From a virus: a DNA stretch of 34,560 nt. Shown piece after piece: positions 1-34,560 of the stretch (within the stretch, counting starts at the first letter, position 1; every line of letters begins with the position of its first letter). The DNA is taken from IMG/VR virus record IMGVR_UViG_3300028392_000175, positions 1-34,560 of that record. One strand, written 5' to 3'. The position numbers were made by a program, and so were the translations under genes. A model generated the notes under the pieces. It was not told the DNA's origin and did no database searches. It saw only the letters and a list, made by a program, of their open reading frames with translations.

Positions 1-179
1 ATGCTGGCATGGTATTTGCTCAAGATCCTAAAGATCCTAACAAGCAAATTTTAAAGTCTAGCTGGCAATCAGAGATTGATGCAAAGAAATCTCCTGAGTG
101 GGGCTTCACAAAAAATTCACGCGAGAGCCTTGACAGCGTTGCTCACTCTGTCCTTACCAGTTTGGGGATGACATACTAA
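1..179 (+). CDS. C-terminal part of small virion-module protein (continues from window end)
   Basis: An open frame (codons starting at base 3) is read from the first base to a TAA at 177-179 that overlaps the next ATG (TAATG). The visible 58 residues end in SVLTSLGMTY. The frame fits exactly with the ORF that runs off the right end at 34560: the last base plus bases 1-2 give an Asp codon and there is no stop, so the two pieces together would be a 108-residue protein starting at 34413. I do not recognise the family. Its place between the portal gene and the 500-residue structural protein suggests a head-module protein. Confidence 0.7.
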   Translation, partial: AGMVFAQDPKDPNKQILKSSWQSEIDAKKSPEWGFTKNSRESLDSVAHSVLTSLGMTY

Positions 180-1681
180 TGGCTATTCAAGCAGTAGATG
201 GTGGACTTTCTGTTAGAGAAAAAGCATATCAAGCAGTTATTGCTGCGCAAAGAGCAGTATTGCAAAACCCAGGTAACGGCCCAGATGCTAGGAATGCCAA
301 AGAAATCTTAGCAAAAGCACAAGCAGCATATGATGCGGCGATCAAAACATCTGCTAAAGCGGCTGCTGAAACTGATCCAGATGTTCTCGCTGCCAAGCAA
401 TTGCAATCTGAAGCGCAAGCAGAAGTTGGCAACACTCAAGAATCTATTGATGCCCTTACGGCAGAAAACCAAGCAGTGCTTAGCCCAGAAGCGGCAGCAG
501 CAATTAGTGGTTTAGATACAAATGTTGGACTATCTGGCGGCGCAGCCGCAGCCGCTGCTGCAAACCTTGTTGTTAATGCACAAGGTAAAAAAGTAAAATC
601 AATTACCTATAAAGGTACTGGCGCTAATCGCATTAAAGTTACCACTTACGATGACGACACTACAAATGAAGTGGCAGATCCAGAAACACCTGGCAAAACT
701 AAGGTAGTAAAGTCAACTACTTACAAAGGTTCTGGCACTGGCCGTATCAAAGTTATTACCTACGATGATGGAACTACGGAAGAAGTAGCTGATCCAGAAG
801 GTGCTGGTTCAACAGGACCTACAGCGACACAACAAAATTCAATTGCGAATCTTATCGCCATGTTTAATGCCTACGGCTTGGGCGGAGACATTGCTAAAGC
901 AATTACTGACATGGTTATTCAAGGTTACTCAGCAGATACAATTTCGCTGATTGCTCAAGATCCAACTAGCACTAACCCATTGGCTATTGCTTTCCAGACA
1001 CGCTTTGCTGGTAATGCTACTCGCATTAAGAATGGCATGGCACCACTTAGCCCAGCAGAATACATTGCAACTGAGCGTTCATACCGTCAGATCATGTCAG
1101 CTGCTGGATTGCCAAAAGGTTTTTACGATAGCCAAGATGACTTTACTAAGTTCATTGCTGCCGACGTCAGCCCAACTGAAGTAAAGCAACGTGTTGATCT
1201 AGCAGCTCAAGCAATTTCAGATTCAGATCCATTCTATCGCCAGTCGTTGCAACAGCAATACGGCCTTAGCACTGGCGACATGATTGCTCACGTACTTGAT
1301 CCAACTGCTGCGTTACCTATCCTTCAGAAGCAAGCACAGGCAGTTCAGTTTGGTGCTGAAGCACAACGTCAAGGGCTAGCAGTTAACAATGCTACTGCGA
1401 TGCTATACGGTGCATCAAACATTAGCCAAGCAGAAGCAGCCAAGGGCTTTAAGACTATTGCCCAGATGCTTCCAGAACAACAAAGACTTGCCGCTATGTA
1501 TCAACCATCATCTGCTGCAGATCAAGGTGCAGCCTTAATGGCAGATATATTTGGTGGACCTAATGCTGGCTTAGCAGCAGCAAATACTCAGAGACTACAA
1601 GGACAAGAAGTAAATGCCTTTAGCGGCTCAGCAGGAGCTGGCAAGGGCAGTCTCTACACAGAGAGCCAAGGCGTTCTCTAA
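179..1681 (+). CDS. Putative virion structural protein, Ala/Gln-rich, with internal tandem repeat
   Basis: A 500-residue protein, translationally coupled to the upstream gene by TAATG. Residues 1-130 are Ala-rich and helix-forming, probably coiled coil. Residues 138-210 hold two copies of a 38-residue unit with the pattern S-x-TYKG-x-G-x-x-RIKV-x-TYDD, which looks like a beta repeat. The C-terminal half (about 215-500) is helical and polar. It has no signal peptide and no catalytic motif that I recognise. Its place just ahead of the scaffold and capsid genes fits an internal head protein or a minor capsid protein. It is too short and in the wrong place for a tape measure. The structural role is inferred from position. 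Confidence 0.55.
   Translation: MAIQAVDGGLSVREKAYQAVIAAQRAVLQNPGNGPDARNAKEILAKAQAAYDAAIKTSAKAAAETDPDVLAAKQLQSEAQAEVGNTQESIDALTAENQAVLSPEAAAAISGLDTNVGLSGGAAAAAAANLVVNAQGKKVKSITYKGTGANRIKVTTYDDDTTNEVADPETPGKTKVVKSTTYKGSGTGRIKVITYDDGTTEEVADPEGAGSTGPTATQQNSIANLIAMFNAYGLGGDIAKAITDMVIQGYSADTISLIAQDPTSTNPLAIAFQTRFAGNATRIKNGMAPLSPAEYIATERSYRQIMSAAGLPKGFYDSQDDFTKFIAADVSPTEVKQRVDLAAQAISDSDPFYRQSLQQQYGLSTGDMIAHVLDPTAALPILQKQAQAVQFGAEAQRQGLAVNNATAMLYGASNISQAEAAKGFKTIAQMLPEQQRLAAMYQPSSAADQGAALMADIFGGPNAGLAAANTQRLQGQEVNAFSGSAGAGKGSLYTESQGVL
590..808 (+). repeat. In-frame tandem repeat (2 x 38 codons)
   Basis: Two adjacent in-frame units of 114 bases encode TYKGTGANRIKV and TYKGSGTGRIKV followed by similar acidic tails ending EVADPE. 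The protein copies are clearly related while the codons have diverged, so the duplication is old and kept at protein level. Confidence 0.75.
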
Positions 1682-1702
1682 CCAATAGACCTACCCCTAT
1701 CG

Positions 1703-1735
1703 ACTGGCGTTGGGGTTGCGTAACCGAAGACCAGT
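1703..1735 (+). other. Intergenic hairpin before scaffold gene
   Basis: ACTGG (1703-1707) pairs with CCAGT (1731-1735) and, inside it, GGTT (1714-1717) pairs with AACC (1722-1725) around a GCGT loop. It lies in the only gap of more than 100 bases between the 500-residue protein and the scaffold gene. It has no U tract, so it is more likely an RNA-processing or stability element than a terminator. The stems are short. Confidence 0.35.
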
Positions 1736-1808
1736 AGTGGGAGCCAATATCCTTTCCCCTGAGGATAGCTTGCGGCCTGCGATCAATTGACTAACAAGGG
1801 AGTGCCAA

Positions 1809-2294
1809 ATGGCAGACCAATATGATGATGAAGACGACATGGACCTAGACCAGCAAAATGCTGATGGTCCTGCGAATCTCCGCAAAGCGTTAAAGCGAGC
1901 AGAGAAAGAAAAGAAAGAACTAGCTGAGCAATTGGCTAGCATCCAATCCGACTTACGTAGTCGTTCAGTCACAGATGTATTGGAAAAGAAAGGCGTACCT
2001 TCAAAGGTCGCCAAGTTTATTCCTGGCGACATCAGTACGCCTGAGCAGATTGATGCTTGGTTAGCAGAAAATGCCGACATATTCGGCTTTACTGCAAGTG
2101 AGACTGCTCAAACCGATGAGGCACCTAAGCTCTCAGAAAATGCAATGAATGTGCAGCGCATCAATGCGACTACACACAATGCTAATACACCATCTCGTAA
2201 CCAAGATGTTGCCGCTCAGCTTGCTGGCGTCAAAACTAAGGACGAACTTGATGTATTGATTTTTGGAGAAACTACAGGACGTCCTCGTCGTTAA
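1809..2294 (+). CDS. Putative capsid scaffolding protein
   Basis: A 161-residue protein immediately upstream of the major capsid gene, with a GGGAG ribosome binding site at 1798. The first 20 residues are very acidic and are followed by a Lys/Glu-rich coiled coil (about 24-50). The middle has a VPSKVAKFIPGD segment, and a flexible Asn/Thr-rich stretch leads to a basic end (GRPRR). Acidic start, coiled coil, basic C-terminal tail and position directly before the capsid gene are typical of phage scaffolds; the tail would contact the capsid shell. No protease domain is visible, so maturation may not involve a phage protease. The assignment rests on layout, not a signature motif. Confidence 0.7.
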   Translation: MADQYDDEDDMDLDQQNADGPANLRKALKRAEKEKKELAEQLASIQSDLRSRSVTDVLEKKGVPSKVAKFIPGDISTPEQIDAWLAENADIFGFTASETAQTDEAPKLSENAMNVQRINATTHNANTPSRNQDVAAQLAGVKTKDELDVLIFGETTGRPRR

Positions 2295-2335
2295 CCCATC
2301 CGCACACTACACCCTCATAGAAAGAAGGTGAACAA

Positions 2336-3376
2336 ATGGCATATACAGATACCTCTGGCTCGTCACTAGGTACTTCCCTAGTTCAGACAGCTTATGATCG
2401 TTATGTAGAATTTGCTCTCCGTGCTGTTCCACTTATCCGCGATGTTGCTGATAAGCGTCCAGTACAGCAGGCAATGCCAGGCTCATCCGTTGTATTCCAA
2501 ATTTACAACGACATGACCGCAGTAACATCCCCTCTTTCAGAGACAACTGATCCAGATGCAGTAGCCATCGGCAACACTACACCTATTACAGTTACTCTGA
2601 ACGAATACGGAAATGCTTCACTTGCTACTCGCAAGTTGGAACTTTTCTCACTCTCAGATGTTGATCCAGCAATTGCTGACATCATCGCTTTCAACATGGC
2701 AGACAGCCTTGACACTGTTGCATTACGCGAATTGAACTTCGGTTCAAACGTAATCGCAGAGCCAACAGGCGCTCCTACAACACCAATCAGCACATATGCT
2801 GGTTCATACACAAACGGTACTTCACAGGCCTTGATTCAGAATACTTCTACAATCAAGTCACGTGACATCCGTCTTGCAGTAGCTAAGCTACGCGCCAACA
2901 AGGTTGTCCCACGTCAGGGAGAATACTACTGGTGCGGTATCCACCCTGAAGTTTCACACGATCTTCGTGCTGAAACAGGTTCAGGTGGATGGCGTGATGA
3001 CCATAAGTACTCAGAGACTGGTTCATCCCAGTTCTGGCCAGGTACTATCGGTACATACGAAGGCGCAATGTTCGTGGAATCTCCACGTCTATTCAACACA
3101 ACCGACGGTTCTGGCGCTTCAGGCGCAACAGGAACATTTGGTGCTTCAAGTTACGTATATGGTACAGGTGGCGTTCGCGTCTTCCGTACTCTTGTTGCTG
3201 GTAAGCAAGCACTTGCAGAAGCAGTTGCTGAAGAACCACACGTAATCTTCGGACCAATCGTTGACAAGTTGATGCGTTTCCGTCCAATCGGCTGGTACGG
3301 CGTACTTGGTTTCAAGCGCTACCGTTCAGAAGCATTGGTTCGTATCGAATCATCTTCATCTATTAACGCTTCTTAG
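2336..3376 (+). CDS. Major capsid protein (N4-gp56-like, HK97-type fold)
   Basis: A 346-residue protein with a strong GAAGGTG ribosome binding site. The N-terminal region has the pattern of N4-gp56-family capsid proteins: an aromatic helix (YDRYVEFALRAVPLIRDVAD), then GSSVVFQIYNDMTAV, a loop with an acidic SPLSETTDPDAV, and VTLNEYGNASLATRKLEL before a long helix with DPAIADIIAFNMADSLDTVA. Length fits the family. Codon choice is visibly more regular than in neighbours (cgt, aag and ttc preferred), as expected for the most highly expressed virion gene. A stable hairpin follows the stop codon. Several hundred copies would form the icosahedral head. Confidence 0.9.
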   Translation: MAYTDTSGSSLGTSLVQTAYDRYVEFALRAVPLIRDVADKRPVQQAMPGSSVVFQIYNDMTAVTSPLSETTDPDAVAIGNTTPITVTLNEYGNASLATRKLELFSLSDVDPAIADIIAFNMADSLDTVALRELNFGSNVIAEPTGAPTTPISTYAGSYTNGTSQALIQNTSTIKSRDIRLAVAKLRANKVVPRQGEYYWCGIHPEVSHDLRAETGSGGWRDDHKYSETGSSQFWPGTIGTYEGAMFVESPRLFNTTDGSGASGATGTFGASSYVYGTGGVRVFRTLVAGKQALAEAVAEEPHVIFGPIVDKLMRFRPIGWYGVLGFKRYRSEALVRIESSSSINAS

Positions 3377-3386
3377 TAGAAGCATG

Positions 3387-3416
3387 GCTACTCCCCGCCT
3401 TCGGGCGGGGGGTAGC
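3387..3416 (+). terminator. Strong hairpin after capsid gene (attenuator or processing site)
   Basis: GCTACTCCCCGCC pairs over 13 positions (one T-G wobble) with GGCGGGGGGTAGC around a TTCG tetraloop, 10 bases after the capsid stop. No T-run follows, so it is not a classic Rho-independent terminator. It may protect the capsid mRNA 3' end or partially terminate, raising capsid over downstream gene expression. Confidence 0.75.
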
Positions 3417-3442
3417 ACCCTTAACTTACGAAAGGTAACGCA

Positions 3443-3700
3443 ATGCCATACTTGCTAAAGACGCCAACTGTTAAAGAAGGCCCAGCAGGATTTGGTCGTT
3501 TATTCTGGCGTTACAAAATTGATCGTGGAGATTCTCTCCTAGTCTTTGGAACATCGGTAGTGCGCCAGCGCACACCAGCAGTACAAGATACTCAAACAGC
3601 AGACTATTGCTACCTTGGTGGACATGAATACTATTTGTCCGAAGCTGAGTATCAGATTCTATACAACGCAGGCTACGGCCCATACATCACTATTTCATAG
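3443..3700 (+). CDS. Hypothetical small protein after capsid gene
   Basis: An 85-residue protein with a GAAAGG ribosome binding site 7 bases before ATG. It is rich in Tyr (HEYYLSEAEYQILYNAGYGPYI) and in short beta-type stretches, with no signal peptide or membrane segment. It is the first gene after the capsid hairpin and is followed by a beta-sandwich-type protein, so a head-decoration or head-completion role is plausible but unproven. Confidence 0.65.
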   Translation: MPYLLKTPTVKEGPAGFGRLFWRYKIDRGDSLLVFGTSVVRQRTPAVQDTQTADYCYLGGHEYYLSEAEYQILYNAGYGPYITIS

Positions 3701-3710
3701 GAGCATTGAC

Positions 3711-5140
<1,430 letters not shown>

Positions 5141-5149
5141 GATAAAACA

Positions 5150-5518
5150 ATGGCAACTTTTACAAAGGTAAATCTTTCAGGTAGCACGCAAGGTAAAGCC
5201 ATTAAGATTGCGGCAACTACTTCAGGTAGTGCTGGTACAACTGTCCACGCAACAGGAACATCATCATCAATCATTGACGAAGTTTGGCTTTATGCTTACA
5301 ACTCATCATCAGCAGCAGTTGTTTTAACAGTTCAATGGGGCGGTGTGACAGCTGTTGACAATGAAATTAAATTAACAATTCCTGCCACATCTGGTTTAAC
5401 TTTGGTTGTACCTGGATTAATTCTAACTGGCACGGGTAGCGCGGCAAATACCATTGCAGCTTATGCTGCAACAACCAACGTCATAACAATTTCAGGGTAT
5501 GTAAATAGGATTTCCTAA
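5150..5518 (+). CDS. Hypothetical beta-rich virion protein
   Basis: A 122-residue protein rich in Ser, Thr, Ala and Val, predicted by eye to be all beta (VWLYAYNSSSAAVVLTVQWGG, then NEIKLTIPATSGLTLVVPG). It has no Cys and no membrane segment. It lies between the collagen-like fibre and the first glycine-rich fibre gene, and its stop overlaps the next ATG (TAATG). This fits a small decoration or fibre-tip protein, though I recognise no named family. Confidence 0.65.
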   Translation: MATFTKVNLSGSTQGKAIKIAATTSGSAGTTVHATGTSSSIIDEVWLYAYNSSSAAVVLTVQWGGVTAVDNEIKLTIPATSGLTLVVPGLILTGTGSAANTIAAYAATTNVITISGYVNRIS

Positions 5519-6432
5519 TGCCATATTTTTTACGCCGTATGGTTTCATCCAGCCAAGTTTCTGATTCATTCAAAATGGGTAACCAAATTGCAATTCCTTC
5601 ACGTCAAAGTTCAGTCAAAGCAACTGGTGGAACAATTACAGTTACCAGCGATTATGTTTATCACGCTTTTACTTTGAGTGGCACATTTGCACCAACAGTT
5701 CCATCTATTACTTGCGACATTTTAGTTGTTGCTGGTGGTGGAGGTGGAGGATTTTCTTACGGTGGAGGCGGTGGCGCAGGGGGCGTTATTGCTTTTGCCG
5801 CACAAGCAATCACCACTCCACAAACAGTCGTTATTGGTATGGGTGGTAATGGAAGTCGCAGCGGTGCTGGTCAATACGGAAGCAATTCACAATTTGGAAC
5901 GCTAACTGCTGCTGTCGGTGGAGGCGGTGGCGGTTATCCCAATACTGGCGTTGCTGGCGGTTCGGGCGGCGGTGGTGCTGGAACTACGACTACTGGAACT
6001 GGCGGAACTGGAACTTCTGGACAAGGCAATAGAGGTGGCAATAGAACTGCTACATCTGGCGCTTCTGGTGCTGGCGGTGGTGGCGCAGGAGCTGCTGGCA
6101 CAGATAATGCTTCAACTAATACTGGCAGCACTGGCGGCATTGGAACCACATCAGTTACAAACTGGGGCGCATTAACGGCAGTATTATCCGCGACTGGTTT
6201 AGGTGTAAGTAATTACCTTGCTGGTGGTGGCGGTGGTGGCTCTGGTGCAACTGGTACTCCATCTATTGCTGGGGGACTTGGTGGGGGCGGCGCATCAGGC
6301 ACTTCAACTGCTGACGGTATTGAGGCAGTTGCTAATACAGGTTCAGGCGGTGGTGCTGGCTCAAATATCAGTACGGCTACTGCTGGCGGTAATGGTGCTA
6401 ATGGTTTAATTTTAGTTAGGTACGCAGTATGA
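5518..6432 (+). CDS. Glycine-rich fibre protein 1
   Basis: A 304-residue protein. The N-terminus (RRMVSSSQVSDSF) is shared with the next gene and probably anchors it to the particle. After a beta stretch (about 40-70) comes the hallmark DILVVAGGGGGG and some 220 residues dominated by Gly, Ala, Ser and Thr, ending in GLILVRYAV. This is the glycine-rich domain pattern of phage fibre tips, where glycine-rich loops form the receptor-contact surface. Its stop overlaps the following ATG (ATGA). It is one of three related genes in this genome. Confidence 0.75.
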   Translation: MPYFLRRMVSSSQVSDSFKMGNQIAIPSRQSSVKATGGTITVTSDYVYHAFTLSGTFAPTVPSITCDILVVAGGGGGGFSYGGGGGAGGVIAFAAQAITTPQTVVIGMGGNGSRSGAGQYGSNSQFGTLTAAVGGGGGGYPNTGVAGGSGGGGAGTTTTGTGGTGTSGQGNRGGNRTATSGASGAGGGGAGAAGTDNASTNTGSTGGIGTTSVTNWGALTAVLSATGLGVSNYLAGGGGGGSGATGTPSIAGGLGGGGASGTSTADGIEAVANTGSGGGAGSNISTATAGGNGANGLILVRYAV

Positions 6433-7373
6433 GTGGCTCATTACTAAGAACGCTTTCATCAAGTCAAGTTTCTGATTGGTTTAGTCAAACATCAGGAAAC
6501 CAAACTATTCCTGTTCCTTCAAGAATAGCAGGAATTGATTTTCTAGTTATTGCTGGGGGCGGCGGTGGCGGTTTATCTGGTGGCGGTGGCGGTGCTGGTG
6601 GTTATAGAACTAGCGTAGGAACATCAGGCAGAGGCGCTATTGCCGAAAACAAATTTGTTATTGCTTTATCAACAAACTACACAGTCACCATCGGTGGCGG
6701 AGGAACGGCTGGCACTACTTCGGGAACAGATGCTGGAACTGGAAGCAACAGTGTTTTTGCAACTATCACTTCCCTTGGCGGTGGCAGAGGTTCTTCAATT
6801 AACAACACACTTGTCGGCGGTGTTGGTGGTTCAGGTGGTGGTGCTACTTCAAAAGAATTTCCTTCGTTCAAAGGTTTAGGTGCTACTGGACAAGGTTTTG
6901 ACGGTGGCAATAACTATTTAACTACTCCAGTTTTGACAGGTGGCTCAGGTGGTGGCGGTGGCGGTGCGGGTGCAAATGGTAGCAGCGGTAGCTCAACTGT
7001 TGGCGGCAATGGTGGCTCTGGATTAAGCAATAACATTACTGGAACTGCTGTTGGTCGCGGTGGTGGTGGGGGTGGCGGTGCTGCTTCACCTAACGTAGCA
7101 GGAACTGCTTCTGACGGCGGTGGTGCTGGTCGCAATAATAGAACTGCCGCAACTGCTGGAACTGTTAACACGGGTGGCGGTGGGGGCGGTGGCGGATACC
7201 TTTTGGGTTTTGGCGCTGGTGGTGCTGGTGGTTCAGGGCTAGTTGTCTTGCGATACCCAGACACATTAACAATTACAGTTGGCGTAGGTTTAACAGGTAC
7301 GACACCAGCGGCAGCAAATGGTTTCAAATACACATCAATCACAGCAGGTACTGGAACAGTGAGTTGGGCATAA
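6429..7373 (+). CDS. Glycine-rich fibre protein 2
   Basis: A 314-residue paralogue of the preceding gene. It shares the anchor (LLRTLSSSQVSDWF), the FLVIAGGGGGG entry into the glycine-rich region, and the LVVLRYPD exit, then adds about 35 residues (ITVGVGLTGTT to TGTVSWA). The two are adjacent with a 4-base overlap, so they look like a tandem duplication followed by divergence. A small MAHYA protein follows, as also happens after the third copy. Likely a receptor-binding fibre or fibre tip. Confidence 0.75.
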   Translation: MSGSLLRTLSSSQVSDWFSQTSGNQTIPVPSRIAGIDFLVIAGGGGGGLSGGGGGAGGYRTSVGTSGRGAIAENKFVIALSTNYTVTIGGGGTAGTTSGTDAGTGSNSVFATITSLGGGRGSSINNTLVGGVGGSGGGATSKEFPSFKGLGATGQGFDGGNNYLTTPVLTGGSGGGGGGAGANGSSGSSTVGGNGGSGLSNNITGTAVGRGGGGGGGAASPNVAGTASDGGGAGRNNRTAATAGTVNTGGGGGGGGYLLGFGAGGAGGSGLVVLRYPDTLTITVGVGLTGTTPAAANGFKYTSITAGTGTVSWA

Positions 7374-7615
7374 TGGCACATTACGCATTTTTAGATTCAA
7401 ACAACATTGTCACTGAAGTTATTGTTGGCGTTGACGAGTCAGAAATACTTGAAGGTCTAACACCTGAGCAGTGGTACGGCAACTTTAGAGGACAACGCTG
7501 CATCCGTACTTCGTATAATGGGCGCATTCGTGGCAAGTATGCTGGTATTGGGGATACCTATGATGAAGCGACAGACACTTTTGTTTCACCCATTAGAACA
7601 GTTGTAACCGAATAA
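7373..7615 (+). CDS. Small MAHYA-type phage protein
   Basis: An 80-residue protein. The start is the ATG at 7373, overlapping the previous stop (TAATG); an upstream in-frame ATG at 7364 would sit inside the fibre gene. Visible motifs are MAHYAFLDSNNIVTEVIVG, IRTSYNGRIRGKYAGIG and TYDEATDTFVSP. This pattern is common in marine and freshwater phages as a small protein beside tail-fibre genes, probably a fibre-associated or chaperone-like factor. A paralogue lies at 12415, also just after a glycine-rich fibre gene. Confidence 0.7.
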   Translation: MAHYAFLDSNNIVTEVIVGVDESEILEGLTPEQWYGNFRGQRCIRTSYNGRIRGKYAGIGDTYDEATDTFVSPIRTVVTE

Positions 7616-7629
7616 TAATAGCACAATAT

Positions 7630-7637
7630 GGTATAAT
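7630..7637 (+). promoter_or_regulatory. Extended -10 promoter, leaderless start of glycosyltransferase gene
   Basis: TGGTATAAT (7629-7637) is a perfect extended -10 (TGN plus TATAAT). Exactly six bases separate the hexamer from the ATG at 7644, so the transcript is expected to begin at the A of the start codon: a leaderless mRNA, a form common in actinobacteria. No ribosome binding site is present, in agreement. No convincing -35 at 17 bases. The sequence TATAATTCGGACAT also matches the repeat core of the array at 29967-30078. Confidence 0.7.
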
Positions 7638-7643
7638 TCGGAC

Positions 7644-8705
7644 ATGAAGATTGCTGTCTATGCAATAGCATTAAATGAAATTCTCCATGTTGAAAGATGG
7701 GCAAAGGCAACCGAAGGTGCGGACTATCGCATAGTTGCAGATACGGGAAGCACAGATGGCACACAAGAGAAGCTACGGGAAATGGGCGTTATTGTCCATG
7801 ACATTCGTGTACGCCCTTGGCGCTTTGATATGGCTCGTAACGCTTCGCTCAGTCTGGTACCAGAAGATGCGGACATTTGCCTCTTTCTAGATCTGGACGA
7901 GGTTCCAGAACCTAAGTTCTTTGACAAGGTTCGCAAGGGTTGGGTTGAAGGATCCGACCATGCTTGGATTACTTTTGATACTGGCAGCAGATGGCACAAA
8001 GATAAGATCCATTCCCGCTGGGGATGGAGCTGGAAATATCCTTGCCATGAGGTAGCAGTATTTTACGGTGGCGAAGTTGCTAAGCATTGCATGATTGATA
8101 ATGCGCTTATTACACACAAGCCAGATGAATCTAAATCTCGCGGTCAGTATATCCCGCTACTTGAGTTAAGCGTTAAAGAATACCCAGATGATCCACGTAT
8201 GTGGACATATATGACCAGAGAGTATTACTTCCATCAACGATGGGAAGATGTACTGCGAGCAGGTCAAAGAACTTTAGAACTAGATGGTTGGGATGTAGAG
8301 CAAGCCGCCACTTGTAAGTGGCTAGGCGAAGCCGCTCATCATTTAGGTAATACCGAAGAAGCAACCAAATGGTTTGTCAAAGGTACAGAGATATTGCCCA
8401 AGCAAGGTGAACCTTGGTATGGCGTAGCAATAGATGCTTATAGGCGTCGTGATTGGTCCACTTGTTTAAGTGCTTCAATCAACGCCATTGAATGTCCACG
8501 CTCAGTTCATTACTGCTACGAAGCAGCAATCTGGGATTGGAAAGCATATGACCTTGCAGGTGTTAGTGCGTATAACTTGGGTCTATATCAAGAATCTAAA
8601 ACATTTACGGAAGCTGCTCTTATAGGCGTACCTGCTGGCGCTGAAAAGGATCGCATCAAGCGTAACCTGGAATTTACTAAAGACTTTCTAAAGAGGAATA
8701 AATGA
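7644..8705 (+). CDS. Family 2-type glycosyltransferase with TPR-like C-terminal half
   Basis: A 353-residue protein. The N-terminal GT-A domain shows the nucleotide-sugar motif ADTGSTDGT (32-40), the helix WRFDMARNASL typical of this subgroup, and the metal-binding FLDLDEV (81-87). The C-terminal half (about 180-340) is made of helix pairs such as EEATKWFVKGTEI and GLYQESKTFTEAAL, resembling tetratricopeptide repeats. It would transfer a sugar to a protein or surface glycan. Its position among fibre genes suggests fibre or capsid glycosylation, or modification of the host surface. It is led by its own leaderless promoter, unusual inside a late structural module. Confidence 0.85.
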   Translation: MKIAVYAIALNEILHVERWAKATEGADYRIVADTGSTDGTQEKLREMGVIVHDIRVRPWRFDMARNASLSLVPEDADICLFLDLDEVPEPKFFDKVRKGWVEGSDHAWITFDTGSRWHKDKIHSRWGWSWKYPCHEVAVFYGGEVAKHCMIDNALITHKPDESKSRGQYIPLLELSVKEYPDDPRMWTYMTREYYFHQRWEDVLRAGQRTLELDGWDVEQAATCKWLGEAAHHLGNTEEATKWFVKGTEILPKQGEPWYGVAIDAYRRRDWSTCLSASINAIECPRSVHYCYEAAIWDWKAYDLAGVSAYNLGLYQESKTFTEAALIGVPAGAEKDRIKRNLEFTKDFLKRNK

Positions 8706-9025
8706 GCAACTGTCGTAGTGGATGTGCCACACAAGACCATGAAACTTATGCCGATTGCTTGTTAGATGCCAACATTGGCATCAATGCAGGAGATGCCACT
8801 GGCGATAGGAAGATGTCCGCTAAGAAATGGGACGGCGAATTAGCGGCTTATCGAGAAGCCAGATCGCAGGGTATTCAGCCAGCTGGTACCACTATGAAAA
8901 AGATTAACGAAGCAAGAGAAGCAAGCCAGAAACTAGGCGTTGCTTTTGATGCAGGCACGATGCCTGATGCAAAGAGAATTACCAAGCGCACCGCAAAGGT
9001 AATGAAAGAAACTGGAGCAATCTAA
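8702..9025 (+). CDS. Hypothetical protein with N-terminal Cys motif
   Basis: A 107-residue protein overlapping the glycosyltransferase stop (ATGA). The first 20 residues hold C4, C8 and C19 (CRSGCATQDHETYADC), a pattern I have seen in small proteins of other actinophages. The remainder is helical and basic, with KKWDGELAAYREARSQGIQPAG and a KRITKRTAK stretch. It starts a run of tiny basic and Cys-bearing genes before the connector. Function unknown; a minor virion or DNA-associated protein is possible. Confidence 0.65.
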   Translation: MSNCRSGCATQDHETYADCLLDANIGINAGDATGDRKMSAKKWDGELAAYREARSQGIQPAGTTMKKINEAREASQKLGVAFDAGTMPDAKRITKRTAKVMKETGAI

Positions 9026-9183
9026 TGGCCGCAAAGAAGATAACAAAGAAGGCTGCTTATGCAGCTTTTGAAAAGACTGAACCTAAATCTGTAAAAAAAG
9101 CAGAATTAAAAAAGCCAGAGTCAAAGGCTGAAGTTAAAAGAGAAGTTGCTAAAGGTATGTCTATGCTAAAGAAGAAGAAATAA
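9025..9183 (+). CDS. Tiny Lys-rich protein (52 aa)
   Basis: The frame runs from ATG 9025 (overlapping the previous stop, TAATG) to TAA 9181-9183, giving 52 residues of which about a third are Lys, ending in MLKKKK. It is coupled at its end to the next gene by another TAATG. The composition suggests nucleic-acid binding or DNA condensation in the head. No family recognised; support comes from the precise chain of overlaps. Confidence 0.6.
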   Translation: MAAKKITKKAAYAAFEKTEPKSVKKAELKKPESKAEVKREVAKGMSMLKKKK

Positions 9184-9353
9184 TGGCTGCCGCAAAAAAA
9201 GGAATGGGCTTTGCAAAGGCTCAATCCAGTATTGCGAAGAAGTCAGGTGTCAGCATGGAACGTGCTGGTGCCATCCTTGCATCTGCCACTCGCAAGGCTT
9301 CACCTGCTGCAAAGAAAGCAAACCCAAACCTGAAGAAAGTCAAGGGGAAATAA
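9183..9353 (+). CDS. Small basic protein (56 aa)
   Basis: ATG at 9183 overlaps the previous TAA; the stop is at 9351-9353. The 56 residues contain a helical middle (GVSMERAGAILASATRKA) flanked by Lys-rich ends (MAAAKKGMGFAKAQSS; KKANPNLKKVKGK). It has no acidic patch, Cys or membrane segment. Similar basic miniproteins occur in phage structural modules and may be packaged with the DNA, but that is inference. Confidence 0.6.
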   Translation: MAAAKKGMGFAKAQSSIAKKSGVSMERAGAILASATRKASPAAKKANPNLKKVKGK

Positions 9354-9355
9354 TC

Positions 9356-9472
9356 ATGTGCAAAGAATGTGGATGTAACAAAACCGCTATTGGCGGCACA
9401 CCAGATGCTTTAACTGGTAAGCCAACCGAGTCACCTTACGGTGAATACAAAGGTGTAGGCGGAACTAAGTAA
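9356..9472 (+). CDS. Tiny Cys-rich protein (38 aa)
   Basis: ATG at 9356 and TAA at 9470-9472, overlapping the next ATG. The protein begins MCKECGCNK and continues with a Gly/Pro-rich tail. C2, C5 and C7 form a possible zinc or thiol site. A second tiny ORF at 12733 begins MCKQCENC, and the similarity argues that both are real. The AAGGGGAAA at 9343 can serve as ribosome binding site. Confidence 0.6.
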   Translation: MCKECGCNKTAIGGTPDALTGKPTESPYGEYKGVGGTK

Positions 9473-9741
9473 TGGCTGCTGGAGATGGCTTAACCTATAC
9501 ATATCACCTCAATCGTCTAGCTGGAACTTTGTCCAACGGTGTACCCACCCTTGATGCTCAGGGTGCTGCAAACGTCTGGGCTGGTACTAAAGGTTACGCC
9601 ATCCCTGGCGCACTTAATGCTTTATATGCAAGCCGCAACAGCGGGACTAACTTAAAACTTGATTTACAGGGAGTGCTTAACGCACTTGCTGGAACCAAAG
9701 GTTTGGGAATCAACGACGCGGCAGCGAGGATTACATCGTGA
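9472..9741 (+). CDS. Hypothetical phage protein with AGTKG repeats
   Basis: An 89-residue protein with three related segments: NRLAGTLSNG, then DAQGAANVWAGTKGYAIPGALNAL, then DLQGVLNALAGTKGLGINDAA. Such LNxLAGT repeats are seen in small proteins of many actinophages beside head-tail genes; their role is not established. It is coupled upstream by TAATG and downstream by GTGA to the connector-like gene. Confidence 0.65.
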   Translation: MAAGDGLTYTYHLNRLAGTLSNGVPTLDAQGAANVWAGTKGYAIPGALNALYASRNSGTNLKLDLQGVLNALAGTKGLGINDAAARITS

Positions 9742-10628
9742 CATTATTCAAAGACGTTATTGACGAGACAGCGCTAGCCCTTACAGGCTATACATCTCGC
9801 CAAGATCAGGCAACCTATTCGTTAGCTGCTATGTCATCTACTGACCTGACATTTCAGGTGGCAGATGGAACAGTATTAAGTCGTGGCTTAGTTGAGATTG
9901 ACGATGAGTTGATTTGGGTTGACTCGTTTAACCGTACAACTAACATAGCAACTGTTGCTCCCTATGGTCGTGGTTTTCGTAACACAGATGCTACAAGTCA
10001 TGCTTCTGGTTCACGCGTAACTATTAGCCCATCATTCCCACGTTCAGTCATTCGCAAGAATGTCAACATGGCTATTGATGCTATTTACCCAGACTTGTTT
10101 GGCGTTTACTACACAACCTTTCCGTTTATCGCATCTCGCACTACCTATCAATTACCTCAAGAAGCAATTGATATTCTAGGTCTTTCATGGCAAACCATTG
10201 GGCCATCTTTAGAATGGCTACCAATCCGCCACTATCGCGTAGATCGTATGGCTAATCCAATTTCCTGGAATTCAGGTAAGACTATTTCCATCTCAGATGG
10301 AATTGTCCCTGGTCGTACCGTTATGGCTACCTACACCAAGAAGCCATCTCAACTTCAATACGATAGTGATGACTTTACTTTAACTGGCTTGCCAGAATCA
10401 GCACGTGAAGTTATTGAACTAGGTGCTGCTTTCCGTACCGCTTCATACCTTGACCTTGGTCGTATCCCAGCAGCAACTGCTGAAGCAGACTCAATGCAGC
10501 AACAAGATCCTATTGGATCAGCTGCCAACATATCTCGCTATTTCTACCAGTTATATCAGCAACGCTTGCAGGTCGAAGTTCGTCGCCAGCAAGAGATGTA
10601 CCCACCCCGCACACACTACAGCCGATAG
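9738..10628 (+). CDS. Putative head-tail connector (adaptor) protein
   Basis: A 296-residue protein starting with GTG at 9738, fixed by the GTGA overlap with the previous stop. Residues about 45-110 form a beta domain with LVEIDDELIWVDS and YGRGFRNTDATSH; a related block occurs in the next gene. Then comes the helix FPRSVIRKNVNMAIDAIYPDLFG and a C-terminal helical region (ESAREVIELGAAFRTASYLD) like that of head-tail adaptors, which carry a helical core that joins the portal to the tail. The gene stands just before tail genes. I call it a connector by position and helix pattern. Confidence 0.55.
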   Translation: MTLFKDVIDETALALTGYTSRQDQATYSLAAMSSTDLTFQVADGTVLSRGLVEIDDELIWVDSFNRTTNIATVAPYGRGFRNTDATSHASGSRVTISPSFPRSVIRKNVNMAIDAIYPDLFGVYYTTFPFIASRTTYQLPQEAIDILGLSWQTIGPSLEWLPIRHYRVDRMANPISWNSGKTISISDGIVPGRTVMATYTKKPSQLQYDSDDFTLTGLPESAREVIELGAAFRTASYLDLGRIPAATAEADSMQQQDPIGSAANISRYFYQLYQQRLQVEVRRQQEMYPPRTHYSR

Positions 10629-10637
10629 GAATAATAA

Positions 10638-11507
10638 ATGGCGATCAATAGATACTACAGTTCAATTGCACAGGATACTGCACTTACTGCTTCGGCTACT
10701 CTGTCAACTACAACGTTGATTGTTGGTGCTGTTACTGGCTTTCCAAGTTCATACCCATTTGTATTGGCCATTGATTACGGTACTTCCTTTGAAGAACTTG
10801 TTTCAGTAACTGCTATCGCTGGTCTTAGCCTTACAGTAACACGTGGCTTTAGTGGCACTTCAGCTGTAGCACACAACGTAGGTGCGGTTGTACGCCACGT
10901 GCTTACAGCACAAGACATGACTGAAATGCAAGCTCACCTTAATTCAACCACTGGTGCGCATGGCGTAACAGGGGCAATCGTAGGTACTACAGATACTCAG
11001 ACATTGACTAACAAGACTTTAACTTCGCCAACTATAAATTCAGCAACGTTGACTTCGCCAACGATAACTTCAGCAACATTGCCAACAGCAACTTTAACTG
11101 ATCCTACTGTTACAGATGCAATAGTTAAAGGCATGGAAGAAAATATCAATGTCGTTGCATCGGCCGCAACTGGCACTATTAACTTTGATGTATCTACCGC
11201 ATCTGTCTGGTACTACACCTCAAGTGCCACAGCAAACCATACGCTTAATTTCAGATACAGCAGCAGCGTTGCCCTTAATACATCGCTAGCAATTGGCAGT
11301 TCAATTACACTTGTTTGGCTTAACACCAATGGCACAACTGCTTATTATCCAAACGTAATTCAGATTGACGGAACTACAGTTACTCCAAAAGTAACATCAG
11401 CAATTAGCGCAGGCAATGCCAGCGCAATTGATGCCTATGTATTTACTATTATCAAAACTGCTTCAGCTACATACACAGTTCTTGAAACACAAACCAAGTA
11501 CGCATAA
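10638..11507 (+). CDS. Putative tail fibre protein
   Basis: A 289-residue Ser/Thr-rich protein. Residues about 25-95 resemble the beta domain of the preceding gene (FEELVSVTAIAGLSLTVTRGFSGTSAVAH). At about 115-165 it has TDTQTLTNKTLTSPTI followed by imperfect TSPTI and SATLT repeats, a shaft motif typical of tail fibres. The C-terminal half is beta-rich and could be a knob. A tail-fibre or tail-spike adaptor role is well supported by the shaft motif; the receptor is unknown. Confidence 0.7.
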   Translation: MAINRYYSSIAQDTALTASATLSTTTLIVGAVTGFPSSYPFVLAIDYGTSFEELVSVTAIAGLSLTVTRGFSGTSAVAHNVGAVVRHVLTAQDMTEMQAHLNSTTGAHGVTGAIVGTTDTQTLTNKTLTSPTINSATLTSPTITSATLPTATLTDPTVTDAIVKGMEENINVVASAATGTINFDVSTASVWYYTSSATANHTLNFRYSSSVALNTSLAIGSSITLVWLNTNGTTAYYPNVIQIDGTTVTPKVTSAISAGNASAIDAYVFTIIKTASATYTVLETQTKYA

Positions 11508-11516
11508 GGGATAACA

Positions 11517-12398
11517 ATGCCAATACTTTCAGCATTAGCAAACTCATCGGCTGGTGCGTACAAAAAGAATGCACCATCAACAATGACGGTTACGTATCTT
11601 GTACTTGCTGGTGGTGGCGATGGCGCTGGCTCTGGTGGCGGTGGTGCTGGTGGTTATCTAGAAAGTAGCATTGTTCTTAATAGAGGAACAACGCAGACTG
11701 TTACTGTTGGCGCAGGTGGCGCCGCTTATTCTAGTTCTAGTTACCCTAGTGCAAACTTAGCAAACGGAAGTAATTCTGTGTTTGGTAGCATAACCGCAAC
11801 TGGCGGTGGTGGTGGCGCCTATGGCACTCTTGGAACAGTAGGTTCTTCAGGTGGTTGTGGTGGTGGTTCAATTGGAACAACAACGGGTGGAACAGGAACG
11901 CAAAATTACAATGGCGGTGGAACAGCCTCTGGCGGCAGTGGTTCAACTAGCGGTGGTGGTGGTGGCGGAGCTGGAAGTGTTGGTGGGAATGGCACAACAG
12001 CAGCATACCCAACAGGCGGTATTGGCGGAGATGGCGTTTATAGTTCTATAACAGGAACATCAATTGGTCGCGGTGGTGGCGGTGGAGCATCAGGCTATTC
12101 AACTAATATGACAACAACGCAGGCTGATAATTATGGTGGTGGATGTCCTGGCAGTACTATTGCTGGCGCTAGCATTGAACGCACCCCTATTGTAAATAGA
12201 GGCGGTGGCGGTGCTGCTAAATACACAGGTGGTGGAACCGTTACAACAACTGGTGGTGGTTCTGGTGTTGTTATTATTTCTTACCCAACATCAGCAGGTT
12301 TAGCTGCATCAACTACAGGTTCTCCAACTCAGACAACCGTAGGCAGTAACTATGTTTATCAATGGACAGGTTCAGGAAGCATTACACTACCTTCGTAA
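11517..12398 (+). CDS. Glycine-rich fibre protein 3
   Basis: A 293-residue protein with TYLVLAGGGDGAGSGG at 25-42 opening a glycine-rich region that runs to about residue 255 and closes with GGGSGVVIISYPTSA. The terminal segment (QTTVGSNYVYQWTGSGSI) is reminiscent of fibre caps. It is related in design to the genes at 5518 and 6429 but lacks their RRMVSSSQVSDSF anchor, so it may attach at another site on the tail. A MAHFA protein follows. Confidence 0.75.
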   Translation: MPILSALANSSAGAYKKNAPSTMTVTYLVLAGGGDGAGSGGGGAGGYLESSIVLNRGTTQTVTVGAGGAAYSSSSYPSANLANGSNSVFGSITATGGGGGAYGTLGTVGSSGGCGGGSIGTTTGGTGTQNYNGGGTASGGSGSTSGGGGGGAGSVGGNGTTAAYPTGGIGGDGVYSSITGTSIGRGGGGGASGYSTNMTTTQADNYGGGCPGSTIAGASIERTPIVNRGGGGAAKYTGGGTVTTTGGGSGVVIISYPTSAGLAASTTGSPTQTTVGSNYVYQWTGSGSITLPS

Positions 12399-12414
12399 AA
12401 GAAAGAATAAAACT

Positions 12415-12729
12415 ATGGCACATTTTGCAGAGATAGATGAAAACAACATTGTTAAGCAAGTAATTGTTGTTCACAATAACGAACTATTAGATGAAAATGG
12501 AATTGAATCTGAACAAAAAGGTATTGATTTTTGCGTCAATTTATTAGGCGGCACTTGGATTCAAACCAGTTACAATGCAAATTTTAGAAGCAGATTTGCT
12601 GGTATTGGGTATATTTATGACGCTGCTTTTGATGCTTTTATTATGCCAAAGTGCCACGATGAAGCGGTGCTAGACGAAGCAACCTATCAATGGATTTGTA
12701 GCAACGAAGCACATACACCTAAGGAATAG
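12415..12729 (+). CDS. Small MAHFA-type phage protein (paralogue of 7373 gene)
   Basis: A 104-residue protein. I use the ATG at 12415, preceded by AAAGAAAG; a longer in-frame start at 12352 would lie within the fibre gene and add residues not seen in the paralogue. MAHFAEIDENNIVKQVIVV, IQTSYNANFRSRFAGIGYIYD and DAFIMPK match the 80-residue protein at 7373 motif by motif, with an insertion after residue 20 and a longer C-terminus (LDEATYQW). The same fibre-then-MAHxA order occurs twice. Confidence 0.7.
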   Translation: MAHFAEIDENNIVKQVIVVHNNELLDENGIESEQKGIDFCVNLLGGTWIQTSYNANFRSRFAGIGYIYDAAFDAFIMPKCHDEAVLDEATYQWICSNEAHTPKE

Positions 12730-12732
12730 GCA

Positions 12733-12822
12733 ATGTGTAAGCAGTGTGAAAACTGTAGTAAAGAACATCAGCACGATGCTCTTGCTGGCGTAGATTTTAT
12801 GGAATCAAATGAATTCATCTAA
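12733..12822 (+). CDS. Tiny Cys-rich protein (29 aa)
   Basis: ATG 12733 to TAA 12820-12822. The product starts MCKQCENCSKEHQH with C2, C5 and C8, resembling the MCKECGC start of the ORF at 9356. It fills the gap between the MAHFA gene and the large tail gene, and the AAGGAG ribosome binding site of the tail gene overlaps its stop. Too short to judge by composition; similarity to the second copy is the main support. Confidence 0.5.
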   Translation: MCKQCENCSKEHQHDALAGVDFMESNEFI

Positions 12823-12831
12823 GGAGTAAAT

Positions 12832-15042
12832 ATGACCGACGCGTATAAGCAGATCAAGGTACGTCCTGTAGAACCAATTGGTCAACCTGTTTCCATTGGT
12901 AATTCATTTGTCAATACATCTAACGCATATGACTGCGCTATAGGTGGCTTGCCATTCTTCTTCGGTATCTCCGATAAATATCCATACAAGCGTGAGACAA
13001 CGCCATATCGTAAGCAACAGATTGACCAGCAAAAAGAACCAGGTGAGCAGTCGCTCACAGGCTGGTGGCTACGTTCTCAATCATCATTTCATTACGGAGC
13101 TGGTATCCGCTTTCAGGAACCAGTACAAGGTGAGACAGTACCGTACCGCTTTAACAAGAGCGCAGGTGTTGATGTATTTAACACAGGTAAAGTCACACTG
13201 CTTCCAGATGTAGAAGTATTAAAATCTGCTACCAATACCAACATTATCCTAGAAGGTGGCGTTGATGCCAACGGCGTAGATGTAGTACTGATGGCAGATG
13301 GATCTGCCCTTTACCGCATCACTTCTACTTCAGCTTCGGCTGCCCTTACTTGGGGTGGCTCAGGCACAATCTTAGATGTAGCCCAAGATGGCCAGAACTA
13401 TTACGTTGCTAACGCAACTGGTATCTACAAAGGCCCATTGACAGGTGCCACCAATGGCGCATTGATCTTCACCCACCCAGCATCAGTAGGCACAGTTACT
13501 TTTGTCAAGATGAACTGGGCCAAGCAGCGCCTTATTGCTGGCATTAACAATTACATTTTTGAAGTAACGCCTGTTACAAGTTACACAGTTACTAACAGTC
13601 AAGTATCTAATAACATAGTTACTATTCATACAGGCTCTGTAGTGCATAACTTTGCAGTTGGTTCTGAAATTGTAGTAGCTTCAATTGCTACTAACCCAAC
13701 TTATTACAATGGCGTATGGCAAGTAACTGCTATTACCCCGACTACAGTTTCTTATTATCATAATAATACTGACCATGTGTACACAACACAAAGCGCTGGA
13801 ACCGTAGCCCTTAACGTTAACAATGATCTTCCAATTTATGCTCACCCAAATGCTAAATGGAAATGGACTGGCATAGCAGAAGGCCCTAACGCTATTTATG
13901 TTGGTGGCTACGCTGGTAACTCATCAAGCATCTATCGTTTAAGCCTAGATACAGGCGGCAATGTTCCATTGCTAAACAAGTCTGTTACCGCAGCCGATCT
14001 ACCAAATGGTGAGTACGTAACTAGCCTTGCCTCTTACGTTGGCAAGTACATGGTCTTTGGCACTAACAAGGGTGTACGCATAGGACAGATTGATACATCA
14101 GGATTTGTATCATCTGGTTACATTACCTATGGCCCACTAACAGTAGTAACCAATGGCTATGATCCTGCTTCTGGTACCGACCTAACAGGCAAGCCAGTCA
14201 ATGCAGTCATGTTCCAAGATCGTTATGCTTACTGCACTGTAAGTAATTACATTGACAATGGCGATGGCACATTCTCATCTGGCCTAGTAAAGATTGATCT
14301 ATCCAAAGAGATTGCTCCTAACCTTGTGGCTTACGCCACTCATTTACGTGTACCTTCAACCAATGACGCTACAGATGTAGCAGTCTTTGGTAACAGCAAC
14401 AAGATCGTTATTGGCGTTAAGAGCCTGGGTGCTTATGTTCAGGCAAATAGCCTATGCACCAGTGGCTACATTCAGACTGGCTTGATTCGTTATTTAACGC
14501 TTGAAGATAAGCACTTTAAGTTAATTAAAGCTCGTATTCAATATCCAATTACAGGTAACGTAAAAGTATCTACAGTAGATGCTTCTGGTTCCGTGTTGGA
14601 CATTTTGACTATTACTCCAGACTACGATGCCACCCAAGATATAACCACTGGCATACCTAATCCAGCAGAATCAATGGCTTTCCGCTTTACCTTGTATCCG
14701 CTATCAACTGATACCACTAAGAGCAGTGTGCTAAATGGTTATCAACTTAAAGCCCTACCTGCTGTAAAGCGCAACCGTACTTACACTATCCCAATCCTTA
14801 ACTTTGACTTTGAAGGTGACAGATACAACATGGTTACAGGCTACGAGAACCGTGCTATCGCACGTATCCAAGCCTTAGAGAACATCGAGACACAGGGCGA
14901 TGTTATCGTCTATCAAGATTTTACCTCTGGAGAAACACTTCAAGGGGTAATTGAATCACTGCAATTCGTCCGCATTACACCACCTGAGCGCCGCTTTACT
15001 GGCTTTGGTGGTTTGATCTACGTCACGTTCTGTTCAATCTAA
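12832..15042 (+). CDS. Large tail protein (tail nozzle / minor tail type)
   Basis: At 736 residues the longest product of the window. The N-terminal part has SLTGWWLRSQSSFHYGAGIR, a motif resembling actinophage minor tail proteins, followed by strongly beta repeats from about 120 to 560 (VLMADGSALYRITS, QDGQNYYVANATGIYKG, GPNAIYVGGYAGNSSSIYRL) that look like blades of a beta-propeller. The C-terminal 150 residues form another beta domain. In podoviruses such a protein forms the tail nozzle or tube base. It has a good AAGGAG ribosome binding site. Tail assignment is firm; the precise position in the tail is inferred. Confidence 0.7.
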   Translation: MTDAYKQIKVRPVEPIGQPVSIGNSFVNTSNAYDCAIGGLPFFFGISDKYPYKRETTPYRKQQIDQQKEPGEQSLTGWWLRSQSSFHYGAGIRFQEPVQGETVPYRFNKSAGVDVFNTGKVTLLPDVEVLKSATNTNIILEGGVDANGVDVVLMADGSALYRITSTSASAALTWGGSGTILDVAQDGQNYYVANATGIYKGPLTGATNGALIFTHPASVGTVTFVKMNWAKQRLIAGINNYIFEVTPVTSYTVTNSQVSNNIVTIHTGSVVHNFAVGSEIVVASIATNPTYYNGVWQVTAITPTTVSYYHNNTDHVYTTQSAGTVALNVNNDLPIYAHPNAKWKWTGIAEGPNAIYVGGYAGNSSSIYRLSLDTGGNVPLLNKSVTAADLPNGEYVTSLASYVGKYMVFGTNKGVRIGQIDTSGFVSSGYITYGPLTVVTNGYDPASGTDLTGKPVNAVMFQDRYAYCTVSNYIDNGDGTFSSGLVKIDLSKEIAPNLVAYATHLRVPSTNDATDVAVFGNSNKIVIGVKSLGAYVQANSLCTSGYIQTGLIRYLTLEDKHFKLIKARIQYPITGNVKVSTVDASGSVLDILTITPDYDATQDITTGIPNPAESMAFRFTLYPLSTDTTKSSVLNGYQLKALPAVKRNRTYTIPILNFDFEGDRYNMVTGYENRAIARIQALENIETQGDVIVYQDFTSGETLQGVIESLQFVRITPPERRFTGFGGLIYVTFCSI

Positions 15043-15061
15043 CACATAAGGAATACTGCAA

Positions 15062-15316
15062 ATGTCAGCTGATGTCGCAACCATTGTCTATTCATACTTC
15101 TTCGTTATTGTTGCTTTGCTTACTGGCATAAGTTTAATTGCAAAGCAATCTATTAAGAAACATACTGAAGTAATCGAAGACAAGTTAGCCCGTATTGAGT
15201 ATGCGCTTTACAACGATGGACATACTGGGTTAATTAACAAGGTTGACCAACTGATCGAGAATCAGAACATCATCAAGATTGACGTAGAAGTAATGAAGGC
15301 AAAGGCAGAAGCGTGA
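15062..15316 (+). CDS. Small membrane protein of lysis cassette
   Basis: An 84-residue protein with one N-terminal membrane segment (about 7-27, IVYSYFFVIVALLTGISLIA), then a charged helix containing IEYALYNDGHTGLINKVDQL. That pattern resembles small DUF2746-like actinophage membrane proteins located beside endolysin genes. It overlaps the peptidase gene by GTGA. It could be a holin partner or spanin-like factor; the true holin is more likely the gene at 15784. Confidence 0.65.
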   Translation: MSADVATIVYSYFFVIVALLTGISLIAKQSIKKHTEVIEDKLARIEYALYNDGHTGLINKVDQLIENQNIIKIDVEVMKAKAEA

Positions 15317-15774
15317 GCGAAACAAGCGATAACGGTTGGCCAGCTAGCAAAGATCCTAACGCCATCCATATCAAACCATTCCCAGTGGCAGGCACAGACC
15401 TTAAACTACGCTGTGCTGAGGCTTGTGGGCCTATCCTGGCGGCCTTTGCTGCCGAGTTTCATACCCTTGTAGAGCCTATTGATAAAAGCACCTTAGATGA
15501 CTGGGGATACGCTTACCGTCCCATTCGCGGGCAATCCACTGGCCTGTCTAACCACGCCTCTGGCAGTGCGATAGACCTGAATTCTGCCAAGCATCCGCTT
15601 GGAAAAGAGAATACTTATACTCCTGCTCAGCGCAAGGTACTGGATGTTTTATGCAAGAAATACGGCTTACGCGCAGGCTATACTTATACTCACCGTAAGG
15701 ATGATATGCACTTTGAGATAGTGGAAACACCTTCAGAAGTTAAAGCGCGTATCGCCAAACTAAAACTAAAGTAA
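15313..15774 (+). CDS. M15-family peptidase endolysin
   Basis: A 153-residue single-domain enzyme, start GTG in a GTGA overlap. The zinc ligands and catalytic residues of the VanY/D-Ala-D-Ala or L-Ala-D-Glu peptidase family are all visible: SNHASGSAIDLN (H81 and D88) and DDMHFE (H133). It would cut peptide stems or cross-bridges of peptidoglycan at the end of infection. No cell-wall-binding domain and no signal peptide are present, so export should depend on the holin. It stands between a small membrane protein and the holin gene. Confidence 0.88.
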   Translation: MSETSDNGWPASKDPNAIHIKPFPVAGTDLKLRCAEACGPILAAFAAEFHTLVEPIDKSTLDDWGYAYRPIRGQSTGLSNHASGSAIDLNSAKHPLGKENTYTPAQRKVLDVLCKKYGLRAGYTYTHRKDDMHFEIVETPSEVKARIAKLKLK

Positions 15775-15783
15775 GGAAATCAA

Positions 15784-15972
15784 ATGGAAAAGTTTTACAC
15801 AATTCTAGGCACTTGGTCTAGAGCATTTATTGCAGCTGTTATTGCTTCATACATCTCAGGTAATACTGAACCTAAAGTAATCTTAGCCTCTGGTCTAGCA
15901 TCTGTTCTGCCAGTTATCCTTCGTTACTTAAACCCAAAGGATGCTTTTCCAGCATCAAATCCTGTGAAATAA
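15784..15972 (+). CDS. Holin
   Basis: A 62-residue protein with two hydrophobic segments (about 10-26 and 31-48) separated by a short polar turn (SGNTEPKV), ending in YLNPKDAFPASNPVK. The TWSRAFIAAVIASY start and the LPVILRYLNPKD end match actinophage holins. It is the last gene before two terminator hairpins and directly follows the M15 peptidase gene; a GGAAAT ribosome binding site is present. It would form membrane lesions that release the peptidase. Confidence 0.85.
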   Translation: MEKFYTILGTWSRAFIAAVIASYISGNTEPKVILASGLASVLPVILRYLNPKDAFPASNPVK

Positions 15973-15993
15973 TAATTTAATAGTTTTATCCTT

Positions 15994-16023
15994 AAACCCC
16001 CGCCTTAACTGGCGGGGGTTTTT
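15994..16023 (+). terminator. Rho-independent terminator of the late operon
   Basis: AAACCCCCGCC (15994-16004) and GGCGGGGGTTT (16011-16021) form a perfect 11-base-pair stem with loop TTAACT, followed by a run of five T (16019-16023). It sits 22 bases after the holin stop and ends the structural and lysis transcript. Confidence 0.9.
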
Positions 16024-16033
16024 CGGTTTTCCT

Positions 16034-16056
16034 AAGGGGATTTCCAATCCCCTTTT
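16034..16056 (+). terminator. Second terminator-like hairpin
   Basis: AAGGGGATT (16034-16042) pairs fully with AATCCCCTT (16046-16054) around a 3-base loop, followed by TTTT. It is just behind the first terminator and probably acts as a backup insulating the replication operon from late transcription. Confidence 0.7.
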
Positions 16057-16138
16057 ATCAGGATCGCACTCGCTGACGCTCGTAGTATAAAATTAAAAGT
16101 AAATCTCTGTCAAATCGAAACTCATTGGCGTGTCTGAT

Positions 16139-16169
16139 TTGCCAATCAATCATACCCATCTGCTATCTT
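16139..16169 (+). promoter_or_regulatory. Promoter of the replication operon, leaderless type
   Basis: TGCTATCTT (16161-16169) is an extended -10 of the form TGN-TANNNT. Six bases separate the hexamer from ATG 16176, so transcription should start at the start codon itself. A TTGCCA at 16139-16144 could be the -35, with a long 19-base spacer. No ribosome binding site precedes the ATG, consistent with a leaderless mRNA. The geometry is the same as at 7630. Confidence 0.65.
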
Positions 16170-16175
16170 TCATCT

Positions 16176-16370
16176 ATGAATCAAACAACAGTAGCTCACA
16201 GATCGTTTAGTAGTTTTTCCAGTTGGATTAGATGCGGCAAGTCATGGCAGTTGGAAAGAGACTTGGCTGCGCCAAGTGAACCAGCATGGTGGTTTGTCGG
16301 CGGTTCAGCATTTCATACTGCGGTAGAAAATTACCTATTGAAAGAATTTGCTGATGGCCAAGAAGCCTAA
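16176..16370 (+). CDS. N-terminal fragment of Cas4/RecB-like exonuclease (split gene)
   Basis: A 64-residue protein; the ATG at 16176 is chosen over an upstream TTG at 16125 because it fits the leaderless promoter. RSFSSFSSWIRCGKSWQLER followed by PAWWFVGGSAFHTAVENY is the start of the actinophage PD-(D/E)XK exonuclease family. C20 would be the first of four iron-sulfur cluster ligands, and GGSAFHTAVE includes the conserved motif-I His. The protein stops at 16370, while the remaining family motifs occur in another gene at 16765. In relatives as I recall them these parts form one chain. The two products could still assemble into one enzyme. Confidence 0.75.
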   Translation: MNQTTVAHRSFSSFSSWIRCGKSWQLERDLAAPSEPAWWFVGGSAFHTAVENYLLKEFADGQEA

Positions 16371-16581
16371 GCCAATTGCCAGTTTGTCAGTCCTTCACGG
16401 CGAGAAGGCAGACTACACTTCACTTGGATCAATTCGTGTCTGCCCATGTGGATCAGAAGTATTTCATTTGAAAGTAAAGTTCGATGAAGACAACACGATT
16501 GCAATGTATTTCTTAGATATGATCTGCGTTGATTGCACTAGCGCAGCACTAGCCCCAGTACCAGGAGTGGAATATGAATAG
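16354..16581 (+). CDS. Small zinc-ribbon-like protein inserted within split exonuclease
   Basis: A 75-residue protein starting at ATG 16354, overlapping the end of the exonuclease N-fragment by 17 bases. It has a CPCG motif (IRVCPCGSEVFHLKV) and a second pair in MICVDC, about 30 residues apart: a CxC/CxxC zinc-ribbon arrangement. Ends LAPVPGVEYE. Similar small zinc ribbons occur in actinophage replication modules. It may bind nucleic acid or partner with the split nuclease; neither is shown. Confidence 0.65.
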   Translation: MAKKPKPIASLSVLHGEKADYTSLGSIRVCPCGSEVFHLKVKFDEDNTIAMYFLDMICVDCTSAALAPVPGVEYE

Positions 16582-16768
16582 ACAGGATCGTCGCAAAGCA
16601 AACGTCGCTAACACCGACGCTTTTAGATCAGCATTTGTACAGGCAGAACTTGTTATGAGACAAGCTCTAGCCATTAGAATTGATAAAGCAATACAAGCAG
16701 AGACTAATCCTGATATAATCATTGGCTACGAGAAAGCACGAAAGATTGTGACAGGGGAAGTTGAATGA
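16574..16768 (+). CDS. Hypothetical helical protein inserted within split exonuclease
   Basis: A 64-residue protein, overlapping its neighbours on both sides (8 bases upstream, ATGA downstream). It begins MNRQDRRKAN and is helical throughout (FVQAELVMRQALAIRIDKAI), charged, without Cys. No family recognised. Its tight coupling to the exonuclease C-fragment gene indicates it is translated. Confidence 0.6.
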   Translation: MNRQDRRKANVANTDAFRSAFVQAELVMRQALAIRIDKAIQAETNPDIIIGYEKARKIVTGEVE

Positions 16769-17442
16769 TAGATACACAAGCCATATGGGATGAAGCCTTT
16801 TTAGCGCAGATAGCTGAGGTTGAGGCTAAGTCTGGCAGCAATCCAACTGATTGGCGCACAGGTGGACGTAAGACTAAAGATAACCCAGACAAAGAGAACA
16901 AAGCCTGGTGGGATGAGAACGGCAAGAAGATGCTGGATGATTTTATCCAGTCCTACAAGGCTAACAACTGGAAAGTCTGGGTAACACCGCAAGGTGTGCC
17001 AGGTATCGAACTTGGTATGACCTGTATGTTTGGCGATGTACCTATCAAAGCCTTCGTTGACTTGGTGTTTGAAAACCCAGACGGTTCACTTACCGTAGTT
17101 GATCTAAAGACTGGCGCACGTACACCAGACTCAAGCCTTCAGCTTGGTGTCTATGCTGCTTGTATTGAAATGACTTTTGGTATTCGCCCTCAGTATGGTG
17201 CATACTACAGCGCAAGAAGTGCTACGCTAGAACCTAGCGCTGGTATTGAAAGATGGACAGAGCCAGTACTTACCGAGATGTTTGCGCAGTTCCAGCGAGG
17301 ACTAGATGCGCAAATCTTTTTACCTAACATCGGTATGTCGTGTGGAACTTGCGGCGTAAAGGACTATTGTTATGCCATTGGCGGACAACTTGCACAGATT
17401 TATGACCCACTAGCAACCATAAAAGAAAAGGAAAGCAAATGA
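16765..17442 (+). CDS. C-terminal (catalytic) part of Cas4/RecB-like exonuclease
   Basis: A 225-residue protein carrying the PD-(D/E)XK core: E82 (GIELGM), D99 (KAFVDLVF), D113 and K115 (TVVDLKTG), then Q126 and Y130 (LQLGVYAAC). Three C-terminal cysteines, C193, C196 and C202 (SCGTCGVKDYC), are the usual last three ligands of the [4Fe-4S] cluster; the first lies on the separate N-fragment. WRTGGRKTKDNPDKENKAWW is also typical of the actinophage family. Role: processing DNA ends during recombination-dependent replication. N plus C fragments total 289 residues, close to the usual length of one-chain homologues. Confidence 0.8.
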   Translation: MIDTQAIWDEAFLAQIAEVEAKSGSNPTDWRTGGRKTKDNPDKENKAWWDENGKKMLDDFIQSYKANNWKVWVTPQGVPGIELGMTCMFGDVPIKAFVDLVFENPDGSLTVVDLKTGARTPDSSLQLGVYAACIEMTFGIRPQYGAYYSARSATLEPSAGIERWTEPVLTEMFAQFQRGLDAQIFLPNIGMSCGTCGVKDYCYAIGGQLAQIYDPLATIKEKESK

Positions 17443-17861
17443 GCGCATCACCTAGCACCAAGCTCCAAGTCAACTTCAAGTTGGCTGACGGCACTCTAGT
17501 AAACATCTATGCAGATAATGTACGTGAACTAGAAACATCACTTACTGACATCAGCATGGTATCAGCACTTATCAAATCAACATCTAATGATCTATCTGGT
17601 AGCCGAAGTGCAGCACCTACAGCAGCAGCTGTAGCACAGCAATTCAACGCAGCTGTAATTGAACAACCACCAGTTGCTTATCATCAAGCACCACCAGCAC
17701 AGACACCACCAGCGCAAACAGGTTCAGGTTACACCTGTAAGCATGGCGAGATGACATTCCGCCAGTCAAAGCCTGGCGCTCCGAAGGCATGGAAGGGTTA
17801 CTTCTGCCCTACCCCACAGGGTACAGCAGACCAGTGCGAACCTAAATTCTTGCGCGGATAA
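17439..17861 (+). CDS. Conserved phage protein with C-terminal Cys/His motif
   Basis: A 140-residue protein coupled by ATGA. The N-terminal domain (STKLQVNFKLADGTLVNIYAD) is beta-rich; a Pro/Ala/Gln linker (about 75-95) follows; the C-terminal domain has CKHGEMTF and GYFCPTPQGTADQCEPKFL with three Cys and one His, likely a zinc site. I have seen this end motif in actinophage proteins beside exonuclease and helicase genes. It may be a single-strand-binding or replication accessory protein; that is inference from linker design and neighbours. Confidence 0.65.
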   Translation: MSASPSTKLQVNFKLADGTLVNIYADNVRELETSLTDISMVSALIKSTSNDLSGSRSAAPTAAAVAQQFNAAVIEQPPVAYHQAPPAQTPPAQTGSGYTCKHGEMTFRQSKPGAPKAWKGYFCPTPQGTADQCEPKFLRG

Positions 17862-17864
17862 CCG

Positions 17865-18689
17865 ATGCTATCGCTGTCGCAAGCAGCAGCTAAGTCAGTA
17901 AACGATCATGCTATCCTGCCAGACCTTTTCCCTTCACTGCAAAGTGATGGGATTAGGTTTCGGCGGGGACAGCTGACGATGATTGCAGGCGCACCTAACG
18001 CAGGCAAATCATTACTGGCGCTATACATGGCTGTTAATATGAAGGTACCTACGCTATACATCAGCGCAGATACCGATGCTTACACGACGGCGATACGTGC
18101 TGCTGCAATGGTGACAGGTTCACAAGTTTCATCAGTTGAAGAATCGTTTGCAACTGAAGTAGGTATGGAGTTTTACCAGTCAGAGCTAGATAGCATTACT
18201 CATCTACGATTTGACTTTGCTCCAAGCCCAACCCTTGATGAGATTGATCTGTCCCTTCGTGCATATGCCGAAGCATTTGGTGAGTATCCCCATTTGCTTA
18301 TCGTTGACAACGCCATGAACGTAGTGTCAATGCACGAAAACGAATGGTCGGGGCTACGCGAGATAGCCAAGGCTATGCACCACATCGCCCGTGAGACAGA
18401 AGCTGCGGTGTTTTTATTACATCACACTTCTGAGGCAGAAGGCCAAGCCGATATGCCACCAAGTAGAAAAGCGATTCAAGGTAAAATTTCGCAACTGCCC
18501 GAAATGATCTTAACTGTTGCCCTTGTACAACACACAGGAGAATTTAGAGTAGCAGCGGTAAAGAATCGCTTCGCTCAACACTCGCCTAATGGTGCTAAGT
18601 ATGTATCATTATGGAGTGATGCTTCAAGAATGAACATCTATACTCATAGGCAAACAAGCTATGCGTCATCATCATGGGAGTACAACTAA
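17865..18689 (+). CDS. DnaB/RecA-like replicative ATPase (helicase core)
   Basis: A 274-residue P-loop ATPase. Walker A is GAPNAGKS (42-49), Walker B is HLLIVDN (143-149), and VFLLHHTSE (182-190) is the sensor-type strand seen in DnaB, RadA and related RecA-fold proteins. The N-terminal DnaB domain is missing and the size matches the helicase core only. It should act in phage DNA replication, next to exonuclease, resolvase and primase genes. Whether it is a true helicase or a RadA-like recombinase cannot be settled from motifs. Confidence 0.8.
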   Translation: MLSLSQAAAKSVNDHAILPDLFPSLQSDGIRFRRGQLTMIAGAPNAGKSLLALYMAVNMKVPTLYISADTDAYTTAIRAAAMVTGSQVSSVEESFATEVGMEFYQSELDSITHLRFDFAPSPTLDEIDLSLRAYAEAFGEYPHLLIVDNAMNVVSMHENEWSGLREIAKAMHHIARETEAAVFLLHHTSEAEGQADMPPSRKAIQGKISQLPEMILTVALVQHTGEFRVAAVKNRFAQHSPNGAKYVSLWSDASRMNIYTHRQTSYASSSWEYN

Positions 18690-18826
18690 TGGATACAAAG
18701 TTACGTAAAGAAGCAGTAGAACAGATGTCAGCAATATCTTCAGCAGAAGATAAGGCGGCTGCTTACCGATTTCTTGAACGACACAATGCTCTTGATGTAG
18801 CAGAGATGCTTGGGTTGGTAGAGTAA
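18689..18826 (+). CDS. Small conserved actinophage protein (45 aa)
   Basis: ATG 18689 and TAA 18824-18826, both in TAATG overlaps with neighbours. The 45-residue helical product contains SSAEDKAAAYRFLERHNALD and ends AEMLGLVE, a pattern familiar from replication modules of actinobacteriophages. Function unknown. Perfect coupling on both sides makes it a confident gene. Confidence 0.7.
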   Translation: MDTKLRKEAVEQMSAISSAEDKAAAYRFLERHNALDVAEMLGLVE

Positions 18827-19350
18827 TGCCTGGTTCAGATCCAGAAAATCGTGATTGGGTTTTAGAGCAAGTACTAAAGATCCAGCCCAAGTCAATCATT
18901 GACGTGGGTGCTGGTGGTGGTACTTACTCAGACTTATTGCGTAAGCATTTACCCGACACTCAGTTGATTGCCATTGAAATTTATGGCAAGAACATTGAGC
19001 AGTTCAAGTTAGAAGAACTATACGATGAAGTAATCTATGCTGATGCACGTTTGCTTAATTCTTTTACTGCCGATCTAGTAATCTTTGGTGATGTGTTAGA
19101 ACATATGACTCAGGTAGAAGCGATCAATGTATGGGATGTAGCTAGACACAGCGCCAAGTGGGGCATAATTAGTATGCCGATTGTCCACTATGCGCAAGGT
19201 GAGATAGATGGAAACATACACGAAACCCACGTGGTAGATGATTGGAATAACTTGAGAATCTTTGCTTGCTTTGAAGATATTGTTGAAGCAAAGATTGGCA
19301 AAGTTACTGGAGCATACTTAGCAAAGTTTGGTGGAGCGCATGGCGAGTAA
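18826..19350 (+). CDS. Class I SAM-dependent methyltransferase
   Basis: A 174-residue protein with motif I IIDVGAGGGTYSDLL (24-38), an acidic residue after the second strand (AIEIYG), and ADLVIFGDVLEHMTQ (82-96), the post-motif typical of small-molecule or glycan methyltransferases. No DNA methyltransferase signature (DPPY or PC) is present, so DNA modification is unlikely by the classical routes. The substrate is unknown. It lies between replication genes and overlaps the nuclease gene by 11 bases. Confidence 0.8.
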   Translation: MPGSDPENRDWVLEQVLKIQPKSIIDVGAGGGTYSDLLRKHLPDTQLIAIEIYGKNIEQFKLEELYDEVIYADARLLNSFTADLVIFGDVLEHMTQVEAINVWDVARHSAKWGIISMPIVHYAQGEIDGNIHETHVVDDWNNLRIFACFEDIVEAKIGKVTGAYLAKFGGAHGE

Positions 19351-19708
19351 GCAAGCAGCGGCTAAGGCCAGAGGTTCCAAGTTTGAAACAGATGTCCTGA
19401 AGTGGATTAGGGGAAGGCTGCCTCAGGCGATAACGGAAAGGTTGGCCCGTGCAGGAAAACTAGATCAAGGAGATATAGTTTGCGTCGTCGCGGGCCAACC
19501 CTACGTTTTTGAATTAAAGGCTGTGGCTAAGATGGATCTGCCACAGTTTTGGCGAGAGGCTTGCGTCGAAGCTGAGAACTACGCTAAGGCGCGTGGCTTA
19601 GCATCAGTACCACCTGCCTATGTAATTGTTAAACGCAGACAAGCAGGCATCGAAGATGCTTGGGTAATTCAAACACTAGATCAATGGACAAGGGTGGTTA
19701 ACGAATGA
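19340..19708 (+). CDS. PD-(D/E)XK endonuclease, putative Holliday junction resolvase
   Basis: A 122-residue protein; ATG 19340 is preferred over a TTG at 19328 because GGTGGAG precedes it at good distance. The nuclease core is visible as E16 (GSKFETDVL), D45 (DQGDIVCVV) and E58-x-K60 (YVFELKAVAKMDL), followed by VIVKRR and WVIQTLDQW. Size and motif order match resolvase-like nucleases that cut four-way junctions before packaging. Specificity for junctions is inferred from neighbours and family, not seen. Confidence 0.7.
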   Translation: MASKQAAAKARGSKFETDVLKWIRGRLPQAITERLARAGKLDQGDIVCVVAGQPYVFELKAVAKMDLPQFWREACVEAENYAKARGLASVPPAYVIVKRRQAGIEDAWVIQTLDQWTRVVNE

Positions 19709-19842
19709 TTAAAGAATTTTCAACTAATAAGTTTTATGTTACTGGTGGCTGGTGCTGGCATCGCTTAGCTTTTGGTATAGCCATTGGTAAGTATGGCTTT
19801 GACCTAGACTTAGGTTTCTTCTGGTTTAACGTGGAGTGGTAA
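19705..19842 (+). CDS. Small aromatic-rich protein (45 aa)
   Basis: ATG 19705 (ATGA overlap) to TAA 19840-19842 (TAATG overlap). Its 45 residues are rich in Trp, Phe and Gly (GGWCWHRLAFGIAIGKYGFD; LGFFWFNVEW). The pattern could be a compact beta protein or a weak membrane-associated peptide. Not recognised. Confidence 0.6.
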   Translation: MIKEFSTNKFYVTGGWCWHRLAFGIAIGKYGFDLDLGFFWFNVEW

Positions 19843-20027
19843 TGAACGAATCAGCTCGTAATAAATTAAGCGACGCCCCAATTGAAATTAATAATGAAGA
19901 AGCCTTAAAGGCAAGACTTGAAGACGCATGGAGAAAAGTTGACTTAAACGATAAAATAATTATTCGATTGGAAGCGCAAATAAAAGTACTTAAAGAGATT
20001 ATTAGTGAAGGTTTGCGCAGTTATTGA
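19842..20027 (+). CDS. Coiled-coil hypothetical protein
   Basis: A 61-residue protein starting at ATG 19842 in a TAATG overlap; an upstream GTG start is less likely. From about residue 20 it is a continuous charged helix with heptad-like leucines and isoleucines (IIIRLEAQIKVLKEIISEGL). Ends in a TGATG overlap with the primase zinc-domain gene. Function unknown. Confidence 0.65.
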   Translation: MNESARNKLSDAPIEINNEEALKARLEDAWRKVDLNDKIIIRLEAQIKVLKEIISEGLRSY

Positions 20028-20392
20028 TGGCAGATAAACCTGATCTTGGCGCAGTACTTGAAGCCTATGGCTGCGCAGTATCTCCTAGGTATGGGTGGGT
20101 AGCGTGTAAGTGCGTAGTCCATGAAGACTCACACGCATCAGCTGCCTACAACCTAGACATTCAGATGTATAACTGCTTGGTATGTAATTTACTAGGCGAT
20201 GTTTACGACCTAGTTAAAGCAAAAGAAAACTTGAAAGGATTCCCAGATGTTAAACGCAGAGCAGAGAAACTTGCTAACGGAAGCAGCCACAAGATACTCC
20301 GAACATCGAAACGAGGCGACAGCCTCATACCTATTGGGACGAGGAATAAGTCCAGCGGTGGCGGATTTGTACCAGCTTGGAAGCGTCGTTGA
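20027..20392 (+). CDS. Primase zinc-binding domain protein (part 1 of split primase)
   Basis: A 121-residue protein, start ATG 20027. C29 and H32 (CVVH) with C50 and C53 (CLVC) form the CHC2-type zinc site of DnaG-like primases, within ASAAYNLDIQMYNC and LGDVYDLVKA, both typical. The C-terminal 50 residues are basic and end FVPAWKRR. The last 146 bases overlap the start of the TOPRIM gene in another frame (+1 relative to this one). Actinophage primases are often encoded as two genes, so this may act with the next product. Confidence 0.8.
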   Translation: MADKPDLGAVLEAYGCAVSPRYGWVACKCVVHEDSHASAAYNLDIQMYNCLVCNLLGDVYDLVKAKENLKGFPDVKRRAEKLANGSSHKILRTSKRGDSLIPIGTRNKSSGGGFVPAWKRR

Positions 20393-20882
20393 TCCTAGCA
20401 TTGGACATGAGATGGCAGTTGGAATGTTATCTATTCCTTACCGTACTCCTGCTGGTATCAACGGGATTAAATTTCGCCGCATAGATAACGGCACACCTAA
20501 GTACCTTTGGCCTACTGGCCAGAAGATTGGACTGTTCAATGTCATGGATCTACATAAGTCCTCAGACACCATCGCAATCTGCGAAGGCGAGATTGATACG
20601 ATTGTGCTTAGCGGTCTTGTTGGTATTCCCGCTGTTGGCGTTGCTGGCGTCAGTCAATGGAAGCCTTGGTTTCCGAAACTCTTTGAATCGTATAACCGAA
20701 TTCTTATCTTCGCTGACAACGACGTCAAAGAAGACGGACGAAACCCAGGACAAGAGCTAGCCAAGCGAATTAAAGAGGACTTAAACACAGCAACAGTAGT
20801 CCACTTAGATGATAATAAAGATGTTAACGACACGTACCTAGAACATGGTTCCGCGTGGTTCGATGATAGACTGGCGGCATGA
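20247..20882 (+). CDS. Primase TOPRIM domain protein (part 2 of split primase)
   Basis: A 211-residue protein with the TOPRIM catalytic motifs: E113 in ICEGEIDTIV and the D157/D159 pair in IFADNDVKEDG, where metal ions bind. Preceding it, GMLSIPYRTPAGINGIKFRRI is the DnaG-type N-terminal catalytic subdomain. The frame is open only from 20235, so the ATG at 20247 is the only ATG start before the conserved region. It overlaps the zinc-domain gene by 146 bases. Synthesises RNA primers, probably together with the zinc protein. No helicase fusion is present. Confidence 0.8.
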   Translation: MLNAEQRNLLTEAATRYSEHRNEATASYLLGRGISPAVADLYQLGSVVDPSIGHEMAVGMLSIPYRTPAGINGIKFRRIDNGTPKYLWPTGQKIGLFNVMDLHKSSDTIAICEGEIDTIVLSGLVGIPAVGVAGVSQWKPWFPKLFESYNRILIFADNDVKEDGRNPGQELAKRIKEDLNTATVVHLDDNKDVNDTYLEHGSAWFDDRLAA

Positions 20883-21442
20883 CAACAGTAGTTGGACTAC
20901 AAGGCCCGAACTGGGCAGTAGTCGGAGCAGATACGCGAGTTGCTGAAGACTCTCGTATCTTCTCTATGCCAAAGGGAACTGGCAAGATCATACGCAAGGA
21001 AGGCTACATCGTAGCCCTAGCTGGTGACTTTAGACCAGCGCAGATATTTGCACACCAGTTTGACTTTCCCAAACCACCTGCTTATACAACCGTAGAGGCA
21101 CTAGATAAATTCATGACTGTAGATTTCCTTCCATTGGTGCAAGAGGCATACAAAGAAGTCGGTTATGAAGTAAAGAATGCAGAAGAAGGGACTGATCTAA
21201 TTGTCGCAACTCAAGGAACGATCTACAACGTTGGAGCTGATTCAACGTGGGCTAGAGATAGACGTGGAATCTATGCTATTGGAACTGGGAGCGCTTACGC
21301 CATCGGGGCTATCGCCGCGTTTGGTATCCCGAAAAGTGTTGACGATGCAGTTAGTATCGTCAAACAAGCGCTACACATTGCAACAGACTACGACAGTAAC
21401 TCAGGTCAACCAGTAATTATTCATCAACAGGTGCGAGCATGA
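20879..21442 (+). CDS. Proteasome/HslV-like Ntn-hydrolase
   Basis: A 187-residue protein beginning MTTVVGL. After loss of Met the N-terminal Thr1 would be the nucleophile, as in HslV. Counting from it, D17 lies in VVGADTR and the Lys of GTGKIIRK falls at 35, near the catalytic Lys33 of HslV; YIVALAGD matches the glycine-rich strand, and YAIGTGSAYAIGAIAA matches the G-S-G loop. The length is close to HslV (about 175). It could be a self-assembling protease ring that needs a host unfoldase, or a different amidohydrolase of this fold. No unfoldase gene is seen here. Confidence 0.75.
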   Translation: MTTVVGLQGPNWAVVGADTRVAEDSRIFSMPKGTGKIIRKEGYIVALAGDFRPAQIFAHQFDFPKPPAYTTVEALDKFMTVDFLPLVQEAYKEVGYEVKNAEEGTDLIVATQGTIYNVGADSTWARDRRGIYAIGTGSAYAIGAIAAFGIPKSVDDAVSIVKQALHIATDYDSNSGQPVIIHQQVRA

Positions 21443-21642
21443 GTGCAGATCCAACATTTATAGGCGGGCCTTGGGATGGCGGTAAAGTGGCTATGCCACT
21501 CTGGGCGCTTGACCAAATTAAATACGCAGCCGATGTCCAAATTGACCAGGTTGTGTACATTTGCTATGATTTAGATGAAGATACAAAGAATTATATTTAC
21601 AAAGGTCAGAAGATCCTACCCAGAAAGCAGGTTGAAGAATGA
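21439..21642 (+). CDS. Hypothetical protein with FIGGPWDGG motif
   Basis: A 67-residue protein coupled by ATGA to the Ntn-hydrolase gene. The N-terminal FIGGPWDGGKV motif is recurrent in small actinobacterial and phage proteins of unknown role. It continues in beta-type stretches (QVVYICYDLDEDTKNYIYKG). Overlaps the next gene by ATGA. Confidence 0.65.
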   Translation: MSADPTFIGGPWDGGKVAMPLWALDQIKYAADVQIDQVVYICYDLDEDTKNYIYKGQKILPRKQVEE

Positions 21643-21923
21643 GTAACAAGTTAGCCGATGACATGTGGGCAATCTTTGATGGCGCAGGCAACCTGCTGCT
21701 CCAGAAGCATAAGGATTATGGCCCAAAGAATATCGCTGGCGCTCCAGGCGGCCCTCTTAATGGACTGCGTGTACGTATGTGGGACAAGACAGCTCGTATC
21801 AATCACCTGATTGACAGCGGTGCTACACCTGAGAATGAATCTCTGCGAGATTCTTTTCTGGACTTACTTAACTACAGCGCGATAGCGTTGTTAGTCTTAG
21901 ATGGGAACTGGCCAGAAAATTGA
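21639..21923 (+). CDS. DUF1599 / nucleotide-modification-associated domain protein
   Basis: A 94-residue helical protein with LLLQKHKDYGPKNI, LNGLRVRMWDKTARINHL and ESLRDSFLDLLNYSAIALL. This order matches the DUF1599 (Nmad1-type) family, which resembles MazG-like helical bundles and is found beside nucleotide-metabolism genes in phages. A role in dNTP pool control or base modification is possible. No reaction can be read from the sequence. Confidence 0.7.
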   Translation: MSNKLADDMWAIFDGAGNLLLQKHKDYGPKNIAGAPGGPLNGLRVRMWDKTARINHLIDSGATPENESLRDSFLDLLNYSAIALLVLDGNWPEN

Positions 21924-22657
21924 AAACAATAGTTGTCCTGTCCGATCTTCAATCGCCTTACCATGATGTGCCAGCAACTAAGGCCATTGCCAAGTTCATC
22001 AGAGCTTACAAGCCAGATAGCGTGGCTAGTGTAGGAGATGAGATAGATCTTCCGCAAATCTCCCGCTGGGAAGAAGGCGGTGAAGGTGAATGGCAACGTG
22101 ACTTAGGTCGTCACCGAGATATTACAGTTAAACTATTAGAAGAATTGCAAGTGGATCATATTGTTCGCAGTAATCATAGCGACAGATTGTATAACAAGAT
22201 CAAGTCGAAAGCCCCTGGCTTTCTTGGCTTACCAGAATTAGAGATTGAAAAGTTCTTAAAGCTAGATAGCCTTGGCATTACCTACCATCATGGGCCATAT
22301 GAACTAGCACCCAACTGGCTACTTATGCACGGCGATGAAGGTAACGTTCAACCTACTGCTGGTGCTACCGCTCTTGGCTTAGCCAAACGCTCAGGCATGA
22401 GCGTAGTCTGTGGGCATACGCATCGCATGGGTTTGACTCATCATACTCAGGGCTGGGCTGGTAAAACTAAGACTATCTGGGGTATGGAAGTCGGCAACCT
22501 CATGGACTATAAGTATGCGCGCTATATTAAAGCAGGGTTATTTACCTGGAATAAAGGTTTTGGATTACTCCATGTCAATGGCAATACGGTCATGCCGCAG
22601 CTTGTACCTATCGTAAACAATTCATTTACAGTGGACGGTAAAGTCTGGAAATGGTAA
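21920..22657 (+). CDS. Calcineurin-like metallophosphoesterase
   Basis: A 245-residue protein starting at TTG in a TTGA overlap. Metal-binding motifs are in order: SDLQSPYHD (D9), SVGDEIDLP (D40), RSNHSDR (N85, H86), LMHGDEG and CGHTHR. These are the five blocks of the family; it would hydrolyse phosphodiesters or phosphomonoesters with two metal ions. In phages, relatives include DNA-end or nucleotide phosphatases. Substrate unknown. Its end overlaps the PP-loop gene by 7 bases. Confidence 0.82.
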   Translation: MKTIVVLSDLQSPYHDVPATKAIAKFIRAYKPDSVASVGDEIDLPQISRWEEGGEGEWQRDLGRHRDITVKLLEELQVDHIVRSNHSDRLYNKIKSKAPGFLGLPELEIEKFLKLDSLGITYHHGPYELAPNWLLMHGDEGNVQPTAGATALGLAKRSGMSVVCGHTHRMGLTHHTQGWAGKTKTIWGMEVGNLMDYKYARYIKAGLFTWNKGFGLLHVNGNTVMPQLVPIVNNSFTVDGKVWKW

Positions 22658-23484
22658 CAAAACATGTAGTAATGTTTTCAGGTGGCATCGGTTCTTGGGC
22701 TGCCGCAAAAATGGTTGCAAGTACATTTGGGACAGATAATCTTTATTTGTTATTTACGGATGTTAAAGGAAATGCAGAATCTTCTCATATTGGAGAAGAT
22801 GAAGATACTTACAGATTCCTTAATGATGCCGTTGCCAATGTCGGTGGTAAATATATTTACATTAACGAAAACAAAGATATTTGGGAAGTATTTAAGGAAA
22901 AAAAATATCTTGGCAATTCTCGATTAGCACATTGTTCTTTTGAATTAAAACAAAAACCAGCAAGAAAATGGCTTAATGAAAATTGCGACCCAAATAATAC
23001 TATTGTTTATGTTGGTATTGACTGGACAGAAACGCATCGTTTGCCAGCTATAGTCAAAAACTACAAACCATATGTAGCTGTTGCTCCATTGGCCGAGCCT
23101 TTCTTTCATAAAGAAACTAAAATGTATTACGACAAGCATGAACTTATTGAATGGGCCAAGTCTGAAGGGCTTGAGCCACCACGTTTGTACAGTTTAGGGT
23201 TTAACCATAACAATTGCGGCGGCGGGTGTGTACGTGCTGGACAAGGACAATTCAAAAAATTGCTGGAAATAATGCCAGAACGGTTTGCCATGTGGGAAAC
23301 AAAAGAGCAAGAAGTTATTCAACATATTGGGAAAGATGTTTCAATCTTAACAGAAACTGTTAAAGGCATTAAAAAACCTTTACCTTTAATAGAATTGAGA
23401 AAAAGAATTGAAAGTCAGTGCGCTATTGATGAATATGATATTGGCGGTTGTGGCTGTTTCTTTGAAGAAGACGAGAGACAGTAA
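22651..23484 (+). CDS. PP-loop ATPase / PAPS-reductase-like protein
   Basis: A 277-residue protein. SGGIGS (10-15) is the PP-loop that binds ATP in the PAPS-reductase and DndC-type superfamily. Conserved-looking cysteines are C95 (AHCSFELK), C189 and C193 (NCGGGCV) and C267/C269 (GGCGCF), which could hold an iron-sulfur cluster. Members adenylylate a substrate for sulfur or nitrogen transfer; phage members are linked to DNA or tRNA modification. The gene is clearly more AT-rich than its neighbours, with A or T in most third positions and runs such as GGAAAAAAAATAT, suggesting recent transfer. Confidence 0.78.
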   Translation: MVTKHVVMFSGGIGSWAAAKMVASTFGTDNLYLLFTDVKGNAESSHIGEDEDTYRFLNDAVANVGGKYIYINENKDIWEVFKEKKYLGNSRLAHCSFELKQKPARKWLNENCDPNNTIVYVGIDWTETHRLPAIVKNYKPYVAVAPLAEPFFHKETKMYYDKHELIEWAKSEGLEPPRLYSLGFNHNNCGGGCVRAGQGQFKKLLEIMPERFAMWETKEQEVIQHIGKDVSILTETVKGIKKPLPLIELRKRIESQCAIDEYDIGGCGCFFEEDERQ

Positions 23485-23949
23485 ATGGTAGTTGTTAAGT
23501 TAAGCGCAGGAGATGTAGCGTGGGCAACCAATGAAGCGGTCAGCAGGTACAACTTTAACAGAGCAAGAGGTAATGACCATTCTGGTAGCGCTGCTAAGAC
23601 ATGGGTCGAAGCCATCGCACGTGAGATTTCAGGTGTACTTGGCGAGATTGCTGTGGCACGTTGGCTTGATAAGTTTCCCCATACTCTTTTTGAAGATCGC
23701 AAGACTGGCGATGTGGCAGGCCATGAGATTCGCACTACTACGTACACTACGGGTCGCCTCATTCTTACTAAGACTGACGACCCGACTCGAAAGTATTTCT
23801 TAGTTACATTGCCAGATCATTACACTGCCAACATAGTTGGCTGGCTCTATGGTTATGAAGGACAGAAGGAAGAACATTGGAATACCGACTTCTCTATCCC
23901 CTGCTACACCATTGAGCAGCAACGATTGCACGACGTTAGGGATATGTGA
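23485..23949 (+). CDS. Conserved hypothetical protein, possible nuclease-like fold
   Basis: A 154-residue protein directly after the PP-loop gene. The pattern GVLGEIAVARWL, then TGDVAGHEIRTTTYTTGRLIL, gives an E, a D and an E-x-R in the order of a PD-(D/E)XK core, with Arg in place of Lys. Downstream, YFLVTLPDHYTANIVGWLYG and IPCYTIEQQRLH complete an alpha/beta domain. Similar proteins are found in actinophages without known function. Nuclease activity is only a guess given the missing Lys. Confidence 0.6.
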   Translation: MVVVKLSAGDVAWATNEAVSRYNFNRARGNDHSGSAAKTWVEAIAREISGVLGEIAVARWLDKFPHTLFEDRKTGDVAGHEIRTTTYTTGRLILTKTDDPTRKYFLVTLPDHYTANIVGWLYGYEGQKEEHWNTDFSIPCYTIEQQRLHDVRDM

Positions 23950-24584
23950 AGCCTTGGTTAGATGAAGCAACCGACATCGCATCGCAAGTTGCCAAACAAA
24001 TACATAAGCGGTACCACACGTACTTTGCTATTGATGACTTACGTCAGGAACTTATCCTCTGGTGCGTCTCACGTCCCGACAAGATTCAACAGTGGCTTAA
24101 CCCTGAGCAAAGTCCTGAGGATTACAAGGGTGGTATTAACCAGCTTGCTAAGACTCTTTCCCGCCATGCTGATCGCTATTGTCGCAAGGCTAAAGCACAA
24201 GCGGTAGGCTATGAGTTACGCGATGAGGTGTATTACTCACCTGCTCTACTTTCCGAGCTGTTGCCTCATGTCTGGTCTAACGTAGCGCCAACTGCTGACA
24301 CTACTAAGCCACGTGTATCAGGTGGTGGTGCGCCAGCAGAAGGTGGCAACTATGTTGTCTCGCTCTTTGATGTACGCGCTGGGTTAGAGAAGCTAGATCC
24401 TGATGATCGTGTTGTCTTGCAGTATCGCTTCTTTGAGAACTTAACCTATACCGACCTTGCTGTTGTCCTTAACATCTCCGACTCATCTGCTCACCGTAAG
24501 GTGGACGGTGCGTTGCGTCGTTTGTGTCGCCACTTAGGTGGCGATAATCCATTCATCTCTAAGAAGGGTAAACCTCATGCCTAG
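23946..24584 (+). CDS. Sigma-70-like transcription factor
   Basis: A 212-residue protein with GTG start (GTGA overlap). Residues about 28-85 resemble sigma region 2 (FAIDDLRQELILWCVSR). A Gly/Ala/Pro linker (about 115-137) leads to residues 145-196, a clear region-4 helix-turn-helix: GLEKLDPDDRVVLQYRFFE, then LTYTDLAVVLNISDSSAHRKVDGALRRL. It could direct host RNA polymerase to phage promoters such as the TGN-TANNNT elements or late promoters. Alternatively it is a sigma-like DNA-binding regulator. It is the second-last gene of the replication operon, as expected for an early-to-late switch. Confidence 0.7.
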   Translation: MKPWLDEATDIASQVAKQIHKRYHTYFAIDDLRQELILWCVSRPDKIQQWLNPEQSPEDYKGGINQLAKTLSRHADRYCRKAKAQAVGYELRDEVYYSPALLSELLPHVWSNVAPTADTTKPRVSGGGAPAEGGNYVVSLFDVRAGLEKLDPDDRVVLQYRFFENLTYTDLAVVLNISDSSAHRKVDGALRRLCRHLGGDNPFISKKGKPHA

Positions 24585-24756
24585 TTATGAGTACCGCTGT
24601 AACGTATGTAATAACGCTTTGATTGTTGAGCGTTCTATACACTCTGAAAGTATCGCGCCATTTTGCTGTAGTGAATTAGCAGTGCGGGTATTTGACGCGC
24701 CACCAGTACAGTTTAATGCTACTGGGTTTTATAGCTCCGATAATAAACCTATGTAA
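24577..24756 (+). CDS. FmdB-like zinc ribbon protein
   Basis: A 59-residue protein; the ATG at 24577 gives the family hallmark MPSYEYRCNVCNN, and longer in-frame starts lie inside the sigma-like gene. CxxC at 8-11 and the later CC (PFCCSELAVRVF) are the zinc ligands of the FmdB/CxxC_CxxC ribbon, although the second pair is CC instead of CxxC. A transcription-related role is often proposed. It ends the operon before two hairpins. Confidence 0.75.
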   Translation: MPSYEYRCNVCNNALIVERSIHSESIAPFCCSELAVRVFDAPPVQFNATGFYSSDNKPM

Positions 24757-24767
24757 TTAGAAAAGAA

Positions 24768-24805
24768 AACAACCCCCGTCAGGACAGGAACCGACGGGGG
24801 TTGTT
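24768..24805. terminator. Bidirectional terminator between convergent operons
   Basis: AACAACCCCCGTC (24768-24780) and GACGGGGGTTGTT (24793-24805) form a perfect 13-base-pair stem with a 12-base loop. Read on the minus strand it is followed by a T-rich TTCTTTTCT tail, so it is a good terminator for leftward transcripts; on the plus strand it is followed by CTTGTCT. It lies 11 bases after the last rightward gene. Confidence 0.85.
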
Positions 24806-24807
24806 CT

Positions 24808-24835
24808 TGTCTGATAGGAAAGGGTCTATCAGACA
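24808..24835. terminator. Second hairpin in convergent intergenic region
   Basis: TGTCTGATAG (24808-24817) pairs perfectly with CTATCAGACA (24826-24835) around an 8-base loop. It has no T-run on either side. It lies between the strong terminator and the end of the leftward operon, so it could assist termination or protect an mRNA 3' end. Confidence 0.6.
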
Positions 24836-24847
24836 GGTGAAGAAAAT

Positions 24848-25141
24848 CTAATCTAGGTTAATTGTATCAGGGTGTCGCAGTTTCGCAACATGAGCTTTTG
24901 AATTATTATCGTAGGCATGGATACGTTTACCGTAGTCCTTACGCAGTTGGTTCTCTGTAGCATATGGCCCGACGCATTGAATTATATTTAGCGATGGGTG
25001 TATAACTACTACTACATACTGCTCGCGCAGCGCTAGCATTTCCTCTACCAAATCCCATGCCTTCTTAGCCATGTCCTCTGCCGACTCGGCATCTTGTTCC
25101 AGAAGCGCAGCTAACTTGCGCACTTCAGTTGGTTTAGCCAT
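24848..25141 (-). CDS. Hypothetical helical protein, last gene of leftward operon
   Basis: A 97-residue protein. ATG 25141 overlaps the preceding stop (TAATG); a longer start at 25159 would lie within the upstream gene. The first 45 residues are a charged helix (AALLEQDAESAEDMAKKAWDL), followed by a beta segment (YVVVVIHPSLNIIQCVGPY) and a basic C-terminal part. I recognise no domain. It ends just before the convergent terminators. Confidence 0.65.
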   Translation of the reverse strand: MAKPTEVRKLAALLEQDAESAEDMAKKAWDLVEEMLALREQYVVVVIHPSLNIIQCVGPYATENQLRKDYGKRIHAYDNNSKAHVAKLRHPDTINLD

Positions 25142-25281
25142 TACCAACCACCCAAACATTCCTCTGAGTGCGTGTGTAACTGGCGCTGTACATCATAGGC
25201 ACCTTTAGTTGGTGCAAATAGTTCTGTATTACACGCGTTACATTTGCCAAACCATTCGCCACCAAAGAAGTCGTATTTCAT
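25141..25281 (-). CDS. Zinc-finger miniprotein (46 aa)
   Basis: ATG 25281 with AAGGAAT before it; stop at 25143-25141 in a TAATG overlap. MKYDFFGGEWFGKCNACN has C14 and C17; QLHTHSEEC adds H36, H38 and C42: a C2-H/C-type finger. Such Cys/His miniproteins are numerous on this strand and are candidates for host-takeover factors. Function unknown. Confidence 0.65.
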   Translation of the reverse strand: MKYDFFGGEWFGKCNACNTELFAPTKGAYDVQRQLHTHSEECLGGW

Positions 25282-25290
25282 TTTAATTCC

Positions 25291-25440
25291 TTATACATGG
25301 TTAGCCCCATAGCCTCTTGCTATATCTGCTGCTTGGTACTTAACGCCTAACGCGTTAGCGTCAAGCATTTCAATATCTTCAATCTCTTTGGCGATCATCT
25401 CGCGCAGTTCTTCAAGCTGTATCGCAACCGTTTTCTCCAT
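25291..25440 (-). CDS. Small helical protein (49 aa)
   Basis: ATG 25440, stop 25293-25291, separated by one base from the transglycosylase gene. It starts with a charged helix (IQLEELREMIAKEIEDIEML) followed by GVKYQAADIARGYG. No Cys, no membrane segment. Not recognised; operon position and spacing support it as a gene. Confidence 0.6.
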   Translation of the reverse strand: MEKTVAIQLEELREMIAKEIEDIEMLDANALGVKYQAADIARGYGANHV

Positions 25441-25441
25441 A

Positions 25442-25816
25442 CTAATACCACCCTCTAGTTTTATTCTTGTGAAGTGCTAAGCAAGCGTCGCCGTGATAGC
25501 GGTGCTGTAAGTAGTGTAGTCCCCATTGGATCTGTACTGCTGGGTTGGTTTTCCAATCAGACCCGAAGCGCAACATCTTGTTAGCAGGGTAAGCCTGGGG
25601 TATTCCATACGCGCCACCTTGTCTGTTGCGCGACAAGTAATTCCAGTTACTCTCTCTAGTCCATAGCTCGATTAAACATGACCATTGGCGCTTGGTTGCG
25701 CCATATCCCATGTAATAACCTTTGGCGTATGACTGGACAGATACGCCTTCAGGTATGAAGTATCGAACTGCCATGAAAGTAGGCTCTACTGCCCTGCTAG
25801 GGGCGTGTATGGGCAT
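25442..25816 (-). CDS. SLT-type lytic transglycosylase (lysozyme-like domain)
   Basis: A 124-residue protein from the ATG at 25816, chosen because it is the first ATG after the WhiB stop; longer in-frame starts would overlap WhiB, and the ribosome binding site is weak. The C-terminal 80 residues hold CLIELWTRESNWN (catalytic Glu in TRES), then NRQGGAYGIPQAYPANKML and NPAVQIQWGLHYLQHRY, the pattern of actinobacterial lysozyme-like SLT domains that cleave glycan strands. It is located in the leftward operon, far from the lysis cassette, so it may be a virion-entry or early cell-wall factor rather than the main lysin. Confidence 0.72.
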   Translation of the reverse strand: MPIHAPSRAVEPTFMAVRYFIPEGVSVQSYAKGYYMGYGATKRQWSCLIELWTRESNWNYLSRNRQGGAYGIPQAYPANKMLRFGSDWKTNPAVQIQWGLHYLQHRYHGDACLALHKNKTRGWY

Positions 25817-25827
25817 GATATAGGTGG

Positions 25828-26283
25828 TTAAAAGACTTCCGATGAAGCAGTATCCTGCGGTTTTGATTTTACGCGAGTTTGTCCTGTTCGCTCTTTGATC
25901 GAAAGTCTTTCCGAACTGTAGGTTGGTGCTGGTATATCCTTGGGAATTGATGGACATTCTAAGCCTGCCTTCTCTACCGCGTAAGCGCGTAGTCTGCGTT
26001 GCCAATCTGTATAACGAGTGTACTTTGCTTGGGTTGCGCCTAATTCTAGGCGCTCATAGGGGAAGCTACCACCGTAGATACCATCACCAATAGAAAATAT
26101 ATTACTCATCGCGTCGTCCAAGCAAGTCTTTTGGACGGGACAAGTGGCGCAGATTTGTAACGCTACAAGTGTGCGAGCTGCTTCTGCTTCTCGACCATCT
26201 TTCATACGCGCTGTTGGGCTGGGAAACCATAGTTCTGGATCATGTCCAGCGCAGGCTGGCTTCATGTCAGGCTTTAGTGTCAA
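25828..26283 (-). CDS. whiB: WhiB-family iron-sulfur transcription regulator
   Basis: A 151-residue protein with the four cluster ligands C11, C45, C48 and C54 (ACAGHDPELWFP; ICATCPVQKTC) and the GIYGG turn (SIGDGIYGG) that follows in Wbl proteins, then a basic C-terminal tail for DNA contact. The start is TTG 26283, preceded by GGGAG; an ATG at 26265 would leave only four residues before C11. WhiB proteins are confined to actinobacteria and their phages and act with sigma factors, so this is the strongest host indicator. It may reprogram host transcription or block superinfection, as described for mycobacteriophage WhiB. Confidence 0.92.
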   Translation of the reverse strand: MTLKPDMKPACAGHDPELWFPSPTARMKDGREAEAARTLVALQICATCPVQKTCLDDAMSNIFSIGDGIYGGSFPYERLELGATQAKYTRYTDWQRRLRAYAVEKAGLECPSIPKDIPAPTYSSERLSIKERTGQTRVKSKPQDTASSEVF

Positions 26284-26364
26284 TTAGTTCTCCCATAATT
26301 CTGCGACAATTTGAATGATAACTGCGATAGTTGCGCCAATCATGCCAATAGTGAAGGCTATCAT
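26284..26364 (-). CDS. Transmembrane microprotein (26 aa)
   Basis: ATG 26364 overlaps the upstream stop (ATGA) and the TAA at 26286-26284 directly abuts the TTG of WhiB. The product, starting MIAFTIGMIGATIAVIIQIV and ending AELWEN, is essentially one membrane helix. The GAGGAAAA before it is a fair ribosome binding site. Perfect spacing to both neighbours argues that it is translated; its function is unknown. Confidence 0.6.
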   Translation of the reverse strand: MIAFTIGMIGATIAVIIQIVAELWEN

Positions 26365-26570
26365 CGGTTTTCCTCAATGATAGAGCGTAGCACTACCAGC
26401 TCTAAGGTATCTCGACCTAACGCTTCTACTTCTTTACGTCGGCGCTCTATAGTGGCTAGCAATTCTTGGCGCGTATCTTTAACTGCCATTGAGTAACCTG
26501 TCTCATACGCGTCTAGTAGTGCCTTGCCTACGCTCTTTGTGAGCGTATCTAGTTCTTGTTCTGCGGTCAT
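26361..26570 (-). CDS. Helical hypothetical protein (69 aa)
   Basis: ATG 26570 is preceded by AAAGGGGA at good distance; a longer frame starting at 26627 lies inside the upstream zinc-finger gene. The protein is one long charged helix (LTKSVGKALLDAYETGYSMA; RQELLATIERRRKEVEALGR), likely a coiled-coil dimer. No family recognised. Confidence 0.65.
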   Translation of the reverse strand: MTAEQELDTLTKSVGKALLDAYETGYSMAVKDTRQELLATIERRRKEVEALGRDTLELVVLRSIIEENR

Positions 26571-26572
26571 GG

Positions 26573-26707
26573 TTATTCCCCTTTCGTATCGGCTAGACAC
26601 TCTGTCTCGCCCGTGTGCTGTAGGCAATCATTACATATAGTTACTTCACAATTCACGCACCTAGTATGGCGTGTCGTTTTGTCGCAAAATAGGCAGGTAA
26701 ATATCAT
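26573..26707 (-). CDS. Cys-rich zinc-finger miniprotein (44 aa), RING/B-box-like spacing
   Basis: ATG 26707 overlaps the upstream stop by ATGA; stop at 26575-26573. Cysteines come in pairs: C5/C8 (CLFC), C17/C20 (CVNC), C25/C28 (CNDC), then H31 and C37. Interleaved pairs of this kind form cross-brace zinc sites, as in RING or B-box domains, within only 44 residues. Function unknown. Confidence 0.65.
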   Translation of the reverse strand: MIFTCLFCDKTTRHTRCVNCEVTICNDCLQHTGETECLADTKGE

Positions 26708-26787
26708 TCTCCCTCATAACTATCGTCACAAGCATTACAGGACTTAGAATTATCTAAGCACCAAGGGCATATTAAATCTTTACTCAT
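26704..26787 (-). CDS. Two-CxxC miniprotein (27 aa)
   Basis: ATG 26787 to TGA 26706-26704, overlapping the next gene by ATGA. Its C7/C10 (CPWC) and C17/C20 (CNAC) pairs are enough for one zinc ion. At 27 residues it is one of the shortest likely genes here; overlap on both sides and the paired Cys support it. Confidence 0.55.
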   Translation of the reverse strand: MSKDLICPWCLDNSKSCNACDDSYEGE

Positions 26788-26926
26788 TACTTTCCTCTCT
26801 TGCAGGGCAATCGGGATAGACAGTTTCTTTCCCGTCCGAATCCTCACAAAGACACCAATCAAACTTCTCCACCTGCGTAGCGTGGGTTAGTCCTGCTAAC
26901 TCACCCCAGCTAATTGACTCACTCAT
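26780..26926 (-). CDS. Small Cys-containing protein (48 aa)
   Basis: ATG 26926 to TAA 26782-26780, with an 8-base overlap at each end. It reads MSESISWGELAGLTHATQ and later CLCEDSDGKETVYPDC, giving C25, C27 and C40. Acidic overall. A GGAAAG ribosome binding site lies before the ATG. No family recognised. Confidence 0.6.
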   Translation of the reverse strand: MSESISWGELAGLTHATQVEKFDWCLCEDSDGKETVYPDCPAREESNE

Positions 26927-27095
26927 TACTCTTTCCTTCTCTCTCGATTATTATTCTAGCCTCACCTAACGCCTTAACCATACGCATAAGGTTTTCAGCT
27001 GCCTTCTCGCCTTCCCCTGCGTCTATTTGGGTGAGTGCTAAGTTGCGACACATATTAGCCTTGGTTAGTAGATATTCTTTAGTTGGCGCGCTCAC
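26919..27095 (-). CDS. Small helical protein (58 aa), GTG start
   Basis: GTG 27095 within a GTGA overlap and with AGGAG at proper distance upstream; stop at 26921-26919. Two helices are apparent (TKEYLLTKANMCRNLALTQI; GEKAAENLMRMVKALGEARI) in a helical-hairpin layout. A 62-codon ORF on the opposite strand is its shadow. Function unknown. Confidence 0.6.
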   Translation of the reverse strand: MSAPTKEYLLTKANMCRNLALTQIDAGEGEKAAENLMRMVKALGEARIIIEREGKSNE

Positions 27096-27229
27096 TCTGT
27101 AATCTCCTGCACTATTACGTCGTCGTATCCAATAGATCGCCAGTCGTGAGCGATACTATCTGCCTTGCCTTGCGTTAGGTAGCGAGCATTAAGTTCGACG
27201 CCACCTACCCATACTGTCCACTTACTCAT
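27092..27229 (-). CDS. Small protein (45 aa)
   Basis: ATG 27229 (TAATG overlap) to TGA 27094-27092 (GTGA overlap). It begins MSKWTVWVGGVELNARYLTQ and ends DDVIVQEITE, with alternating beta segments around a helix (GKADSIAHDWRSIG), a small alpha-beta layout reminiscent of dsRBD-like or Arc-like miniproteins. Not recognised. Confidence 0.6.
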   Translation of the reverse strand: MSKWTVWVGGVELNARYLTQGKADSIAHDWRSIGYDDVIVQEITE

Positions 27230-27408
27230 TACTCAACCTCTCTATTGCACTGGCATGGGTTAGGAATTGACTTACCTTGATTATGGTAGAAGTAATCACA
27301 CACTCCACACTGATCTATATTTTCCTCGCGTGAGCAGTCTGTAACGTGCGCGTCACTATAGAAGTCTGCGCCGCACTCGGCGCACTTGTCTAGCATGGTG
27401 CTAGTCAT
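27229..27408 (-). CDS. Cys-rich zinc miniprotein (59 aa)
   Basis: ATG 27408 in an ATGA overlap with the upstream gene; TAA at 27231-27229 overlaps the next ATG. Cysteines: C9/C12 (CAEC), C25, C34/C37 (CGVC), C52/C54 (CQC), plus H21 and H42, enough for two zinc ions. Likely a double zinc-knuckle protein of unknown role. Confidence 0.65.
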   Translation of the reverse strand: MTSTMLDKCAECGADFYSDAHVTDCSREENIDQCGVCDYFYHNQGKSIPNPCQCNREVE

Positions 27409-27704
27409 GCTGCCACCTGCGCGTTAAGTATGACGCGATATGAGCCACCCCAGCTGGCCGTTGCCACGTCGCCGTCGAATGTCCAGTCGCTAGCCTTATC
27501 GAATCCTAAGAATGAGCCTTGTGTATTCTGATCTAATTGCTCATCGGTTACTAGGTAAACTCCAGTAGTATTGGCCTTGCGTATATGTCGCACCTGTCCC
27601 ACCTGTAGGCGTCCGCCGCTAATGTTATTAGCTAAGGCTAGCGTCTCTAGTTTTGTACCTTGCGCGGATAGTAGCCGCTTAAAGTGTGCGTGATTCTTAA
27701 TCAT
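27405..27704 (-). CDS. Hypothetical protein (99 aa), first gene of leftward unit 3
   Basis: A 99-residue protein with a GAAAGGGT ribosome binding site 6 bases before ATG 27704. The N-terminal half is basic (MIKNHAHFKRLLSAQGTKLE; VRHIRKANTTGVYLVTDEQL); the C-terminal half has beta strands ending SWGGSYRVILNAQVAA. It is preceded by a structured leader and the promoter-like sequence at 27784-27812, and followed by a chain of overlapping genes. No family recognised. Confidence 0.65.
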   Translation of the reverse strand: MIKNHAHFKRLLSAQGTKLETLALANNISGGRLQVGQVRHIRKANTTGVYLVTDEQLDQNTQGSFLGFDKASDWTFDGDVATASWGGSYRVILNAQVAA

Positions 27705-27730
27705 GGTTTAACCCTTTCATTCTGTATAGT

Positions 27731-27767
27731 ACGCGCCCCTTTAGCGCGTCCCGTCCTACCCTGTAGG
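27731..27767 (-). other. Two hairpins in 5' leader of 27704 gene
   Basis: ACGCGC (27731-27736) pairs with GCGCGT (27744-27749), and CCTAC (27755-27759) with GTAGG (27763-27767). Both fall in the leader between the predicted transcription start (about 27777) and the ATG at 27704. They may fold the leader and influence translation or processing. Confidence 0.4.
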
Positions 27768-27783
27768 GGATAGGCTACCGTCC

Positions 27784-27812
27784 ACGGTATCGCTACCGTG
27801 TACGATAGTCAA
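27784..27812 (-). promoter_or_regulatory. Leftward promoter-like sequence 3, with palindrome
   Basis: On the minus strand TTGACT (27812-27807), a 17-base spacer and TACCGT (27789-27784) fit the TTGAC/TANNNT actinobacterial pattern. The -10 lies in the inverted repeat CACGGTA/TACCGTG (27783-27800, 7-base-pair stem, TCGC loop), which could be an operator. It sits between the stop at 27830 and the gene starting at 27704. Confidence 0.5.
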
Positions 27813-27829
27813 GCACCTACAATTAGCGG

Positions 27830-28345
27830 CTAGTCTTTAATCATGGACATAAGCGAGATAGGCGCGACGTAATCGCTAGGCCGCTCGTATTCCCAGTATC
27901 CATCGCTAATCATGCGACATAGCTTATGGCGTAACGCGTCGCATATAGCCTTAGCGAAAGAATAGCGCCACGTATTAGCCTCGCAGGCTTGGTATTCATA
28001 GCAATTTAACGCACCCATAATCACGCTAACGGGTACGTCTAGGATAGGCCGCCACGTGTTAGAGAGTAGGTCATCGTGTATAAGATCGGTAGGGTCATCG
28101 TAACGTGCGCGTAAGCTAGCGACGTTAGCTGCCCATAATTCGCGGACAATATTATCTTCATCGCCGCCGCGTAATACTAGGTGGCGGCTACCGTAAACGT
28201 CCGTGCTTAATTGTAGGCCTTGCGTCGGTGGCGCTTGAGTATCGTCTAGATAAACGTACGTCTCGCGGCTAGTACCTAGCCCGTATAGCGTCGCTGCGCT
28301 AGCTAATAAATCTAGCGTGTCGCTATTTACTAGGTACGCGCTCAT
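27830..28345 (-). CDS. Hypothetical protein (171 aa)
   Basis: The longest gene of the CTAG-rich segment. It has three visible parts: a Leu/Ala-rich start (NSDTLDLLASAATLYGLGTS), an acidic middle (RGGDEDNIVRELWAANVASL), and a C-terminal helical region with YSFAKAICDALRHKLCRMIS and a SDGYWEYERPSDYV stretch. No membrane segment, no zinc motif. Leu is mostly encoded by CTA and Ala by GCG or GCT, giving many CTAG words. I do not recognise the family. Confidence 0.65.
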   Translation of the reverse strand: MSAYLVNSDTLDLLASAATLYGLGTSRETYVYLDDTQAPPTQGLQLSTDVYGSRHLVLRGGDEDNIVRELWAANVASLRARYDDPTDLIHDDLLSNTWRPILDVPVSVIMGALNCYEYQACEANTWRYSFAKAICDALRHKLCRMISDGYWEYERPSDYVAPISLMSMIKD

Positions 28346-28500
28346 GCTGCTACCTGCTCATACTTAGCGCGTAGCGCTAGGCCTTGCTCACTATAGAGCT
28401 TAACTAGGCGCTTAGCCTTAGTCTCCGTAGTGGTTACGGATACCCATTCTGTCCCGTCCTTATCGCTCATGGTGAGCGAGATTAGTTTAGCTTTAGCCAT
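28342..28500 (-). CDS. Small basic protein (52 aa)
   Basis: ATG 28500 with AAAGGG upstream; stop overlaps the next ATG (ATGA). It reads MAKAKLISLTMSDKDGTEWV and then a basic helix (TKAKRLVKLYSEQGLALRAK). The first gene of leftward unit 2, behind the promoter-like sequence at 28557. The beta-then-helix layout could be a DNA-binding miniprotein, but no family is recognised. Confidence 0.6.
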   Translation of the reverse strand: MAKAKLISLTMSDKDGTEWVSVTTTETKAKRLVKLYSEQGLALRAKYEQVAA

Positions 28501-28556
28501 TAGATACCCTTTCCGATACTAATTACTTACCTAGCTAGCTGCTAGGCCTTAACGCT

Positions 28557-28586
28557 AGGGTATTACTAACCTAGCGCTAAAGTCAA
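28557..28586 (-). promoter_or_regulatory. Leftward promoter-like sequence 2
   Basis: On the minus strand TTGACT (28586-28581), an 18-base spacer and TACCCT (28562-28557). It begins 3 bases after the stop codon at 28590 and would give a leader of about 50 bases for the gene at 28500. A CCTAGC/GCTAGG hairpin (28530-28546) lies in that leader. Confidence 0.45.
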
Positions 28587-28589
28587 TAG

Positions 28590-28769
28590 CTAGCGATTAA
28601 GTGTGCCGCGCTCCCTAATCATGGCCCTAGCCATGCGCTCACTCTCGCGTCGTGTATATCCTGCGTAGATACGCTCACCTAGCCACGTGTTACCACGATA
28701 GGCGCTTATCCGATAGTAATTCCCGATTATATGGTTACCGTCGCGGCTTATTAGTAGCTCTAGACTCAT
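28590..28769 (-). CDS. Small basic protein (59 aa)
   Basis: ATG 28769 (ATGA overlap) to TAG 28592-28590. It has a beta-rich start (MSLELLISRDGNHIIGNYYR) and an Arg-rich helical end (YTRRESERMARAMIRERGTL). Basic overall, without Cys. Last gene of leftward unit 1. A nucleic-acid-binding role is possible from composition only. Confidence 0.6.
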   Translation of the reverse strand: MSLELLISRDGNHIIGNYYRISAYRGNTWLGERIYAGYTRRESERMARAMIRERGTLNR

Positions 28770-28927
28770 AAGCGGCCTACGTATTCTCTCATAGCTGCGA
28801 CGTCGCTAGGCGTGCCGCCTAACGTCGCGCATAACGTCGCCGCGTGGCTAGAGCATAGCTGCCTAGCGTATAGGTAGCCCTCTACTAATATCATGGCCTT
28901 ATTCTCACACTTATCACACTTATTCAT
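28766..28927 (-). CDS. Zinc-ribbon miniprotein (53 aa)
   Basis: ATG 28927 overlaps the upstream stop (TAATG) and its TGA overlaps the next ATG. C4/C7 (MNKCDKCENKA) and C25/H28 (QLCSSHAA) have the CxxC...CxxH spacing of treble-clef zinc ribbons seen in many small actinophage proteins. The C-terminal helix is PSDVAAMREYVGRL. Confidence 0.65.
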   Translation of the reverse strand: MNKCDKCENKAMILVEGYLYARQLCSSHAATLCATLGGTPSDVAAMREYVGRL

Positions 28928-29100
28928 TACTTACCCTCTCTAATTAGTTGCGCATGATCTAGGTACCGTCGCACCTGCGCTAATTGATCTAAGCGGCCTT
29001 GGTAGTAGGTATAGCTCTCGCCGCTTGATATACCTAAGTCGGACATGCGCTCTAGTATCCACTCACCTTCAACGTCTAAGAATTGCTCTAAATTACTCAT
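28927..29100 (-). CDS. Helical hypothetical protein (57 aa)
   Basis: ATG 29100 to TAA 28929-28927 (TAATG overlap). Mostly helix: MSNLEQFLDVEGEWILERMS, then YTYYQGRLDQLAQVRRYLDH. No Cys or membrane segment. Not recognised; coupled tightly in the leftward chain. Confidence 0.6.
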   Translation of the reverse strand: MSNLEQFLDVEGEWILERMSDLGISSGESYTYYQGRLDQLAQVRRYLDHAQLIREGK

Positions 29101-29253
29101 TTACTTACCCTCTCTCTCGTTTAGTCTGCGTACTCTTTCCATGCCGCGGCGATAGAATAAATACGTGTTATAGATAAGCTCAATAGATAGCCACGTGGCA
29201 AGGGTTAGCGCGATAGTCTCAACCCATGCGTGAACGTAATAGGCCGCGCTCAT
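29101..29253 (-). CDS. Single-pass membrane miniprotein (50 aa)
   Basis: ATG 29253 (ATGA overlap) to TAA 29103-29101, one base before the next ATG. Residues about 9-33 (AWVETIALTLATWLSIELIY) form one membrane helix, followed by a strongly basic tail (YRRGMERVRRLNEREGK) that should remain in the cytoplasm. An early membrane-acting factor, for example for superinfection exclusion, is possible but unproven. Confidence 0.65.
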   Translation of the reverse strand: MSAAYYVHAWVETIALTLATWLSIELIYNTYLFYRRGMERVRRLNEREGK

Positions 29254-29609
29254 GCTGCTAGCAGCTCTCGCGCTAGTTTAGGGCTATTAGCGTCTAGTGG
29301 TACCGTGTCGCTAATATCGAATACGTAACGCCACGTAAAGATAGGCTTATCGTCGTCGTCTAGCTTACCTAGTGGCACTAGAATAGCTAGGCCTTTAGCA
29401 CCTTTACGCACCATGCGGCCCGATTCGCGCCACGCGTGAAAGCCTGCGCAATTAGTAGCGGTAGGCGACTGGCTAAGGATAGCTAGACAGTTATAGGGAG
29501 AATAGCTAGCCAGTAGGCTACCGGGTACGTCCACGCCATCGCCTAGCGCGGCTATAGCTGCGCGTAGGTTAGAGATAAATAGCTGCTTATCTTGCTTAGA
29601 TCGTGTCAT
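29250..29609 (-). CDS. ArdC N-terminal-domain-like antirestriction protein
   Basis: A 119-residue protein, first of the leftward module, with GAAAGG before ATG 29609. YSPYNCLAILSQSPTATNCA, GFHAWRESGRMVRKGAKGLA and FTWRYVFDISDTV follow the pattern of the ArdC/LtrC N-terminal domain, which binds single-stranded DNA and takes part in protection from restriction. The C-terminal metalloprotease domain of full ArdC is absent. Expression first from the promoter at 29659-29687 fits an anti-defence role on entry. The activity itself is inferred. Confidence 0.75.
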   Translation of the reverse strand: MTRSKQDKQLFISNLRAAIAALGDGVDVPGSLLASYSPYNCLAILSQSPTATNCAGFHAWRESGRMVRKGAKGLAILVPLGKLDDDDKPIFTWRYVFDISDTVPLDANSPKLARELLAA

Positions 29610-29658
29610 TACTTTAACCTTTCACTTATCGCTAGCTCCTGTAGTTAGCGATAGCGTT

Positions 29659-29687
29659 AAAGTAGTGCCTATCCGTAGGCGTGTCAA
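29659..29687 (-). promoter_or_regulatory. Leftward early promoter 1
   Basis: On the minus strand TTGACA (29687-29682), exactly 17 bases, then TACTTT (29664-29659). The -35 is a perfect consensus. The leader to ATG 29609 would be about 43 bases and contains GAAAGG. It is the best promoter match of the three on this strand and would drive the ArdC-like gene and the four that follow. Confidence 0.7.
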
Positions 29688-29702
29688 TAGCCTAATAGTG
29701 TG

Positions 29703-29724
29703 AATTAGGTAACAATTAGGTAAC
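29703..29724. repeat. 11-base tandem direct repeat
   Basis: AATTAGGTAAC occurs twice head to tail (29703-29713 and 29714-29724), immediately upstream of the leftward promoter. Further TTAGG words follow to 29860. Possible binding site of an initiator or regulator. Confidence 0.75.
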
Positions 29725-29770
29725 GATTATTTAGGCCGATTAGGCTTACACGTTAGGCCATAAGGTAAAG

Positions 29771-29848
29771 GTTAGGGCCATTAGGTAAAGGGTTAGCAGC
29801 TGCCTAGTTAGTTAGGGCCTAGCGATTAGCCGCCTAGTTAGGGCCTAG
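29771..29848. repeat. GTTAGGGCC dispersed repeats
   Basis: GTTAGGGCC is found at 29771, 29811 and 29837; the last two extend to GTTAGGGCCTAG and are preceded by CCTAGTTAG-like sequence. GGTAAAGG(G)TTAG also occurs twice, around 29763 and 29784. They form a cluster of iteron-like words. Confidence 0.7.
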
Positions 29849-29871
29849 ATAGCTGCCGATTAGGTAGGCGC

Positions 29872-29901
29872 TACGTCGTGTTATGTCGTGTTATGTCGCG
29901 T
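29872..29901. repeat. 10-base triple repeat
   Basis: TACGTCGTGT, TATGTCGTGT and TATGTCGCGT follow each other without gap, a period of 10 that places all three on one face of the DNA helix. Confidence 0.8.
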
Positions 29902-29966
29902 TAGATAGTACGCATACACTCCCAATTCTAACCTCCGACATTCCGCCCATATCCGCTTATATAGGA

Positions 29967-30078
29967 CAATTCAGCCCATAAAGTACAATTCGGACATCGT
30001 TTACAATTCGATACGATCTGTCTAATACGGACATATCCATACAATTCGGGCGTAACGGTATAATGCGGGCAAAACGGA
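29967..30078. repeat. Array of six 18-19-base iterons, core YAATTCGGRCAT
   Basis: Units start at 29967, 29986, 30004, 30023, 30042 and 30061: CAATTCAGCCCAT, CAATTCGGACATC, CAATTCGATACGA, TAATACGGACATA, CAATTCGGGCGTA, TAATGCGGGCAAA. Spacing is 19, 18, 19, 19 and 19 bases. Most are preceded by TA, so each also contains a TACAAT or TATAAT hexamer. Weaker units may extend the array at both ends (29929, 29948, 30079). Regular spacing suggests cooperative protein binding, as an origin iteron or operator array. Confidence 0.75.
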
Positions 30079-30224
30079 CAAACTAGGACAAATCAACCCC
30101 AGGGTTATTAAGTCTGCCTCGCGCGAGTATATACTATCAACCAAAGTATTTTTTCTAAATATAGGCTCTGACCTGCGGTTTTACTACCTAATTAAAATGT
30201 GGCACGAATCACAGACCTAAATGT

Positions 30225-30245
30225 GGGATAAACACTCTTTATCCC
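30225..30245. other. Perfect hairpin upstream of terminase leader
   Basis: GGGATAAA (30225-30232) pairs with TTTATCCC (30238-30245) around CACTC. It is followed at once by the AT-rich TTAGTATATAGT, a possible -10. It could be an operator or an end-of-transcript signal ahead of the late leader. Confidence 0.55.
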
Positions 30246-30262
30246 GCCTTAGTATATAGTAG

Positions 30263-30403
30263 GGGACTTCGTAAGCACTGGAGAAGTCCCAATGGCCTAT
30301 GGCCAAGCGGAGCTTATAGCGGAGCGCAGGCCTTACGTCCTGCTTTTATCTGGGCATTGGAAATGCCCCTATGGTTACCCACTAAGCGCACCCATAAGGG
30401 TGC
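30263..30403 (+). ncRNA. Structured 5' leader of terminase operon (five hairpins)
   Basis: Five hairpins follow each other: GGGACTTC/GAAGTCCC (30263-30290), TGGCC/GGCCA (30293-30305), GCAGG/CCTGC (30326-30343), GGGCATT/AATGCCC (30352-30368) and GCACCC/GGGTGC (30388-30403). A direct repeat AGCGGAGC occurs at 30306 and 30318. The chain stops 18 bases before the AGGAG ribosome binding site. It resembles a regulatory leader RNA; alternatively it includes the packaging-initiation site. No known riboswitch class is recognised. Confidence 0.5.
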
Positions 30404-30436
30404 TTCGCAGCGGGTGTATTAGGAGAATTGTATCCA

Positions 30437-32335
30437 ATGGCAAAACTACCCAAGCAGAGTATGCTCGCGCCTACAGCAGAGCTTTCGGCGCCACAGGCAA
30501 AAGATCTTATCGTCAAGTTAGTAACAGACGGTTTCTCAATTGCTGATGCAACTCGCGCCGCTCACAAGTCAATTAAGTCCTATGAGTATTATCGGGCATC
30601 CGATCCTCAATTCAAGGATGCCGTAGATTTAGCCCGCGCAGTTCAGCGCCGTAAAGGTGTCGTATCTGAAGAAGACAAAGACATCAGCTTTGAAGATTTT
30701 AGACTCAAGTATCTAAACAGTCAGACCTTCCCCCATCAGCGCAATATCATCTCGCTGCTGGAAGAAGGTGAGCCTGCTTGGCTACATCCGAGCATGACCT
30801 TTGAAAAGGCTTTCGCTAATTACGTTCTTTGTAATATGCCGCCTGAACACGCGAAGACGATGACGGTCAGCATTGACTACCTCACGTACCGCATCGTCAC
30901 AAATCCTAATATCAGAATTAAGGTTGTATCCAAGACTCAGGCAATGGCGAAGGAATTCGTATATGCCATTAAGCAAAGATTAACCTCTCCCACCTATGCT
31001 GAACTTCAAAGGCGCTACGCGCCAGCTGACGGCTACAAAGCCTCAGCCGAGAAGTGGACAGCAGATTCGATTTACTTAGAACGAGATAGCGGCGAAAAAG
31101 ATCCTACGCTACAGGCTCTAGGTATTGGCGGTCAAATCTATGGCGCACGTGCCGATTTGATCGTACTAGATGACTGCGTTACCTTGGCTAACGCCAATGA
31201 ATACGAGAAGCAGATTCGCTGGATCCAACAAGAAGTTTTAACCCGTGTTGGTCCAACAGGCAAAATTCTTATCGTGGGTACACGCGTAGATCCAATGGAT
31301 CTATACCGCGAAGTCCGCAATCCAGATCGCTACCCAGATGGCAAGTCTCCTTGGACTTACCTGGCTATGCCAGCTGTGCTTGAGTTTAAGGACAATCCAT
31401 CTAAATGGGTAACGCTATGGCCTAAGTCAGATCGCCCTTGGATGGGCAGTGACGATGAGCCAGATGCAGAAGGTTTATACCCACGCTGGGATGGCAAGAA
31501 TTTAAAGCAGCGTCGTGGCTTACTTGACCCAAAGACTTGGGCAATGGTTTACCAGCAACAGGATGTAGATAGTGAAGCAGTCTTTAGCCCAGAGTGTGTA
31601 CGCGGCAGTGTTAGCGGCATGCGGGCATCAGGCCCACTTATTGTCGGCGCACCTGGACATCCTGCAACCCTCACGGGCAGCTACACCATCTGCGCAATGG
31701 ATCCAGCAATGTCAGGAGATACGTTCTCAGTCGTTTACGCTGGAGACAAAGCAACACAGAAGCGATACATATTAGAAGCAAGTCGTATGCCTGCACCTAC
31801 ACCGCAGCGTATCCGCGAACTGATCTTCTCCTGGACTGATAAATACAACCCAAAGGTTTGGGTAATTGAGAAGAACGCTTTCCAGTTGTTCTTGACGATG
31901 GATGAAGAAATAAATAAGTTTTTAGCAAGTCGTGGTATCCGTCTAGTTCAACACTACACAGGTTCCAACAAAATGGATGCCGAGTTTGGCGTAGCCTCTA
32001 TGGCTCCGCTCTTTGGCTCACTGGACAAACTTGGTAAGCATATGGGAAACAATCTCATTGACTTACCACGCACTGATGGCGAAAGTATCAAGGCTCTTGT
32101 TGAGCAATTGATTACCTGGTCGCCAGGAACAAAGAATAAGCAAGATGGTCCAATGGCCTTGTGGTTCGCAGAGACTCAGATGAGAGATTACATCAATCAA
32201 TCTGGTTCATATGGATCTACATGGGTTAAGAATCCATTTGCTACACGCAACGACATCGCAAGACGCAAGGTTGTGAACTTGGAAGAATACGCAAAACTAC
32301 AGGAAAAAGTTGCTAACAACGGGGGGTACTACTAA
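30437..32335 (+). CDS. terL: Terminase large subunit with fused DNA-binding N-terminus
   Basis: A 632-residue protein. Start ATG 30437, with AGGAG 11 bases upstream; a TTG at 30428 is too near that site. Residues about 20-70 (KLVTDGFSIADATRAAHKSI, SYEYYRASDPQFKDAV) look like a small-terminase helix-turn-helix. The ATPase has a variant Walker A PPEHAKTM (135-142) and Walker B ADLIVLDDC (239-247). The nuclease has AMDPAMSG (D422) and VIEKNA (E478). It cuts and pumps DNA into the head through the portal. No separate small subunit was found, so the N-terminal domain may take that role. Confidence 0.9.
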   Translation: MAKLPKQSMLAPTAELSAPQAKDLIVKLVTDGFSIADATRAAHKSIKSYEYYRASDPQFKDAVDLARAVQRRKGVVSEEDKDISFEDFRLKYLNSQTFPHQRNIISLLEEGEPAWLHPSMTFEKAFANYVLCNMPPEHAKTMTVSIDYLTYRIVTNPNIRIKVVSKTQAMAKEFVYAIKQRLTSPTYAELQRRYAPADGYKASAEKWTADSIYLERDSGEKDPTLQALGIGGQIYGARADLIVLDDCVTLANANEYEKQIRWIQQEVLTRVGPTGKILIVGTRVDPMDLYREVRNPDRYPDGKSPWTYLAMPAVLEFKDNPSKWVTLWPKSDRPWMGSDDEPDAEGLYPRWDGKNLKQRRGLLDPKTWAMVYQQQDVDSEAVFSPECVRGSVSGMRASGPLIVGAPGHPATLTGSYTICAMDPAMSGDTFSVVYAGDKATQKRYILEASRMPAPTPQRIRELIFSWTDKYNPKVWVIEKNAFQLFLTMDEEINKFLASRGIRLVQHYTGSNKMDAEFGVASMAPLFGSLDKLGKHMGNNLIDLPRTDGESIKALVEQLITWSPGTKNKQDGPMALWFAETQMRDYINQSGSYGSTWVKNPFATRNDIARRKVVNLEEYAKLQEKVANNGGYY

Positions 32336-34167
32336 TGCTTGACATTGACGTCATCAGCGACAAGCTACGTAAACTTCGCCAGCACTATCACACACGCGAC
32401 TCGCGTTACTCTGATCTGCTAGCAATTCGCCAAGGCAAGATTGATACAGTCTTCCCTGGAATGTTCTCAGAAGATTATCCAAAGCCAATGATTGCCAACT
32501 TCATTGACATCGCTGCCCGCGACGTTGCTGAAGTTATTGCACCACTGCCAGCCTTTAACTGCATGACTACTGATTCAGTATCAGATCGCTCACGCAAGAA
32601 AGCTGACATCCGTACCATGATCGCCGCTGGCTATCGTGATACTTCTAACCTTCAGACCATGATGTACTCAGGTGCTGACCGCTACCTTACCTTTGGTATG
32701 CTCGCATTTATCATCGAGCCTGACTTTGAAAACAATCGTCCTCTGATCCGTATTGATAACCCAATTGGTTCATACCCAGAGTTTGATCGCTTCGGCAAGT
32801 TGATTTCATACAGCAAGCGTTACACCAAAACTGTACGCGAACTTATCAATGACTTCCCAGAACATGAGAATGTTATTCGTGGGCAGTACGAGAATCGCAA
32901 CTCACAGCGCATCCTAGAACTTTACCGCTACCAGGATAAAGACCAGCTAGTTCTATTCTTACCTGAGCGCAATAACTTTGTTTTATCTCAAGCTGAAAAT
33001 CAACTAGATGATATTCCAGTTGTAATTGCAGTACGTCCAGGCGTTGACTCAGATGAGCATCAGCGTGGACAATTCGATGACATTATGTGGGTACAGGTTG
33101 CTCGTTCCCGCTTTGCAAGTTTGGCTCTGGAAGCCGCTCAGAAATCCGTCCAAGCGCCCTTCGCGCTACCATCCGATGTTAACGTTCTTGAAATCGGTCC
33201 AGATGCCACTATCCGTTCTGCTAACCCAGAAAAAATCCGTCGTGTTGATCTAAACATTCCTAACGGAATCTTCCAAGAGAACGCACTGCTAGATCAAGAA
33301 ATGCGCACAGGTGCGCGTTACCCAGAAGGACGTCTAGGACAGCAATCAGGTTCTATCGTCACTGGTCGTGGCGTACAGGCACTCATGGGTGGCTTTGATA
33401 CTCAGGTTAAGACAGCGCAAGCTGTACTCGCTGAAGCCTTCCGCAAGGTCATGTACCTATGCTTCAAGATGGATGAGACACTATTTGGAAATGTAACTAA
33501 GGAAGTACGCGGCATCAATGCTGGCGCAGCGTATGAACTTAACTACACACCTAAGAAGGACATTGACGGCGATTATTACTGTGATGTTACTTATGGCCTT
33601 ATGGCTGGTCTTGATCCTAACCGTGCATTGGTATTCGGATTGCAAGCACGTGGAGATAAGTTAATCTCTCGTGACTTCTTACGTCGCCAGATGCCTTGGG
33701 AAATGAACGTTACTGCTGAAGAAGAAAAGGTTGAAGTAGAACAACTACGCGATGCTTTGATTCAAGCAGTTGCAGGATACGCGCAAGCGCTACCTGCTAT
33801 GGCATCACAAGGACAAGATCCTTCTAAGGTTTTACGCTCAATGGCTATGGTCATTCATGGTCGCCAAAAAGGCGACGCTATCGAAGACGTGGTTGCAGAA
33901 GCATTTGCGCCAGAGCCAGAACCTCAGATGTCCCCAGAGATGGCTACAGCCGCTGGTGAGGCGCCAGGCGCCCCAGGTCAGGCTCCCTCTGGGGAACCTC
34001 AGTTACCAGCTGGTCTAGAAGCCTCTGGTCGTATGCAAGGCGTAGCCCCAGGCCAACAAGGTATGGCTCCTGGTGGACGTCCAGCGTTACAAACCCTGCT
34101 TGCAGGTCTTTCATCTTCTGGTGCTGCCAACCTTTCAGCTGGCATCCTCAGGAGAACGGCAGTCTAG
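32335..34167 (+). CDS. Portal protein
   Basis: A 610-residue protein coupled to the terminase gene by TAATG. The N-terminal half has the helix LRKLRQHYHTRDSRYSDLLA, RPLIRIDNPIGSYPEFDRFG and a long wing region; VQVARSRFASLALEAAQKSV and GRLGQQSGSIVTGRGVQALM are typical for portal stem and crown of podoviral or siphoviral relatives. The last 80 residues are a Pro/Gly/Gln-rich flexible tail. Twelve copies would form the DNA channel. Assignment is based on size, gene order and these patterns. Confidence 0.88.
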   Translation: MLDIDVISDKLRKLRQHYHTRDSRYSDLLAIRQGKIDTVFPGMFSEDYPKPMIANFIDIAARDVAEVIAPLPAFNCMTTDSVSDRSRKKADIRTMIAAGYRDTSNLQTMMYSGADRYLTFGMLAFIIEPDFENNRPLIRIDNPIGSYPEFDRFGKLISYSKRYTKTVRELINDFPEHENVIRGQYENRNSQRILELYRYQDKDQLVLFLPERNNFVLSQAENQLDDIPVVIAVRPGVDSDEHQRGQFDDIMWVQVARSRFASLALEAAQKSVQAPFALPSDVNVLEIGPDATIRSANPEKIRRVDLNIPNGIFQENALLDQEMRTGARYPEGRLGQQSGSIVTGRGVQALMGGFDTQVKTAQAVLAEAFRKVMYLCFKMDETLFGNVTKEVRGINAGAAYELNYTPKKDIDGDYYCDVTYGLMAGLDPNRALVFGLQARGDKLISRDFLRRQMPWEMNVTAEEEKVEVEQLRDALIQAVAGYAQALPAMASQGQDPSKVLRSMAMVIHGRQKGDAIEDVVAEAFAPEPEPQMSPEMATAAGEAPGAPGQAPSGEPQLPAGLEASGRMQGVAPGQQGMAPGGRPALQTLLAGLSSSGAANLSAGILRRTAV

Positions 34168-34208
34168 TACTACTGACGTTCAAACCAATTCCCTATAGGA
34201 GAACCAAA

Positions 34209-34409
34209 ATGGCAAAAGTATCACCAATGACAAAGGCAAGTCTTACGACTTCAGTCCCAAAGCCTGCTAATCAAGGCGGACATTCTGGCGTAAATTACAA
34301 GTCAGCAAACATCCAAGCGATGCCAGCAGCAACAAAGCCAGGAGCATCAACAATTAAATACTCAGCACAACCTTCAGGTACAAAAGGTACCAACCCAGGC
34401 GCTAAGTAA
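34209..34409 (+). CDS. Small hypothetical virion-module protein
   Basis: A 66-residue protein with TAGGAGAA before ATG 34209. It is Ser, Thr, Ala, Lys and Pro rich (MTKASLTTSVPKPANQGGHS; PSGTKGTNPGAK), of low complexity and probably disordered. It lies between portal and the gene at 34413. No function recognised. Confidence 0.6.
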   Translation: MAKVSPMTKASLTTSVPKPANQGGHSGVNYKSANIQAMPAATKPGASTIKYSAQPSGTKGTNPGAK

Positions 34410-34412
34410 TAG

Positions 34413-34560
34413 ATGATTGAAGAAGACGGCATTGATGTCCCTATGCGCTTGTCGCCTTGGGACGTCTTTGCTGCCTTTTCAAATTTAGCTTTAGATATTT
34501 TAGTAAGTATAACAAAATTCATGTCCGTCATTACGCACATGATTATCAATCATGCAGATG
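34413..34560 (+). CDS. N-terminal part of small virion-module protein (continues at base 1)
   Basis: Reads from ATG 34413 to the last base: 49 full codons plus one base. Residues 13-47 (LSPWDVFAAFSNLALDILVS, ITKFMSVITHMII) are hydrophobic and may be a membrane or buried helix. The frame continues without stop into the ORF at 1-179; the joint codon is GAT (base 34560 plus bases 1-2). The complete product would be 108 residues. Its ribosome binding site is weak, and translation is probably coupled to the preceding stop 3 bases away. Confidence 0.65.
   Translation, partial: MIEEDGIDVPMRLSPWDVFAAFSNLALDILVSITKFMSVITHMIINHAD

Follow-up and report, generated by a model that had tools for sequence, protein, structure and literature searches.

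Does a Cas4/RecB-like nuclease gene that is divided between two open reading frames (ORFs), with two small genes lying between the parts, encode a working enzyme, and how did the gene come to be divided? These questions are raised by a locus in the window, the whole stretch of 34,560 nucleotides of viral DNA that was analyzed (IMG/VR record IMGVR_UViG_3300028392_000175). We compared this locus with related loci from viral contigs and phage genomes, including relatives in which the nuclease is a single chain. Our prediction from these comparisons, which we consider quite likely to be correct, is that the locus encodes a functional two-chain Cas4-like nuclease.

Organization of the locus and assignment of the two halves

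The four ORFs (N, ZR, HP, and C) are chained by overlaps of 17 nt (N/ZR), 8 nt (ZR/HP), and 4 nt (HP/C), and there are 394 nt between the N stop and the C start. These positions and overlaps agree with those in an earlier note on this DNA. The features of the locus are listed here; clade A, defined by having ZR and HP, and clade B, without them, are described below.

15997..16023, + strand: terminator-like G+C hairpin with a T run, closing the upstream (lysis) genes; sequence reading
16139..16144, + strand: -35-like TTGCCA; sequence and comparison of clade A upstream regions
16161..16169, + strand: extended -10 box, TGCTATCTT, 6 nt before the N start; comparison of clade A upstream regions
16176..16370, + strand: N half of the Cas4/RecB-like nuclease, 64 aa; C20 (putative cluster ligand 1), H47 and E51 (motif I)
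16354..16581, + strand: ZR, 75 aa; CPC...CxxC, zinc-ribbon-like by its cysteines; clade A only
16574..16768, + strand: HP, conserved small protein of 64 aa; clade A only
16765..17442, + strand: C half of the nuclease, 225 aa; D99, D113-x-K115, Q126xxxY130, C193, C196, C202

The earlier note calls HP a helical ORF. Together N and C have 289 aa, which fits the claim of the earlier note that their sum is about the length of a one-chain homologue (258-315 aa in the one-chain homologues examined).

C matched the Pfam family PF12705 (E 2.4e-10; 41.2 bits, cut-off 22), and N alone scored 12.6 bits, under this cut-off. The match of C to Cas4 proper (PF01930) was also under the cut-off, at 14.6 bits versus 22.7. 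In PHROGs, N matched positions 14-65 of phrog_1870 (2.3e-6) and C matched positions 74-305 (1e-41); N also matched phrog_69 (1.2e-12). N and C thus match successive stretches of a single nuclease family, and few positions of phrog_1870 are left over in between.

The motif I histidine, the motif II aspartate, the motif III D/E-x-K, and QxxxY are all present but divided, with H47 on N and the others on C. The cysteines follow the iron-staple pattern, with one N-terminal (C20, on N) and three C-terminal (C193, C196, and C202, on C). The residues C20, H47, and E51 in N, and D99, D113, K115, Q126, Y130, C193, C196, and C202 in C, show no variation in any row that has a letter aligned there (173-178 rows from 178 distinct loci). 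As the earlier note had claimed, the ligands of the putative metal cluster, assigned by sequence, are thus on two chains.

In the Cas4 protein SSO0001, the metal ligands are His62, Asp99, and Glu113, and the cluster is bound by four cysteines, one N-terminal and three C-terminal (PMC4176176). The same one-plus-three arrangement is described for Pcal_0546 and AddB (PMC4176176, PMC3466216). In SSO0001 and Pcal_0546 the four cysteines and the active site are in one chain, whereas here they are spread across two. Cysteine mutants of Pcal_0546 lost the cluster and kept activity (PMC4176176), so the metal cluster may be dispensable, and a Zn-bearing relative is on record (PMC3466216).

The split is present in all 178 related loci with both halves

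We searched viral contigs for relatives of the locus. With the window C protein as query there were 130 relatives, and the best 80 of 130 were kept. N was present as its own ORF upstream of C in 74 of these 80, with 365-835 nt from the N stop to the C start; in the remaining 6 the contig starts within 470 nt of C. We also used as query the C protein of phage ct2KA10, a GenBank record (OX376641) in which separate ORFs for N (61 aa) and C (202 aa) overlap by 17 nt with no insert. This search gave 305 relatives (best 80 of 305 kept). Searches with alignments of C and of ZR gave 231 and 141 relatives, respectively (best 80 of each kept). Two scans of a genome collection found no relative.

Pooling the kept results gave 178 loci that have both halves and are distinct (non-identical) over the N-to-C stretch. 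Only the best-ranked kept loci of each viral-contig search are included, and many are close relatives, not independent cases. Each half has its own ORF in 178 of the 178 loci, and the two form one ORF in none, so that relatives with the same split, for which the earlier note had proposed a search, do exist. Among the matches listed, there were also 17 loci with C and without N, in which the contig starts 527 nt or less from C. The consistency of the split, together with a -10 box placed 6 nt before N in 49 of 51 upstream regions (see below), indicates that the split in the window is not due to chance.

The 178 loci form two groups. Clade A (111 loci, including the window) has ZR and HP, and clade B (67 loci) does not. 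The C proteins of the two clades are 32-39% identical. N and C are directly overlapping or adjacent in 64 of the 67 clade B loci, and other genes are at the junction in the remaining three. Counted as distinct junctions, the N/C overlap is in the same relative frame at 60 of 63, and other genes are at 3 of 63.

From the phage records found, we picked eight (33-50 kb) and searched them for a second, full-length copy of the nuclease; none of the eight had one. A one-chain query gave exactly two matches in each record, at N and at C, indicating that no intact copy stands in for the split gene in these records. In two of the eight, the match at N runs past the N stop.

One-chain relatives and the position of the split

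Intact genes are readily detected by the same search method. With the one-chain nuclease of Rhodococcus phage RER2 as query, we found 18 loci, with 16 complete ORFs and 2 cut at a contig edge, and all 16 complete ORFs encode one chain of 258-269 aa. Annotated one-chain relatives include those of Propionibacterium phage PHL152M00 (315 aa) and Mycobacterium phage Archetta (271 aa). RER2 gp48, Archetta gp17, and PHL152M00 gp36 are Cas4-like exonucleases of actinobacteriophages (PF12705, PHROG 1870). The RER2-like proteins share with the split enzyme the motif I histidine, the aspartate, D-x-K, QxxxY, and the four cysteines, and the actinobacteriophage gene sits upstream of an annotated helicase, as it does here. 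The actinobacteriophage exonucleases are single chains of 258-315 aa, in contrast to the two chains here, which in clade A have genes between them.

We modeled the structure of a natural one-chain relative, L327 (pLDDT 89.9, pTM 0.86). The model has the PD-(D/E)XK fold, and the fold matches that of the Cas4/AddB/AdnA nucleases (SSO0001, Pcal_0546, and ACE1). Foldseek matches were ACE1 (6e-9), AdnA (8e-9), Cas4, SSO0001, MGME1, EXO5, and AddAB, with loose superpositions (TM 0.34-0.65). In the model, a helix at residues 34-51 carries the GSAVHEAAE motif and the next helix is at residues 58-79. The split C proteins start at L327 residues 58-61 in the alignment, which places the break, in this homologue model, within the six-residue loop that separates the two helices or immediately behind it. 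We propose that a cut at this loop would allow the halves to pack like the intact chain.

Modeled alone, the window C protein had a confident core, and its cysteine tail (residues 186-225) was below pLDDT 50, compared to pLDDT 80-83 for the same region of L327. The low confidence fits a tail that needs N, although the comparison is only suggestive because different alignments are behind the two models.

The split probably preceded the genes at the junction

The earlier note had described the nuclease gene as split by the two inserted genes. This view is not supported as it stands, since 64 of 67 clade B loci have the same split and no insert and the split therefore does not need one. Comparison of the two clades indicates that the gene was probably split first and that genes were inserted at the junction later, the reverse of the order proposed. 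In the alignment, the split points of clades A and B nearly coincide, which suggests that the split had a single origin.

A different history, which seems possible but somewhat unlikely, is that the two clades were split independently, with an intact gene in clade A broken by the ZR-HP pair itself. The phylogeny gives this history some support. The free tree needs 2 changes for the split and does not have clades A and B as a group; the long one-chain row L083 falls beside clade A, and the split rows are together in 6% of 200 bootstrap trees. The fixation of ZR and HP in clade A also favors it. On the other hand, a tree with the split rows as one clade is not rejected (AU p 0.28), the split points of the two clades nearly coincide, and clade B is an example of a stable split without an insert. 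We therefore prefer a single split that is old and common to the two phage clades, with genes probably added later at a junction that tolerates them. The clade A junction would then have gained the fixed ZR-HP pair and variable extra genes.

The junction accepts genes repeatedly

ZR and HP were present in all 111 clade A loci and found in 0 of the 67 clade B loci. It follows that they are unnecessary for the split and are not general requirements of the split enzyme. The order N-ZR-HP-C was found in 71 of 73 distinct loci recovered by ZR alone, and the other 2 are cut by contig ends. Additional genes vary in position. Taking extra sequence of >90 nt as a proxy for a further gene, we found none in 36 of the 111 clade A loci. 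Where it was present at one junction only, this was the one between ZR and HP (52 loci), between N and ZR (18), or between HP and C (2); another 3 loci had it at two junctions. The genes at the junction in the three clade B loci have no match to ZR or HP:

L121, 2045-2368 and 2361-3017: two genes, 107 aa and 218 aa
L149, 2688-3011: one gene, 107 aa
L155, 2661-3005: one gene, 114 aa

The proteins of 107-114 aa from these three loci look similar by eye. Because extra genes recur at the gap between N and C and both halves are kept, the gap appears to take up genes repeatedly.

ZR and HP of the window had no Pfam match at E values up to 1 and matched no PHROG family. There were only weak, scattered matches for ZR and HP relatives in PHROGs and for ZR relatives in Pfam. 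No endonuclease family was among the weak matches of 19 ZR members (Pfam and PHROGs) and 19 HP members (PHROGs), and so no homing endonuclease was detected in the gap, as judged by the window ZR and HP in Pfam and by the members scanned.

ZR and HP could nonetheless have a role in clade A. An obligate two-chain iron-staple nuclease can be envisioned in which assembly is the on-switch and ZR and HP, encoded between N and C in one leaderless operon, serve assembly or tether the enzyme; C20 on N and C193, C196, and C202 on C, together with a shared catalytic metal site, would make assembly such a switch. We regard this more elaborate arrangement as unlikely.

A proposed nuclease of the iron-staple type made as two polypeptides

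We infer that N and C assemble into one nuclease of the Cas4/RecB/AddB 'iron staple' type. N would supply C20, the first of the four cluster cysteines, and H47, the histidine of motif I, whose equivalent in Cas4 binds the catalytic metal or is proposed to do so. From C would come the lysine, the QxxxY residues, the rest of the acidic residues, and three more cysteines, and the two chains would be stapled to each other by the metal cluster. Presumably the enzyme acts in phage replication or recombination by trimming DNA ends, a role suggested by its place beside genes for a DnaB-like helicase, a primase, and a gp49-like protein.

The two halves might instead work apart: C alone could have nuclease activity, and N could have become a distinct factor, such as a regulator or decoy. 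The fact that N and C are separate ORFs in all 178 loci would fit this, as would the promoter-proximal start that N has for itself in clade A. We consider it improbable, since N retains exactly the motif I His/Glu and the cluster cysteine, C retains three cysteines that need a fourth, and C modeled alone leaves its cysteine tail at low confidence.

N and C are probably translated as two proteins

Comparison of 51 distinct clade A upstream regions revealed the box TGNTANNNT in 49 (0.35 in shuffles), with its end always exactly 6 nt upstream of the N start, and a -35 sequence with ≤2 mismatches in 32. There was no extended -10 box 6 nt before the C start in any of 51 clade A loci. N probably begins a leaderless mRNA, to judge from this spacing; leaderless mRNAs occur in actinobacteria. 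In the window, positions 16161-16178 are a sharp leaderless-promoter signature before the first ATG of the operon, as defined by the clade A comparison. Within the window alone, the pattern of extended -10 box plus ATG had 3 matches versus 1.7 expected, not above chance. In clade B, 49 of 49 distinct adjacent junctions have a C-frame ATG that lies 8-20 nt upstream of where the N stop ends. The clade A -10 box and the conserved clade B ATG together suggest two translated proteins.

We also considered the possibility that N and C are rejoined into one chain by a self-splicing intron, by ribosome bypassing, or, in clade B, by programmed +1 frameshifting. The shared relative frame of the overlap at 60 of 63 distinct clade B junctions could be read this way, and an intron would fit well in the clade A intervals, which span several hundred nt. 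Rejoining seems very improbable. No Rfam family was found at its gathering score in 18 loci (149 kb), and none of the 13 weak matches in the window stretch was an intron, which excludes a group I or group II intron in the gap as far as these scans extend. The clade A interval is full of ORFs, with ZR and HP under purifying selection and the further gene content variable. Programmed frameshifting in clade B was rejected based on the C start codons kept at all 49 adjacent junctions, the variation in the last N codons and stop across junctions, and the three loci in which other genes separate N from C, so that a frameshift could not join them. We thus favor separate translation of N and C.

All four proteins are under purifying selection

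We estimated dN/dS from usable pairs (dS 0.05-2); most clade A pairs were saturated in dS and were dropped. In clade A, the medians were 0.22 for N (69 of 171 pairs), 0.15 for C (60 of 171), 0.19 for ZR (44 of 136, leaving out rows L007, which has ambiguous bases, and L056), and 0.30 for HP (42 of 171). In clade B, they were 0.08 for N (31 of 66 pairs) and 0.11 for C (66 of 66). These values indicate purifying selection on N, ZR, HP, and C.

A decaying gene or an assembly artefact would account for a split ORF taken alone, and is now virtually excluded by medians well below 1 and by the recurrence of this split, which many metagenome contigs and the GenBank record OX376641 have in common. The earlier note had favored a functional split enzyme over decay, and the 178 distinct loci, the invariant motifs, and dN/dS medians of 0.08-0.30 bear this out; gene decay is ruled out by selection and by the breadth of the split.

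Comparison to other split phage genes

Split phage genes with working products have been described, including nrdA of phage Aeh1 (with mobE), genes 43A/43B of Aeromonas phages 25 and 44RR, and the T4 topoisomerase (PMC2988022). Each of these enzymes is likewise encoded as two chains, with a gene or a spacer in the gap, and in Aeromonas phage 25 the insert may postdate the split (PMC2988022). In the cases described there, the gap holds homing endonucleases or untranslated spacer (PMC2988022), whereas ZR and HP of the window match no Pfam family. The enzyme here also differs in being a Cas4-like nuclease, and in being split across two diverged clades. Among the matches listed in searches of the literature on split Cas4/RecB nucleases or split phage genes, this split was in no title or beginning of an abstract. 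One published method discards short or disrupted sequences (PMC5704561), and the word 'split' occurs 0 times in the main text of that paper.

Here a Cas4-like nuclease has been divided naturally, such that two chains would share the catalytic site as well as the structural metal cluster, and this arrangement has survived deep divergence (the clades are 32-39% identical). The function of the iron staple could be tested cleanly in such an enzyme: does cluster assembly hold two chains together, and does it switch activity? The halves could also provide natural split-nuclease parts for engineering. The series from one chain, to a split with overlap, to a split with inserted genes may help in understanding how phage genes break up and become insertion sites. 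An N half of 64 residues may be missed by annotation pipelines.

Neighboring genes

A homologue of gp49 of mycobacteriophages L5 and D29 (PF25690, 2.7e-6) is encoded at 17439-17861, between C and the DnaB-like helicase. It had no match to its neighbor in the Propionibacterium phage; the helicases of the window and of the Propionibacterium phage do match (27%). The primase also looks divided, with overlapping ORFs at 20024-20392 and 20247-20882 in different frames. Its CHC2-like zinc part matched PF01807 at 6e-5, just under the cut-off, and its Toprim part matched PF13362 at 5.6e-11. PHL152M00 likewise has two putative primase coding sequences. A 187-aa proteasome-subunit-like protein (PF00227, 1.9e-7) is encoded at 20879-21442, and a leaderless-type box at 20864-20881, within chance expectation, is directly before the ATG of this gene.

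Follow-up and report, generated by a model that had tools for sequence, protein, structure and literature searches.

A helical A/T oscillation phase-locked to a putative terminase cut, with a 19-base repeat array as one instance of the pattern

Results

Organization of the locus

The DNA analyzed here, called the window below, is the whole stretch of 34,560 nucleotides of the IMG/VR virus record IMGVR_UViG_3300028392_000175 (positions 1–34,560). Toward its right end, it carries an array of short direct repeats, downstream of which lie the genes for a large terminase (PHROG 38, E 6.2e-63) and a portal protein. The features at and around this array are collected in Table 1.

Table 1. Features discussed in the text, by position in the window (an arrow marks the cut within a sequence)
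Feature	Position	Strand	Basis
Extended −10 promoter TGGTATAATTCGGACATG of the glycosyltransferase gene, apparently leaderless	7629–7646	+	Pattern scan and relatives
Likely early leftward promoter, TTGACA-17-TACTTT	29659–29687	−	Pattern scan
Repeat-rich left flank, ATTAGG/TAGGTA words	29690–29903	.	Repeat and period scans
Alternative putative left cut GATA↓GTAC (29907/29908)	29904–29911	+	Pattern match; shares 9 of 11 bases with L004
Preferred putative left terminase cut GACA↓TTCC (29940/29941)	29937–29944	+	Local alignment to L004
Putative direct terminal repeat	29941–30130	.	Homology to the exact repeats of four Streptomyces phages
Array of CAATTC and GGACA words, ~9.5-bp lattice	29967–30078	+	Self-match, A/T period scan
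Conserved element AGGGTTATTAA near the right end of the putative terminal repeat	30101–30111	+	Homologous place in relatives
Conserved noncoding block GTATTTTTTCTAAATATAGG, right of the putative terminal repeat	30146–30165	+	Comparison of terminase relatives
TGTGGCACGAATCACA, imperfect TGTGA-N6-TCACA palindrome	30198–30213	.	Exact in relatives
Large terminase; residues 14–79 (~30476–30673) modeled as an HTH like the Sf6 small terminase	30437–32335	+	Fold comparison

For comparison, terminase relatives were collected from viral contigs, and the best 80 of 595 were taken (loci labeled L002 and so on). The conserved block to the right of the array has its core, with ≤3 substitutions, in 71 of these 80 loci, the other 9 being without it. 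The palindrome is exact in 58 of the 80; among the 71 block-bearing loci, 57 have it ≤160 bp to the 3′ side of the block. It resembles a Crp/GlxR site, and similar sequences are also seen in the Streptomyces phages and in ct2KA10. Between the putative terminal repeat and the terminase gene there are five small inverted repeats (30225–30245, 30264–30289, 30326–30343, 30352–30368, and 30388–30403), with similar ones in close relatives as judged by eye, and these form a possible structured leader.

The likely leftward promoter lies ~280 bp from the array, on the side away from the terminase, and L002, L005, and L006, read by eye, have a GTGTCAAG-type sequence in a comparable position. The left flank has an A/T period of ~11 bp in 150-bp windows, but over the 220 bp preceding 29908 the strongest period is 6.5 bp. 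By eye, the genes and intergenic DNA of 27700–29900 look unusually rich in CTAG/TAGC. Within that stretch, a small leftward gene (29250–29609) has an ArdC N-terminal match (E 3.5e-5) and homologs in L007 and L062, making it a candidate anti-restriction gene. Elsewhere, the gene at 20879–21442 matches a Pfam proteasome subunit (PF00227, E 1.9e-7) and is also found in L003 and L017, and the gene at 22651–23484 belongs to the phosphoadenosine phosphosulfate reductase family (PHROG 424).

The array is regular and built on a 9.5-bp lattice

A first-pass annotation of this DNA had described six 19-base iterons sharing a core, and the six units do start where it placed them (29967, 29986, 30004, 30023, 30042, and 30061, in steps of 19, 18, 19, 19, and 19). 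That the array is regular and non-random is borne out by its self-match at lag 19, which reaches 0.53 in 29951–30090 (z 6.8), a z value never equaled at lags 5–44 in 2000 dinucleotide shuffles. Smaller self-match peaks at lags 9, 10, 28, 37, and 38 indicate an underlying lattice of ~9.5 bp, of which the 19-base unit represents two steps. The GGACA words of the region start at 29964, 29992, 30029, 30076, and 30086, with a GGGCA at 30067, so that successive words are 28, 37, 38, 9, and 10 bases apart.

The shared core itself holds for only part of the array. At ≤2 mismatches, YAATTCGGRCAT is present in the units at 29986, 30023, 30042, and 30061 but not in those at 29967 and 30004, which keep little apart from CAATTC. 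With the same tolerance, the core has 14 matches in the window compared with 8.35 expected, and 14 matches or more were reached in 6 of 100 shuffles of the window. A matrix made from the six units ranks these units, on which it was itself trained, and a site at 7632 above all other places in the window. By autocorrelation at lags 15–24, 45 of 3442 window stretches rank above the array; the 15 of these that were listed all lie in coding repeats at 4161–4881. By A/T content, 29976–30125 is the strongest periodic stretch at 9–11.25 bp in the 34.5 kb scanned. A DNA search with 28500–30800 against the phage collection gave no match. The array is probably a protein-binding site, as the first-pass annotation thought.

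The site at 7632–7645 (TATAATTCGGACAT) had been described as a near copy of an array unit over the −10 and ATG of the glycosyltransferase gene, and this is exact. Its setting is that of a promoter: TGGTATAATTCGGACATG is the window's only extended −10 (hexamer within one base of TATAAT) located 5–8 bases before a start codon, and 52 of 80 glycosyltransferase relatives have an extended −10 located 3–12 bases before theirs, including L206, which is on one contig with L003. The GGACAT part varies among these relatives, and the likeness between the array and the glycosyltransferase site comes down mostly to a shared −10-like string and may be due to chance. The separation of 12 kb given for the two sites, counted through a joint of the contig ends, is not supported, as the window has no end repeat and the distance from the terminase to the glycosyltransferase gene is 19.6 kb in L003, which suggests that the window ends probably lack ~8 kb. 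The two contig ends (1 and 34560) are probably not a closed joint and instead border a gap between portal-side and glycosyltransferase-side genes.

The array lies within a putative terminal repeat

In a collection of annotated phages, the nearest relatives of the window terminase are those of Streptomyces phages. The records of four such phages with terminases 43–45% identical to it, Kumquat, FlowerPower, ZooBear, and Stella, start with GTCC, and their first 264, 253, 274, and 263 bases, respectively, are exactly repeated at the right end; the published length of the FlowerPower terminal repeat is 253 bp (PMC9753666). The sequence GGGTTGTTAA lies near the right end of each of these four repeats, and the freshwater relatives have a G-run followed by TTAA at the homologous place, referred to as the right element. 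In 50 of 64 freshwater phages, an exact GACWGT precedes the right element by 150–255 bp; shuffles predict 1.9. The freshwater left cut was chosen by this pattern with ≤1 mismatch (49 of 62 choices are exact GACWGT); the cut of L022, which is outside the set of 23 phages analyzed below, seems to be off by 4 bases. Of the 80 terminase loci, 2 lack the right element, and 61 yielded a usable repeat, which with the window makes 62 freshwater regions, 33 of them nonredundant.

From homology to the terminal repeats of these Streptomyces BF-cluster phages, the array is probably located inside a putative terminal repeat of the phage genome, upstream of the terminase. Since the window contig contains no exact terminal repeat of 10–300 bases, we infer the terminal repeat of the window phage by homology. 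Its left edge would be at 29941 or 29908 and its right edge is placed to within ±~10 bp; the array falls inside whichever left cut is taken. The preferred putative cut rests on an alignment in which 18 of 22 bases are identical to L004 from −4 to +18 of the L004 cut, with L002 and L035 aligning likewise, and its GACA↓TTCC is homologous to GACA↓GTCC of the relatives. The alternative cut, 33 bases away, is less likely, and neither candidate is an exact GACWGT. The window cut was set to 29908 in most of the repeat and phase computations, and the conclusions are the same with either cut or without the window.

An A/T oscillation of one helical turn is locked to the putative cut

The sequence of the array region is not conserved, the relatives inspected carrying words of their own. 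What recurs is the density and spacing of repeats. In 31–33 phages, repeat density peaks from −400 to 0 of the right element (mean z 3.9–5.5) and is at most z 1.8 in the remaining windows from −1500 to +1100. The 37 nonredundant repeats (33 freshwater and 4 Streptomyces) show 4-mer recurrence at lag 10 (z 22), at 20–21, and at 30–31, a series that is absent from two control regions; lags 4, 5, and 8 are likewise raised. The autocorrelation of A/T content is highest at lags 11, 21, and 31, with minima at 16 and 27. The lag 10–11 signal exceeds z 2 in 23 of 30 zones, leaving 7 below that value, compared with 2 of 26, 3 of 27, 2 of 33, and 3 of 33 control windows. Power at 10.5 bp is highest 225–75 bp before the right element (5.05) and falls to 0.5–1.5 beyond −450 and +225.

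When the 33 freshwater phages are aligned on the left cut, their oscillations have a common phase (R 0.77 over 0–80). Alignment on the right element gives R 0.16–0.31 over −160 to −40, yet up to 0.54 over −80 to 0. Because kin could share a phase by descent, the phages were filtered by identity. For the 23 freshwater phages with <60% identity to one another, the lock to the cut has R 0.60–0.74 at periods of 10–11.5 and at most 0.35 below period 9 and from 13 up; a signal confined to periods near 10–11.5 bp is not what shared descent alone would give. A random-phase test of this lock gives p ≤ 0.0002 (23 of the 62 freshwater phages), and leaving out the window gives R 0.63–0.69. Stricter filters retain too few phages for the purpose: at <55%, 11 phages have p 0.016–0.045 in two windows but lack a signal in two more, and at <50%, where 4 phages are left, no phase-lock is seen. 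The Rayleigh p-values assume independence and so overstate the case.

In the mean profile of 22 freshwater phages, A/T maxima lie at approximately 20, 30, 41, 51, 61, 71, 84, 94, 104, and 117, and on to ~168 from the cut, and on its left side at approximately −7, −17, −27, −37, −49, and −61, with a break in phase of about half a turn at the putative cut. The lock on the left side weakens under stricter filtering. The window itself has its best A/T period at 9.25–9.5 bp, not 10.5, which makes it a somewhat deviant member of the family, and its phase at 10.5 bp matches that of the family for either cut. These results demonstrate, at the level of sequence, that the conserved feature is physical: an A/T oscillation of ~10.5 bp that is phase-locked to the putative terminase cut. 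This helical pattern is a stronger finding than the array, which is one instance of a broader conserved pattern.

The helical pattern recurs in soil phages

A further set of loci, which had no part in the discovery of the phase signal, was fetched from soil with the Kumquat terminase. Of 80 soil loci, 77 were examined (L445, L453, and L472 had too little upstream DNA), and 33 of the 77 had both landmarks, so that the 44 lacking them could bias the set. The 27 that were kept are <75% like the four Streptomyces phages and one another. From +10 to +110, these 27 phages have a 10.5-bp power of 5.0, compared with 0.4–0.9 at periods 6–9 and 12–16, and share a phase of 2.6 bp (R 0.64); the four Streptomyces phages have phases of 2.8–3.8. 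Restriction to the seven soil phages with <60% identity yields R 0.71 (p 0.03), with mean maxima from 14 to 95, approximately nine turns. No power is seen in soil phages at +90 to +190 or left of the cut (left: R 0.38, power 0.9 at 10.5 bp). The soil phase is a third to half a turn away from the freshwater phase.

The GGACA word follows neither the terminase nor one orientation

GGACA/TGTCC is in excess (p < 0.05 compared with shuffles) in 5 of the 62 freshwater regions, those of the window, L034, L035, L043, and L044, and in 15 of the 27 soil-phage regions; it is above shuffles in the four Streptomyces phages as well (p 0.04, 0.000, 0.000, and 0.005). In the soil regions, 26 of 54 spacings between neighboring TGYCC words (≤45 bp) are 9 or 10 bp. 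In the five freshwater regions every copy reads GGACA, whereas the four Streptomyces phages have mainly TGTCC and the two orientations number 45 and 44 in the 27 soil phages. L002 and L003, the terminases of which are 93% identical to that of the window and the repeat regions of which are identical, have one GGACA copy and no excess. The first-pass annotation would have given up the array if related phages lacked any conserved core or spacing; for the core, the outcome is divided, with excess in few freshwater regions and recurrence in the soil phages. Since the word recurs there and helical spacing is widespread, the array is meaningful, for a reason other than those first proposed.

The absence of an excess in L002 and L003, taken with the mixed orientation, indicates that GGACA tracks neither the terminase HTH nor one orientation. 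Moreover, the recognition helix of that HTH, KSIKSYEYYRASD, is the same in the window and in L002, which lacks the excess, and has diverged in the Streptomyces phages, which have it. Sequence-specific reading of GGACA by the terminase HTH is thus disfavored. When the gene content of the window's right arm was compared, no gene stood out as tracking the GGACA array. In the window and in many soil phages, the word may be bound directly.

A candidate reader at the N terminus of the large terminase

The modeled N terminus of the terminase has helices at residues 18–30, 35–41, 46–55, and 57–72, in a block with pLDDT 71–87 over residues 11–70 (whole-model mean 59). Its three best fold alignments are all to the DNA-binding domain of the Sf6 small terminase, gp1 (Z 7.4, 7.2, and 6.8; the next is 4.5), with Foldseek E-values >1 and with Z values under 8 that possibly reflect a common arrangement. 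Run as a profile against solved structures, the terminase N terminus gave nothing below E 0.13 and no terminase. The model thus supports, short of demonstrating, an HTH domain fused to the N terminus of the large terminase.

Discussion

Based on the above results, we propose that the array is the window's form of a packaging-end element located between the left cut and the conserved GGGTTNTTAA element. From the cut inwards, the DNA of this phage family has short words, differing among many phages, that are set about one helical turn apart and locked in phase to the cut, a spacing that puts A/T-rich stretches on one face of the DNA. HTH domains on the N terminus of the large terminase would grip this bendable DNA once per turn by conformational selection, and their grip would wrap the DNA and position the nuclease at the cut. 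The words would be free to drift while the phase stays. We give even chances to a packaging-end element read partly by its shape, with the DNA wrapped on terminase HTH domains. The broader proposal, that a large actinophage clade marks its genome end by a sequence-free wrapping code, made of helically phased DNA with drifting words anchored to the cut and read by HTHs fused to the large terminase, is more tentative and falls somewhat short of even chances. Besides the terminal repeat of the window phage, we infer both the terminase as reader and the wrapping of DNA.

In the SF6/SPP1 model (PMC4737164), weak HTHs arranged in a ring pick out DNA that is intrinsically bent, adjacent HTHs being about one turn apart and the segments ~100 bp long; SPP1 pacL and pacR have no sequence identity in common (PMC4856287). 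Both points are consistent with words that drift at constant phase. Two other sources count against wrapping: the HK97 small terminase threads DNA rather than wrapping it (PMC11331095), and a nucleosome-like wrapping model is criticized in a review (PMC9611059), by which the footprints behind the model had no negative control. Whether small terminases wrap or thread DNA is called a “major debate” in the former (PMC11331095), and a phase anchored to the cut over dozens of unlike natural packaging sites provides independent comparative evidence on it, with the culturable Streptomyces phages as test systems for wrapping. If the proposal is true, the wrapping code would record, as an evolutionary footprint, that a viral packaging motor wraps DNA in a nucleosome-like manner. 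Where there is only sequence to go by, as for uncultured phages, helical phase may also help to locate packaging ends. By title and opening of the abstract, we found no report of helical periodicity at phage terminal repeats and, among the matches listed, none of an HTH-fused large terminase with terminal repeats; since most subscription papers lay outside this search, it is weak evidence of novelty. Literature on Beephvirinae with a terminal repeat, or on iterons with direct terminal repeats, was likewise not found.

The main rival to the terminase as reader is host gyrase, which wraps ~130 bp and would here have a strong site, perhaps for torsion relief in replication or packaging, with the periodic A/T content as its footprint. 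The E. coli gyrase motif has a 10.75-bp GC periodicity with two arms from −63 to −17 and 20 to 66 around the cleavage (PMC6379681), and the gyrases compared in PMC12324340 have a periodicity of 10–11 bp. The freshwater maxima at −17 and +20, with the half-turn break at the cut, resemble these arms, but the freshwater signal, which runs to ~+168, exceeds a gyrase arm and the soil signal is one-sided. In the Streptomyces phages, moreover, the lock is to the end of the record, where gyrase has no known reason to act, and we regard this reading as unlikely, if still deserving attention. A sequence-specific regulator or accessory packaging protein that reads GGACA, with the array as its operator or loading site, would account for the word excess in the five freshwater regions that have it (the window included), in the four Streptomyces phages, and in 15 soil phages, and for soil neighbors mostly 9–10 bp apart. 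It leaves 57 of the 62 freshwater regions without an excess, including L002 and L003, as well as an orientation that varies among phage groups and a word that no gene tracks in the right-arm comparison, and we also hold it to be improbable. An operator for the WhiB-like or sigma-like protein, as suggested by the first-pass annotation, fares poorly since homologs of both genes are present in L003, whose repeat has no word excess. The WhiB-like gene (25828–26283) is matched in 29 of the 80 terminase relatives and the sigma-like gene (23946–24584) is found in L003, L017, and L035; a regulator with changed specificity may remain compatible with these data.

The other two functions raised in the first-pass annotation were an origin and a set of stacked promoters. 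An iteron-type replication origin would fit direct repeats in noncoding DNA and the helicase- and primase-like genes in the window. Against it, no initiator gene was recognized in the 29 ORFs scanned (of 103 with ≥60 amino acids; each was compared with one library and the terminase with two), the words are not kept between close relatives such as L002 and L003, and the region is homologous to terminal repeats. The cumulative GC skew, the check that had been proposed for an origin, has no extremum at the array in this contig, which is a fragment. An origin is very unlikely. Functionless repeats made by slippage would explain why the words differ among close relatives, but they leave unexplained why diverged phages share a phase with respect to the cut and why it recurs in soil phages, and we give them little credence. 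Stacked promoters are the least probable of these readings, to the point of being hardly credible: TACAAT/TATAAT hexamers do occur in four units, but a scan with the sigma-70 consensus found no −35/−10 pair in the array, none of the four hexamers has a TGN before it, and the likely leftward promoter is located well outside it.

Comparison with known systems

Strong gyrase sites of the Mu type also have a GC periodicity of ~10.75 bp around the cleavage (PMC6379681), whereas the signal described here is locked to the end of the phage genome and is longer or one-sided. The cosB site of phage lambda is similar in having a binding region beside the cut and DNA bending (PMC4856287); it differs in its R sites and IHF, and in leading to cohesive ends rather than to the terminal repeats found in the four Streptomyces relatives.

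For the pac sites of SPP1/SF6, too, many weak HTHs are proposed to recognize bent DNA, and the two binding sites share no sequence (PMC4737164 and PMC4856287). By the same sources, SPP1/SF6 have a separate small terminase and pac packaging, whereas here the putative HTH is on the large terminase. Helically phased DNA, as in systems of this type, is present here in the form of phased A/T content, from which bendability is predicted; their headful mode does not agree with the fixed terminal repeats in the records of the four Streptomyces relatives.

T7 and T3 also have short imperfect direct repeats, both inside their terminal repeat and next to it. These repeats, named SRL/SRR, are CCTAAAG at lag 13 at the left end of T7 and have lags of 11–13 in T3; they differ from those of the window in their period of 11–13 bp, and both phages have a separate small terminase. 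A period scan outside the family (phiKMV, T7, T3, and tf; 16 windows per phage) found no helical A/T window near the repeat of phiKMV, one in T7 (−50 to 100, rank p 0.003), and three in T3 (rank p 0.001, 0.010, and 0.022). In tf, two windows have p 0.000 (−200 to −50 and +200 to +350) and three more have p 0.002–0.041, such that the strongest A/T windows at 10–11.25 bp flank the repeat on both sides. SIO1 has no exact terminal repeat of 51–1200 bases.

The window is also like the Beephvirinae (Kumquat, FlowerPower, ZooBear, and Stella), in which the element is also located upstream of a homologous terminase. Their terminal repeats have GTCC at the left cut and GGGTTNTTAA near the right end, contain GGACA/TGTCC words that are often 9–10 bp apart, and have a 10.5-bp A/T phase that is locked to the cut. 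They differ from the window in that the words are mostly reversed and the phase is a third to half a turn off, and their terminal repeats are present in the records, whereas that of the window is proposed from homology.
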